Below are positions 1-43,431 of a DNA stretch of 43,431 nucleotides, piece by piece; positions within the stretch are counted from its first letter, which is position 1; every line of letters starts with the position of its first letter. Where the stretch lies: the NCBI RefSeq assembly GCF_026988555.1, contig NZ_JALSLB010000051.1, positions 1-43,431 on the forward strand. Reading direction: 5' to 3'. The notes beneath the pieces are model-generated. The model was not told where the DNA came from. It did not search any database and saw only the letters and a program-made list of their open reading frames with translations. The position numbers and the translations under genes are program-made. The stretch is from Thermococcus sp. Lineage in GTDB: Archaea; Methanobacteriota_B; Thermococci; Thermococcales; Thermococcaceae.

Positions 1-148
1 TCAGGTAGTTGTAGAGTTCTCGCGTTATCTCGGCCTTGTCTTTTATTCCGAGGGTGACGAGGACGGCGTAGAGTTCTTCCCAGTCCTCCTCCTTGAGGCC
101 GTATTTGCTCAGGAGGTCGATTATTCCTTCAATGTGGGTCTCGCTCAT
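1..148 (-). CDS. small helical protein of the integrated element (3' end outside window)
   Basis: An open frame starts at ATG 148-146 and runs off the left edge; 49 codons are visible. A GGAGGTG ribosome binding site lies just upstream of the start. The visible protein begins MSETHIEGIIDLLSKYGL and is acidic and helical, with a second helix around the WEELYAVLVTLG segment. I recognise no family. It lies on the same strand as the small gene at 195-422, 46 bases away, so the two may be co-transcribed. The good ribosome binding site and amphipathic pattern suggest a real small gene; the function is unknown. Confidence 0.6.
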   Translation of the reverse strand, partial: MSETHIEGIIDLLSKYGLKEEDWEELYAVLVTLGIKDKAEITRELYNYL

Positions 149-194
149 TCTTCACACCTCCGTCTCGCGGTTGAAAGAAAAGAAAGGGTCACCC

Positions 195-422
195 TCACCG
201 CCTCCCGACGAGGTGGGTGAGGTCTTCAACGTGGAGTTTGGTGCTGACGATTGCATCAACCAGTTCGGTCGTGTCTTGGGGTGCTCTGGCGTGTATGACT
301 GCCACGGGTTTGCCTTCTTCGTTGACTATTTCGACGCCGAGGAGGTCGCCGAGCTCGTAGATGGCACTGAAGTCGTAAATCTCGACCTCTAACACCCTTG
401 CCACCTGGAACTTCATCACCAT
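195..422 (-). CDS. hypothetical 75-residue protein of the integrated element
   Basis: The start is ATG 422-420, preceded by AGGTG at six bases, with a TATA-like TTTTTATGC just upstream; a second in-frame ATG lies two codons in. A longer frame reaching to 887 exists but is antisense to two AbrB genes, so it is not used. The product is a compact alpha/beta protein containing VARVLEVEIYDFSAIYELG and ending in LVGRR. I recognise no family. It is divergent from the AbrB pair at 549-881, and its promoter overlaps a run of 9-base repeats (439-474), which suggests control by one of those regulators (inference). Confidence 0.6.
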   Translation of the reverse strand: MVMKFQVARVLEVEIYDFSAIYELGDLLGVEIVNEEGKPVAVIHARAPQDTTELVDAIVSTKLHVEDLTHLVGRR

Positions 423-438
423 AGGCTTCACCTTTTTA

Positions 439-474
439 TGCAAATCCTGCAAATCATGCAGATATTGCAATTCC
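439..474. promoter_or_regulatory. four tandem 9-base repeats, candidate operator
   Basis: Four head-to-tail copies start at 439, 448, 457 and 466: TGCAAATCC, TGCAAATCA, TGCAGATAT, TGCAATTCC. They overlap the TATA-like element of the minus gene at 195-422 and lie upstream of the TATA of the AbrB pair. A further TGCAATATG is at 526. The arrangement fits cooperative binding of a small dimeric regulator; the adjacent AbrB proteins are the obvious candidates (inference). Confidence 0.5.
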
Positions 475-502
475 TGATATTTAAGGTTTTCCTCTATCAG
501 CA

Positions 503-518
503 GAAAAGGCTTATATAT
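503..518 (+). promoter_or_regulatory. BRE/TATA promoter of the AbrB pair
   Basis: GAAAAGG followed by TTATATAT lies about 33 bases before the ATG at 549, the right distance for a short-leader archaeal transcript. Confidence 0.55.
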
Positions 519-548
519 CACAATGTGCAATATGTGTCGGTGGTGGGA

Positions 549-713
549 ATGTCGAAGTTCGAGAAGATTACTGAAGATATCGAGTTCATTGCCAAGGTCG
601 ATAAGCAGGGGAGAATCCTGATCCCTCTGGACATTAGGCGAATGCTGGACATTACTGGTGGGGACACCTACGTAAAGGTGAAACTCGTCGGAATGATGAA
701 GAAGGAGGACTGA
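549..713 (+). CDS. AbrB/SpoVT-type DNA-binding protein (first of a tandem pair)
   Basis: This is a 54-residue swapped-hairpin AbrB domain. The diagnostic core is AKVDKQGRILIPLDIRRMLD followed by GDTYVKVKLVG. The start ATG 549 is chosen because GGTGGTG precedes it and because the frame upstream (from 438) translates promoter and repeat sequence. AbrB-family proteins bind DNA as dimers and often act as antitoxins or autoregulators. It ends six bases before a paralog at 720, so the two form an operon. No toxin-like partner is evident beside it. It may bind the tandem repeats at 439-474 (inference). Confidence 0.8.
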   Translation: MSKFEKITEDIEFIAKVDKQGRILIPLDIRRMLDITGGDTYVKVKLVGMMKKED

Positions 714-719
714 GTTCTC

Positions 720-881
720 ATGCCAAAGTTTCGTAAGTTTGAGGAGGCTGATTGGATTGCTCGGATTGACGTTAAGGGGAGGATTATTGTACCGAGTGAG
801 CTTAGAGACCTGTTTAAGCTCAAGCCGGGCGACTATGTGAAAGTCCGCCTCGTTGGGGTCATTGAACCCGATGAGGAATGA
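720..881 (+). CDS. AbrB/SpoVT-type DNA-binding protein (second of a tandem pair)
   Basis: This is a 53-residue protein. It starts at ATG 720 with GGAGG 11-15 bases upstream and ends at TGA 879-881. The core IARIDVKGRIIVPSELRDLF, then PGDYVKVRLVG, aligns along its length with the preceding gene, so the two arose by tandem duplication or work as a heterodimer (inference). It has more acidic residues at the C-terminus (EPDEE). It is convergent with the minus operon ending at 892. Confidence 0.75.
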   Translation: MPKFRKFEEADWIARIDVKGRIIVPSELRDLFKLKPGDYVKVRLVGVIEPDEE

Positions 882-891
882 GGTCATTTTC

Positions 892-987
892 TCACCTCTT
901 CTTCGTCTCCTCCCTGAGGAGCAGGCCGATTGGCAGGCTCAGGATTGCTCCGAACAGGAAGCCGAGGAGGAACAGGACGGGATCCAT
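892..987 (-). CDS. 31-residue single-pass membrane protein, last gene of the small-gene operon
   Basis: ATG 987-985 is preceded by GGAGGCGGTGAG; the stop is 892-894. The protein begins MDPVLFLLGFLFGAILSLP and continues with a leucine-rich stretch to the charged tail REETKKR, so it has one predicted transmembrane helix with a basic C-terminus. It begins 6 bases after the nuclease-like gene (994-1515). Tiny membrane proteins at the end of viral operons can be holin-like, coat-associated or membrane anchors for a neighbour; the sequence does not decide between these. Confidence 0.6.
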   Translation of the reverse strand: MDPVLFLLGFLFGAILSLPIGLLLREETKKR

Positions 988-993
988 CTCCGC

Positions 994-1515
994 TCACCGC
1001 CTCCCCAGCAATTCTTTCCTGATGAAGTGCTCGACCATGCCGTATGATGAGAACCGTTGAGCCTTCTCCAGTGGAAGGAGAACCACCTTCCGGCCGTCGG
1101 TGAGCTCTCGCCTCACGGCGAGGCCTTTCTCGACCCGCCAGACGAGCCATTTTACTTTAGTCTTGACTATGTAGTAGGCCGGCACGCCGAGGTAGAAGGC
1201 GAGGTCTTCGAGGAACGTGTACTGCGGCTCATCAAAGATGGCGTAGCCGTCGTCCTCGCCGAGCTGGTACCTGCTTTTAACCTCAAGGAGAGCTAAGGGA
1301 ATGCCGTTCTTGAAGTCCCAGAGGATCAGGTCGATGTCGAAGAGGCCTATCCTTGTTACCCCGTGCTTCCTCTTGACCTCCTCGAGGAGGTCGGAGAATT
1401 CTTCATGAGCGTCAAAGCCGTGGAGCTGGTTGATGATGGCCGAGAGGGTTCTCCTCCTCACGCGCCGGAGCTCCTGGCTGGTTGTGATGAGGTTCCTGCG
1501 GTCGCCTTCGGTCAT
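994..1515 (-). CDS. PD-(D/E)XK nuclease-like protein
   Basis: This 173-residue protein has a core that reads GLFDIDLILWDFKNG then LALLEVKSRY. The spaced D...E-V-K pattern across two strands is the catalytic signature of the PD-(D/E)XK nuclease fold (restriction enzymes, Holliday-junction resolvases, Cas4/RecB-like). A helical N-terminus with many arginines (ELRRVRRRTL) precedes it, and a strand-rich tail with WLVWRVEKG follows. The start ATG overlaps the stop of the upstream gene by four bases (ATGA), so translation is coupled. In a mobile element the likely roles are DNA processing, repair or host-DNA attack. The family call comes from the motif only. Confidence 0.6.
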   Translation of the reverse strand: MTEGDRRNLITTSQELRRVRRRTLSAIINQLHGFDAHEEFSDLLEEVKRKHGVTRIGLFDIDLILWDFKNGIPLALLEVKSRYQLGEDDGYAIFDEPQYTFLEDLAFYLGVPAYYIVKTKVKWLVWRVEKGLAVRRELTDGRKVVLLPLEKAQRFSSYGMVEHFIRKELLGRR

Positions 1516-1796
1516 GATGAATCACCTTGAGAGTCGAAGATTTCTTCGTCAGGGACCTCGTCGAAATAATTTTCACTCCCTGGAGCCGAAAGTTCCTTCG
1601 ACTCCTGGCTGAGCCATTTCAGAAACTCAATGATGGCGTCTCCCTTCGCTTTGCTAATTTCGAATGTCCTGTTTTCGCTCCCATAGTTCAGGTGAACTTC
1701 ATATCTGTGGGTTTTTGAGTTGTAGTAAAATGAGATCCTCTCAATGTTTTTCGGATCGATTTCAAATCCGTGCCAGCCAGCAGAAACGTAAATCAT
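1512..1796 (-). CDS. hypothetical 94-residue protein, strand-rich
   Basis: The start ATG 1796 follows a strong AAAGGAGGTGG. The N-terminal 60 residues alternate strands (IERISFYYN, YEVHLNYG, RTFEIS) and end in a helix (AIIEFLKWLSQ). The last 30 residues are acidic and probably unstructured. The layout (antiparallel sheet plus one helix) resembles the product of 2515-2808 in general shape, so they may be distant relatives, but I cannot show it. It overlaps the nuclease-like gene by four bases. Confidence 0.6.
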   Translation of the reverse strand: MIYVSAGWHGFEIDPKNIERISFYYNSKTHRYEVHLNYGSENRTFEISKAKGDAIIEFLKWLSQESKELSAPGSENYFDEVPDEEIFDSQGDSS

Positions 1797-1809
1797 CGTG
1801 CCACCTCCT

Positions 1810-2019
1810 TTAACTGAGCACGATTCCCTCCGGGAAGGCTCTCCTGACCAGAGCCAGGGAGCTGGCCGGCACGTGGAGGACGAGTTTTATCGTCTTGTCC
1901 TCGAGCTGGATGTTAGCGACCTCGACCGGGATCAGGGTCCTGAGCTCTTCCACTTTTTCCAGAGCCAGGCTGAGATCCTTGAGCTTCTCCAGTTTGAAGT
2001 ATGAGATTAGAAGCGGCAT
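1810..2019 (-). CDS. hypothetical 69-residue protein
   Basis: I chose ATG 2019-2017 over the GTG at 2028 because GGGGTG sits six bases before the ATG. The protein starts MPLLISYFKLEKLKDLSLAL and continues as helix-strand-helix (TIKLVLHVPASSLALVRRAF). No family is recognised. It lies five bases downstream of the preceding operon gene and 13 bases before the next, so it is part of the same transcript. Confidence 0.55.
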   Translation of the reverse strand: MPLLISYFKLEKLKDLSLALEKVEELRTLIPVEVANIQLEDKTIKLVLHVPASSLALVRRAFPEGIVLS

Positions 2020-2024
2020 TGGTT

Positions 2025-2324
2025 TCACCCCTTTATCACCGCGTCGAGGGTTTTCTGTGTCGATGGCTTCTTCATGTAAGCTCTCAGTTCGTTTCTGAGG
2101 TCTTCACCGCGGAGGACGGGGAAAAGGCTCACTTCAGCGTTTTCTATGAGTCCCTGATGGTAGGCAAAGCTTAGTTCAATGACTTTTATCCTTGTTCCGG
2201 GCTGGAGTTCGCCTTTTTCCACCCTTGTGGTGTTCCAGAGGAAGAAGGTGACGACGGCTTCCTCAAAGTTTCTGTCGAGGAGGAGGTATTCTTCATCACC
2301 GACAACAGCGTAGAATTTTTTCAT
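2025..2324 (-). CDS. hypothetical 99-residue protein
   Basis: The start ATG 2324 has GGGAGGCTGGG upstream. It also overlaps the stop of the gene at 2321-2518 as ATGA. A longer frame to 2525 is antisense-like in composition and is discarded. The protein begins MKKFYAVVGDEEYLLLDRNF and continues with strands and short helices, ending in a basic KKPSTQKTLDAVIKG tail. No family is recognised; it may be a small alpha/beta DNA- or protein-binding module. Confidence 0.6.
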   Translation of the reverse strand: MKKFYAVVGDEEYLLLDRNFEEAVVTFFLWNTTRVEKGELQPGTRIKVIELSFAYHQGLIENAEVSLFPVLRGEDLRNELRAYMKKPSTQKTLDAVIKG

Positions 2325-2518
2325 TTTCCCAGCCTCCCGTAGTACCTGCGGACTGAAAAACGGGAAAAAGGAAAACTCCGCCTGACCATTAGCCTTACCC
2401 GCTCCTCGGCCTTCTCCCGCGTCTTCTCGAAGATGATGAATTCGAGGGGTTCCTCGCCGGGTGGGATTATGGTCACGCGCCAAGGTTTCATGATGGGAGG
2501 ACGGCCTCGCTTGGTCAT
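2321..2518 (-). CDS. hypothetical 65-residue basic protein
   Basis: Its ATG overlaps the stop of the upstream gene (2515-2808), and its stop overlaps the next ATG, giving two consecutive ATGA couplings. The protein is very basic: MTKRGRPP at the start, and RRSFPFSRFSVRRYYGRLGK at the end. A central EKAEERVRLMVRR helix follows a strand. The charge suggests nucleic-acid binding, but no family is recognised. Confidence 0.6.
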   Translation of the reverse strand: MTKRGRPPIMKPWRVTIIPPGEEPLEFIIFEKTREKAEERVRLMVRRSFPFSRFSVRRYYGRLGK

Positions 2519-2808
2519 TCTCCACCCTCCTCGCTCAGGAGTTTCAGCCTGCCTTTCCAGGATCGAACCTTGCCGTCCCTGATGTAGATCCAGCCGAGGT
2601 CCTTTGCAATGGGAAGGGTGTTTATCAGCTTCTCGAACTCCTCAAGGCCGTCGATTCCCTCCTCCCACGGCTGGTTTGGGTCGTCCACCGTCCAGATTTT
2701 GATGAGGTCCTCACCGAGTTCTGTGTCAAGGTGGATGGCGGAAACGTTGTTGAGGTTGTAGAGGTTGACGGTCCCGCTCTTCGAGTCCTCAATAACGAGC
2801 CAGCTCAT
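2515..2808 (-). CDS. hypothetical 97-residue acidic protein
   Basis: The start ATG 2808 follows AAAGGAGGG. The N-terminal strands (SWLVIEDSKSGTVNLYNLNN, then IKIWTVDD) are followed by a helix (EFEKLINTL) and a final strand pair (WIYIRDGKVRSWKGRLKLL). The pattern resembles small PH-like or split-barrel folds. No catalytic motif is visible. It overlaps the following gene by four bases and lies three bases after the upstream gene. Confidence 0.6.
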   Translation of the reverse strand: MSWLVIEDSKSGTVNLYNLNNVSAIHLDTELGEDLIKIWTVDDPNQPWEEGIDGLEEFEKLINTLPIAKDLGWIYIRDGKVRSWKGRLKLLSEEGGE

Positions 2809-2811
2809 GCA

Positions 2812-2985
2812 TCATCCCTCCTTTGAGATGGGGTTTGAACGAATGAAAAGTTCGATGTGGCTCTCACTCCAGTCTCTAAGCCGTCTCGCAATTTCTGGTG
2901 GATAACCAAGTTCTCTTAGCTTCCTGTAGATTTCTCTCCCCTCTTCTTTGCTCCTCATTTCCTTGTACCAGATCGTGGCCATCAT
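2812..2985 (-). CDS. hypothetical 57-residue helical protein
   Basis: The start is an ATGATG at 2985-2980 overlapping the stop of the upstream gene, with GGTGG upstream; the stop is at 2812-2814. The protein begins MMATIWYKEMRSKEEGREIY and then has KLRELGYPPEIARRLRDWS, a two-helix arrangement with a possible turn at GYPP. It could be a small DNA-binding or adaptor protein, but no family is recognised. Confidence 0.55.
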   Translation of the reverse strand: MMATIWYKEMRSKEEGREIYRKLRELGYPPEIARRLRDWSESHIELFIRSNPISKEG

Positions 2986-3170
2986 CTCACCACCCTTGTT
3001 CTGTGTTTGTTCCTTATAGGGACTGAACCAGAAATCTGGAGAATTCGGGAGAATTCTTCAGGTGGCACAAGCATTGCTCCCTCGTCCAGCACCCAGTCGG
3101 CTTCTCTGAGCTTTTTCAAAGCCTCCCGCAGGGGGAGTTTGCGGAGGTCGTAGATGGACACTACCTTCAT
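2982..3170 (-). CDS. hypothetical 62-residue protein, first gene of the small-gene operon
   Basis: ATG 3170-3168 follows GGTGATC, and a TATA-like element (3204-3211) lies at promoter distance, so this is the promoter-proximal gene of the nine-gene operon 892-3170. The sequence MKVVSIYDLRKLPLREALKK then EADWVLDEGAMLVPPEEFSR resembles the short antitoxin-like proteins that pair with AbrB or PIN modules, but this is only a general likeness. The C-terminus is basic (RNKHRTRVVR). Confidence 0.55.
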   Translation of the reverse strand: MKVVSIYDLRKLPLREALKKLREADWVLDEGAMLVPPEEFSRILQISGSVPIRNKHRTRVVR

Positions 3171-3188
3171 GGCGGATCACCGTACTAA

Positions 3189-3274
3189 GATACCATAGTG
3201 GTACTTAAATACCTATCTTCAAGAAAAAGGTAGTATTATTGTCAAAATCTATGCTTATTCAACGGTTTGGTATC
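3189..3274. promoter_or_regulatory. divergent promoter region with inverted GATACCA/TGGTATC sites
   Basis: The minus TATA (3204-3211) drives the operon 892-3170. Just downstream of it lies TACCA-TAG-TGGTA (3191-3203), a 5-base-arm inverted repeat. GATACCA (3189-3195) recurs in inverted form as TGGTATC (3268-3274), upstream of the plus TATA at 3289-3297. One regulator could therefore control both directions; the AbrB protein at 3328 is the candidate (inference). Confidence 0.45.
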
Positions 3275-3327
3275 AAAATGGCAAAAGGCATAAATAGAAT
3301 GTTGAATCACAAAATATGGTGGTGGCT

Positions 3328-3537
3328 ATGGCGGAAGACATTACGCGTATTGAGTTAGAACACCCTATCCCTCTCGTGGTCAAGGTTATAAGTAATGGCC
3401 GTATCAGCATACCGAGAGATATAAGGGAGTTGCTTGAGGTTGAAGAAGGCGATTATTTGGTATTGGAAATAAGAGGAGTCGTCAAGACGGTAAATCATGA
3501 TGTCAAGAAAATCGTGGCGGATACGGCTAAGTCGTGA
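3328..3537 (+). CDS. AbrB/SpoVT-type DNA-binding protein
   Basis: This is a 69-residue protein. ATG 3328 is preferred to 3316 because GGTGGTGG precedes it by two bases and the TATA CATAAATAG lies about 30 bases upstream. The core is VVKVISNGRISIPRDIRELL then EEGDYLVLEIRG, the AbrB swapped-hairpin signature. It differs from the pair at 549-881 by a longer C-terminal tail (VKTVNHDVKKIVADTAKS). It is divergent from the nine-gene operon and is a plausible regulator of it. Confidence 0.75.
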   Translation: MAEDITRIELEHPIPLVVKVISNGRISIPRDIRELLEVEEGDYLVLEIRGVVKTVNHDVKKIVADTAKS

Positions 3538-3556
3538 TTTTCTTTTTTAGTCGGGT
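3538..3556 (+). terminator. T-rich terminator after the AbrB gene
   Basis: The stretch after the stop reads TTTTCTTTTTTAG and is followed by more T runs at 3566-3574. Archaeal RNA polymerase terminates on such oligo-T tracts without needing a hairpin. Confidence 0.5.
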
Positions 3557-3636
3557 TTGGTTTGTTTTTTGCGTTGTTCTTCCTGCAATAATTTTTCAAA
3601 TTAGGAACATTTTTAATGTCCTCTTGCGAGGTGTTT

Positions 3637-4377
3637 ATGATGGTAGGGGTGACTATCTCCAAAAGAACAACTTCAATCGCGGTACTGAATTTTATGGAGA
3701 TAATCAGGAAATTAATTGGTGCTCTTCCAGCTACTGAGTTAATTGAAGATCTAGAGGTCCTCAGGATAGATGTTGACTCTGTTAGATCTCTCTTGAGCCA
3801 GATTCAGCAGAAACTTGAGAGGATTCCTCCTGAAGAGTTATTGAACAAGTTCTTAAGTGTGGTTCCTGATACTGCGAGTGAGGAAAGTTATAATGAGACC
3901 ATTGAAAAGCTTGAGAGAGTGTACAAAGAACTGTTTCCGGTGGAGATTTCAATGATGGAGAGGTTTAGGGAATCCTCCACACCAGAGGTTAAGAAGCAGG
4001 TTTGGAACGAAGTTTACAGACCTATTGCTGTTAATCTTGCAGAGAGTTTTGCCGAGGAGAGTGCCAAGCTCTGGGATTATGCGTTTGATAATGAAGGCCT
4101 ATCTGATGAAGAGATTGAGAAACTTGATTTAGTTAATAGCTGGCTGTTTCTACTTACCAAGGTTTTTGCGATTTCATCTCGGATGGAAGACAGTGAGAAA
4201 GCTGTTGAGTTGTCGAGATTTGGTGTTATTCTGTATCTTAGAGGAGTTAAAATTTTCAGGGAGCCTAATTTGAATGTGAATGAAGCTAAGGAAATGCTGA
4301 AACAGGATTTTAAGCTTATAGTCAGGAAAATTACGGCAGGCGTCGAGTTGAAGCCGTTCAATAGGAAAGGCTTTTAG
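3637..4377 (+). CDS. AT-rich hypothetical helical protein
   Basis: The frame is open from 3616, but ATG 3637 follows GAGGTGTTT and lies about 26 bases after the TATA-like CATTTTTAA, so a short-leader start there (or at the adjacent ATG 3640) is likely. The product is about 246 residues, mostly helical, with heptad-like stretches (LLSQIQQKLERIPPEELLNK, YNETIEKLERVYKELF). It has no signal peptide or catalytic motif. Its base composition is visibly more AT-rich than the genes around it, pointing to separate origin. No family is recognised. It stands alone, just upstream of the integrase fragment. Confidence 0.65.
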   Translation: MMVGVTISKRTTSIAVLNFMEIIRKLIGALPATELIEDLEVLRIDVDSVRSLLSQIQQKLERIPPEELLNKFLSVVPDTASEESYNETIEKLERVYKELFPVEISMMERFRESSTPEVKKQVWNEVYRPIAVNLAESFAEESAKLWDYAFDNEGLSDEEIEKLDLVNSWLFLLTKVFAISSRMEDSEKAVELSRFGVILYLRGVKIFREPNLNVNEAKEMLKQDFKLIVRKITAGVELKPFNRKGF

Positions 4378-4380
4378 CCT

Positions 4381-4393
4381 AAAAATTTATAAA
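4381..4393 (+). promoter_or_regulatory. TATA promoter of the integrase fragment
   Basis: AAAAATTTATAAAG lies 21-33 bases before ATG 4414, which would give a leaderless or very short-leader transcript. This supports ATG 4414 over the in-frame TTG at 4399. Confidence 0.5.
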
Positions 4394-4413
4394 GTTCATT
4401 GGGGGTTTTCGTC

Positions 4414-5043
4414 ATGGTAAAATCGGGTGGAGTGTCCGGACACTCCAATGTGAAGGCGGAGGAGCAGGTCGGAGCGCGGCGGCGGAAGGCCAGGAAGCGC
4501 CTTTCCCCGCGTCTGCACATCACGCTACCGCCAGAGGTCTACAGGAAGGCCAAGGAGCGCTGGGATAACGTGAGCCGAGTGGTGGCTAGCCTGCTTGAAG
4601 TGGCTTTGTCTGAGGATTTGACGGTCGAGGAGGTCGTGACGGCGGTAACGCTCCTTAGGAGCGGCGCTTTGGTGGTAAATCCTCCTGCATATGCGGGGGT
4701 TGCCGAGCCTGGTCAAAGGCGGTGGACTCAAGATCCACTCCCGCAGGGGTTCCGGGGTTCAAATCCCCGCCCCCGCACCAGAGCCCTTTGCTGGAAAGCA
4801 AAGTCGAAACTTTTTAAACCCTTCCAGCAGGGGGTAAGCCAGCCTGAGTTGTACTTGGACTCCGGCTACGACTCCTCGTCGATGATCCGTCTCATCCACG
4901 TCCCCCGGAGGAACCATGCCAGGGCCACCAGTGCTGCTATGAAGTTGCTCATACCCATTCCGAAGAAAACTCCTCTGCTCGTGAATCCGAAGAGTCTCGC
5001 AAGGGGCACTGTGATACCGAGTACCGTCACCGCCCCAACGTAG
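4414..5043 (+). CDS. probable int(N) fragment of an SSV-type integrase, with RHH-like N-terminus, fused through tRNA-Leu
   Basis: Residues about 33-66 (LHITLPPEVYRKAKERW then VSRVVASLLEVAL) look like a ribbon-helix-helix domain, with a basic leader (RRRKARKR). From residue 94 the frame runs straight through the tRNA-Leu gene at 4693 and on into sequence antisense to the MATE gene. In SSV-type elements the attachment site lies inside the integrase gene, so integration splits it and leaves int(N) ending in the tRNA. The part after about 4780 would then be chromosomal read-through, not native protein. No catalytic Arg/Tyr residues are present, as expected for the N-terminal part. The alternative is a stand-alone RHH regulator beside a tRNA. 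The C-terminal half with the catalytic tyrosine should lie left of the window. Confidence 0.6.
   Translation: MVKSGGVSGHSNVKAEEQVGARRRKARKRLSPRLHITLPPEVYRKAKERWDNVSRVVASLLEVALSEDLTVEEVVTAVTLLRSGALVVNPPAYAGVAEPGQRRWTQDPLPQGFRGSNPRPRTRALCWKAKSKLFKPFQQGVSQPELYLDSGYDSSSMIRLIHVPRRNHARATSAAMKLLIPIPKKTPLLVNPKSLARGTVIPSTVTAPT
4428..4447. promoter_or_regulatory. 20-base perfect palindrome at the start of the int(N) gene
   Basis: TGGAGTGTCCGGACACTCCA is its own reverse complement over all 20 bases. It lies at codons 5-12 of the frame starting at 4414, right after the transcription start expected from the TATA at 4381. RHH proteins bind palindromes, so autorepression by the encoded RHH-like domain is the simplest idea (inference). 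Confidence 0.6.
4693..4780 (+). tRNA. tRNA-Leu (anticodon CAA), CCA encoded
   Basis: The acceptor GCGGGGG pairs with CCCCCGC (4770-4776), followed by discriminator A 4777 and an encoded CCA. The anticodon stem GTGGA/TCCAC encloses CTCAAGA, giving anticodon CAA. The T arm is CGGGG-TTCAAAT-CCCCG, and the long variable arm is typical of class II tRNA-Leu. No clear TATA element lies at the usual distance upstream; instead the upstream sequence is the coding sequence of the int(N)-like frame. This fits an attachment-site copy, with the promoter-bearing copy at the other end of the element. Confidence 0.9.
4786..4815 (+). terminator. hairpin and T-run after tRNA-Leu
   Basis: CTTTGCT (4786-4792), loop GGAA, AGCAAAG (4797-4803) forms a perfect 7-base stem. 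It is followed by a five-T run (4811-4815). It sits immediately after the tRNA and before the convergent MATE gene end, so it probably ends tRNA transcription. Confidence 0.5.
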
Positions 5044-6281
5044 CCGAAGAGGTAGCTCAGGGGTATTCTGAGTCCCCAGAGACGCAGCATACTTAGGAAC
5101 ATGCTCTTCTTTGTGTGTCCGGCCGAGCTGAAGGTTCTGGTGACAACCACGAACATTCCATTGAAGAAAGGCACGGATATTAAGAAGTACTTGAGGACGT
5201 ACCAGCTCTGCGCTATCACGGCAGGATCGTTTAGAAAGACCTTGAATATAGGGACGCGCAGGAGCCCGATGATCATTATCGCGGAAGATGCAATGAGAAA
5301 GTTCACCACCATGGTTCGTTCGGCTATCCTTCTGGCCCTGTCGTAGTTTTCTGCCCCGACGTTCTGGGCTATCATGGTCCCCATTGCCATGCTGACCCCC
5401 CTGGAGATGCTGGTTATGAAGTTGACTAAGCGGGTGGTTATGGTGTAGGCGGCGTAGACCACGTCTCCGTAGCCGTAGATTATCCTCGTTAATACAACGA
5501 ATCCGAAGCTGTTGGCGGACTGACCAACGGCGGATGGCAGCCCAACACGGAATATCCTACCGTAAAACTCGAAGTCCGGTTTCATGGTTTCCCTGGTTAG
5601 ATGTAGGCCGCCTTTTCCGCTGGTAAGTATCCTTGCCCCGATGAGGGCTCCCGTTCCATTGGAAAGCACCGTTGCTATCGCGGCACCTTCGACGCCCAGA
5701 CCAAGTATGAATATGAATATCGGATCGAGGATTATGTTCATGGCCACTGTGAGCATACTTATCTTAACCGGGGTTTTTGTGTCCCCTGACGCCCTCATGA
5801 GGGCGGAGAAGGCCATGAATGCAAAGGAGAGAGGAACCCCCGCGAACACAACCCGAGCGTAGGCCCTAGCGTAAGGGTAGACGTTGGGAGTGACCCTCAT
5901 AAAGTGAAGGGCCTGAGGGAGTATGGCCAGGCTTATTATAGCGGTAATGGTTGAGAAGAGGAGCATGAGAGAGTAAAGGGCACCGGCTGAACGGTTGGCC
6001 TTTTCGTACTTTCCGGCCCCGATGTACTGCCCTACAAAGGCGAAGCCAGCCGTTGCGAACCCCATCCCGAGGGCCATGAGAGTTCCAATTATTGGCCAGC
6101 TGGTGCCTGGGGCGGCCAGCGCTTCTCTGCCGAGTTTCCCAAGCCAGAACGTGTCCGTTATATTGTAAAGAACCTGGACGAGGTTGCTTACTATCAGCGG
6201 GTATGCTAAGCGGAGGAGGGTCCTCTCTATCGGTCCGTTGAGTATCTCCTCCCTCACCTGCTGAAGTTTTCCACGTTCCAT
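4866..6281 (-). CDS. MATE-family multidrug/Na+ (or H+) antiporter
   Basis: This is about 471 residues with 12 predicted transmembrane helices in two homologous halves. Family features are the opening ILNGPIERTLLRLAYPLIVS and LYNITDTFWLGKLGREALAA, and the second-half entry RIFRVGLPSAVGQ. ATG 6281 is preferred to the GTG codons 6-9 bases upstream. MATE proteins expel cationic organic compounds using Na+ or H+ gradients. It lies downstream of a paralog (6325-7710), but has its own TATA overlapping that gene's stop. Substrate cannot be told from sequence. Confidence 0.9.
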   Translation of the reverse strand: MERGKLQQVREEILNGPIERTLLRLAYPLIVSNLVQVLYNITDTFWLGKLGREALAAPGTSWPIIGTLMALGMGFATAGFAFVGQYIGAGKYEKANRSAGALYSLMLLFSTITAIISLAILPQALHFMRVTPNVYPYARAYARVVFAGVPLSFAFMAFSALMRASGDTKTPVKISMLTVAMNIILDPIFIFILGLGVEGAAIATVLSNGTGALIGARILTSGKGGLHLTRETMKPDFEFYGRIFRVGLPSAVGQSANSFGFVVLTRIIYGYGDVVYAAYTITTRLVNFITSISRGVSMAMGTMIAQNVGAENYDRARRIAERTMVVNFLIASSAIMIIGLLRVPIFKVFLNDPAVIAQSWYVLKYFLISVPFFNGMFVVVTRTFSSAGHTKKSMFLSMLRLWGLRIPLSYLFGYVGAVTVLGITVPLARLFGFTSRGVFFGMGMSNFIAALVALAWFLRGTWMRRIIDEES

Positions 6282-6300
6282 GGTCACCACGGTGAGACAA

Positions 6301-6322
6301 CTGTCGAAACGCCCTTATAAAA
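6301..6322 (-). promoter_or_regulatory. MATE promoter with CGTTTCGACAG motif (copy 1)
   Basis: Read on the minus strand, TTTTATA is followed after a few bases by CGTTTCGACAG (6301-6311), then TCTCA before the start. The same order and spacing is present before the paralogous gene, so the motif may be an operator at the transcription start. Confidence 0.5.
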
Positions 6323-6324
6323 AC

Positions 6325-7710
6325 TTACCCATTGTCCTCTATGATGCGGCTCATCCAGCTTCCTGTTAAGAACCACGTGAGTGCCACTATGGCTCCTATG
6401 ATGTTACTGAGTCCCATTCCCAGCCACAGACCAGCGGTGTCCTTTACCAAGATTCCAAGGCCGTAGCTCAGGGGGAGCCGTATTCCCCAGAGCCTTGCTA
6501 TGCTTAGGAACATGCTCTTCTTCGTGTGCCCGGAGCTCTGGAAAACGTTGTTAACTGCCGAAAATATCCCAAAGAAAGGTAAGGATGCCGCGAAGTACTT
6601 CACTACCTTGGCGCTCTCAGCCGTTATCGCGGGGTCGTTGATGAAGAAATTGAATATTGGAACGCGGAAAAGGATGAAAAATAGGGTACCCACACCAAGT
6701 ATCGTGAAATTTATGAGCATCGTCCTCTCCGCTATTGCCTTGGCTCTCCCGTAGAGCTTCGCCCCCACAGTCTGGCCGACCATCGTGCCCATGGCCATGC
6801 TTATCCCGTCCGAGAAGGCGAACATAAAGTTCGTGAGCCTGTTAGTTATACTGTAGGTTGCGAAGGCGACGTCGGCGTTACCGAACTGGCCGCCAAGGGT
6901 GAAGATGATCCTGGTTAAGATTACAAATCCCAGAGCGGTTGTGGAGGAGCCAACACTGGCAGGTATCCCCACGCGGAAGATGCGCTTGTAAAACCTCAGG
7001 TCGGGTTTAAGGCTCTCCGCAGTTAGATGTATGCCCACCTTCCCTCTGAAGAGTAGGTACCCGCCCACTACCGAGCCGAGGCTGTTGGAGAGCATCGTAG
7101 CGACCGCCGCACCGGTGACACCCAGCTCCGGGAATCCGGCCCATCCGAAGATGAAGAACGGGTCGAGAACGAGGTTCAAAAGAACCGTTGCTATGTTTAT
7201 CTTTACGGGCGTTTTCGTGTCGCCTATGGCCCTGAGCAGGAAGTTAAAGGCGAAGAGAGTGAATGAGAAGGGTATCCCCGCGAATATAACCCTTGTGTAG
7301 TCAAGGGCGTAGGGGTACACGTTTCCGCTCACGTTCATGAAGTTGAGAAGGTAGGGAGCCGAAACCACACCAAAGAGACCGACCCCTATGGCAAAGAGCA
7401 TCATGAGGGAATAGAGCGCTCCGGCGGCTCTGTTGGCCTTTTCGTACTCCTTTGCCCCGACGTACTGGCTCACGAAGGCGAAGCCAGCCGTTGCGAACCC
7501 CATCCCGAGGGACATGAAAAACCACACCAGCGGCCAGGCCGTCCCCGGAGCAGCCAGCTGCTCCCTGCCGAGTTTCCCAAGCCAGAACGTGTCAGTGAGG
7601 TTGTAGAGCACCTGAACGAGCCTGTTGATGATCAGCGGGTAGGCTAGCACGATGAGCGTTTTCACTATAGGCCCACTGATGATCTGGTCGCGCATTTTCT
7701 CTAGCTTCAT
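6325..7710 (-). CDS. MATE-family multidrug/Na+ (or H+) antiporter, paralog
   Basis: This 461-residue protein is clearly paralogous to its downstream neighbour: IISGPIVKTLIVLAYPLIIN, LYNLTDTFWLGKLGREQLAA, RIFRVGIPASVGS and HTKKSMFLSIARLWGIRLPL all recur. It has twelve predicted transmembrane helices. ATG 7710 lies about 25 bases after TTTTATACC. The pair arose by tandem duplication; differences in the loop after helix 5 and in the C-terminal third suggest different substrates or tuning (inference). Confidence 0.9.
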   Translation of the reverse strand: MKLEKMRDQIISGPIVKTLIVLAYPLIINRLVQVLYNLTDTFWLGKLGREQLAAPGTAWPLVWFFMSLGMGFATAGFAFVSQYVGAKEYEKANRAAGALYSLMMLFAIGVGLFGVVSAPYLLNFMNVSGNVYPYALDYTRVIFAGIPFSFTLFAFNFLLRAIGDTKTPVKINIATVLLNLVLDPFFIFGWAGFPELGVTGAAVATMLSNSLGSVVGGYLLFRGKVGIHLTAESLKPDLRFYKRIFRVGIPASVGSSTTALGFVILTRIIFTLGGQFGNADVAFATYSITNRLTNFMFAFSDGISMAMGTMVGQTVGAKLYGRAKAIAERTMLINFTILGVGTLFFILFRVPIFNFFINDPAITAESAKVVKYFAASLPFFGIFSAVNNVFQSSGHTKKSMFLSIARLWGIRLPLSYGLGILVKDTAGLWLGMGLSNIIGAIVALTWFLTGSWMSRIIEDNG

Positions 7711-7718
7711 TGAGATGG

Positions 7719-7742
7719 CTGTCGAAACGTTGGTATAAAAGG
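7719..7742 (-). promoter_or_regulatory. MATE promoter with CGTTTCGACAG motif (copy 2)
   Basis: On the minus strand, CCTTTTATACC is followed by CGTTTCGACAG (7719-7729) and TCTCA directly before the ATG. The TATA-to-motif spacing matches copy 1 at 6301-6322. Confidence 0.5.
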
Positions 7743-7803
7743 TTTATTGTGGATAAATGAACCAACTATTCATACAATCATCTAAGGATTTGGAAGGAAT
7801 TGG

Positions 7804-7843
7804 GGGTTAAAAACGAAGTAGAGAAAAGAAGCCGAAAGGCTTC
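7804..7843 (-). terminator. intrinsic-type terminator of ppsA
   Basis: GAAGCC (7828-7833), GAAA loop, GGCTTC (7838-7843) forms a perfect hairpin overlapping the stop codon. Read on the minus strand it is followed by TTTTCTC and then GTTTTTAA. A hairpin plus T-runs is less common in archaea than bare T-runs. Confidence 0.6.
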
Positions 7844-10271
7844 ACTCTCTGAGGGCTTTTCTGGCGGCTTCGAGCATCATTCTCTGCTCCTCGCGGTAGA
7901 CGGTCTTCCTGATGAGTTCAACGGCGTCCGGGTTGGCGCTGAGGCTGTCGATACCCATCCTGACGAGCTTCCTTGCCATCTTCGGATCACTTCCGGCCTG
8001 GCCGCAGATGCTGGTCTCGACACCGTACTTCTTGCAGACTTTGATGACGTTCTCGATGAGTTTGAGAACGGCCGGGTGCTTCTCGTCGTAGAGCTTGAAG
8101 ACGCGCTCGTTGTCCCTGTCTATGGCGAGGGTGTACTGGGTGAGGTCATTGGTTCCGAAGCTGATGAAGTCGAGACCCTCTTTGATGAGGTCCTCTATGA
8201 TGAGGGCGCTCGCCGGGGTCTCCACCATGACGCCCCACTCAACGTCCTTGTGTGGAACGAGGCCGACCTCAAGGGCGATCTCCTTGGCCCTCCTGACCTG
8301 CTCCGGGTGGCTAACGAGCGGGAGCATGACGCCGATGTTGTCGTAGCCCTCGTCGACGAGCCTCTTGATGGCCTTGAACTCGGCCTTGAGGAGCTCCGGC
8401 TGGTCAAGACCGCGCCTGATGCCCCTCCATCCGAGCATCGGGTTCCTCTCGACCGGCTCGTCCTCTCCACCTGGAAGCTCGCGGAACTCGTTGGTTGGGG
8501 CATCGAGTGTCCTGTACCAGACGCGCCTCGGGTAGAAGGCCTCGACGACTTTTCTAATGCCCTCGACGAGCTTGTTAACGAGCTCATCCTCCCTGCCCTC
8601 CTTGATGAACTTGATTGGATGGGCACCGATTCCGAGTATCATGTGCTCGGCCCTGAGGAGTCCAACTCCGTCGGCGCCGGTGGCTGCAGCGCGCTCAGCG
8701 ACCTCGGGCATCGAAACGTTGACCTTGACCTCGGTAGCCGTGATGAGCGGGGCTCCAGCGACAACGACCTGGGCCTCGGCAGCCTTCTCCTTCTCCTCCT
8801 TGACGAGGCTCTTGACGACGCCCTTGTAGACGACGCCCCTGGTACCGTCAACGGTGACGAGCATGCCGTCCTCAAGCTTCTTGGTTGCTTCTTTGGTTCC
8901 AACGACGGTCGGGATACCGAGCTCCCTGCCGACGATGGCCGCGTGGCAGGTTCTCCCACCCTCGTCGGTGATGATGGCAGAAGCCCTCTTCATGGCCGGA
9001 ACCATGTCCGGGTTGGTCATGGTCGTGACGAGGATGTCACCCTCCTTGACCTTGTCGATGTCGTTAACGTCGAGGATTATAACGACCTTGCCGGCGCCAA
9101 CACCAGGCGAGGCTCCGAGACCCTTGAGGATGACCTCCATCTCCTCGGTTACCTCTTCGGCCTCTTCGGTCTTGGTCTCTTTGAGGGTGGTGATTGGCCT
9201 GCTCTGGACGATGTAGAGCTTGCCGTCATCGGCGTCGTAGGCCCACTCAATGTCCTGCGGGTACTGGTAGTGTTCTTCTATCCTAGCGCCTATCTTGGCG
9301 ACCTCGATGATCTGCTCGTCGGTGAGAACCTGCTTCTTAACCCACTCCGGACCGAGGAAGTCAGCAACCTTGACGAGAACGGTGCCCTTGCCGGTCTCAG
9401 GGTTGCGGACGTACATAACCTCCTTCTCCGCTATGTACTTCTCCTTTATCTTCCAGGTGCCCTTCTCGACGATGTACTCGTCGGGAGAGACGGCTCCGCT
9501 GACGACAGCCTCACCGAGGCCCCAAGCACCGTTGATCATGATCTCGTTCCTGTCGTTGGTGACTGGGTTGGCGGTGAACATGACACCGCTGGTCTTGCTG
9601 TTGACCATCTTCTGGACGACGGCGCTGAGGTAGACCTTCCTGTGGTCGAAGCCCTGTTTGGCCCTGTAGAATGTGGCCCTGGCGGTCCAGAGTGAGGCCC
9701 AGCACTTCCTGACGTTCTCAAGAAGGTCCTCGTCACCGTAGACGTCGAGGTATGTCTCCTGCTGGCCGGCGAAGGACGCCTCCGGGAGGTCCTCGGCGGT
9801 AGCTGAGGAGCGGACGGCGACGTAAACGGCGTCCTTGTTGAACCTCTGGCTGAGCCTGTGGTAAGCGTCAAGAACCTCGGTCTGTATCTCTTCCGGCATC
9901 GGCATGCTGTCGATGAGCTCCCTTATGAGGGCGGTGTTGTCAAGAAGCTCCCTGCTGTCATCGACATTGGTTCTGCTGACTATGTCCATAATCCAGTCCT
10001 GGAGCGGCTTGGGCTCCTCAGAGGCGTTTGTTAGAACCTCAGCGAGAACGCCGCTCTTGGCCTTCTCACCCATGATCTCTTCGATATCCTTCTTGCTGAC
10101 CTTTACATTGTTGACAAAATACTTGTAGGCTTCCGCGGTTACACAGAATCCTGGCGGAACCGGAATCCCGGCGTTGGTGAGCTCACCAAGGTTGGCTCCC
10201 TTTCCACCAACGAGTGCCACGTCGGTCTTCTTGAGCTCTTCAAACCACCTTATAAATCTGTATTCACCCAT
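7842..10271 (-). CDS. ppsA: phosphoenolpyruvate synthase
   Basis: This 809-residue cytoplasmic enzyme converts pyruvate + ATP to phosphoenolpyruvate, AMP and phosphate (gluconeogenic direction; in Thermococcales it may also run toward pyruvate). The N-terminal ATP-grasp-like domain has GGKGANLGEL and the RSSATAEDLPEASFAGQQET motif. The mobile phosphohistidine domain has GGRTCHAAIVGRELG, with catalytic His near 443. The C-terminal TIM barrel ends with ETSICGQAGSDP. Length and domain order are standard. GGAGGGA precedes ATG 10271. The promoter has GTGATA (reverse TATCAC) half-sites at 10299 and 10371, like half of the Tgr regulator motif. A large antisense frame (7800-9695) is an artefact of GC-rich codons. 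Confidence 0.97.
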   Translation of the reverse strand: MGEYRFIRWFEELKKTDVALVGGKGANLGELTNAGIPVPPGFCVTAEAYKYFVNNVKVSKKDIEEIMGEKAKSGVLAEVLTNASEEPKPLQDWIMDIVSRTNVDDSRELLDNTALIRELIDSMPMPEEIQTEVLDAYHRLSQRFNKDAVYVAVRSSATAEDLPEASFAGQQETYLDVYGDEDLLENVRKCWASLWTARATFYRAKQGFDHRKVYLSAVVQKMVNSKTSGVMFTANPVTNDRNEIMINGAWGLGEAVVSGAVSPDEYIVEKGTWKIKEKYIAEKEVMYVRNPETGKGTVLVKVADFLGPEWVKKQVLTDEQIIEVAKIGARIEEHYQYPQDIEWAYDADDGKLYIVQSRPITTLKETKTEEAEEVTEEMEVILKGLGASPGVGAGKVVIILDVNDIDKVKEGDILVTTMTNPDMVPAMKRASAIITDEGGRTCHAAIVGRELGIPTVVGTKEATKKLEDGMLVTVDGTRGVVYKGVVKSLVKEEKEKAAEAQVVVAGAPLITATEVKVNVSMPEVAERAAATGADGVGLLRAEHMILGIGAHPIKFIKEGREDELVNKLVEGIRKVVEAFYPRRVWYRTLDAPTNEFRELPGGEDEPVERNPMLGWRGIRRGLDQPELLKAEFKAIKRLVDEGYDNIGVMLPLVSHPEQVRRAKEIALEVGLVPHKDVEWGVMVETPASALIIEDLIKEGLDFISFGTNDLTQYTLAIDRDNERVFKLYDEKHPAVLKLIENVIKVCKKYGVETSICGQAGSDPKMARKLVRMGIDSLSANPDAVELIRKTVYREEQRMMLEAARKALRE

Positions 10272-10412
10272 GTGACTCCCTCCAAATGGTTACTGCGGGT
10301 GATATATTGGAGGCATGTATTTAAAATTAACTATCCAAGGCTGTTCCTTGGCGTACAAGATTGAAAAAACGTGATATAATGGACATTCGAAGATGGAGGC
10401 TCAGCTTCGTCT

Positions 10413-11822
10413 TTAGGACAGTCTTGTGAATATCTGAACGGTACCGTGTCCGAACTCTTTAACCTCGCGATATCTTCCGCTCTCAAGGACTCCGACGTTG
10501 GGGTCACTTTTCAGCCTTACGATGAGGTCGTACCTCCCGTTTTTTACGCGTTCTCTTACCTGCTGCCTTGGAATTATGATCTGAATTGTAGAGTGGGGGT
10601 AGTAAAGGCCTGCAATGGTGTATACCTTTTGAGATACCAGGATCCAGCTTGCTGGATAGTTCATCCGAGCATAGTCAAAAGCGGTTACGTAGGTACTTCC
10701 ACGCTCGTCCCACATGTTCACCATTGCAATAGCCGAGTGAACGGTTGGAATCAACACGAGTACCAGGAGCACCATGAAAACAGCGGGCGTTAGAGTCCTT
10801 CTTTCTTTCCAGTTCACAAGGGCTCTTGTCCATTCTCCCAGTCTCCACAGGGCATGGGTTGAGAGTATTGCCATTACAGGGCTCAAAAACGTCACAAAAC
10901 GGTTCTCTTTGTGGGTTACCGTTAGGATGCCTGTGAATCCAATCAGAAACCAGCTGATCAACAGCCACCCTTCCTCATTCTGCTTGAGCAGGACAATGCC
11001 AAGCAGGGTGAGAAGAAGTATAATTCCAAGGACCGAGGTGAGGGAGCTGATGTAGTCAAAGGCCGAGACTGGGGGGGCGTGGGTGACGTACTTGGTTGCC
11101 GTACTGAACGGCATTAGAGCCCCGCCGTAGTGTAGCCGGCCAAGGTAGAGCCACGGTGTCAGAACGAGGAGCGTTAAAATGGCTCCTACTCCATATTCCT
11201 TCTTCTTGGTCCATCCCCAGTACTCCGTCAGGTACAGGTAGGTGAAGATAACTGCCAGTATTGAAAGTCCGGTGTACCGGGTCAGTATCGAAACACCGGC
11301 CACCACAAAGGAGGCATATATGAGGCGTCTGTCACCTAGCCTGCGCCCCGTGTAGAGCAGATAGAGGGACAGTGTGTAAAAGAATGTAAATTCGCTGTGT
11401 ACGAGTCCCCTCGTGGCCATTGAAAACGCCAGGGGATTGGCCATATAGAGGACGCTGGCACCAACGGCTTTAATCCTATCCCCCCACACGGCAAGTGCGA
11501 AGTAGTAGACCAGACCTGCGGTGAGGCCATAGAACAAGGCCGATACAAGCTTGGCGGTTGTTAGCAGGCTTGAGGGAGATAGGGGGGTAAGATGAAATAC
11601 AAGATACAGTGTATAGACGTAGCCGGGAGGACGGTACATCATGTAGTAGCCTTGGTATGTGTAGTTCGTTATCCCATGGAGGAGGTTCCGGGCGATGTCA
11701 ATGTAGAGGGCCCCGTCATAGGTTACATTCTTGGCGTTTATACTAACCCCGGCGGCTATGAATGCAACCACCACGAGCAAGGATGAAACAAGGATATCTG
11801 TTTTTATTCTCGCCATACTCAT
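10413..11822 (-). CDS. GT-C family membrane glycosyltransferase (PMT/ArnT-like)
   Basis: This is a 469-residue polytopic protein. The first loop after helix 1 contains TYDGALYIDIARNLLHG, with the acidic residues that in dolichyl-phosphate-mannose mannosyltransferase/ArnT-type enzymes sit near the lipid-linked sugar. It is followed by MYRPPGYVYTLYLVFH and about ten more helices, then a soluble C-terminal domain of about 90 residues. Such enzymes move a sugar from a polyprenyl-phosphate carrier to a protein or lipid on the outer face of the membrane. ATG 11822 is close to the expected transcription start; ATG 11816 is an alternative. It follows an STT3-like gene on the same strand, suggesting a shared role in surface glycosylation. 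Donor and acceptor are unknown. Confidence 0.7.
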   Translation of the reverse strand: MSMARIKTDILVSSLLVVVAFIAAGVSINAKNVTYDGALYIDIARNLLHGITNYTYQGYYMMYRPPGYVYTLYLVFHLTPLSPSSLLTTAKLVSALFYGLTAGLVYYFALAVWGDRIKAVGASVLYMANPLAFSMATRGLVHSEFTFFYTLSLYLLYTGRRLGDRRLIYASFVVAGVSILTRYTGLSILAVIFTYLYLTEYWGWTKKKEYGVGAILTLLVLTPWLYLGRLHYGGALMPFSTATKYVTHAPPVSAFDYISSLTSVLGIILLLTLLGIVLLKQNEEGWLLISWFLIGFTGILTVTHKENRFVTFLSPVMAILSTHALWRLGEWTRALVNWKERRTLTPAVFMVLLVLVLIPTVHSAIAMVNMWDERGSTYVTAFDYARMNYPASWILVSQKVYTIAGLYYPHSTIQIIIPRQQVRERVKNGRYDLIVRLKSDPNVGVLESGRYREVKEFGHGTVQIFTRLS

Positions 11823-11879
11823 TCCCGTTAGTACGTCAGGATGTTTTAAACTTTTGGTATGCGGTTACATCATGAAAAA

Positions 11880-14345
11880 TTAAGAAAACTTGAGAAGTGG
11901 ATGTTCCTCCAAGAGCTTGTTTAGAATCCCAATTGCACTGTCCGGGCCATAGGCGTACGAGAGGTACTTGTACATCATCAGGACGGCCTCCAGAGGATGA
12001 ACCTCTTTGTTGGGGTCAAAGGTACCTTCGATGAACTTCAGGGTGGTTTCGGCTGCTTCTGTTAAACCGGCTATTTTGTAAACGTACACCATCTCTGCGT
12101 ACGTTGCCCTTGAGTATGGGTAGGCAGCCTTCTCAATCTTAAGCTTGCCGTTTTCATCCTGCTGCTCTGTGAGCCATTTGGCAGCTTTTTTAACGGCGGT
12201 GAATACCGTTTCGTTTCCGGTCAATTGATAGTACCTTGCTAGAGATGAACTTATGGCGAGGGTCGTTCCAACGTTCTCGTTCCAGCTTCCGTCTCCTCTC
12301 TGCTGCTTCAGGATATCCCCGAGAACACTGTCCCTCGTGGTTGAGTTGAGTATCCCCAGCTCATCGTATATTGGAAGGAAGAGTGCGTTGACAACGAAGA
12401 TACCGTGCCTGTCCTTGGACGTCGTCATGAAGTAGTTGGCCTTCTCCCTCTCCCTAAGGAGCTCAATGGCGCGGGGTTTGCCGGCGAAGGAAATGTTGCT
12501 GAGGGGCTCCAAGGTGTACGCCGTGTAGAGGGTGTAATCGTTGGGTGGAACTCCCCATGGAAACGCCCCGTTGTTCATCTCCTTGTAGGAAAGCCACTTA
12601 AGTAACCATTCAGCCCGTTCTTTGAATTTGTCGTTGCCAGTTTCTTTGTACATTTCCTCGTAGAGGTTGACCATCCAGGCGTTGAGGTTGAAATACGCTT
12701 TGTACCTATCGTCAAAGTCGGCGTAGTTGTAGCCGGTCCAGAACTTCTCTAGGAACCCCACGAGGGGACTGTATTTCCCACTGTAGTTCACTGGCATTAG
12801 GTCGGTGGGAAGGATTGGTGGGGAGGGGATAAACTTGTAGATCTGGGCGTTCCCGTTGCAGAACTCAAGCTTGAAGTGTGTGTCGTAGGGGGCGTACTCC
12901 ATGAGGCCGTACTTGATCAGTCCGTAGCTGAGTCTCCTCCTGTCGACGAACACGTAGCTCACGTTGTATTTTTTCATGAGGTAGTAGACGTACTCGCGTT
13001 GGGGAGAGCTGAACATTATCACCTGGTCGGTATACGCCCTCTGAGCTTCCCTGGCGGTAGGGGCTTTACCAAAGAATCCCTGGTAGACCTTTTTCCATAT
13101 GACCACATCTTTCCGGTGGGTGTTCCCTATTAGAAGGTATCCCATGTCCCACCATACTAAGATCGTAGCGTTTTCTGGCGTGTTCTGGCTTATCCATTCG
13201 TAGGCCTCTTTGTCGCTGATCGTTGGGGCATTGACGTATTTATATGCCCCGTAAACTCCCTGAGCAAAGGGGGTGAGGAGTATAATCGCCGTTATAAGGA
13301 GCACCGCAGCCCTTCCGCCTGAAATCCTTCTTACCCACTCCGCTCCAACCCCCCTGACGTCACTGAAAGCCCTTCTGAGAAGGGTTCCCGTTGAGGGGAA
13401 GACCACATCCACCAAGTACTCCGCCGCCATCACAGCTAGGGGTATCGTGGAGTATGGATCACGGAAACGGAAGGAGATTCCCCCGGCGAGAAGGAACGCC
13501 CAGGCCCATAGGGCGAACCCTCGACGTATGGGATCCTTTTTAAGATAATACGGGGTTGCAAGCGCTCCAAACACCAGTTGTACCACGCCTATCCACTTGA
13601 AGTACCCCAAAAAACTGACTTCCGTCTTTTGTATTCTCACAAAGAAGTTCCCGACGAGGGAGTGTACGAACGGTACCTTCAGATACGCGAGGTATGTCAG
13701 CACTAGGAGGACTATTATGTAGTGCAGGTTCCTCTTCGCCCACGACCAGCTGTAGGAGGCCACTATCAGGAAGGCCGCCATCATAAAGAACACCCATCCC
13801 CTGTGGGTAAATGTGTAAACGGAAAAGACGGCGGCTAGCACTATGAAATCAATGGGGCGCTTTGACCTGAGGAAGCGTATGAGGAACAGCATGGAGAACG
13901 AGAAGAGAACGAGGCCCAGGTTCTCAGGGATGTAGAGGCTGGTTCTGTAGATGAAGTTGGGTGCGAAGGCCAGAAAAATCGTGGCGATAATGGTGCTGCT
14001 TCTCCTCCCGGTGAGTTCCCTGAAGACCAAGTAGAATCCAAAGACCGCAATGGTGCCGTAAACCGCCGGCAGTACAAAGAACACGTAGTTTGATGGGAAC
14101 AACCGGTAGACCATTGCCCCGATGATATGGAACAGGGGCGGATAACTGTACGCTTTGAGCCCCAGCAGTGAGGGGAGGTCCCGTGAGATACTGCCTATCC
14201 CGTTGTGGACCAGTCTGAGGGTTATGTCTCTGTGCAGGTACTCATCGTACGTGGCGAGTAAGAGGGTTCTGTGCGGCACCAGTCTGATTAGGAACGAAAC
14301 GATGAGAATCAGGGGAAGACAGATCCTGTACACGGTTTCTCTCAT
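11880..14345 (-). CDS. STT3/AglB-like GT-C protein with C-terminal helical-toroid-like domain
   Basis: The protein is about 821 residues; ATG 14345 is chosen because GGGGTG precedes it by six bases. The N-terminal 350 or so residues form a multi-helix membrane domain with an early YDEYLHRD acidic loop. The segment ISDKEAYEWISQNTPENAT then ILVWWDMGY (Trp-Trp-Asp at about 398-400) matches the WWDYG-type motif of oligosaccharyltransferase STT3/AglB. The last 250 or so residues are helical repeats with WLLKWLSYKEMNNGAFPWG, QQRGDGSWNENVGTTLAISS and WLTEQQDENGKL, like the alpha/alpha barrels of terpene cyclases and glycan-processing enzymes. The classic AglB C-terminal beta domain is not evident. 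This looks like a non-canonical glycosyltransferase acting with its neighbours. Confidence 0.65.
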   Translation of the reverse strand: MRETVYRICLPLILIVSFLIRLVPHRTLLLATYDEYLHRDITLRLVHNGIGSISRDLPSLLGLKAYSYPPLFHIIGAMVYRLFPSNYVFFVLPAVYGTIAVFGFYLVFRELTGRRSSTIIATIFLAFAPNFIYRTSLYIPENLGLVLFSFSMLFLIRFLRSKRPIDFIVLAAVFSVYTFTHRGWVFFMMAAFLIVASYSWSWAKRNLHYIIVLLVLTYLAYLKVPFVHSLVGNFFVRIQKTEVSFLGYFKWIGVVQLVFGALATPYYLKKDPIRRGFALWAWAFLLAGGISFRFRDPYSTIPLAVMAAEYLVDVVFPSTGTLLRRAFSDVRGVGAEWVRRISGGRAAVLLITAIILLTPFAQGVYGAYKYVNAPTISDKEAYEWISQNTPENATILVWWDMGYLLIGNTHRKDVVIWKKVYQGFFGKAPTAREAQRAYTDQVIMFSSPQREYVYYLMKKYNVSYVFVDRRRLSYGLIKYGLMEYAPYDTHFKLEFCNGNAQIYKFIPSPPILPTDLMPVNYSGKYSPLVGFLEKFWTGYNYADFDDRYKAYFNLNAWMVNLYEEMYKETGNDKFKERAEWLLKWLSYKEMNNGAFPWGVPPNDYTLYTAYTLEPLSNISFAGKPRAIELLREREKANYFMTTSKDRHGIFVVNALFLPIYDELGILNSTTRDSVLGDILKQQRGDGSWNENVGTTLAISSSLARYYQLTGNETVFTAVKKAAKWLTEQQDENGKLKIEKAAYPYSRATYAEMVYVYKIAGLTEAAETTLKFIEGTFDPNKEVHPLEAVLMMYKYLSYAYGPDSAIGILNKLLEEHPLLKFS

Positions 14346-14399
14346 TCCAGGCACCCCTCAAATTTTTAAGCCTCTTTCTTAACTCTATCTGGTGGTGAA
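14346..14399. promoter_or_regulatory. short divergent promoter between glycan genes
   Basis: About 50 bases separate the two opposite starts. AATTTTTAAGCC serves as TATA for the plus gene and, read backwards, GGCTTAAAAATT for the minus gene, so both use nearly the same AT-rich core and probably compete. Confidence 0.4.
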
Positions 14400-15446
14400 G
14401 TGAAGGGGTTAAAAATCTTTAGCCTGGCGTTCTTCTCTTACCTGTTCTTATCGGTTTACTCCAACTACTTTGACGGTGGTCTACGGGATGTTATCTATTC
14501 CCGTGGTTTTTATCCCTCAATGGTGGTTCTGGGGGTTGTCTATGCCCTTATCTTCTTCGGGTTCTTTGCCGTTGGGTACCGGGTGGGGTTGAGTCCTCCG
14601 GGATGGTTTTATGCGGCTCTGCTGTTTGTGGTCTCCTTCTCGGAGTATCCCTTCGGGCCCATCGTTGTTGTTATGGTCATTGTCGCCGTGTATTGCCTTA
14701 AGGAGCACTTCACCCGTGTTCTTGCCATTTATTCTATCTTAACTGGACTCCTAGTTCCTCTGATATTCTATACTGTTTTTGGTGTTCCCTTCTTTCACAG
14801 GGGCCTTCGCTACGAGCTTGTTGGACCATTGGTGGCATCGGCGTTTCTTGGGGCGGCAGGGTTAGTGTACACGGGGGCGTCCCTCAAGCTTAAGACGGTC
14901 GTCCTTGCTCTCCTCTCCATCATATTCATTCTTGGAACCTTCAGGTCTTTGTTGTTGCTGATATACCTCGCTTACTTTCTGGATCTCTACCTGAGGGGAG
15001 CGTTTAGAGGGGACCTCCGGGCGCCGTTGGCCGGTGGAATCTTCTTGGGGGTCCTCATACTCTGGATGAGCGGAGGTGTGGATGCCCTGCTGGTCCGTGT
15101 GGGTTTTACATTCCTCGTGTTTCATAACATCGTCCGCCTTTCCCTTCCATGGGGTATCTACCACGGGCACCTGCTCCTCAGCGGAGATCCCCGGGGAACG
15201 GTGGGGGCACTGTTCGGAACGAGTGTCCATTACACCTACTTCTTCTTTGGGCAAGCGGTGGCTGATTTTGGGGTTGTGGGTGTATTGGAGGCCTTTTTAC
15301 TTGGTCTTTTCCTTAGAGATAGTGAGGATGACCCCAAAACGTTTGCGTTCGTTCTCGCCATGTTCATCTACGCCATGGACCCTGGTATAGATAACCTCAT
15401 ACTCTCCTTCGTATTGGGAGCCCTGTTGATTAAGAAACTGTCCTAG
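14400..15446 (+). CDS. polytopic membrane protein, possibly glycan polymerase-like
   Basis: A 348-residue protein, nearly all hydrophobic, with about ten predicted helices. The start is GTG 14400 with GGTGGTG just upstream. One longer extracytoplasmic-type loop around SLPWGIYHGHLLLSGDPRGT and GTSVHYTYFFFG carries His, Arg and Tyr residues, a layout seen in Wzy/O-antigen-ligase type proteins, but without a decisive motif. It is divergent from the STT3-like gene, suggesting a part in surface polysaccharide assembly (inference). The family is not recognised. Confidence 0.7.
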   Translation: MKGLKIFSLAFFSYLFLSVYSNYFDGGLRDVIYSRGFYPSMVVLGVVYALIFFGFFAVGYRVGLSPPGWFYAALLFVVSFSEYPFGPIVVVMVIVAVYCLKEHFTRVLAIYSILTGLLVPLIFYTVFGVPFFHRGLRYELVGPLVASAFLGAAGLVYTGASLKLKTVVLALLSIIFILGTFRSLLLLIYLAYFLDLYLRGAFRGDLRAPLAGGIFLGVLILWMSGGVDALLVRVGFTFLVFHNIVRLSLPWGIYHGHLLLSGDPRGTVGALFGTSVHYTYFFFGQAVADFGVVGVLEAFLLGLFLRDSEDDPKTFAFVLAMFIYAMDPGIDNLILSFVLGALLIKKLS

Positions 15447-15489
15447 TGGTACAAACCGGGACTTGGTGCCCCTAGTTTGTCATGAAAGG

Positions 15490-15506
15490 TATCACCTGGC
15501 GTGAAG
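15490..15506 (+). promoter_or_regulatory. Tgr (TrmB-like) motif upstream of the protease promoter
   Basis: TATCAC-CTGGC-GTGAAG matches 10 of 12 defined positions of the Thermococcus glycolytic/gluconeogenic motif TATCAC-N5-GTGATA. It lies about 30 bases upstream of the TATA (15536-15543). In T. kodakarensis, motifs upstream of TATA activate gluconeogenic genes and those downstream repress glycolytic genes. Confidence 0.5.
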
Positions 15507-15593
15507 AACCCTTTGTATCTCAGTGGAGACGAAATCTTTATATCCATGGGGATGTGAGAGTATAGGTGACCATTACGCTTAGGAGGTGTTTGA

Positions 15594-18500
15594 ATGAGTA
15601 GGAAGGCATTGAGCCTTTTGGTCGCGGTAGTAATGTTGCTTTCAGTAGTTCCAGCAGCCCTGCCTTACACTGCGGCTTCGCCGACTAATACTTCCGCGGT
15701 GGCTTCGGCTCCGACTTCAATAAACAATCATGAGGCACCAACCCTTCAGGAATTGAATCCCAACGTGGCAAAGTACATTGACATGCTTCATGGCACACTT
15801 CTCTCCTCCGGGAGGAAGGACGTTCGGCTTATCATAGCCCCTCAGACCGGATATGGTGATCAGGTTCTTAAGGCACTGAAGGCGCTGGGGGCCAAGATTG
15901 ACCCGATAAGCAAACCCAAGTACGATTTCATCGTTGCTACTTTACCCACCGACAAGCTCCCGGCTCTGAAGTCCATGAGGGGACTTGCTTATGTCTGGGA
16001 GGACAAAACAGTCAAACTTCCAAAGCCGGTTAAACCGGAGAGGAACCTCAAGGCACCGATAAGCAAGATAACTACAAGCGGAGCCGGAGGATACGACCCG
16101 TTTGCCTGGGACATGTACGCCATTGATGCTCCTCAGGCTAGGGAGGAGTACAACATCTCAGGATCACACGCCCTGATTGCGATTGTTGATACCGGCGCCG
16201 ACGTTGCCCAGCCGTACCTCCAGCAGACCCCGGACGGGAGGAGGAAGATCATCTACTGGATGGACGAGACCGGTGAAGGTAACGCGGACGTCAGCTACAC
16301 CTTCAACTCAACCCAGGTTGTTGGGGGAACGGTGAGCCTCTCCCTAACGAACGTCACGCTTGACTGGGGACCGTACGCCACGTTGGTTATGAGGCCGTCG
16401 GAGTACACGACCATACCACAGCTCAACATCACCCTTGACTTCGGTGGTGTTAACGTCACCAACGGCACATACCACTTCGGATTCCTCCCCGAGAGGTACT
16501 TCGATATAAACTTTGACCACAACTACGACGAGATCTATTTCGTCCTCGTTACCCCAGACAGCGAGGTCTACTTCTATCCGGTTCCTCTCCAGCTCAACAC
16601 TACCGACGCAAATACCCTCCACGCCATCGTTAACGGCACCTTGAACACCACCATCCTCAAGGCTATGATGACGATTCCAAGCGGTGTCAACTACACCTAC
16701 GACGTCAACTTGAGCAACGCCTATCAGATAACCCCGTTCGATTCGACCGGCGACTACATCCTCCTTGGACCGGGTTCGGTTAGTAATACAACCTACGTGC
16801 AGTTCTCGGAAGGACAGGCCTCGGTCATCCAAGTGGCCAACGGCACCGTTTACAACAGCATTGTGCTCTCCAAGGTCTCGACTGATACCGTGGTCTTTGG
16901 ATGGGACGGCGGTCAGCACGGCACACACGTTTCTGGAACCGCCGCAGGTTACGGTCTTCCTGGAAGCTACTTCCAGGGCCTTGAGGGAGTCGCCCCCGGT
17001 GCCCAGCTACTTGAGTTTAAGTCGCTCTCAAGCATCGGGTACGGTGCCACTTCATGGATCATTAACGGGATGATCGACGCCGCCCTTAGCGGTGCGGACG
17101 TTATAAGCATGAGTCTTGGCGGCCTCTGGAACGGATACAACGACGGTATAGAGGATCCGGAAAACTTCTACGCCAACCTTCTGACCGAGATGTTTGGAGT
17201 TGTCTTCTCCATAGCCGCGGGCAACGACGGACCAAGCACAACCACTGTGGGTGCCCCGGGGGACGCTGACCTCGTGATAACAGTCGGTGCCTTCAGAGAC
17301 GGAGCCAGCTGGAGCTTCTTCCACGGTCTCAACGACGTCTACAGCGGCCCGGCGAGCTTCTCCAGCAGGGGACCGCGCCTCGATGGTATGGTCAAACCCG
17401 ATGTCATGGCCCCAGGTGAGTTCGTGTTCTCGAGCCTCCCGATATGGTCCGTCGGCTACTATGGAACATGGGCATCGGACTTCTGGGACGGCACCAGTAT
17501 GGCCACCCCACACGTTACCGGTGCCGTTGCACTGCTCGTGGACTACGCCAGGATCCACAACCTGACCTACGACCCGTTCATGATAAAGAGGGCCCTTGAG
17601 CTCTCGGCTGAACCAGTCAGCGGGGCAAGTCCCATAGACCAGGGATATGGACTTATAAAGATCGACAGGGCCATACAGGAGCTCATCAAGCTCAGCAAGG
17701 AGAAGAGCACCTACATCTACGCGGGCACCACATTTGGCCCGTATCAGAACCCGCTTGGAGAGAAGCAGCTCCCGCTGTTTGCGAACATACTCTTCAACGG
17801 CTGGTTCCAGCTTAACCACCACTTCCCGTACCTCTATAGGGGCATCTACCTCAGAAACGAGAGGCCGGGGACGGTTCCAATATACATCTATGGAATGGTC
17901 TACAACCGGGCCGGTGCCCTGGTTCCTGTGAACGGGACCTACGACATATCCACCAGCGTCCCCTGGCTGAAGGTCAACACCAACGAGATCACAGCCCACC
18001 TCAACAAGGCCAACTTCAGTCTCGCCGGCTTCAGATACTCCGACTTCTACAACACCACCGGGCTCGTCTACGTCACCGTTGATTACTCCCAGCTTCAGAA
18101 GCCCGGAACCTACGTCGGCTACGTATATATAGACGATCCGAGCACGGACTACATCGACGGTGCCGTTCCAGTCGTTGTGACCGTCCCGATAAACAAGAAC
18201 GGGGCTGCAACCGGACACCTGAGCGACGTTGAGATGTCCGGTCAGGCCAAGCACTACTACGTTGACGTTCCAACCGGAACCAGTGAGCTCAAAGTTACCG
18301 TCAGCGTTCCGGTTGATAAGAACGGTGTGCCAATGGGCAGGGTCAGGCCGGTGATAACCACCCCACGCGGTATCGTGATGGCCTCCATCGTTCCTAACTA
18401 CTACTTCGTTGGGGCTGGAAGCCCGTACATGACCTACACCTGGACGTTCTACGACCCACAGCCTGGAACCTGGGAGGTAACCGCGTACTCCAGCGTCAGC

Positions 18501-20102
18501 AGCTACGCCAGAACCGGATACGAGCTCTCACACTACAACATTGACGTTCAGCTCCTTGGTGTCACCGCAACACCGAGCAGGGTATACCAAGACTTCAGTG
18601 AACCTGGCAACTACACGCTCGGTGTGACCTACAGGAACACGATGGGAGACGTCGATGTGTCCTCTTTCGGATACGGTCTCGGCAACCTTGAGAACGCGAA
18701 CGCTTACCAGCTCCAGATCAACCAGGATCAGTGGCAGATCGTGGACATCATAAACGCCACACCGGCACAGAAGCTCTACTACTTCAAAATCGGTATAACC
18801 GCACCTGAGAACAAGAGCGCTGACCTCGATCTCTACGTATTCTACTACACCTCATGGGATGCGCTCATGGCGGACCTGAACAGCGGAATTCTAGGGCAGA
18901 ATGCCACCAAGATCTACACCGATCAGATAGGTCCGACCGCCTACGAGAGCCTTGACCTTTTCATGCCCGCTCCAGGATACTATATGGCCGTTGTTAATGG
19001 CTATAGCGTCCCGATAGCCAACATGAGCTACATATACTACAGGCAGGTTCTCAAGGACAACGGGCAGGTGATCACCGATGAGACCCCATTCACCCTGACC
19101 AACGGTGCCTCTGCCCAGGTTGGTTACACTGTAGAACTCACCGCACCGGGAACATACCTGGGTGTCGTGGGTCTCAAGGACGTTGAGAGCGGCATGGCAC
19201 TTACCTACGCCCCAATGATACTGCAGGTGGGCAAACCTCAGATGTACGTTGCCCTAATGGGCACGCCGACCCTCGGAAAGCCATCGCTGATGACCCTCAA
19301 ACTGCTTGACAAGGCCACCATGATGCCAATCGAGGGTGAGGCAACCGTCTACATCAACGGTCAGCAGTACATAGCGGAGAACGGCGAGGTGCAGTTCTAC
19401 ATCACTCCGCTCCAGAGGACTTACACATTCAACATCGATGTCGTGACGCCGAACTACCAGGACTACACCGGAACGTTCACCCTGAACGTTCAGGAACCAG
19501 CACAGAGCAGGGTTCTCTCCCCGCTTCAGACGGCCCCGTATGTTGCAGAGGGCGCCGGTTCGGTCACCACCTACGGCGCAACCGACACCATGCTGAACTT
19601 TACAGTTGATGGTCCAAGTGGCGAGACCGGCTACGTCTTCGTAACCCTGCCGACGGACACTCAGATGATAACCGTTCAGCCCAACAGCCACATACTCAAC
19701 TACTACACTTTGGAATACAAGAACGCAATATACCTGATCATAGAGGTCAAGTACGCCTCGCCCGTCACCATTAACGTCGAGTATAAGACTTCCCGCTGGA
19801 TAGTCAGCACCTGGAACTTCGTCTGGTATATGCTGTACTGGAGGTACGACCAGAAGTTCAACGACCTGTATCAGAAGGCCGTTAAACTCGGCGTCGATAA
19901 CGAAACCCTCCAGGAGGCCCTGAAGTACAAGCAGACTGCGGACAACTACTTTGAGCAGGCCAAGAAATACATGGTGAACCCATCGAGGCAGCAGCTTAGC
20001 ATCATGGCGTTGCCCTATGTCAGGAGGGCCTATCTCAACATACTTAAGGCATACAACCTCCTTGAGACTGCTGTTGAGGCGGCCCAGCAGACCGAGGGCT
20101 GA
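15594..20102 (+). CDS. pyrolysin-like extracellular subtilisin-family protease
   Basis: This 1502-residue S8-family serine protease has a signal peptide (MSRKALSLLVAVVMLLSVVP...) followed by a propeptide of about 100-150 residues. Catalytic Asp199 is in IAIVDTGAD, His442 in QHGTHVSG, oxyanion Asn544 in AAGNDGPS and Ser635 in GTSMATPH. About 240 residues separate Asp and His, an insertion typical of pyrolysin and its relatives. The 850 residues after the catalytic domain are beta-rich and Asn-X-Thr/Ser-rich, ending in a helical segment (LYQKAVKLGVDNETLQEALK). AGGAGGTG precedes ATG 15594. The enzyme would digest external proteins to feed peptide fermentation. The gene stands alone behind its own promoter. 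Confidence 0.93.
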   Translation: MSRKALSLLVAVVMLLSVVPAALPYTAASPTNTSAVASAPTSINNHEAPTLQELNPNVAKYIDMLHGTLLSSGRKDVRLIIAPQTGYGDQVLKALKALGAKIDPISKPKYDFIVATLPTDKLPALKSMRGLAYVWEDKTVKLPKPVKPERNLKAPISKITTSGAGGYDPFAWDMYAIDAPQAREEYNISGSHALIAIVDTGADVAQPYLQQTPDGRRKIIYWMDETGEGNADVSYTFNSTQVVGGTVSLSLTNVTLDWGPYATLVMRPSEYTTIPQLNITLDFGGVNVTNGTYHFGFLPERYFDINFDHNYDEIYFVLVTPDSEVYFYPVPLQLNTTDANTLHAIVNGTLNTTILKAMMTIPSGVNYTYDVNLSNAYQITPFDSTGDYILLGPGSVSNTTYVQFSEGQASVIQVANGTVYNSIVLSKVSTDTVVFGWDGGQHGTHVSGTAAGYGLPGSYFQGLEGVAPGAQLLEFKSLSSIGYGATSWIINGMIDAALSGADVISMSLGGLWNGYNDGIEDPENFYANLLTEMFGVVFSIAAGNDGPSTTTVGAPGDADLVITVGAFRDGASWSFFHGLNDVYSGPASFSSRGPRLDGMVKPDVMAPGEFVFSSLPIWSVGYYGTWASDFWDGTSMATPHVTGAVALLVDYARIHNLTYDPFMIKRALELSAEPVSGASPIDQGYGLIKIDRAIQELIKLSKEKSTYIYAGTTFGPYQNPLGEKQLPLFANILFNGWFQLNHHFPYLYRGIYLRNERPGTVPIYIYGMVYNRAGALVPVNGTYDISTSVPWLKVNTNEITAHLNKANFSLAGFRYSDFYNTTGLVYVTVDYSQLQKPGTYVGYVYIDDPSTDYIDGAVPVVVTVPINKNGAATGHLSDVEMSGQAKHYYVDVPTGTSELKVTVSVPVDKNGVPMGRVRPVITTPRGIVMASIVPNYYFVGAGSPYMTYTWTFYDPQPGTWEVTAYSSVSSYARTGYELSHYNIDVQLLGVTATPSRVYQDFSEPGNYTLGVTYRNTMGDVDVSSFGYGLGNLENANAYQLQINQDQWQIVDIINATPAQKLYYFKIGITAPENKSADLDLYVFYYTSWDALMADLNSGILGQNATKIYTDQIGPTAYESLDLFMPAPGYYMAVVNGYSVPIANMSYIYYRQVLKDNGQVITDETPFTLTNGASAQVGYTVELTAPGTYLGVVGLKDVESGMALTYAPMILQVGKPQMYVALMGTPTLGKPSLMTLKLLDKATMMPIEGEATVYINGQQYIAENGEVQFYITPLQRTYTFNIDVVTPNYQDYTGTFTLNVQEPAQSRVLSPLQTAPYVAEGAGSVTTYGATDTMLNFTVDGPSGETGYVFVTLPTDTQMITVQPNSHILNYYTLEYKNAIYLIIEVKYASPVTINVEYKTSRWIVSTWNFVWYMLYWRYDQKFNDLYQKAVKLGVDNETLQEALKYKQTADNYFEQAKKYMVNPSRQQLSIMALPYVRRAYLNILKAYNLLETAVEAAQQTEG

Positions 20103-20107
20103 TGCCC

Positions 20108-20120
20108 TCTACCCTTTTTC
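20108..20120 (+). terminator. T-run terminator after the protease gene
   Basis: CTACCCTTTTTCTC lies immediately after the stop codon, a pyrimidine-rich T tract of the archaeal terminator type. Confidence 0.4.
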
Positions 20121-20173
20121 TCATTTACCTAACCCTTTTAAACCGCCCATCGTTTCCACCTCTGGTGGCGTTC

Positions 20174-20473
20174 ATGATATACATCAAGGTTTACCGGGTT
20201 CAGGGTGAGGTTCTCCTTGCGGCATGTGACGAGGGACTCCTTGGAAAGACTCTTAGGGACGGAGAGCTCAAGCTGGAGGTTAAAGAAAGATTTTACGGCG
20301 GGAAACTAGTTGAGGTGGACGCTCTGGAGACGCTTCTGGGGGAAGCAACGATAGCCAACCTCGTCGGGGAGCAATGTGTGAAGAAGGCCATCGAACTCGG
20401 CTACGTGGACTCTGAGAGGGTGCTGTTGATTGAGGGGATCCCCCACGCCCAGATGGCGAAGATGTTTCTCTGA
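20174..20473 (+). CDS. DUF424 family archaeal protein
   Basis: This 99-residue protein begins MIYIKVYRVQGEVLLAACDE and contains GKTLRDGELKLEV and EATIANLVGEQCVKKAIELG, features of the archaeal DUF424 family. ATG 20174 is used because GGTGG precedes it; the frame upstream translates the promoter region. DUF424 genes are commonly found beside NMD3 and translation genes, as here: NMD3 starts nine bases downstream. The link to ribosome biogenesis or translation is by context; the biochemical role is unknown to me. Confidence 0.85.
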   Translation: MIYIKVYRVQGEVLLAACDEGLLGKTLRDGELKLEVKERFYGGKLVEVDALETLLGEATIANLVGEQCVKKAIELGYVDSERVLLIEGIPHAQMAKMFL

Positions 20474-20482
20474 GGTGGGATC

Positions 20483-21655
20483 ATGACTGAGAGGTTCTGT
20501 TACAGATGCGGGATAAGTGAGGAGGAAGGAGGGCCGTTGATAGAGGGACTCTGTCAGGTATGTTTCAGAAAGGAAAACCCCCTGCTGCTTCTTGAAGAGG
20601 AGGTAAACACTGAACTGTGTCAGAACTGTGGGAGTTACCGAAAGCACGGGACATGGGTCGATCCGGAGACCTATGAATTGGAGGCGCTCATATTCGAGGT
20701 GGCCGGCAACGCACTCATCGAGGCGATTGAGAGGTTGCTGAGGGAGAAGGTCAGGCACTACAAGATCCTGTCCATGGATGAGCTTGGGGTTATAACGGAG
20801 CTCCCCGTTGGCGAGGCCGTGGTGGCGTTTGAGCCTCTTGAGTGGCACATAGAGTACTTCCCGGCCATAGTGACTTATAAGGTTCGCCTCAAGGCCCGGA
20901 TACACGAGCTCCAGAGGGAGCTTCACGACGAGGAGAAGCACGTTACCGTCTACGTTCGTCAGACGATATGTCCCCGCTGCAGCAGGTTTCTTGGGGGCTA
21001 CTTTGAGGCCATTCTGCAGGTTCGTGCCGAGGGCAGGCCGCTGACGAAGGCGGAGAGAAAGGAAGTCGAGGATATTGTTGGCCAAAAGATCGACGAGATA
21101 ATGCGCAAGGACAGAATGGGCTTCATACAGGACACCATCGAGAAGGAGGAGGGATTGGACTTCTACATGGGGTCAAAGGGCTCCGCCAGGAAACTCGCCC
21201 AGGCCATACGGGATCGTTTTGGGGGGACCATAAACGAAGCCTACGAGCTGGTCGGAATTGACAGACAGACCAGTAAGGAGGTCTACCGCACGAGTGTAAG
21301 AGTCAGGATTCCAAAGTTCCAGAGGGGGGACGTCGTGAGTGACAGACATGGAAAAGTTTACCTCGTGGAGTACGTGGACGGGAGGGGCATTGAGCTGAGG
21401 GACCTTGAGACCCAGGAACGCGGGAGAATGGACTGGAAGACCGCAAGGCGGGATGGCCTCCGAGAGATAGAGTACGAGACTGAGGAGGCAATGGTGACGA
21501 GCATCGGAAGGGACGAGGTACAGTTCATGGACATGAGGACCTACGAGACGTTTGAGATGGGGAAGCCCAACGTCGAGATTGAAGAGGGTGAGGTGTACGT
21601 TTTAATCCGGACCGGTTCCAGAAGGTACGTGGAAGGGAAAAAGGATGTAGAATGA
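20483..21655 (+). CDS. archaeal NMD3 homolog, 60S/50S export-adaptor family
   Basis: This 390-residue protein has zinc-binding clusters CYRCG...CQVCF near the N-terminus, then CQNCG and CPRC. They are followed by the conserved RKVEDIVGQ-like helix and the [19 protein letters not shown] segment, then SH3-like/OB-like domains to the C-terminus. In eukaryotes NMD3 releases eIF6 and exports the 60S subunit; the archaeal form lacks the export tail and probably works in large-subunit maturation. It is co-transcribed with DUF424. Confidence 0.93.
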
Positions 21656-21728
21656 CACTCTAATTGCTTTTTATGCTACATCCGCCAACCTTTTAACCCC
21701 CGTTTTGGAATCATCTTGGGTGATGGAT

Positions 21729-23057
21729 ATGGCGGGGAAAACTGTGGTTATCATAGGCGGTGGGGCCGCCGGCATGAGCGCGGCTTCGCGCGTTAAGAAA
21801 CTGAGACCGGAATGGGACGTCAAGGTCTTCGAGGCAACGGAATGGGTCAGCCACGCCCCCTGCGGTGTGCCTTATGTCGTCGAGGGAATCTCACCCCAGG
21901 AAAAGCTCATGCACTACCCACCGGAGGTCTTCATCAAGAAGCGCGGTATAGACCTCCACATGAAGGCTGAAGTCGTGGAGGTCGAGCAGGGAAGAGTACG
22001 CGTCATGGAAGGGGATGGGGAGCGTACCTACGAATGGGACTACCTCTTATTTGCAAACGGGGCCTCGCCTCAGGTTCCTGCCCTCGAAGGTATCGATCTC
22101 CCAGGCGTCTTCACAGCCGACCTGCCCCCGGACGCGGTTGCCATCCGAGGGTACCTGGAGAAGAACGATGTCAGGAACGTTGTCGTTATCGGAACCGGGT
22201 ACATAGCCCTTGAAATGGCCGAGGCCTTCGTGGCCCAGGGTAAGAACGTCACCCTCATCGGTAGAAGTGAGCGTGTTCTGAGGAAGACGTTTGACGCCGA
22301 GGTAACCGGGATAGTCGAGTCCAAGTTGAGGAACCACCTGAACCTCCGCCTTGAGGAGCTCACCATGCACCTGGAGGGCAGGGGGCGGGTTGAGAAGGTG
22401 GTAACGGACGCCGGGGAGTACCCTGCGGATATGGTGATAGTGGCAACGGGTATAAAGCCGAACACGGAACCAGCCAGAGAGCTGGGCGTGAGGATAGGCG
22501 AGACCGGAGCGATATGGACAAACGAACGGATGGAAACGAGCGTGGAGAATGTCTACGCCGCCGGTGACGTTGCGGAAACGAGACACCTGATAACCGGCAG
22601 ACGGGTATGGGTTCCATTGGCCCCTCCCGGCAACAAAATGGGCTATGTAGCTGGGTCGAACATCGCCGGAAGGATCATTCACTTCCGGGGGGTCCTGGGA
22701 ACGAGTGTAACAAAGTTTCTGGATCTTGAGATTGGGAAGACCGGGCTCACCGAGGTGGAGGCCATCAGGGAGGGATACGATGTAAGGACCGCTTTCATCA
22801 AGGCAAAGACGAGGCCACACTACTACCCTGGGGCGGGGGATATTCACCTCAAGGGCGTTGTGGACAACGAGACTAACAGACTACTTGGGGTTCAGGCGGT
22901 CGGCGCCGAGGTTCTCCCGCGGATAGACACGGCCGCCGCAATGATAGGCGCGAACTTCACCACGGAGGATGTCTTCTTCACGGATCTGGCCTACGCACCC
23001 CCCTTTGCCCCTGTGTGGGACCCCCTCATAGTCCTAGCCAGGGTGCTGAAGTTCTGA
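21729..23057 (+). CDS. CoA-disulfide reductase / NAD(P)H sulfur reductase
   Basis: This 442-residue FAD protein has GxGxxG dinucleotide folds at [14 protein letters not shown] (FAD) and [17 protein letters not shown] (NAD(P)H). The single active-site Cys45 lies in [13 protein letters not shown], and the third FAD motif is VYAAGDVAE. In Pyrococcus/Thermococcus such enzymes reduce CoA disulfide or polysulfide with NAD(P)H during sulfur respiration. ATG 21729 is favoured by GGTGATGG upstream; ATG 21723 is possible because the TATA (TTTTAACC) is close. It stands in its own transcription unit after NMD3. Confidence 0.9.
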
Positions 23058-23121
23058 CTCTCCTCTTCCCTTTTGGACAAGCGCAAGCTTTAAACCGTCT
23101 TCCCACACTCCCCGGTTGGGG

Positions 23122-24276
23122 ATGAAAATGGGAAGAGAACGGAAGGTGATAGCTGGACTGATAATCAACCCAATCGCCGGAATGGGGGGCAGGGTGGCGC
23201 TGAAAGGTACTGATGGCGTTGTTGAGGAAGCGGTAAAGAGGGGAGCGAGGCCCATCGCGGAGGACCTGACAAGGCTATTCCTTCACGAGCTCAGCCACTA
23301 CGGAGAATCCCAGGGGATACGGTTCATGACGGGTCCGGATGGTTTGGGTGAGAGCGTACTGAAAGATTTTGACTTCCGTTACGATGTCATACGGCACAGG
23401 GAAGTTGGCTACCGTGAGGTCATGGGTGTTAAACTGCCGGATACGAGGGCCGAGGATACCGAGGAGCTGGCGAGAAGAATGAAGGGGGACGTGGATATCC
23501 TAGTCTTCGCGGGCGGTGATGGTACCGCGAGGGACGTTTTTAAAGCCGTTGGGGGAGAGCTTCCAATCCTGGGTATTCCGACTGGGGTGAAGATGTTCTC
23601 TGGAATCTTTGCCGCCTCACCCGAAAACGCCGCCAGGCTTCTCGTTGAGTTTCTCTTGGGAAATGCGCGGCTGGTCGAACGGGATGTCATGGACTTGGAT
23701 GAGAACGCGTTCAGACACGATGAGGTGCGGCCCAGACACTACGGGAAGGTTCTTACCCCCTACACTGAACTCCTCCTCCAGGGGGCAAAGGAACCCACAA
23801 AAACGGACGAGGCGGAGGATATTGAAGCGACAATAGAGGCACTCGCGGATGAACTTGAGGACGGCGTCTACTTTCTGGGGGCCGGCTCCACAATAAAACG
23901 GCTTAAGGACATGCTTGGAATAGACGGTACACTCCTGGGTGTTGATATCGTTGAGGTGCGGAATGGAAAAGCCCGGCTCCTCGTCAGGGACGCCGCTGAG
24001 GGCGATCTCCTTCGCTTCGTGAACAAACGGCCAAAGGTGATTGTCACGGTAATCGGTGGACTGAACTTCCTATTTGGCAGGGGCAACCAGCAGTTCTCCG
24101 CTGAGGTACTCAGGAACATCCCGAAGGAGAATATTATAGTGGTCGCGGCCCCCTCCAAGGTGAGGGACGGTTTCATCAGGGTTTACACAGGGGATAGTGA
24201 GGTGGATGAGAAACTCAGGGGTTACATAAAGGTCAGGGTCAGTCCTTGGATGGAGAGGATGGTTAAGGTCGTTTAA
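23122..24276 (+). CDS. ATP-NAD kinase family protein
   Basis: This is about 384 residues. The opening AGLIINPIAGMGGRVALKGT and the GGDGTARD motif with FAGGDGTARDVF are those of the diacylglycerol/NAD kinase superfamily; the next conserved piece is LGIPTGVKMFSGIFA. The family is the COG3199-type archaeal/bacterial one, whose substrate differs from classic NAD kinase and is not settled. Starts at TTG 23116, ATG 23122 and ATG 23128 are all possible. Confidence 0.8.
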   Translation: MKMGRERKVIAGLIINPIAGMGGRVALKGTDGVVEEAVKRGARPIAEDLTRLFLHELSHYGESQGIRFMTGPDGLGESVLKDFDFRYDVIRHREVGYREVMGVKLPDTRAEDTEELARRMKGDVDILVFAGGDGTARDVFKAVGGELPILGIPTGVKMFSGIFAASPENAARLLVEFLLGNARLVERDVMDLDENAFRHDEVRPRHYGKVLTPYTELLLQGAKEPTKTDEAEDIEATIEALADELEDGVYFLGAGSTIKRLKDMLGIDGTLLGVDIVEVRNGKARLLVRDAAEGDLLRFVNKRPKVIVTVIGGLNFLFGRGNQQFSAEVLRNIPKENIIVVAAPSKVRDGFIRVYTGDSEVDEKLRGYIKVRVSPWMERMVKVV

Positions 24277-24332
24277 GGGTTGAACCAGAAGCCGTTTATA
24301 CTTCCTTCTCGTAGTTTAAGCGGGTGAGCCTT

Positions 24333-25232
24333 GTGAAGTACAGTCGTATTGCAGTCAAGCTGTTTGAACGGGAAGTAGAGGACGTTTTTTATGACCCAGT
24401 TTATTATGGACGAACTCTGAAGGTCTTTGGAATGGATGAGTGGCCCGGGAAGGCTTTGAAGTACTTTGCCGACGAGTACCGGAAGCTTGATTACGGGGTC
24501 GTCATCTTTGACACTGAAGGCGACTTCCCGGAGGAGGGTTTCGACACCGTAATTCGGGTGAGGGATGGGGGGAAGACGGGCCTTGATCCCTTAGTACTCG
24601 CGTCTCAGGGCCGTCTGGATGGCTACACCGCGGCCACCATAATCCAGACCATCTACGGTCTTGACAGAACCCTGACCGAGCGGCTCTATGCTGATTTTCT
24701 CGCAGGGAGAGTGAAGAGCGTCCCCGAAGCGGCAGAGGCGAAGGCAAAGTACTCGGAGGTCATCCAGGAGAGTTACACCCCCTTGGACAAGGCCTTTTAT
24801 TCGGGAAAACCACCGGAATTTGGAAAGAAACTCCTGGTGAACCTCGGTGAAACCTACAGCGTAACGGTGGCGGGAATGGCATTTCTCATCGTGAGCGCCC
24901 TAGTCAGAAAGAGGCGCAACACCGTCATAGGCGTAAACGACGCTGCTGTTCTCGCCTACAGTAATATTGGGGGAGCCGCCATCCCTCTGATAACGAGACC
25001 GATGAGAAGACGGGTCACGGTACTCGCCACGCAGTACGCCATCGATTCAATTATGAACCTCGCCGGCCCAACACTGCTCCTCTACCACGACCCGGATACG
25101 CAGAGTGTCCTGTATGAAGCCAACGGTGTCCCCCCTGGTCCGATGAGAAAGCACGTTCACAAAGGACAGGCGGCCTTTATCTACCGCACTCCAGAGACCA
25201 TAGATGTTGCGTGGGGTGAGCTGCTCCTTTAG
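24333..25232 (+). CDS. HerA/VirB4-like protein lacking a P-loop
   Basis: This is about 299 residues; GTG 24333 is chosen for the GGTGAG five bases upstream, with GTG 24324 as alternative. The layout follows the HerA/FtsK-type ATPase core: VVIFDTEGDFP where Walker-B-like or 'own the DNA' loops occur, KTGLDPLVLAS as in xNPLxL, a helical insertion, LLVNLGETYSVTVAGMAFLI, the sensor-like VTVLATQYAIDSIMNL, and LLYHDPDTQSVL. No Walker A GxxxxGK[ST] is present, so it probably does not hydrolyse ATP (inference). It overlaps the convergent cysteine desulfurase gene by four bases. The real role is unknown. Confidence 0.6.
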   Translation: MKYSRIAVKLFEREVEDVFYDPVYYGRTLKVFGMDEWPGKALKYFADEYRKLDYGVVIFDTEGDFPEEGFDTVIRVRDGGKTGLDPLVLASQGRLDGYTAATIIQTIYGLDRTLTERLYADFLAGRVKSVPEAAEAKAKYSEVIQESYTPLDKAFYSGKPPEFGKKLLVNLGETYSVTVAGMAFLIVSALVRKRRNTVIGVNDAAVLAYSNIGGAAIPLITRPMRRRVTVLATQYAIDSIMNLAGPTLLLYHDPDTQSVLYEANGVPPGPMRKHVHKGQAAFIYRTPETIDVAWGELLL

Positions 25233-26428
25233 CCCCTCACCCCTTTTACTAGCTCCTCCATGACCCCAAGGAACCTCTCGACCTCTTCAAGGCTGTTGTA
25301 AACGTGGAAGGATGCCCTGACGGTCCCGTTTATCCCAAGCTTCTTCATTACCGGCAGGGCGCAGTGGTGTCCGCTCCTCACCATAATTCCATGCTCGTCA
25401 AGTACTGCCGCAACGTCGTGGGGATGTAGCGGCGGCACGTTGAAGCTCACCACACCCGCATGCTTCTTAAGGTTCTTTGGCCCATACCATGGGACTTCAA
25501 GTTCATCGAGTCCTTCGGTTATCCTCTTTACGAGCTTGTGCTCCTGTCTTTCAATCTCCCCGAGTCCAATTCTCTCAATGTACCTTATCCCTGCGGCGAG
25601 GCCGATGGCCCCTCCTATGTTCGGTGTTCCCGCTTCGAACCTCTCCGGGGGTTCCGTCAATGTGTAACAGCAGAGTTCAACGTCATCGATGGTCCCCCCG
25701 CCTATGAGCGGTGGTTCAAAAGTATCAAAAAACTCTGCGTTGACGTAGAGCACCCCTATCCCGGTTGGTCCCATCGGCCCCTTGTGGCCGGAGAAACCCA
25801 GGAAGTCCGCGTGGAGCTTCTTCACATCAACTTCCATGTGACCGACGCTCTGGGCCGCGTCGACGACGAATATCGCCCCGGCTTCCTTCGCCATCTTGCC
25901 CAGCTCTTCCACCTCGTGGATGACCCCGAGTGCGTTGGAAACGTGCTGAACCGCGACCAGCTTCGCGCCCTTGATCTTCCCCTCGGCGTCGCTCAGATCG
26001 AGGTTGCCCTCGTCGTCCCCCGTTATGAAATCCAGTTTGAGGCCCCTCTTTTTGGCGAGTCTCTGCCAGGGGAGCAGGTCGGAGTGGTGCTCGTACGGGG
26101 TGGTGACTATTCTGTCGCCCGGTTTGAAGAGCCCCTCTAAGCCGAGGGCGACCAAGTTGAGGCTCTCACTCGTGTTCTTCGTGAAGATTATCTCCTCAAA
26201 CCCGGCGTTGATGAAATCGGCCACCACCTTCCTGCTCTCCTCGTACTTGGCAGTGGCCATCTGAGAGAGCCGGTGAACCCCGCGGTGGACGTTGGCGCGG
26301 TATTTGAGGTAGTACTCGTCCATGGCTTCGATGACTGGCTTCGGCGTAAGTGAGGTTGCCGTGTTGTCGAAGTAGATGACCTCGCCCGTCAGGGGTATAT
26401 CCCTCCTAACATCCTCCGGAATCTTCAT
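25229..26428 (-). CDS. cysteine desulfurase, SufS/Csd type
   Basis: This 399-residue fold-type I PLP enzyme has the PLP lysine at Lys216 in FSGHKGPMGPTG, His113 near the ring (TPYEHHSDLLPW), and the catalytic Cys356 in the short-loop RSGHHCALP motif that marks SufS-type (group II) enzymes. It removes sulfur from cysteine for Fe-S cluster and thio-cofactor synthesis. GGAGGTGG precedes ATG 26428. The upstream gene (26425-26727) overlaps it by four bases as ATGA, so the two are co-translated. Confidence 0.93.
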   Translation of the reverse strand: MKIPEDVRRDIPLTGEVIYFDNTATSLTPKPVIEAMDEYYLKYRANVHRGVHRLSQMATAKYEESRKVVADFINAGFEEIIFTKNTSESLNLVALGLEGLFKPGDRIVTTPYEHHSDLLPWQRLAKKRGLKLDFITGDDEGNLDLSDAEGKIKGAKLVAVQHVSNALGVIHEVEELGKMAKEAGAIFVVDAAQSVGHMEVDVKKLHADFLGFSGHKGPMGPTGIGVLYVNAEFFDTFEPPLIGGGTIDDVELCCYTLTEPPERFEAGTPNIGGAIGLAAGIRYIERIGLGEIERQEHKLVKRITEGLDELEVPWYGPKNLKKHAGVVSFNVPPLHPHDVAAVLDEHGIMVRSGHHCALPVMKKLGINGTVRASFHVYNSLEEVERFLGVMEELVKGVRG

Positions 26429-26727
26429 AGAACCACCTCCAGCACTCCGGCACAGTAGTACACGATGCGCGCGATTTCCTGTCCCTTCTCTACCTCATCG
26501 AGGAGCTTTATTATGATCTTTCCACTGGGATAGACGCTTAACTCCCATCCCTCAACCTTGGCTATCAGCAGCATCCCGGGGATGAGCCGCTCTATGGAGT
26601 ATCCCCTCTCCTTCAGGCATTCCGCGGTTTGAGTGAGGTCGATCTCTACAGGTTTCTCCCAGGAGTACGCCCCTATAACGAGGCCTTTCATCGTTGTACA
26701 CGGCTTTGCGATTATCACTCCTATCAC
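26425..26727 (-). CDS. hypothetical small protein coupled to the cysteine desulfurase
   Basis: Up to 100 residues, starting at GTG 26727 at the expected transcription start, or at ATG 26691 giving 88. The C-terminal part ELSVYPSGKIIIKLLDEVEK then QEIARIVYYCAG looks like one half of a TBP-type fold (strand, PSGK turn, strand, helix), an impression only. Its ATGA overlap with the desulfurase suggests a linked job in sulfur transfer or its control (inference). It contains Cys residues near both ends, but no CxxC. Confidence 0.7.
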   Translation of the reverse strand: MIGVIIAKPCTTMKGLVIGAYSWEKPVEIDLTQTAECLKERGYSIERLIPGMLLIAKVEGWELSVYPSGKIIIKLLDEVEKGQEIARIVYYCAGVLEVVL

Positions 26728-26751
26728 CCGGTGGAATTTGGGCAGGAAGCG

Positions 26752-26758
26752 TTTATAT
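26752..26758. promoter_or_regulatory. TATA element serving both directions upstream of upp
   Basis: CGTTTATATG reads as a TATA box on the plus strand and as CATATAAACG on the minus strand, where it is well placed for the desulfurase operon. On the plus strand a second TATA (CCTATAAAGGG, 26860-26870) lies closer to upp. Confidence 0.4.
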
Positions 26759-26875
26759 GTTTCTCAAACCGATGGTTGGAAAGTTGAGTTTAAACACGTA
26801 CTGTTCTGGACAGAACTGCCCAGCACCATCCTCTGCTGCGTGGGGGGAGCGTACCAACACCTATAAAGGGAGTGA

Positions 26876-26920
26876 ATGAAATCCTATATCAACTGGAAGA
26901 TGCGGAGGTCTGAGGAATGA
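26876..26920 (+). CDS. possible 14-residue leader ORF before upp
   Basis: ATG 26876 follows GGGAGTGA and encodes [14 protein letters not shown]; its TGA overlaps the upp ATG as ATGA. An upstream 35-codon frame (26772-26879, with CSGQNC) also ends in an ATGA overlap with this one. Two successive overlaps look like translational coupling, but the TATA at 26860 may start transcription inside it. The call is doubtful. Confidence 0.2.
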
Positions 26921-27612
26921 TTGGAGACGAGAGATGGGATGGTGTTTACTCCTTTGAGGATTCCCCGTTTATCATGGAGATACTCACGGAGCTGAGGAAC
27001 AGGGAGACGGGCAGCATACCCTTCCGGAAGGGTCTTGTAAAGCTTGGACGGTACATGGGATACGAATTGACGAAGCTCATGGACGTTGAGAGGGTTCGGA
27101 TCGAGACCCCCCTTGAGGCCACGGAAGGCATCCTGGTTAAGGACCGGCGCAATGTCGTCATAATAACGGTTCTTCGTGCCGCAATACCTCTGATGGAGGG
27201 GTTGATAAAGGTCTTTGAGCATGCTCGGGTGGGGATAGTCTCGGCGTCGCGTGGAAAGGCTCCGGAGTTCGAGATAGAGATGAACTACATCAAGATCCCG
27301 AGGATAACACCGCAGGACACCGTCATAGTCGCTGACCCAATGATCGCCACCGGCTCAACGCTGGTCAGGGCCCTCCGGGAGCTTTCAAAGTATGGAAAAC
27401 CGAAGCGTCTGATGGTCCTTGGTGTCCTTGCCGCCCCTGAGGGAATAGAGCGCCTCAAGCGCGAGTTCCCGGAGCTCAATGTGGTAGTTGCCAAAGTGGA
27501 CAGGGAACTCAACGAGCACGGCTACATCCTTCCGGGTCTGGGCGATGCTGGTGACAGGGCCTTCGGGGCACCCATAAAGGCTCCGATGCCCCCAGGAACG
27601 CGTGGGGTCTGA
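26917..27612 (+). CDS. upp: uracil phosphoribosyltransferase
   Basis: This 231-residue enzyme makes UMP from uracil and PRPP in pyrimidine salvage. The PRPP-binding loop is [14 protein letters not shown], and the uracil-binding C-terminal part has [21 protein letters not shown] lies eight bases before ATG 26917. Length and motif order are those of bacterial and archaeal Upp. It ends well before the tungsten maturase promoter. Confidence 0.96.
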
Positions 27613-27772
27613 GGTCAGCGAACCGACCTTCTCCAATTTCCCTTTTGGGATATCTTGTAACTTTTTCGGGACAGATGCCCCAGCCCCTTCCTTTGATTAC
27701 CCATTTATGTCCAATTCGCTCCGGAAAAGTATAAAAGCAGAAGGGAACTAGCATTTATGCTGGGTGTACTGC

Positions 27773-28900
27773 ATGGAAGGAGAAGCTCATACATTCAAAG
27801 TTGGCGGGGCCACCCTATCGATCCCACAGAAGGCTGACATGCGCTACCTATACATTGAGATAACCAACCGCTGCAACCTTCACTGTGAGATGTGCTTTAA
27901 GCAGTACTGGGAGGATAGGGAGGGGGACATGGAGTGGGAGCTGTTCCTTAAGATCCTTGACGACGCAGAAGAGTTTCCGGACCTGGAGATGATCTACCTT
28001 GGGGGCATAGGGGAGCCTACGGTTCATCCCAGGTTCTTAGACATGGTGACCGAGGTAAAGAAGCGTGGATTTGCACTTGGAATGAGTACGAACGGTTTTC
28101 TACTGACGAAAGAGCGGATTCGGCGGCTCGTTGAGCTTGAGACCGATTTGATCTACATCTCCCTGGACACCATACCGACCCAGACGACCCGTTTGGGTCA
28201 CATAATGCCCAGTGTCGCGGTTGACAGGATAAAACTCATCCAGGAGACCAAGAGGGAGATGGGAAAGTACTTCCCCCACGTTGGGGTTGAGGTAGTTGCC
28301 AGTAAGGAGAACTACGAGCACCTCCCGGATATAGCGCGGTTCCTGGGCGAGGTAGGTATAGATAGCCTGCTGATATCCAACATCGTCCCGATTCGACGGG
28401 AACACAGCGGGACAATAGTCTACGACGGGAGCGTCGATATGGATTCCGTGGTCAAGGAACTTCAGTCGATTTACGGCGGTTTTGTACTGAGGTTGCCTGA
28501 GTTCAAGCTGAGGACGGAGAGACACTGTGATTTTGTGGAGAACAAGACGACCGTTATCCGGTGGGATGGGGAGGTCTCCCCCTGCTACAGGCTGCTTCAT
28601 ACATATCCTGAGGTCGTTTTCGGGCGGGAGAAAAAAGTCCTGGCCCACTCTTTTGGCAACGTGAAGGATAAAAGCCTGAAGGACATATGGACGAGCAGAG
28701 ATTACGGCTGGTTCCGTTTTGTTGTTGAAAATGCGCTTTATCCCAGCTGCACCGATTGTCCTCTCAACACGTCGTGCTCCTTTGTCCACGATACTGAAGC
28801 TGACTGCTGGGGCAACACCCCAAGTTGCGCCGACTGTTTGTGGGCCCGCCGCATAGTCCTGTGTCCCGTCCCGATGAAGGGCATCAAGGGTTACTGGTAA
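27773..28900 (+). CDS. radical-SAM maturase of a tungsten-cofactor oxidoreductase
   Basis: This is about 375 residues. The radical-SAM cluster motif CNLHCEMC (Cys34, 38, 41) follows IEITNR, and GGIGEPTVHP is the SAM-binding GGEP-like segment. C-terminal Cys groups (CYRLL; CTDCPLNTSC; CADCLWARRIVLC) would bind extra Fe-S clusters. The family is the one found next to aldehyde ferredoxin oxidoreductases and thought to mature them. The next gene is exactly such an enzyme. GTG 27764 is an alternative start; GGTG precedes ATG 27773. Confidence 0.85.
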   Translation: MEGEAHTFKVGGATLSIPQKADMRYLYIEITNRCNLHCEMCFKQYWEDREGDMEWELFLKILDDAEEFPDLEMIYLGGIGEPTVHPRFLDMVTEVKKRGFALGMSTNGFLLTKERIRRLVELETDLIYISLDTIPTQTTRLGHIMPSVAVDRIKLIQETKREMGKYFPHVGVEVVASKENYEHLPDIARFLGEVGIDSLLISNIVPIRREHSGTIVYDGSVDMDSVVKELQSIYGGFVLRLPEFKLRTERHCDFVENKTTVIRWDGEVSPCYRLLHTYPEVVFGREKKVLAHSFGNVKDKSLKDIWTSRDYGWFRFVVENALYPSCTDCPLNTSCSFVHDTEADCWGNTPSCADCLWARRIVLCPVPMKGIKGYW

Positions 28901-28925
28901 GCGTTTTGGATTAATTTATACCTTG

Positions 28926-28974
28926 ATGTTCATACTTTCTGCTTTCGTCAATCTTATTAGCATCAATGTACATT
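28926..28974. promoter_or_regulatory. two ATGTnCAT palindromes before the AOR gene
   Basis: ATGTTCAT (28926-28933) and ATGTACAT (28966-28973, inside AATGTACATT) are centred 40 bases apart, about four helical turns. The second sits next to the TATA-like ATTAATAAC before ATG 29007. They could be operator sites for a repressor of the aor gene. Confidence 0.4.
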
Positions 28975-29006
28975 AATAACACGATGAATGTATGTAGGCA
29001 CGAGAC

Positions 29007-30827
29007 ATGTTTGGATACTGGGGAAAGATTCTGAGGGTAAACCTCTCCACAGGAAAGATTAGCGAAGAAACCTTCGATGAAAAGTTCGCTCAGAGATGGC
29101 TCGGGACCAGGGGATTCGAGATCCACTACCTGTTTAAGGAGATCGATCCAAAGGTTGACCCGTTGAGCCCCGACAACAAGCTACTGTACACCACTGGTCC
29201 CCTGACCGGAACCACTGCCCCGACGGGCGGGAGGTACATGGTCATAACCAAGAGCCCCCTGACCGGTTATATAGCAATGGCCAACTCCGGCGGCTTCTTC
29301 GGGGCCGAGCTCAAGTTTGCGGGCTGGGACGCCGTTATAGTGGAAGGAAATGCTGACCATCCGGTTTACCTGTACATCAACGATGATCAGGTTGAGCTCA
29401 GGGACGCATCGCACCTCTGGGGCAAGCGCGTGGGAGAGACCGAGGAGACCCTGACGAAGGAGATTGGGGACAAGCACGTTCAGATAGCGTCCATCGGCCC
29501 AGCCGGTGAAAACCTCGTAAAGATCGCCGCGGTTATGAACAACGGTCACCGCGCCGCTGGAAGGGGTGGTGTAGGTGCCGTCATGGGCAGTAAAAAGCTC
29601 AAGGCCATAGTCGTGAGGGGTCATAAGCGCGTTGAGGTTGCTGACAGGAGCAAGTTCACGAGTGTTGTTAAGGAGAAGATAGAGAAGCTGAAGAAGGATC
29701 CGGTCGCGGGAGGCGGTCCTCCGAACTACGGTACCGCGGTTCTGGTCAATATCATAAACTCAAACGGTCTCTACCCGACCAGGAACTTCAAGACTGGCGT
29801 CTTTGAATACGCTGAGGAGCAGAGCGGCGAGGCGATGACCGCAAAGTACCTCGTCAGGAACAAACCGTGCTGCGCCTGTCCGATCGGCTGTGGAAGGGTC
29901 AACAGGGTAGGAACAGTTGGAGTTACAGAGGGTCCGGAGTACGAGAGCACCTGGGCGCTTGGAGCCCACCTCGGCATAAACGACCTCGCGAGCATCATCG
30001 AGGCCAACCACCTCATAGACGACCTGGGAATGGACACCATCTCCACTGGTGGAACCCTCGCCACCGCCATGGAGCTCTACGAGAAGGGCCTGCTCAAGCA
30101 GGAAGACCTCGGTGAGGATGCTCCCCCGTTCAGGTGGGGCAACACTGAGGTTCTCCACTACTACATCGAGAGGATAGCCTACAGAAAGGACTTCGGGGAC
30201 AAACTGGCCGAGGGAGGTTACCGACTGGCCGAGATGTACAACGGAACCGAGTACTTCATGGGTGTCAAAAAGCAGGAACTCCCGGCCTACGACCCGAGGG
30301 GTGCCGAGGGACATGGTTTGGGCTACGCCACCGATAACCGCGGTGGAGACCATATCAAGGCCTACATGATAAGCCCGGAGATCCTTGGCTACCCGTACAA
30401 GATGGATCCGCACGACATAAGCGACGAGAAGATCAAAATGCTCATACTCTTCCAGAACCTCACCGCGATAATAGACGCCGCGGGACTGTGTGTCTTCACC
30501 ACCTTTGGCCTGGGCGGGGACGACTACCGCGACATGCTCAACGCGGCCCTTGGGTGGGACTTCACCACGGAGGGGTACCTGAAGATAGGTGAACGCATCT
30601 GGAACGCGGAGAGGTTGTTCAACCTCAAGGCCGGCCTCGACCCGCTCAAGGAGGACACCCTGCCGAAGAGGCTCACGGACGAGCCGATGCCGGACGGCCC
30701 CAACAAGGGACACGTCGTCAGGCTGAAGGAGATGCTACCGCGCTACTATTCCCTTAGAGGCTGGACTGAGGAAGGAAAGATAACGGAGAACAAGATTGAG
30801 GAACTTGGCCTTGAGGAGTTCCTGTGA
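29007..30827 (+). CDS. aor: aldehyde:ferredoxin oxidoreductase (tungsten enzyme)
   Basis: This 606-residue enzyme oxidises aldehydes from amino-acid fermentation to acids, passing electrons to ferredoxin. Cys288, Cys291 and Cys295 (CCACPIGC) and Cys495 (AAGLCVFTT) bind the 4Fe-4S cluster. Tungstopterin-binding segments NNGHRAAGRGGVGAVMGSKK and DPRGAEGHGLGYATDNRGG are intact. Sequence spacing matches Pyrococcus furiosus AOR almost residue for residue. There is little Shine-Dalgarno signal before ATG 29007, so a leaderless transcript is likely. It is next to its probable maturase. Confidence 0.97.
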   Translation: MFGYWGKILRVNLSTGKISEETFDEKFAQRWLGTRGFEIHYLFKEIDPKVDPLSPDNKLLYTTGPLTGTTAPTGGRYMVITKSPLTGYIAMANSGGFFGAELKFAGWDAVIVEGNADHPVYLYINDDQVELRDASHLWGKRVGETEETLTKEIGDKHVQIASIGPAGENLVKIAAVMNNGHRAAGRGGVGAVMGSKKLKAIVVRGHKRVEVADRSKFTSVVKEKIEKLKKDPVAGGGPPNYGTAVLVNIINSNGLYPTRNFKTGVFEYAEEQSGEAMTAKYLVRNKPCCACPIGCGRVNRVGTVGVTEGPEYESTWALGAHLGINDLASIIEANHLIDDLGMDTISTGGTLATAMELYEKGLLKQEDLGEDAPPFRWGNTEVLHYYIERIAYRKDFGDKLAEGGYRLAEMYNGTEYFMGVKKQELPAYDPRGAEGHGLGYATDNRGGDHIKAYMISPEILGYPYKMDPHDISDEKIKMLILFQNLTAIIDAAGLCVFTTFGLGGDDYRDMLNAALGWDFTTEGYLKIGERIWNAERLFNLKAGLDPLKEDTLPKRLTDEPMPDGPNKGHVVRLKEMLPRYYSLRGWTEEGKITENKIEELGLEEFL

Positions 30828-30878
30828 ACTCCTCCTGTTTTGATTTATCCCGGAAGTTCCCATGTGTGAGATACGCCC

Positions 30879-31262
30879 TCACCGGGAATCCTCGCGGGCT
30901 TTCTCCCGCTCTATCTTTTCCTTCCAGTACGGGTCGACTTCCAGCATCTGATGTATGAACGCCTCCACGACGTCCCTGACCTTCCCATGCGCTCCCGTTA
31001 TGACTTCTACCCCCGACTCCCTGAAGTAGCCAACCGCTTTTCCACCCATTCCGTAGGCTAACACGACTTTTCCCCCGTGCTCCTTTATAAAGTCAGGCAA
31101 ATCTCCCGGCCCGTGCTCCTTGAAAGGAACCTCGACGACCTCCACACCTTTGATTTCGTTGTCCTCTACGTCCACAAAGACGAAGTACCTGGCCCTACCG
31201 AAGTGACCGCTCACCCTGCTCTCCAGTCCTCTATCATCCTCAGTGGGAATGGCTATTCTCAT
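30879..31262 (-). CDS. NifX/NafY-like dinitrogenase-cofactor family protein
   Basis: This is about 127 residues; ATG 31262 is chosen because GGTGAGGG precedes it. It has MRIAIPTEDDRG at the start, then SGHFGRARYFVFVDV, GPGDLPDFIKEHGGKVVLAYG and GGKAVGYFRESGVEVITG. These are characteristic of the RNase-H-fold family that binds Fe-Mo-type cofactors. Non-diazotrophic archaea carry many such proteins with unknown roles. Its position after the tungsten enzyme genes makes metal-cofactor or Fe-S handling plausible (inference). It is convergent with aor. Confidence 0.88.
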   Translation of the reverse strand: MRIAIPTEDDRGLESRVSGHFGRARYFVFVDVEDNEIKGVEVVEVPFKEHGPGDLPDFIKEHGGKVVLAYGMGGKAVGYFRESGVEVITGAHGKVRDVVEAFIHQMLEVDPYWKEKIEREKAREDSR

Positions 31263-31340
31263 TTCCCTCACCATAACCTGTGAATAAGTTTTCAGATATA
31301 AACTTTGTGCGTATGCACGCGGTACCCACTCCTGGCCAGC

Positions 31341-31397
31341 AAACTTTAAAAACAGTTAGGGTTGCCTAACACATGAAAAATATCTAAAATGAAAAAT
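31341..31397 (+). promoter_or_regulatory. UspA-ACR3 promoter with GTTAGG/CCTAAC inverted repeat
   Basis: TATA AAACTTTAAAAA (31341-31352) is followed at once by GTTAGG-GTTG-CCTAAC (31355-31370), a 6-base-arm inverted repeat. ATGAAAAAT is then repeated at 31373 and 31389. A repressor on this site would block transcription start. Confidence 0.45.
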
Positions 31398-31413
31398 GCA
31401 ACAGGTGAGGTTC

Positions 31414-31902
31414 ATGTTCAGGAAAATCCTTTTTCCAACGGATTTCAGCGAGGGCTCCTACAGGGCAGCAAAATACTTCAAAAGGGCTAACGGTATGGCG
31501 GTAGGTGAGGTGATCCTCCTCCACGTGGTGGATGAGGGAACCTTTGAGGACCTCCTCAACGGCTATTCCCTCCTCTACAGTGACGAAAACATGGAGATCG
31601 ATGCCGTCAAAAGAGAGCTCCTTAAGAAGACAATGGAAAAGCTCCGGGCTAAGGTCGAGGACTGCAAGAAAATATTCAAGACTGAAAACGTGAGGCCAGT
31701 GGTTAGATTCGGTCGCCCCTGGGAGGAGATCGTTAAGGTTGCCGATGAGGAGGACGTGTCGCTCGTACTCCTCCCCAGCCATGGAAAGCTCGGCTTTTCA
31801 CACGAAATCCTCGGCTCAACTACCGTTCGCGTACTGAGACAGACTAGAAGGCCCGTTCTTATTGTAAAGACTAACTGCGAATGCGGAGGTGATGAAGAAT
31901 GA
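31414..31902 (+). CDS. UspA-type universal stress protein
   Basis: This is about 162 residues; ATG 31414 follows GGTGAGG. It begins MFRKILFPTDFSEGSYRAAK, and the nucleotide-binding tail is LLPSHGKLGF then GSTTVRVLRQTRRPVLIV, close to the G-2x-G-9x-G(S/T) pattern of ATP-binding UspA proteins. Two Cys close the protein (CECGGDEE). Its stop overlaps the ATG of the transporter gene by four bases, so it probably regulates or supports that transporter. Confidence 0.9.
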   Translation: MFRKILFPTDFSEGSYRAAKYFKRANGMAVGEVILLHVVDEGTFEDLLNGYSLLYSDENMEIDAVKRELLKKTMEKLRAKVEDCKKIFKTENVRPVVRFGRPWEEIVKVADEEDVSLVLLPSHGKLGFSHEILGSTTVRVLRQTRRPVLIVKTNCECGGDEE

Positions 31903-32927
31903 ACTGGCTGAAATTCAAGAATCACCTGGATAAATACCTGCCCGTTTATGTCACGCTTGCCATGGTTGCGGGCTTCTACGTTGGAACACATACGAACCTT
32001 AAACCCTATCATGAGGCGCTCAAGACCCTCAACATGCTCGTCGTCATCAGCATGATATACCCGATGATGATCAACCTTCGCCTGGGGGAGCTCAGAAACA
32101 GCGCCCGCCTTGGGAAGCAACTGACTATAGCTCTCACAATGGGGCTTGTAATCTCCCCGCTCATAATGTACGGGGCAATCTGGATAACGGGCCTCCTTCA
32201 TCCTGTGAACCGTATGCTTGCCCTTGGGCTCCTCTTGGCCGTCGTCGTGCCCTGCTCTTCAATGAGCATAGCGTACACCGGTTTCACAAAGGGCAACCTC
32301 GAGCTGGCGACCATAGTCGTGGCCCTGAGCTTCACGATGGCGATAGTGACGGTTCCGGCCTGGCTCAAGGTTTTCGCATCGAGCTACCACGTTTCAATCT
32401 CGATCTGGCTACTCGTTAAGACCATCCTCATAGTCGTCATAACACCCATGATACTCGGAGTTCTCACTAGGGCTTACCTCATGGGTAAACTCGGCACAGA
32501 GGGCTTCCTGCGGATAAAGCCTGCCTTTCCCGCGATCTCCCTCTTGGGCATGTACACCATAGTCTTCCTGATATTCATGGAAAAAGCCAGGCTGGTGGCC
32601 AGCAAACCAAGCATCGTTGGCGTTGCCCTTATCCCCTTGGCCCTTTACTACATAGTTGCTTTGCTCTTCATGACCATCGTGGACAGGGTCGCTGGGATCC
32701 CTTACCGGGATCACATGGCCATAACCTTTACCTCCGTTGGAAAGAATGAGGGGACCGCGATGGCGATAGCCCTGGCGGCGGGCACCGGGCTCATGGCGAT
32801 AGCACCTGCGGTAACCCCAATACTCCAGATACCGTTTCTGGTTGGCTACGTTAAGGCGTGGAGAAAAATCGCGGGCTTCTGGAACTGCAGGATTTCAGAT
32901 GAGAAAGAAGCCCCGGAGGCCGCCTAA
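31899..32927 (+). CDS. ACR3/BASS-superfamily membrane transporter
   Basis: This 342-residue protein has about ten predicted helices. VVPCSSMSIAYTGFTKGNLEL contains the Cys and the helix-break region conserved in arsenite transporters of the ACR3 family and in bile-acid:Na+ symporters. TSVGKNEGTAMAIALAAGTGL is the second crossover motif. Substrate could be arsenite or another anion. It is coupled to UspA by an ATGA overlap. A lone Cys in the first motif is in line with ACR3, but I would not exclude another BASS substrate. Confidence 0.8.
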   Translation: MNWLKFKNHLDKYLPVYVTLAMVAGFYVGTHTNLKPYHEALKTLNMLVVISMIYPMMINLRLGELRNSARLGKQLTIALTMGLVISPLIMYGAIWITGLLHPVNRMLALGLLLAVVVPCSSMSIAYTGFTKGNLELATIVVALSFTMAIVTVPAWLKVFASSYHVSISIWLLVKTILIVVITPMILGVLTRAYLMGKLGTEGFLRIKPAFPAISLLGMYTIVFLIFMEKARLVASKPSIVGVALIPLALYYIVALLFMTIVDRVAGIPYRDHMAITFTSVGKNEGTAMAIALAAGTGLMAIAPAVTPILQIPFLVGYVKAWRKIAGFWNCRISDEKEAPEAA

Positions 32928-33012
32928 CCCCTTTTCCCTTTTGATCATCGACCTCTTATGATTCAGGGGTTTGAGAAGCTCTGGAAATGTTAGAAAAGAG
33001 GTCATATAAGCC

Positions 33013-34842
33013 TCATAGTTTTCTCCCGACCTCATAGCCTTCCCTCACTGCGCTGGCTATGTTCCTTACCGACTTGGCGTCGCCGATGATGTGGTACTCG
33101 ATTCCATCTACGACGAACGGTACGTACGGTCTCATCCCAAAGGCGCCAACGATTACCTCGCACTCTATTATTTCCTTCTCCCCGGTTTCGGTGTTCTCCA
33201 CTACCGCGTACCCTTCACCGGCGCTCACAAAGCGTCTGCCTGTCAGGATGGGTATCCCCTTCTCCTTAAGCTCCCTCAGTAGGTAGCCGCGCGTTATCCT
33301 CTCAACGTCTGGGAGGATGGCGGGACTGCGTTTGATTATTCTGATCCTGTTGTTGAACTGGGCGAGGTACAGGGCGGTTTCGACCCCAACGAGGCCCCCG
33401 CCACCGATCAGGACGTTCCTGTTCTTGACCTCGATATCCCCACGTAGAATCCTATCGAAGGGCGTTATCAATCCACGCTCCCCGCTGCAGGGCAGGAAGG
33501 GCCTCGCCCCCGTTGCCATGACTATTGCATCGGGATTGAACCTCAGTATATCCTCCTTGGTTGTTTCCCCTTCGTGGAGATGGACGTTGGGCATCCCGGA
33601 GAGGACGTTGCGGTAGTACTCGATGAGCCAGCCGATTTTCTCCTTCCCGGGCGGGACCATTGCCAAGGTGAGCTGGCCGCCGAAGACCTCGTAGAACAGA
33701 TGAACCTCATGTCCCCTCAGGGCTGCAACCCTCGTGGCCTCAAGGCCTCCGGGACCTGCCCCGATTACCGCCACGATGCGTTTTCTCGGGGCCCTGGAGA
33801 CCTCCTCCTCGTTTCCAACGTTAGCGTTGACGCCACATCTTATGGGTCCTTTCTCGTCGTGAACCGCCTTAATGCACTCACTGCATCCTATGCAGCGTCT
33901 TATTAGGTGTTCATTCCCCTCTGCAACTTTTTTCATCCAGTCGGGATCAGCTATCAGGGGTCTCCCAAGGACGACTAGATCGGCCTGGATCTCAAGAATC
34001 CTCTCCGCAACGGCAGGTTCCCTTATCATTCCCACCGCCGCCACCGGAACGGGTAGCGGCCTTATCTTCTCTGCCAGGTAAGCACGCCAAGCCTGGGGGT
34101 AGTGCATCGGTTCGAGACGTTTTTCCTTCGGTCCAAGGCCTATATCCGCCTGTATCATGTCGTAACCTGCCCTAGCCAGAGTTAGGGCCATCTCCCGTCC
34201 GGTCCTCAGGGTTATGCCCCCCTCAAGGAAGTCGTCCACGGCCAGCCTGATCGTCACCGGAAAGTCCCGACCGCACTCCTTCGCTATGCGCCTCCTCACC
34301 TCCACCGCGAACCTCGTTGGATCACCCCACTCATCATCGCGGTGGTTTGTCAGGGGGGAGAGAAACTGGTTGATGAGCAGTCCGTGAGCACCTTGAACCT
34401 CGACCATGTCAAAGCCCGCCTCCATTGCGAGTCTCGCCGAGTATGCGAATTTCTCCACCAGCTCCCCTATCTTCTCGGGCGAGAGATAGTCCACACCTAT
34501 CGCCTTCCACCCCTCATGGGCAAGCTCAACCGAGAGTTTAACCCCATCATACTTGTGAACCTCGAAGGCCAGCCATTCCCAGTCCCTGAGGACGGCCTTT
34601 GAATCGATCCTTGGCTGGAACGGCATGTGCTTCCCTTCTGGGAAATCTATGGAGATGTTCTCCACTATTATCAGACCGACACCTCCTCTCGCGCGTCTCT
34701 CATAGTGTTTGATGAACCTCCCCGTCAGCCTTCCATTCTCCAGGGCAAAGTTCGTTGATATCGGCGGGAACACCGCTCTGTTCATAAGTTCAACGTTGCC
34801 TATGTTTATTGGCTCGAATAGTTTAGGATAATCTTCTTTCAT
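33013..34842 (-). CDS. Old-Yellow-Enzyme-type NADH:flavin/Fe-S oxidoreductase
   Basis: This is about 609 residues; ATG 34842 is chosen because GGTGGGT precedes it, and the frame upstream to 34983 covers the promoter. Residues 1-350 or so form an FMN TIM barrel (MKEDYPKLFEPINIGNVELM; EVQGAHGLLINQFLSPLTNH). A Cys cluster RRCIGCSECIKAV...RCGVN follows for a 4Fe-4S centre. The C-terminal half has FAD and NAD(P)H folds (VAVIGAGPGGLEATRVA, NVLIGGGGLVGVETALYL). The family includes 2,4-dienoyl-CoA reductase and trimethylamine dehydrogenase. In Thermococcales the substrate is not known. A palindrome at 34905 lies upstream of its TATA. Confidence 0.9.
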   Translation of the reverse strand: MKEDYPKLFEPINIGNVELMNRAVFPPISTNFALENGRLTGRFIKHYERRARGGVGLIIVENISIDFPEGKHMPFQPRIDSKAVLRDWEWLAFEVHKYDGVKLSVELAHEGWKAIGVDYLSPEKIGELVEKFAYSARLAMEAGFDMVEVQGAHGLLINQFLSPLTNHRDDEWGDPTRFAVEVRRRIAKECGRDFPVTIRLAVDDFLEGGITLRTGREMALTLARAGYDMIQADIGLGPKEKRLEPMHYPQAWRAYLAEKIRPLPVPVAAVGMIREPAVAERILEIQADLVVLGRPLIADPDWMKKVAEGNEHLIRRCIGCSECIKAVHDEKGPIRCGVNANVGNEEEVSRAPRKRIVAVIGAGPGGLEATRVAALRGHEVHLFYEVFGGQLTLAMVPPGKEKIGWLIEYYRNVLSGMPNVHLHEGETTKEDILRFNPDAIVMATGARPFLPCSGERGLITPFDRILRGDIEVKNRNVLIGGGGLVGVETALYLAQFNNRIRIIKRSPAILPDVERITRGYLLRELKEKGIPILTGRRFVSAGEGYAVVENTETGEKEIIECEVIVGAFGMRPYVPFVVDGIEYHIIGDAKSVRNIASAVREGYEVGRKL

Positions 34843-34904
34843 TAGACCCACCAAACATAGGGGCCCCGTGTTCCTTATAAGGTTTAGTTCGATTGATGCA
34901 TATT

Positions 34905-34927
34905 CCATATGAAAAATTTTCAATTGG
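34905..34927. promoter_or_regulatory. 23-base imperfect palindrome with CATATGAAAAATT
   Basis: CCATATGAAAA-A-TTTTCAATTGG has arms matching at 9 of 11 positions. It lies about 25 bases upstream of the minus TATA (about 34873-34881), between the flavoprotein gene and the gene at 35010. The 13-mer CATATGAAAAATT within it recurs exactly at 38873-38885. Confidence 0.45.
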
Positions 34928-35009
34928 ATTCCCCTCCCTGCGTATCCGTAGTGAATGAACTGGAGGTAAAGGTTATTACGCACGTAGACGAACTAATGAA
35001 GGTGATGAT

Positions 35010-35480
35010 ATGACCGCTCCATTTCCCCCGATACGAAGGGAGCCCCGTGCTGAGGATATATCCTTAAAACCGGAAGATGGCAGAAAAGCGGTGGAGCTCG
35101 TTAGAGGGGCACTTCCCCTTTTTCGGGCGGGGGAGCCAATAGCTCATCCCGACCACGTTGATGTTCCGGTCTTTTACCTGGATTTTGCCATAGATATGAT
35201 TCACTACGACGGAAAGACCAAGATGCCCCGCCCAAGGGGTGCCCCGCCCCACGGATCGGCGGCCGTAAACCGAAGAGAAGCGCGTGAGGTTGTTGACCGT
35301 GTACTCAAAGAGGCGAGGGTTCTTGACGCAGCAGAGTTCAGGGAACCTGAGGACTGCTGGGTCGTCCCGATTGCATGGAAAAGCTTTATAATCTTCCACG
35401 TACGTGTTTCCCGCGAAGGGGAGGAGCTCATCCCTGACTACGGTCTGACTGAGGAGGTAAGGCGCTACGGGACGTTTTAA
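35010..35480 (+). CDS. hypothetical 156-residue archaeal protein
   Basis: ATG 35010 follows AAGGTGATGAT. It has a Pro-rich N-terminus, then HPDHVDVPVFYLDFAIDMIH, a Pro/Arg-rich loop (MPRPRGAPPHG), a helix (REAREVVDRVLKEARV), and strand-rich CWVVPIAWKSFIIFHVRVS. It lacks a signal or transmembrane helix. The HPDHVDVP piece with two His and two Asp might bind a metal. No family is recognised. It is divergent from the flavoprotein and shares the palindromic intergenic region. Confidence 0.7.
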   Translation: MTAPFPPIRREPRAEDISLKPEDGRKAVELVRGALPLFRAGEPIAHPDHVDVPVFYLDFAIDMIHYDGKTKMPRPRGAPPHGSAAVNRREAREVVDRVLKEARVLDAAEFREPEDCWVVPIAWKSFIIFHVRVSREGEELIPDYGLTEEVRRYGTF

Positions 35481-35520
35481 AGATTTCATTCAGCGCGAGT
35501 GGTTCCTAACTGCTCTCTTT

Positions 35521-36549
35521 TTGCTTTATCTAGCCCTGGTTATACTTGATTCAAGCCTTCTCCGCAGGACTCCGAAACTCGTCGACTGGGAGAGTCTTTC
35601 GGTCATAACTGCGATTATAATGGCCTCTAAGGGTCTTGAACTGTCCGGTATCTTCTCAAAGCTCGCTCCCAGATTGATACAAGCTGCCAACCACTCGGAA
35701 AGGCGCCTAATGTTGCTCTTCATCCTGACGATCTCCCTCTCCTCCATGTTCATCATGAACGACACTGCCATGCTGGTCTTCATCCCCCTGGTAGTTGTAA
35801 CCTCGGAGATTGCCCGTGTGGACACAGCAAGGGCCGTGACGTTTTCCGCCATTGCGGCCAACGTGGGCTCGGCCCTTACCCCTATAGGAAACCCCCAGAA
35901 CATTATAATATGGCACGTCTATGGACTGGGGTTCATGGAGTTCGTCCGCTCGATGCTTCCCTTCGTTTCTCTCTGGCTCATCATTCTTTTTGCGTTTACC
36001 CTCACCATCAAAAACCAGGAACTCTCGATTGAGAGGATTCCATCGGTTGCGCTGGGGAAGACCCTCCTGGTGGTGTCGCTTGTCTCTCTGGTCGCAGACG
36101 TGTTCCTGGCCGAAACTGGGAGGGCCCCACTTGCTTTCTTCTTCACGTTCTTCGCCTTTTTGCTGTTGGGTAGGGAAGTGCTTTGGAGTTTTGATTGGGT
36201 GTTGGTTTTGACATTTGCACTTATATTCATCGATTTCAACGAGCTTGCTTTTCTGTTAAAGAACGCTGGCTTAATGTTCCCGGATGGGGGCGTCGGTCTC
36301 TTATTTATCTCCGCCGCCCTGAGTCAGCTATTCAGCAACGTCCCGGCAACGGTCCTCCTCTCGGCCGGTAGGCCGGAGTGGCTTTCTCTGTCTCTGGGTG
36401 TTAACGTTGGGGGAAGCGGCATCATCGTGGGTTCGCTGGCCAACCTCATAGCCATTAGGATAGCGAGGGTTGGTTTAAAGGACTTCCACCGCTATTCCAT
36501 TCCCTACTTTCTCATGGCTCTGTTGGTCTCTGCCCTCCTTCTCCTGTAA
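35521..36549 (+). CDS. ArsB/NhaD-like anion or Na+ transporter with unclear start
   Basis: This 342-residue frame begins at TTG 35521, with about ten predicted helices. Family features are VDWESLSVITAIIMASKGLE, SSMFIMNDTAMLVFIPLVV, NVGSALTPIGNPQNIIIW, and LFSNVPATVLL, as in ArsB, NhaD and citrate-type permeases (IT superfamily). The open frame extends upstream to a stop at 35458-35460 and adds FIQREWFLTALFL, which completes transmembrane helix 1. No ATG, GTG or upstream TTG is present there; an ATT codon is at 35488. The true start is probably upstream of 35521 with a rare codon, or the gene has lost its start. Na+, arsenite or carboxylate is the possible cargo. Confidence 0.75.
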   Translation: MLYLALVILDSSLLRRTPKLVDWESLSVITAIIMASKGLELSGIFSKLAPRLIQAANHSERRLMLLFILTISLSSMFIMNDTAMLVFIPLVVVTSEIARVDTARAVTFSAIAANVGSALTPIGNPQNIIIWHVYGLGFMEFVRSMLPFVSLWLIILFAFTLTIKNQELSIERIPSVALGKTLLVVSLVSLVADVFLAETGRAPLAFFFTFFAFLLLGREVLWSFDWVLVLTFALIFIDFNELAFLLKNAGLMFPDGGVGLLFISAALSQLFSNVPATVLLSAGRPEWLSLSLGVNVGGSGIIVGSLANLIAIRIARVGLKDFHRYSIPYFLMALLVSALLLL

Positions 36550-36648
36550 AGAAGTTCTGCCTTTCAACCATCCGGATGAAGGTTTCCCATTAGTTCCCCA
36601 CAAGGGTTTTAAACGGATGAACTTTAATTCATCCCGGTGTGAGAGGTT

Positions 36649-37572
36649 ATGGAAACCATAGAGGCTTCTGGACTGGTGAAGTACTACGGTTCGCTTCTCG
36701 CTGTGGACCACGTAAGCTTCAACGTTAAACGTGGGGAAGTCTTCGGTTTTCTTGGTCCAAATGGGGCTGGAAAAACCACCACAGTCAGGATGCTCACCGG
36801 TATTTTAAGGCCGAGCGCTGGAGGGGTTCGTGTTCTGGGCTACGATATGCTCGATGAACACGAAAAGATACTGGCGAGGGAGAGGATGGGCATCGTCCCG
36901 GAGATGGCAAACCCCTACGTGGACCTGACCGCAATGGGGAACCTGAGACTTATGGGCGAGCTCTACGGGATGGAGAAGGGAGAGATAGAAAAGAGGGCTC
37001 TAGACCTCCTGAAGCTCTTCGGGCTGTATGAAAGAAGGGATAGCAAGGTGAGGGCATTTTCCAAGGGAATGAAGCAGAGACTCATACTTGCGATGGCCCT
37101 CATAGGGGACCCTGAGGTCCTATTCCTTGATGAACCAACCAGCGGCCTCGACGTGATAAGCGCCCGTATGATAAGGGATATAATCAGAGATGAGCATAGA
37201 AAGGGCAGGACGATATTTCTGACCACCCACAATATGGTCGAGGCGAATGAACTGTGTCAGAGGGTGGCCATAATCAGGAAGGGAAAACTCGCTGCTATAG
37301 ACACCCCTGAGAGGCTCAAAACTCTTGGAAAAGGGCTCTCCGTGGAGATTAGCTTTGAACCGATGGTGGTTGGAAACTTGACCTTGGACACTGCCCTTGG
37401 AATAGAACGCCGGGGGGACAAGATTAGGGTATACACTGAAGATCTCGATGCAACTATCAGGGAACTCGTGAGATACGCCGAGGAAAGGGGGTTGAAGATA
37501 GTCAGTCTGAAAACGCTCTCGCCCTCTCTGGAGGATATATTCATTGAACTGGTGGGTGGTGGGGATGATTAA
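36649..37572 (+). CDS. ABC transporter ATP-binding protein
   Basis: This 307-residue protein has Walker A GPNGAGKTTT, signature FSKGMKQRL, Walker B VLFLDEP and the H-loop LTTHNM. The C-terminal extension (about 220-307) is typical of ABC-2 type exporters (DrrA/NatA-like). ATG 36649 follows GAGGTT. It overlaps the permease start by eight bases, so both form one exporter. Substrate unknown. Confidence 0.93.
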   Translation: METIEASGLVKYYGSLLAVDHVSFNVKRGEVFGFLGPNGAGKTTTVRMLTGILRPSAGGVRVLGYDMLDEHEKILARERMGIVPEMANPYVDLTAMGNLRLMGELYGMEKGEIEKRALDLLKLFGLYERRDSKVRAFSKGMKQRLILAMALIGDPEVLFLDEPTSGLDVISARMIRDIIRDEHRKGRTIFLTTHNMVEANELCQRVAIIRKGKLAAIDTPERLKTLGKGLSVEISFEPMVVGNLTLDTALGIERRGDKIRVYTEDLDATIRELVRYAEERGLKIVSLKTLSPSLEDIFIELVGGGDD

Positions 37573-38305
37573 AACCTTCAAACGTTCGTTTGCGGTGGTC
37601 AAAAAGGACATGCTGATATTTTACCTCAAGGGCCCTGTGATAATAATGGGCCTTGTATTCCCGTTCTTTTTGTTCTTGGCATTCCTGGTAGGTCGGAATC
37701 TTACTGGAGTGCAGCTGTTCACTGGTCTGACGGCTATGACCGCGTTCTTTACCTCTACCGCGGTCGGTCCGACGATAATCCCCTGGGAGTGCAGAGGCAG
37801 AACTTTCGAGCGTCTGGTGGCCTCGCCGGTTTCACTTACCACCATACTACTCGGTGACCTTCAAGCCTTCTTCTACTTTGGCCTTGCGATAACCTTCGCC
37901 GTTGCCATTCCCTCCATGTTCTACCTGTCGATCCACCCATCCTTCGGTGTTTTCCTGCTGTCAACTATACTTGCGGTTCTTTCATTCTCCGCAATGACCG
38001 TTCTGATGTCTTCTTACCCGCCTACGGACATCCCTGCTGACGTGATGATGCTGTCGTCCCTCGTGAAGTTTTCGCTCCTCTTCATCAGCGGCATCTTCGT
38101 TCCCCTCCGCAGCCTGCCGTCCTATGGTCGGTGGGTCTCCTTGATGTCCCCCCTGACCTACTACGTTGATGCCCTCCGGCACTCCATGGGTGGGGGATAC
38201 CTTCCCCTCTCACTGGACTTTATCATGCTGGCCCTCTTCGGTCTTGCTTTCTTTTTTGTGGGCTCCGCGATACACGGGAGGGTGCTTGAGAGGAGGTTCA
38301 CCTGA
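37565..38305 (+). CDS. ABC-2 type transporter permease
   Basis: This is about 246 residues with six predicted helices; ATG 37565 follows GGTGGTGGGG. The stretch MIKTFKRSFAVVKKDMLIFY is the usual cytoplasmic entry, followed by GPVIIMGLVFPFFLFLAFLV. The ABC-2 signature region is MTVLMSSYPPTDIPADVMML ... SGIFVPLRSLPSYG...SPLTYYVDALR. It partners the ATPase at 36649-37572. Confidence 0.9.
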   Translation: MIKTFKRSFAVVKKDMLIFYLKGPVIIMGLVFPFFLFLAFLVGRNLTGVQLFTGLTAMTAFFTSTAVGPTIIPWECRGRTFERLVASPVSLTTILLGDLQAFFYFGLAITFAVAIPSMFYLSIHPSFGVFLLSTILAVLSFSAMTVLMSSYPPTDIPADVMMLSSLVKFSLLFISGIFVPLRSLPSYGRWVSLMSPLTYYVDALRHSMGGGYLPLSLDFIMLALFGLAFFFVGSAIHGRVLERRFT

Positions 38306-38415
38306 CGACCGAGTCCTCTCCCATTGGTGTTGAGGTTGTCCCGGCTTTTCAGGGATAGCCCTCCGGTCGGGAGAAGTCGTGCACAAGAAAGGTAAAGGCC
38401 AGGGAAAGATAAAGG

Positions 38416-38859
38416 TCACCCCTCAATCCCCCGGTTCTCTGGACATACGTAGCCTTCTGAGGATTCAACCTTTCCCTCGGTCTCCATTCCCTTCCGGATA
38501 TCCTCGAGCTTTCTTCTTGTTTTTGCAACCGCGAGGGCCTCGTCCCTGTACTTCCTCAGCACACCTATGTGCGGAAAGATTATGGCGTCCCTCGGGCACA
38601 TCTTGGCGCATGTATCGCAACCCACGAGGCAGTTGTAGGGTCTCGCGACTACCGGGCGCATCTTCTTGAAGTCCCATTCGTAGAAGGTCCTTCCTCCGCA
38701 CGTCATCAGGCAGAGCCCGCACCCTATACACCTGTCATAGTCTATCTGTGGATACCACGGTATCTCCTTCCGGTCTATGCCGTACCACTTAACGTTTGAG
38801 AAGTCCCTGACGGTTCTTCCAAGAACATCCTTCCCTATTACGGGGCTTTCTCCACTCAT
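38416..38859 (-). CDS. dicluster 4Fe-4S ferredoxin-like protein
   Basis: This 147-residue protein has two 4Fe-4S motifs, CIGCGLCLMTCG and CLVGCDTCAKMCPRDAI, with an insertion between them (GRTFYEWDFKKMRPVVARPY). The N-terminal 40 residues (SGESPVIGKDVLGRTV, GIDRKEIPWYPQIDY) are not a normal ferredoxin. The C-terminal 45 residues are helical and basic. GGTGAT precedes ATG 38859. It could be the electron donor of the next gene's radical-SAM enzyme, or of the Fe-S flavoprotein with which it shares a promoter 13-mer (inference). Confidence 0.88.
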   Translation of the reverse strand: MSGESPVIGKDVLGRTVRDFSNVKWYGIDRKEIPWYPQIDYDRCIGCGLCLMTCGGRTFYEWDFKKMRPVVARPYNCLVGCDTCAKMCPRDAIIFPHIGVLRKYRDEALAVAKTRRKLEDIRKGMETEGKVESSEGYVCPENRGIEG

Positions 38860-38872
38860 ATTATCACCAATT

Positions 38873-38885
38873 CATATGAAAAATT
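38873..38885. promoter_or_regulatory. CATATGAAAAATT motif in the ferredoxin promoter
   Basis: This exact 13-mer is also in the flavoprotein promoter (34906-34918). Here it contains most of the 10-base palindrome TTCATATGAA (38871-38880) and lies at the expected transcription start. Confidence 0.4.
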
Positions 38886-39019
38886 ATTTGAATAAAAATC
38901 TTTCTTCAACACTCCCTTCAGAACCTTAAGTTGTACCCAAGAATGTCCTCCCGATGCCCGCTGCATAGTGCTAAACTACCACCTAACCGTTTGAGAAGTG
39001 GAAAAGATGAAAATAAAAT

Positions 39020-40699
39020 TCATGCGTGAATTCTTTCCCTCGCGTACGCCCTCTCCAGCATCTTGCTCCCGGTCACCTCTACGGCGCTGTAGTAGCCGGG
39101 TACGTAGAGTGTGGGCCCGCGCATCACAACGCTCTCATCAACCCAGTTGACCTCGCTCACGGCCTTGGGTTTACCGTGCTTTACTATATCCTCCCACAGA
39201 TGCTTGTTTATCATGCAACCTGGGTCATCCCCAAGAAGGTCAACGGTGTAGTGGTATGCCCTTGCCCTACACCCACCGCAGATGTTCCTGTAGGGGCAGT
39301 TCTTGCACTGCCCCGTGAAGTTGTCCCTGTCGCGCAGGAGGTTGAATATCCTGCTGTTTTCCCATATCTCCTTGAAGGTTCTCACCCTCACGTTGCCAAC
39401 GGGTAGTGGTAGAAAGACGCAGGGAACCACACTTCCGTCCGGTTCTATCCCGGCGTATATCCTTCCGGCGCCGCAGCCCCCTATAAACTCGGCCAGGGTT
39501 TTGACGGAATTGTTCTCGCCGATGTAGAAGTGTGCCGGTGTAACGTTCTTGCCCCCGCTTTCCAGAAGGGTTACCCGGGCGTACTGGGGGGCGGTCGTCA
39601 GTATCTCCAGCTTCCGCTTCTTCATCTGGTGGTAGACCTCCTTCATGAAGTCCTCGCGCTCCTCCGGAGACAGATCCACCTTGACCATTTCCTCCGCTCT
39701 TCCGGTGGGCACGAGGTTGAAGAAGATGACGCGCTTCACCCCTATGTTCTCTGCCAGGTCCAGGATGTCGTCTATCTCGCCGTAGGTTTCCTTGTCCATC
39801 ACGGTGGCCATTCCGTGGCTCATGTCGAGTTCTACGGCGTTTTCAAGGGTCTTTATTGCGTGCTCCCACGCTCCGGGTATTCCACGGAACTCGTCGTGTT
39901 TCTCAGGCTTCGCTGAGTCAACGCTTACCTCGACGTACTTCAGACCAAGGTCGACCGCCTTCCGAAGGTTCTCCATCTCCGCAAAGGTCCATCCGTTGGT
40001 GGCAACTGATGTGTGAATCCCCCTCGCGGCCAGCTCTTTCACTACCCTGTAGAAGTCCGGATGTATCGTGGGCTCCCCCCCGCTTATGGCCACCGCGGCA
40101 ACTCCCGCTTTGTCGAGCTGGTCAACCAGCATCAGCTTCTCCTCGAGGGACAGTTCGCTTTGCAGTGGTTTGTCCGCCCGCTGGTAGCAGTGCTTGCAGC
40201 GGAAGTTGCACATGTTGGTGAAGTTCCAGACTATGAGGAAAGGTCCCGCGAGGCGCTGGGGGACGGTAACACCGTACTTTGATATTCCCTCCAGCACGAC
40301 CCAGATGCCGCGTCTTATGTGCGGGTCACGTAGAAGGGCCTCCCTCACGGCATCTTCATCACCGTGCGCGAGCTTTATACCTAGTTTTAAAAGGAGTTTT
40401 ATTATGTCCGCCTGAAACCTTATCATCATGGGTTCGTTCAGGCTTTCACCCGCGTAGATGCTCAGCGCCCAATAGAGCGCCGGCAGCTCCCTTCCGTTTA
40501 TCTTGTACCTCCTGAGGCTTGGCCTTATGAGTGCTCTGGCGATGGGATTGCCCAAGACTAGCTTAAAGGCTTTCAAGGCCGTTGTAATCTGATTCCCACC
40601 ACTAGGTTCCTCAACGACACCGGGAGCGTTCATTGCTTTTGGGAAGGGTTCTTTGATGACATCCACAACCCTTTTCTCGGGGTTGTTATCTTCATCCAT
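39020..40699 (-). CDS. SPASM-domain radical-SAM enzyme with long N-terminal domain
   Basis: This is about 559 residues; ATG 40699 is chosen because GAGGTGA lies six bases upstream, with GTG 40708 and ATG 40705 as alternatives. Residues 1-155 form a helical domain not seen in ordinary SPASM enzymes (ALKAFKLVLGNPIARAL; INGRELPALYWALSIYAGES). The SAM-cluster motif CNFRCKHC (about 164-171) is followed by ISGGEPTIHPDF. The SPASM region has CGAGRIYAGIEPDGSVVPC, then CKNCPYRNICGGC and a final Cys in DDPGC. SPASM enzymes modify peptides or proteins, make heme (AhbC/D) or cofactors. Divergent from a small membrane protein and two regulators with a palindrome between. Its real substrate is unknown. Confidence 0.85.
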   Translation of the reverse strand: MDEDNNPEKRVVDVIKEPFPKAMNAPGVVEEPSGGNQITTALKAFKLVLGNPIARALIRPSLRRYKINGRELPALYWALSIYAGESLNEPMMIRFQADIIKLLLKLGIKLAHGDEDAVREALLRDPHIRRGIWVVLEGISKYGVTVPQRLAGPFLIVWNFTNMCNFRCKHCYQRADKPLQSELSLEEKLMLVDQLDKAGVAAVAISGGEPTIHPDFYRVVKELAARGIHTSVATNGWTFAEMENLRKAVDLGLKYVEVSVDSAKPEKHDEFRGIPGAWEHAIKTLENAVELDMSHGMATVMDKETYGEIDDILDLAENIGVKRVIFFNLVPTGRAEEMVKVDLSPEEREDFMKEVYHQMKKRKLEILTTAPQYARVTLLESGGKNVTPAHFYIGENNSVKTLAEFIGGCGAGRIYAGIEPDGSVVPCVFLPLPVGNVRVRTFKEIWENSRIFNLLRDRDNFTGQCKNCPYRNICGGCRARAYHYTVDLLGDDPGCMINKHLWEDIVKHGKPKAVSEVNWVDESVVMRGPTLYVPGYYSAVEVTGSKMLERAYARERIHA

Positions 40700-40736
40700 T
40701 TTCATCACCTCTGATCTTTTCTAAAAAAATTTCACG

Positions 40737-40750
40737 TATAAAGTTTTCGT
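40737..40750 (-). promoter_or_regulatory. BRE/TATA of the radical-SAM gene
   Basis: On the minus strand, CGAAAAC then TTTATA (plus TATAAA 40737-40742) lies about 40 bases before ATG 40699. Confidence 0.5.
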
Positions 40751-40755
40751 TGTAT

Positions 40756-40785
40756 CGGTTATAGCTGATATATCAGAAATAACCG
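40756..40785. promoter_or_regulatory. 30-base imperfect palindrome between divergent promoters
   Basis: The arms are CGGTTAT (40756-40762) and ATAACCG (40779-40785), around a perfect 12-base core CTGATATATCAG (40765-40776); only the two AG/AA dinucleotides between break the symmetry. It lies just upstream of the minus BRE and abuts the plus BRE (ACCGAAAA), so it could activate or repress both genes. The HTH proteins at 41208 and 41748 are the natural candidates to bind it (inference). Confidence 0.7.
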
Positions 40786-40843
40786 AAAATTTTAAATAAT
40801 AGTTTTCCGATGTGCATACTGAAAACCCTTGGAGGTGAATGGG

Positions 40844-41161
40844 ATGGCCTCTGCAAAAACTGGCCTCTGGACGGCCCTGTTGGGCGCCCTCTTAATATTG
40901 ATAGATGGCATAGTTGTCCTTGCCACCGGCAACTTCTACGGCTGGCACTACGGTAGCGTCTCAACCGTTGGATGGGTTGAGATAATACTAAGCCTGCTCA
41001 TGATGGGACTGGCCTACTACTACAAGAAGAGCCCCGCGGCGGTTGGATGGAGCATCCTCATACTGGCGTTTATAACAATGCCCTTCGATGGAGGCTTCTG
41101 GACCATCGGTGCATGGATCTCAGTTATCGGCGGCGCAATAATAGCTACAGCTAAAGAATGA
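40844..41161 (+). CDS. small four-helix membrane protein
   Basis: This 105-residue protein starts at ATG 40844, six bases after GGAGGTG. Four hydrophobic helices (WTALLGALLILIDGIVVLA; WVEIILSLLMMGLAYYY; AVGWSILILAFITM; WTIGAWISVIGGAIIATA) are linked by Gly/Trp/Tyr-rich turns (GNFYGWHYG). It has no Cys or His clusters beyond one His, so a redox cofactor is unlikely. It is divergent from the SPASM enzyme and sits in front of two regulators. No family is firmly recognised. Confidence 0.8.
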   Translation: MASAKTGLWTALLGALLILIDGIVVLATGNFYGWHYGSVSTVGWVEIILSLLMMGLAYYYKKSPAAVGWSILILAFITMPFDGGFWTIGAWISVIGGAIIATAKE

Positions 41162-41175
41162 CTCAAAGGTCCGGT

Positions 41176-41191
41176 GTTTTTTTCTTTTTTT
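41176..41191 (+). terminator. oligo-T tract between membrane protein and first HTH gene
   Basis: TTTTTTTTCTTTTTTT lies 15 bases after the stop of 40844-41161 and 17 bases before ATG 41208. It is a strong archaeal-type terminator, so the HTH gene would be read only by partial read-through. Confidence 0.65.
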
Positions 41192-41207
41192 GGTTGGAGG
41201 TGATTAA

Positions 41208-41660
41208 ATGGATGCCCGGGCAGAGACGGCCTTTGTTGCTGCAGTGGAGCATATCTTATCCCGTTGGGGTTATACCCTCAGTGAGGGCAGGGTGTATGCG
41301 GTTCTGCTTCTCAATAAAGAGCCTATGAGTATATCCGCCATAAAGGACGCAACAGGTCTTAGCAGATCAACGGTTTCTACGGCCCTGTCCAAACTTTCAC
41401 GTGACTACCTTGTTGTTGCCAGGGTGGAAGGCCGGAACAAGCTGTTCTCTGCCCTGCCAGGTTTTTTTAACATATTCATGAGACAGCCCCGAGAGATGCT
41501 GGAGCGCGAGGTGAGGCCTGCCATTCGGCTTTTAAAGGACAGTGGTGCCAACGGGGAGGTTTTGGAGGAGTTCAAGAGACTTGAGTGTGCTCTTGAGGAA
41601 ATTCTTCTCATGGGGTCCGATGTTACGTGTAAATCTCCCCGCTCAAAAGGAAAGACTTAA
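41208..41660 (+). CDS. GbsR/MarR-type winged-helix regulator with C-x13-C pair
   Basis: This 150-residue protein starts at ATG 41208 with GGAGGTGA upstream. The winged helix is ILSRWGYTLSEGRVYAVLLL, then ISAIKDATGLSRSTVSTALSKL and YLVVARVEGRNKLF. Cys127 and Cys141 lie in the C-terminal helix (LECALEEIL...VTC). It is clearly paralogous to the gene at 41748. GbsR-type regulators respond to small ligands; the conserved Cys pair suggests a thiol, redox or metal signal (inference). Confidence 0.85.
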   Translation: MDARAETAFVAAVEHILSRWGYTLSEGRVYAVLLLNKEPMSISAIKDATGLSRSTVSTALSKLSRDYLVVARVEGRNKLFSALPGFFNIFMRQPREMLEREVRPAIRLLKDSGANGEVLEEFKRLECALEEILLMGSDVTCKSPRSKGKT

Positions 41661-41747
41661 ATCACGGCGTCCTTAGGGTCATGGGTTGTGCCACAGGAAA
41701 TATCTAAATTTATCGAAACTTTTTAAAACGTTGGACAGTATAGTTAC

Positions 41748-42245
41748 GTGGATAAGGTGGCGATGCGTATGGGGCTTAGGGAGATAAAGAGATTCGTTGA
41801 AACCGTTGAGAGGATGATGACGCGGTGGGGTTACACGCATACCGATGCTAAGGTCTACGCGTACCTCTTGCTATCCGAGGAACCCCTGAGCATAAACGAT
41901 CTCGCTGAGCTTACGAACCTGAGCAGGTCGTCGATATCCGTGGCCCTCTCCAAGCTCACCAAGGACTACATGGTGAACGTTAGAAAAGTGGGCAAGACCA
42001 AGTTCTTCACACCCATCCCGGCGTTCTTTGAGAAGTTCCTGCACCAGCCCAAGGAGACCCTGGAGAAGGAGGCCATACCCCTGAAAGAGGTCGTTGAAAA
42101 GCTCATAGAGACAACGACCGATCCCGAGTACCGCATGAAGCTTCAGTCCGTTCTTGATGACCTCACCCAGCTTGAGTGTGCCCTCCGCCAGATAATCGAG
42201 TTTGAGAGGAACTACAGGTGTAGAGAGAACTCAAAAAAAGAATAA
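41748..42245 (+). CDS. GbsR/MarR-type winged-helix regulator, paralog
   Basis: Up to 165 residues. GTG 41748 falls at the transcription start expected from the TATA (CTTTTTAAAA, 41719-41728), and ATG 41763 and ATG 41769 are alternatives with GGTGG upstream. MMTRWGYTHTDAKVYAYLLL, INDLAELTNLSRSSISVALS and YMVNVRKVGKTKFF match the preceding gene. Cys144 and Cys158 (LECALRQII...YRC) keep the C-x13-C spacing. It has its own promoter, unlike the first copy. Confidence 0.85.
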   Translation: MDKVAMRMGLREIKRFVETVERMMTRWGYTHTDAKVYAYLLLSEEPLSINDLAELTNLSRSSISVALSKLTKDYMVNVRKVGKTKFFTPIPAFFEKFLHQPKETLEKEAIPLKEVVEKLIETTTDPEYRMKLQSVLDDLTQLECALRQIIEFERNYRCRENSKKE

Positions 42246-42247
42246 AG
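42233..42247 (-). terminator. T-run terminator of the TPR gene
   Basis: On the minus strand the sequence after the TPR stop reads TATTCTTTTTTTGAG. It overlaps the last codons of the convergent HTH gene. Confidence 0.45.
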
Positions 42248-42248
42248 T

Positions 42249-43208
42249 TCAGAGCTCTGCTTCCCCAAGGAGCTCGAGGAGATCCAGTAGCCGTCTCTCC
42301 TTGACCTTTTCCATGATCTCGCCCAGCTCTTCTTCCTCCATCTTCCCATCCTTGTAGAGTGCCAGTGCCTTGACTCCATTGAAAAAGTCCCCGAGCTCTG
42401 GGAACGCCCCTGCGAACATATCCATGTTCAGGTATACCGTCTCGAAGTCATCGTCGAGGAAGAGCTGCCAGATGACGTCTATGAGGGCGTCAAAGGCCAC
42501 ATCGTAGTACTCGGTTTCCCTCGCATGAACCATCGCGTAGAGACATTCTTGAAGGGCCGCCTCGTAGTTATCGTCCTCCTCGAATATTTCCTCATAGGAG
42601 AGGTGTAGCTCTGAAAGTAGCCTCTTATCATCGAGAACCTTTGGCAGTAGCTCCGCCAGCATGGCCTTTGCCCTGTACGTCTCTCCCATTTCAAACGTCA
42701 CGTACGCTTTGTATATGGCTACATGGAGGAGGTCTTTTTCATCTCCAAGCTCCCGGTATATCTCTTCGGCCTTCTCCATCAGTTCCTTGGCCTTTTCGAA
42801 CTCCTGAAGCTCCTCGTGGATGAGGGCCATGTTATAGTACACCTTCGCGATGTTCTCTTTATTTCCCTTTTCGGCCTCTTCCTCCAGAAGTGACCGGTGA
42901 AGCTCCAGGCTCTTCTCAAGTTCTCCGATGAGGTAGTAGAGGTCCGCAAGTTCGAATTTAACTTCAAAGCTCTCCGTCTCCTCTGCCATCTTTTCAAACT
43001 CGCCTATCTTATCAATACCCAGTAGTTCATGGTAATAGTACACGACGAGCTTGTAAAGTTCCAGGTTGTTGCATTCTAGGGCAAGGTCTCCGGCCTTTTT
43101 AAGAACCTCACCGAGCTCCTCATCGCTCAGCTCGTCCATCTTGTAGTAGAGGAGGTTCGCGACCTTTCTGCAGTCCTTCTCCTCGATAGCCTTCAGTATC
43201 TCTTCCAT
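42249..43208 (-). CDS. tetratricopeptide-repeat protein
   Basis: This 319-residue protein is made of helical hairpins. At least three clear TPR units are seen: VKFELADLYYLIGELEKSLE, AKVYYNMALIHEELQEFEKA, and the unit after HVAIYKAYVTFEMGETYRAK. It is very acidic, with no signal peptide or membrane helix. TPR proteins serve as scaffolds. ATG 43208 follows GAGGTG, and TTAAATACTC is the likely TATA. No partner is evident nearby. Confidence 0.85.
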   Translation of the reverse strand: MEEILKAIEEKDCRKVANLLYYKMDELSDEELGEVLKKAGDLALECNNLELYKLVVYYYHELLGIDKIGEFEKMAEETESFEVKFELADLYYLIGELEKSLELHRSLLEEEAEKGNKENIAKVYYNMALIHEELQEFEKAKELMEKAEEIYRELGDEKDLLHVAIYKAYVTFEMGETYRAKAMLAELLPKVLDDKRLLSELHLSYEEIFEEDDNYEAALQECLYAMVHARETEYYDVAFDALIDVIWQLFLDDDFETVYLNMDMFAGAFPELGDFFNGVKALALYKDGKMEEEELGEIMEKVKERRLLDLLELLGEAEL

Positions 43209-43366
43209 CCCAAAACACCTCGGAACAACTACCTCCCGTGAGTATTTAACGCTTTGGTTGGTTGGATTAAAGATTAAAAGAGACGGCTGCCCGTTGCTGG
43301 TTCATCCCTTTTGGGATACCAAATATCATGCGGGAGATTTTTAAGGGTCTTCCCGGAGATGATACC

Positions 43367-43431
43367 ATGCTTCAAGTGATTTTCCTCGGTACGGGCGGTA
43401 TAATGCCCACCAGGGAGAGAAACGTTCCGGC
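43367..43431 (+). CDS. rnz: ribonuclease Z (5' end only)
   Basis: The first 21 codons are present: MLQVIFLGTGGIMPTRERNV, the N-terminal strand and GTGG turn of tRNase Z, which removes tRNA 3' trailers. GGAGATGA precedes ATG 43367, and GATTTTTAAGG (about 43335) is the TATA. The gene runs off the right edge, so the catalytic HxHxDH motif is not visible. Confidence 0.85.
   Translation, partial: MLQVIFLGTGGIMPTRERNVP

Follow-up and report, generated by a model that had tools for sequence, protein, structure and literature searches.

Described relatives of the element

The closest described system is pTN3 of Thermococcus nautili (KF527230), whose gene series TNaP3-04 to TNaP3-11 includes a nuclease annotated as a Holliday junction resolvase. 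TK1364 of the T. kodakarensis element TKV4 has been given the same name (PMC5894146). The plasmid pT26-2 (GU056179) carries a diverged nuclease gene, t26-28, in its region t26-26 to t26-29.

A related locus was found in Thermococcus sp. at the left end of the window (the whole analysed stretch of 43,431 nucleotides, contig NZ_JALSLB010000051.1). Its features are as follows.

2..148, minus strand: L0, start of the TNaP3-05 counterpart, ending at the contig end; in pTN3 the gene directly before the MCM helicase gene
195..419, minus strand: L1, 74 aa, prolonging the minus-strand series; an 89% identical counterpart in element L022
549..713, plus strand: P1, 54 aa AbrB/MazE-like regulator, on the strand opposite to the operon
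720..881, plus strand: P2, 53 aa AbrB/MazE-like regulator, on the strand opposite to the operon
892..987, minus strand: A9, predicted membrane protein of 31 aa with a single span
994..1515, minus strand: A8, 173 aa predicted PD-(D/E)XK nuclease with Hjc-like fold; counterpart of TNaP3-06 ("archaeal type Holliday junction resolvase")
1512..1796, minus strand: A7, 94 aa with an acidic tail ending EEIFDSQGDSS; cassette in 6/14 elements and in plasmid pT26-2 (t26-29)
1810..2028, minus strand: A6, 72 aa (GTG at 2028) or 69 aa (ATG at 2019); TNaP3-07 counterpart
2025..2324, minus strand: A5, 99 aa cassette protein with a C-terminal QKTLDAVI tail (PIP-box-like)
2321..2518, minus strand: A4, 65 aa with an N-terminal RGRPP (AT-hook-like) motif; TNaP3-09 counterpart, 67% identity
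2515..2808, minus strand: A3, 97 aa cassette protein, in 5/14 elements
2812..2985, minus strand: A2, 57 aa, helical; truncated relative to the 87-89 aa cassette protein of three other elements
2982..3170, minus strand: A1, 62 aa; TNaP3-10 counterpart, 61% identity
3328..3537, plus strand: P3, AbrB/MazE-like regulator of 69 aa, scoring above the PF04014 cut-off and oriented divergently to the operon
3640..4377, plus strand: P4, 245 aa; TNaP3-15 counterpart, 65% identity
4414..4743, plus strand: N-terminal part of a split SSV1-type integrase; TNaP3-17 counterpart, 81% identity
4691..4734, plus strand: att repeat of 44 bp, with an identical copy on contig C14 (506-549) beside the C-terminal integrase part
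4693..4780, plus strand: tRNA-Leu (CAA), the integration site

The Rfam scan returned no RNA besides this tRNA.

The element shares with pTN3 the type of integration site, the integrase, the operon direction and the position of the operon before TNaP3-05, which in pTN3 is followed by MCM. Direct matches in pTN3 exist for A1, A4, A6 and A8 (61-70% amino acid identity), and three of these four counterparts are annotated only as hypothetical. In place of A2, A3, A5, A7 and A9, pTN3 carries TNaP3-08 and TNaP3-11, and unlike the element here it has no AbrB gene pair within the gene series. Locus L023, which is probably TKV4, encodes a nuclease 69% identical to A8, with an A6 counterpart just upstream and capsid and ATPase genes downstream. 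Its cassette genes are other than those here and the A8-A9 spacing differs. In pT26-2, an A7-type protein and a TNaP3-08-type protein (47% identical, tail included) accompany the nuclease, but the replication protein differs and no A6 was found. Integrated relatives of the pT26-2 family carry A4-type and L020_11229-type cassettes that are 78-82% identical.

The operon is conserved and under selection

As an earlier note made from the sequence alone had claimed, the minus strand carries an operon of nine ORFs at 892-3170; from A1 to A9 they are 62, 57, 97, 65, 99, 72, 94, 173 and 31 aa long. Five junctions are 4-bp overlaps (2982-2985, 2515-2518, 2321-2324, 2025-2028 and 1512-1515); the note had listed four of these correctly and missed the GTGA at 2025-2028. 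The remaining junctions are gaps of 3, 13 and 6 bp, and Shine-Dalgarno-like sequences lie upstream of the ORFs.

All nine proteins have homologues in other Thermococcaceae genomes within the same type of operon, which places the arrangement beyond chance. The operon is not fragmentary in these relatives. For homologues with unsaturated dS, dN/dS of the operon genes was 0.10-0.37 (A1: 0.28-0.37); A2, whose dS is saturated, was judged by pN/pS alone (0.16-0.18). When the nine proteins were scanned against Pfam, NCBIfam, PHROGs and PADLOC, none had a match above cut-off. The earlier statement that six of them match nothing known therefore holds for these collections, but not for related elements, since four of the nine have pTN3 counterparts.

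The operon belongs to a provirus

The operon sits at the left end of a provirus whose integration site is tRNA-Leu. The element is pTN3/TKV4-like, which would place it in the double-jelly-roll (DJR) capsid lineage, candidate "Yamaviridae". Its SSV1-type integrase is split at the tRNA-Leu att site, with the two halves on two contigs, and the gene order recurs in pTN3 and 12 other genomes. The Thermococcus virus-like and plasmid context that the note had pointed to was the right one. Double-jelly-roll capsid and/or packaging ATPase genes were found in the elements of all of these 12 genomes except one, the short contig L029, and relatives carrying the same operon have both the capsid and the HerA/FtsK packaging ATPase genes.

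The capsid, ATPase and viral MCM genes were not found in the draft assembly, in which the middle of the element falls into a gap. This, together with the truncation of A2, could be taken as a sign that the provirus is dead and its operon decaying junk. We consider that extremely improbable: all nine frames are open and under purifying selection. The absent middle is best explained by the assembly gap, because both att ends are present and the gap lies between two contig ends. The sole MCM match in the draft genome does not adjoin element genes; the gene order and the start of TNaP3-05 are as in pTN3-type elements, the contig ends before the MCM position, and the viral MCM would lie beyond it.

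The operon of complete relatives points at the gene for the viral MCM helicase or, alternatively, at one for a coiled-coil protein. The link between nuclease and MCM is therefore not strict, as in four diverged elements the coiled-coil protein follows the nuclease in place of MCM. The operon also need not be co-transcribed with MCM, because in TKV4 transcription of MCM starts from a site of its own (PMC4247193). Separately, repeats upstream of the operon that were suspected to be element-specific operators were not significant against shuffled sequences and the window has none, and the idea of an immunity region was dropped.

Constant core and exchangeable cassettes

Gene presence was compared over 14 elements. 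Only the A8 nuclease and A6 are constant, and in each of the 13 elements readable at that position the gene just before A8 is A6. The 69-aa form of A6, starting at the in-frame ATG at 2019, is the usual one in relatives. Its predicted fold is ferredoxin-like (beta-alpha-beta-beta-alpha-beta), and the model, built from two sequences, matches generic ferredoxin folds only. Eleven of the 14 genomes bearing a pTN3-type capsid gene contain the nuclease. Of the three that do not, two are cut contigs and in one the element has lost the whole region, next to an IS607-type insertion.

The other genes are more scattered. A1 is present in 10/14 elements, usually at the first or second position, and A4 in 9/14 and in one pT26-2-family element. 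The earlier suggestion that co-translation points to one complex is unsupported for most genes, because A2, A3, A5, A7 and A9 come and go: each occurs in 3-6 of the 14 elements and is elsewhere replaced by unrelated genes. Nor is the nuclease obligatorily paired, as had been proposed, with the 31-aa membrane protein: A9 is present in 6/14 elements.

Elsewhere the slot of A5 holds a TNaP3-08-type protein, which is unrelated to A5 but has a C-terminal tail of the same kind. The PIP-box consensus is Qxxhxxaa, where a is aromatic (PMC4858679). The tails of A5 and TNaP3-08 agree with the Qxxh part; where the consensus has its two aromatic residues, they have aliphatic ones (VI, VV, LI, LV, LM). It is a long shot that the operon is a transferable module of virus and plasmid families in which QxTLxx-type (PIP-box-like) tails and the FDxQG docking tail of A7 anchor unrelated cassette proteins, and through them A6 and the Hjc-like nuclease, to the sliding clamp of the host or to its replisome.

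The nuclease has an Hjc-like predicted fold

A8 residues D60, D62, E78-x-K80 and Q98 are invariant in 14 sequences and in the diverged plasmid homologues. In the A8 model (two-sequence input, pLDDT 68.5, residues 1-33 unreliable) the D...E-x-K residues lie within the alpha-beta-beta-beta-alpha-beta topology of a PD-(D/E)XK core. The best 18 PDB matches of this model in Foldseek were, except for rank 12, archaeal Hjc (1GEF, 1HH1, 2EO0, 2WCW, 4TKD), with probabilities of 0.96-1.0 and TM up to 0.63; the order alpha-A, D, E-x-K, alpha-B is shared. A profile match to the host Hjc had an E-value of 6e-4, and none of 100 shuffled decoys did better. Three family members had sub-threshold matches to PF24579 ("phage putative PDDEXK endonuclease", PDDEXK_14; E 1.8e-4 to 9e-3), the best being 22.2 bits in a diverged member against a curated cut-off of 25 bits; A8 itself had none. 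The PD-(D/E)XK assignment of the earlier note, which profile searches might have contradicted, is thus borne out by conserved residues, relatives' profile matches and fold.

Although its predicted fold is Hjc-like, this PD-(D/E)XK nuclease is not a filed Hjc. In the Pfam search with PF01870 (Hjc) A8 was unmatched, and the only match in the genome was the host Hjc on contig C59. A8 is longer than archaeal Hjc, with a basic N-terminal stretch of 33 residues and extra C-terminal strands and a helix, and it has the invariant Q98. The alpha-A glutamate of Hjc corresponds to E39 in A8, but is K in element L030 and L/I in plasmid-family homologues, and there is no conserved serine where spacing puts the invariant serine of Hjc, shortly before the catalytic aspartate. 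The sequence-profile search of the PDB gave chance matches only, no relative of the nuclease was found in IMG/VR or the phage collection, and BFVD matches to the model were mostly unnamed phage proteins.

Probable role of the operon

With moderate confidence, we favour the view that these genes form an accessory operon of a pTN3/TKV4-like provirus, placed upstream of its replication module, and that A8 most likely cuts branched DNA during element replication. Such a role in replication or recombination is indicated because the replication module adjoins, the fold is Hjc-like and the pTN3 and TKV4 counterparts are named resolvases. Against it, the host encodes its own Hjc, so that a resolvase is not obviously needed by the element. 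The substrates would be Holliday junctions or other replication and recombination intermediates arising in MCM-driven replication, cut before packaging by the HerA/FtsK ATPase. A6, from its constant position, is the best candidate for a partner or regulator of A8. The remaining genes are exchangeable cassettes inserted at translationally coupled junctions, probably coding for DNA-binding or host-interaction proteins, and the operon would presumably be expressed early.

Nothing found supports the role in DNA entry, exclusion or egress that had been proposed earlier. It is unlikely that the nuclease serves defence, host takeover or superinfection exclusion by cutting rival or host DNA, with the small proteins targeting it and A9 acting in the membrane. 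That it is carried by two families of rival integrative elements, the DJR proviruses and the pT26-2 plasmids, would fit this, as would the adjoining cassettes, which turn over fast like anti-defence or inter-element genes; an anti-defence role has been suspected for small ORFs of Thermococcales viruses (PMC12934983). However, PADLOC matches none of the proteins, no immunity partner was recognised, the fold is Hjc-like and most elements do without A9.

It is quite unlikely that, instead of resolving junctions, the nuclease nicks the DNA of its own element or otherwise processes it when replication is initiated or when the element integrates or excises, with A6 or the coiled-coil neighbour targeting the DNA. 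The constant A6-A8 pair, the integrase of the carrier elements and the DNA-binding-like character of the coiled-coil protein in diverged elements agree with this, but no fold or motif links A8 to relaxases or nickases and Hjc structures dominate its fold matches.

These results resolve nine previously unknown tiny genes into an operon that is conserved, under selection and part of a known virus lineage, and separate its constant core, the nuclease and A6, from cassettes that turn over. They also show that members of this nuclease family, like the cassettes, move between DJR proviruses and pT26-2 plasmids. Because TKV4 resides in the genetically tractable T. kodakarensis, the function of A6 and A8 is directly testable.

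Structure of the operon

The nine tightly packed minus-strand open reading frames at 892-3170, which the earlier note had correctly recognized as an operon, are real, and homologues of each exist in other genomes. They are listed here in transcription order.

A1, minus strand, 62 aa, first gene transcribed
A2, minus strand, 57 aa
A3, minus strand, 97 aa
A4, minus strand, 65 aa
A5, minus strand, 99 aa
A6, minus strand, 72 aa from GTG or 69 aa from ATG
A7, minus strand, 94 aa
A8, minus strand, 173 aa, PD-(D/E)XK nuclease
A9, minus strand, 31 aa

The 4-bp overlaps described at 2982, 2515, 2321, and 1512 are present and one more was found at 2025, making five such junctions; the remaining genes are separated by gaps of 3, 13, and 6 bp. 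Compared with homologues without saturated dS, the genes show dN/dS of 0.10-0.37, values that are approximate because synonymous divergence is close to saturation. For A2, where dS is saturated, pN/pS is 0.16-0.18. An AbrB/MazE-like regulator gene (3328..3537, plus strand; PF04014 above cut-off) is divergent from the operon. Within the minus-strand series, twin AbrB/MazE-like genes at 549-881 read in the opposite direction, an arrangement repeated in locus L022.

A constant core with exchangeable cassettes

The operon region was taken from 13 other genomes, operons were reconstructed, and proteins were clustered, giving 14 elements including the window. The operon type recurs, with varying cassettes, in these genomes and in the Thermococcus nautili plasmid/provirus pTN3. 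In pTN3 the counterparts of A1, A4, A6, and A8 are TNaP3-10, -09, -07, and -06; TNaP3-06 is followed by TNaP3-05 (the start of whose counterpart is at 148..2 in the window) and then by the MCM helicase. A8 is present in all 14 elements by construction of the set. A6 occurs in all 13 elements whose contig covers its position, and when the whole family was searched with the A6 and nuclease profiles, A6 lay in each case upstream of the nuclease, within about 700 bp. A few additional A6 matches appeared in the family-wide profile search at E about 1e-4. The other genes are less constant: A1 was found in 10/14 elements, A4 in 9/14, A7 and A9 in 6/14 each, A3 in 5/14, A2 in 4/14, and A5 in 3/14, and the same slots hold different small genes elsewhere. 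The operon thus consists of an invariable A6-A8 pair and a changing set of cassettes around it, and is not a fixed complex of nine proteins, as co-translation had suggested to the earlier note.

As a check without this bias, 14 genomes were chosen by their pTN3-type capsid gene, and 11 of them contain the nuclease. Two of the three negatives (G062, G067) are cut contigs; the third (G017) has lost the whole operon region including MCM. In G017 an IS607-type serine recombinase/TnpB-like pair stands in place of the lost genes (L064 9202-10987). Apart from the short contig L029, every relative with the operon has a gene for the double-jelly-roll (DJR) capsid protein, for the packaging ATPase, or for both. 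In one relative the capsid gene contains an in-frame TGA (G016, contig C8, 80805-81746), and this provirus may be defective. The pTN3/TKV4-like lineage was recently proposed as 'Yamaviridae' (PMC12934983).

The MCM gene of TKV4, the T. kodakarensis provirus, has a transcription start of its own (PMC4247193), and expression of the operon may thus be separate from that of MCM. In four diverged proviruses (L029-L032) a coiled-coil protein follows the nuclease at the expected place of MCM, which weakens a strict nuclease-MCM link. Three of these four proteins begin with the AT-hook-like GRPPKWKQ.

The nuclease

The PD-(D/E)XK similarity claimed for A8 is supported. Residues D60, D62, E78, K80, and Q98 are invariant among 14 aligned sequences and are kept in diverged plasmid-family homologues. 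The AlphaFold2 model (from two sequences; pLDDT 68.5; residues 1-33 unreliable) has an alpha-beta-beta-beta-alpha-beta core, and Holliday junction resolvases (Hjc) from several archaea predominate among the PDB structures that it matches (best 18 matches: probability 0.96-1.0, E 6e-4 to 2e-2). The A8 profile also matched Hjc of this genome (G000), which retains its own host copy, and of related hosts (E 6e-4) across E-x-K and the next helix, a score reached by 0/100 shuffled decoys. Diverged A8 members come near the phage PDDEXK model PF24579, below cut-off. Filing A8 as Hjc was rejected: A8 obtained no score with the Hjc Pfam model, and unlike in Hjc the alpha-A glutamate is not constant within the A8 family. 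Judging by its model, A8 has an Hjc-like fold and probably also acts like Hjc. The resolvase identification is not new, since the pTN3 counterpart is already annotated as a Holliday junction resolvase and TK1364 of TKV4 was so named (PMC5894146).

Small proteins and their tails

The A6 model is a confident ferredoxin-like beta-alpha-beta-beta-alpha-beta fold (pLDDT 84.5); structural comparison found no specific relative. A4 begins with an AT-hook-like RGRPP. A9, not found in 8 of 14 elements, is conserved and under selection, with one membrane span predicted from sequence and a basic end.

A5 and the unrelated TNaP3-08 occupy the same slot and have a common C-terminal tail, QxTL(D/N)x plus two hydrophobics, the last two positions being aliphatic. 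In A7-type proteins, that of pT26-2 included, the C-terminus tends to be acidic and to carry the motif FDxQG.

Window 2025-2324; L025 5677-6087; L026, L027, L030; pT26-2 18611-18976: tail-bearing A5/TNaP3-08-type proteins
Window 1512-1796; L021, L029, L031; pT26-2 19692-19931: A7-type proteins

The pT26-2 relative of TNaP3-08 has QVSLLEVV at the tail position. PCNA clients of Thermococcales use a PIP box, which in EndoQ reads QRSITEFL and QRTLLQYI (PMC4858679); the first half of the A5/TNaP3-08 tails fits it but the aromatic half does not. Both kinds of tail are leads only, drawn from sequence motifs; a clamp-docking role would deserve more attention if true. A2-type proteins (L020 10406-10675, L029 9217-9486, L030 11087-11350) share the tail YPELEFQVSGIDYT, also seen on an unrelated 143-aa protein (L032 11300-11731); the A2 of the window is without it.

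The provirus and its integration site

The window is contig C51 of a draft Thermococcaceae genome, and its left end falls within an integrated element. The gene for the N-terminal part of an SSV1-type integrase, which shares 81% identity with its pTN3 counterpart, overlaps a tRNA-Leu (CAA) gene at 4693-4780; the C-terminal part is found at the end of contig C14, running off it. A 44-bp repeat (window 4691-4734; C14 506-549) is without any mismatch. The pTN3/TKV4-like integrase acts at tRNA-Leu (PMC5495485), and the repeat is the att pair expected of such a provirus. Searches of the G000 assembly turned up neither the capsid gene nor the ATPase gene of the element, and the sole MCM match in it does not adjoin element genes. 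We read these absences as an assembly gap, the provirus spanning C51 to C14, because both of its ends run off contigs.

Exchange with plasmids and proposed function

Integrated pT26-2-family elements contain a diverged A8-type nuclease, and in pT26-2 itself this nuclease (t26-28) adjoins TNaP3-08-type and A7-type proteins. Between the DJR provirus and pT26-2 families, identity is 78% for an A4-type protein and 82% for another cassette protein (L067 and L072, integrated pT26-2-family elements, versus the proviruses L030 and L020), pointing to recent exchange. Cassettes are thus passed between the two families.

The operon is placed ahead of the replication module. We infer activity, partnership, and timing as follows: A8 most likely acts on branched DNA, trimming or resolving it in the element's replication or recombination, and A6 would be its partner. 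Support for DNA entry, exclusion, or egress, the functions first suggested, was not found; an anti-rival role of the operon is possible. The provirus lineage is known and the nuclease already named, and the object is an additional member of that lineage. Its operon is ordinary but informative, with a core probably serving DNA processing and cassettes that may fit the element to its host and rivals.
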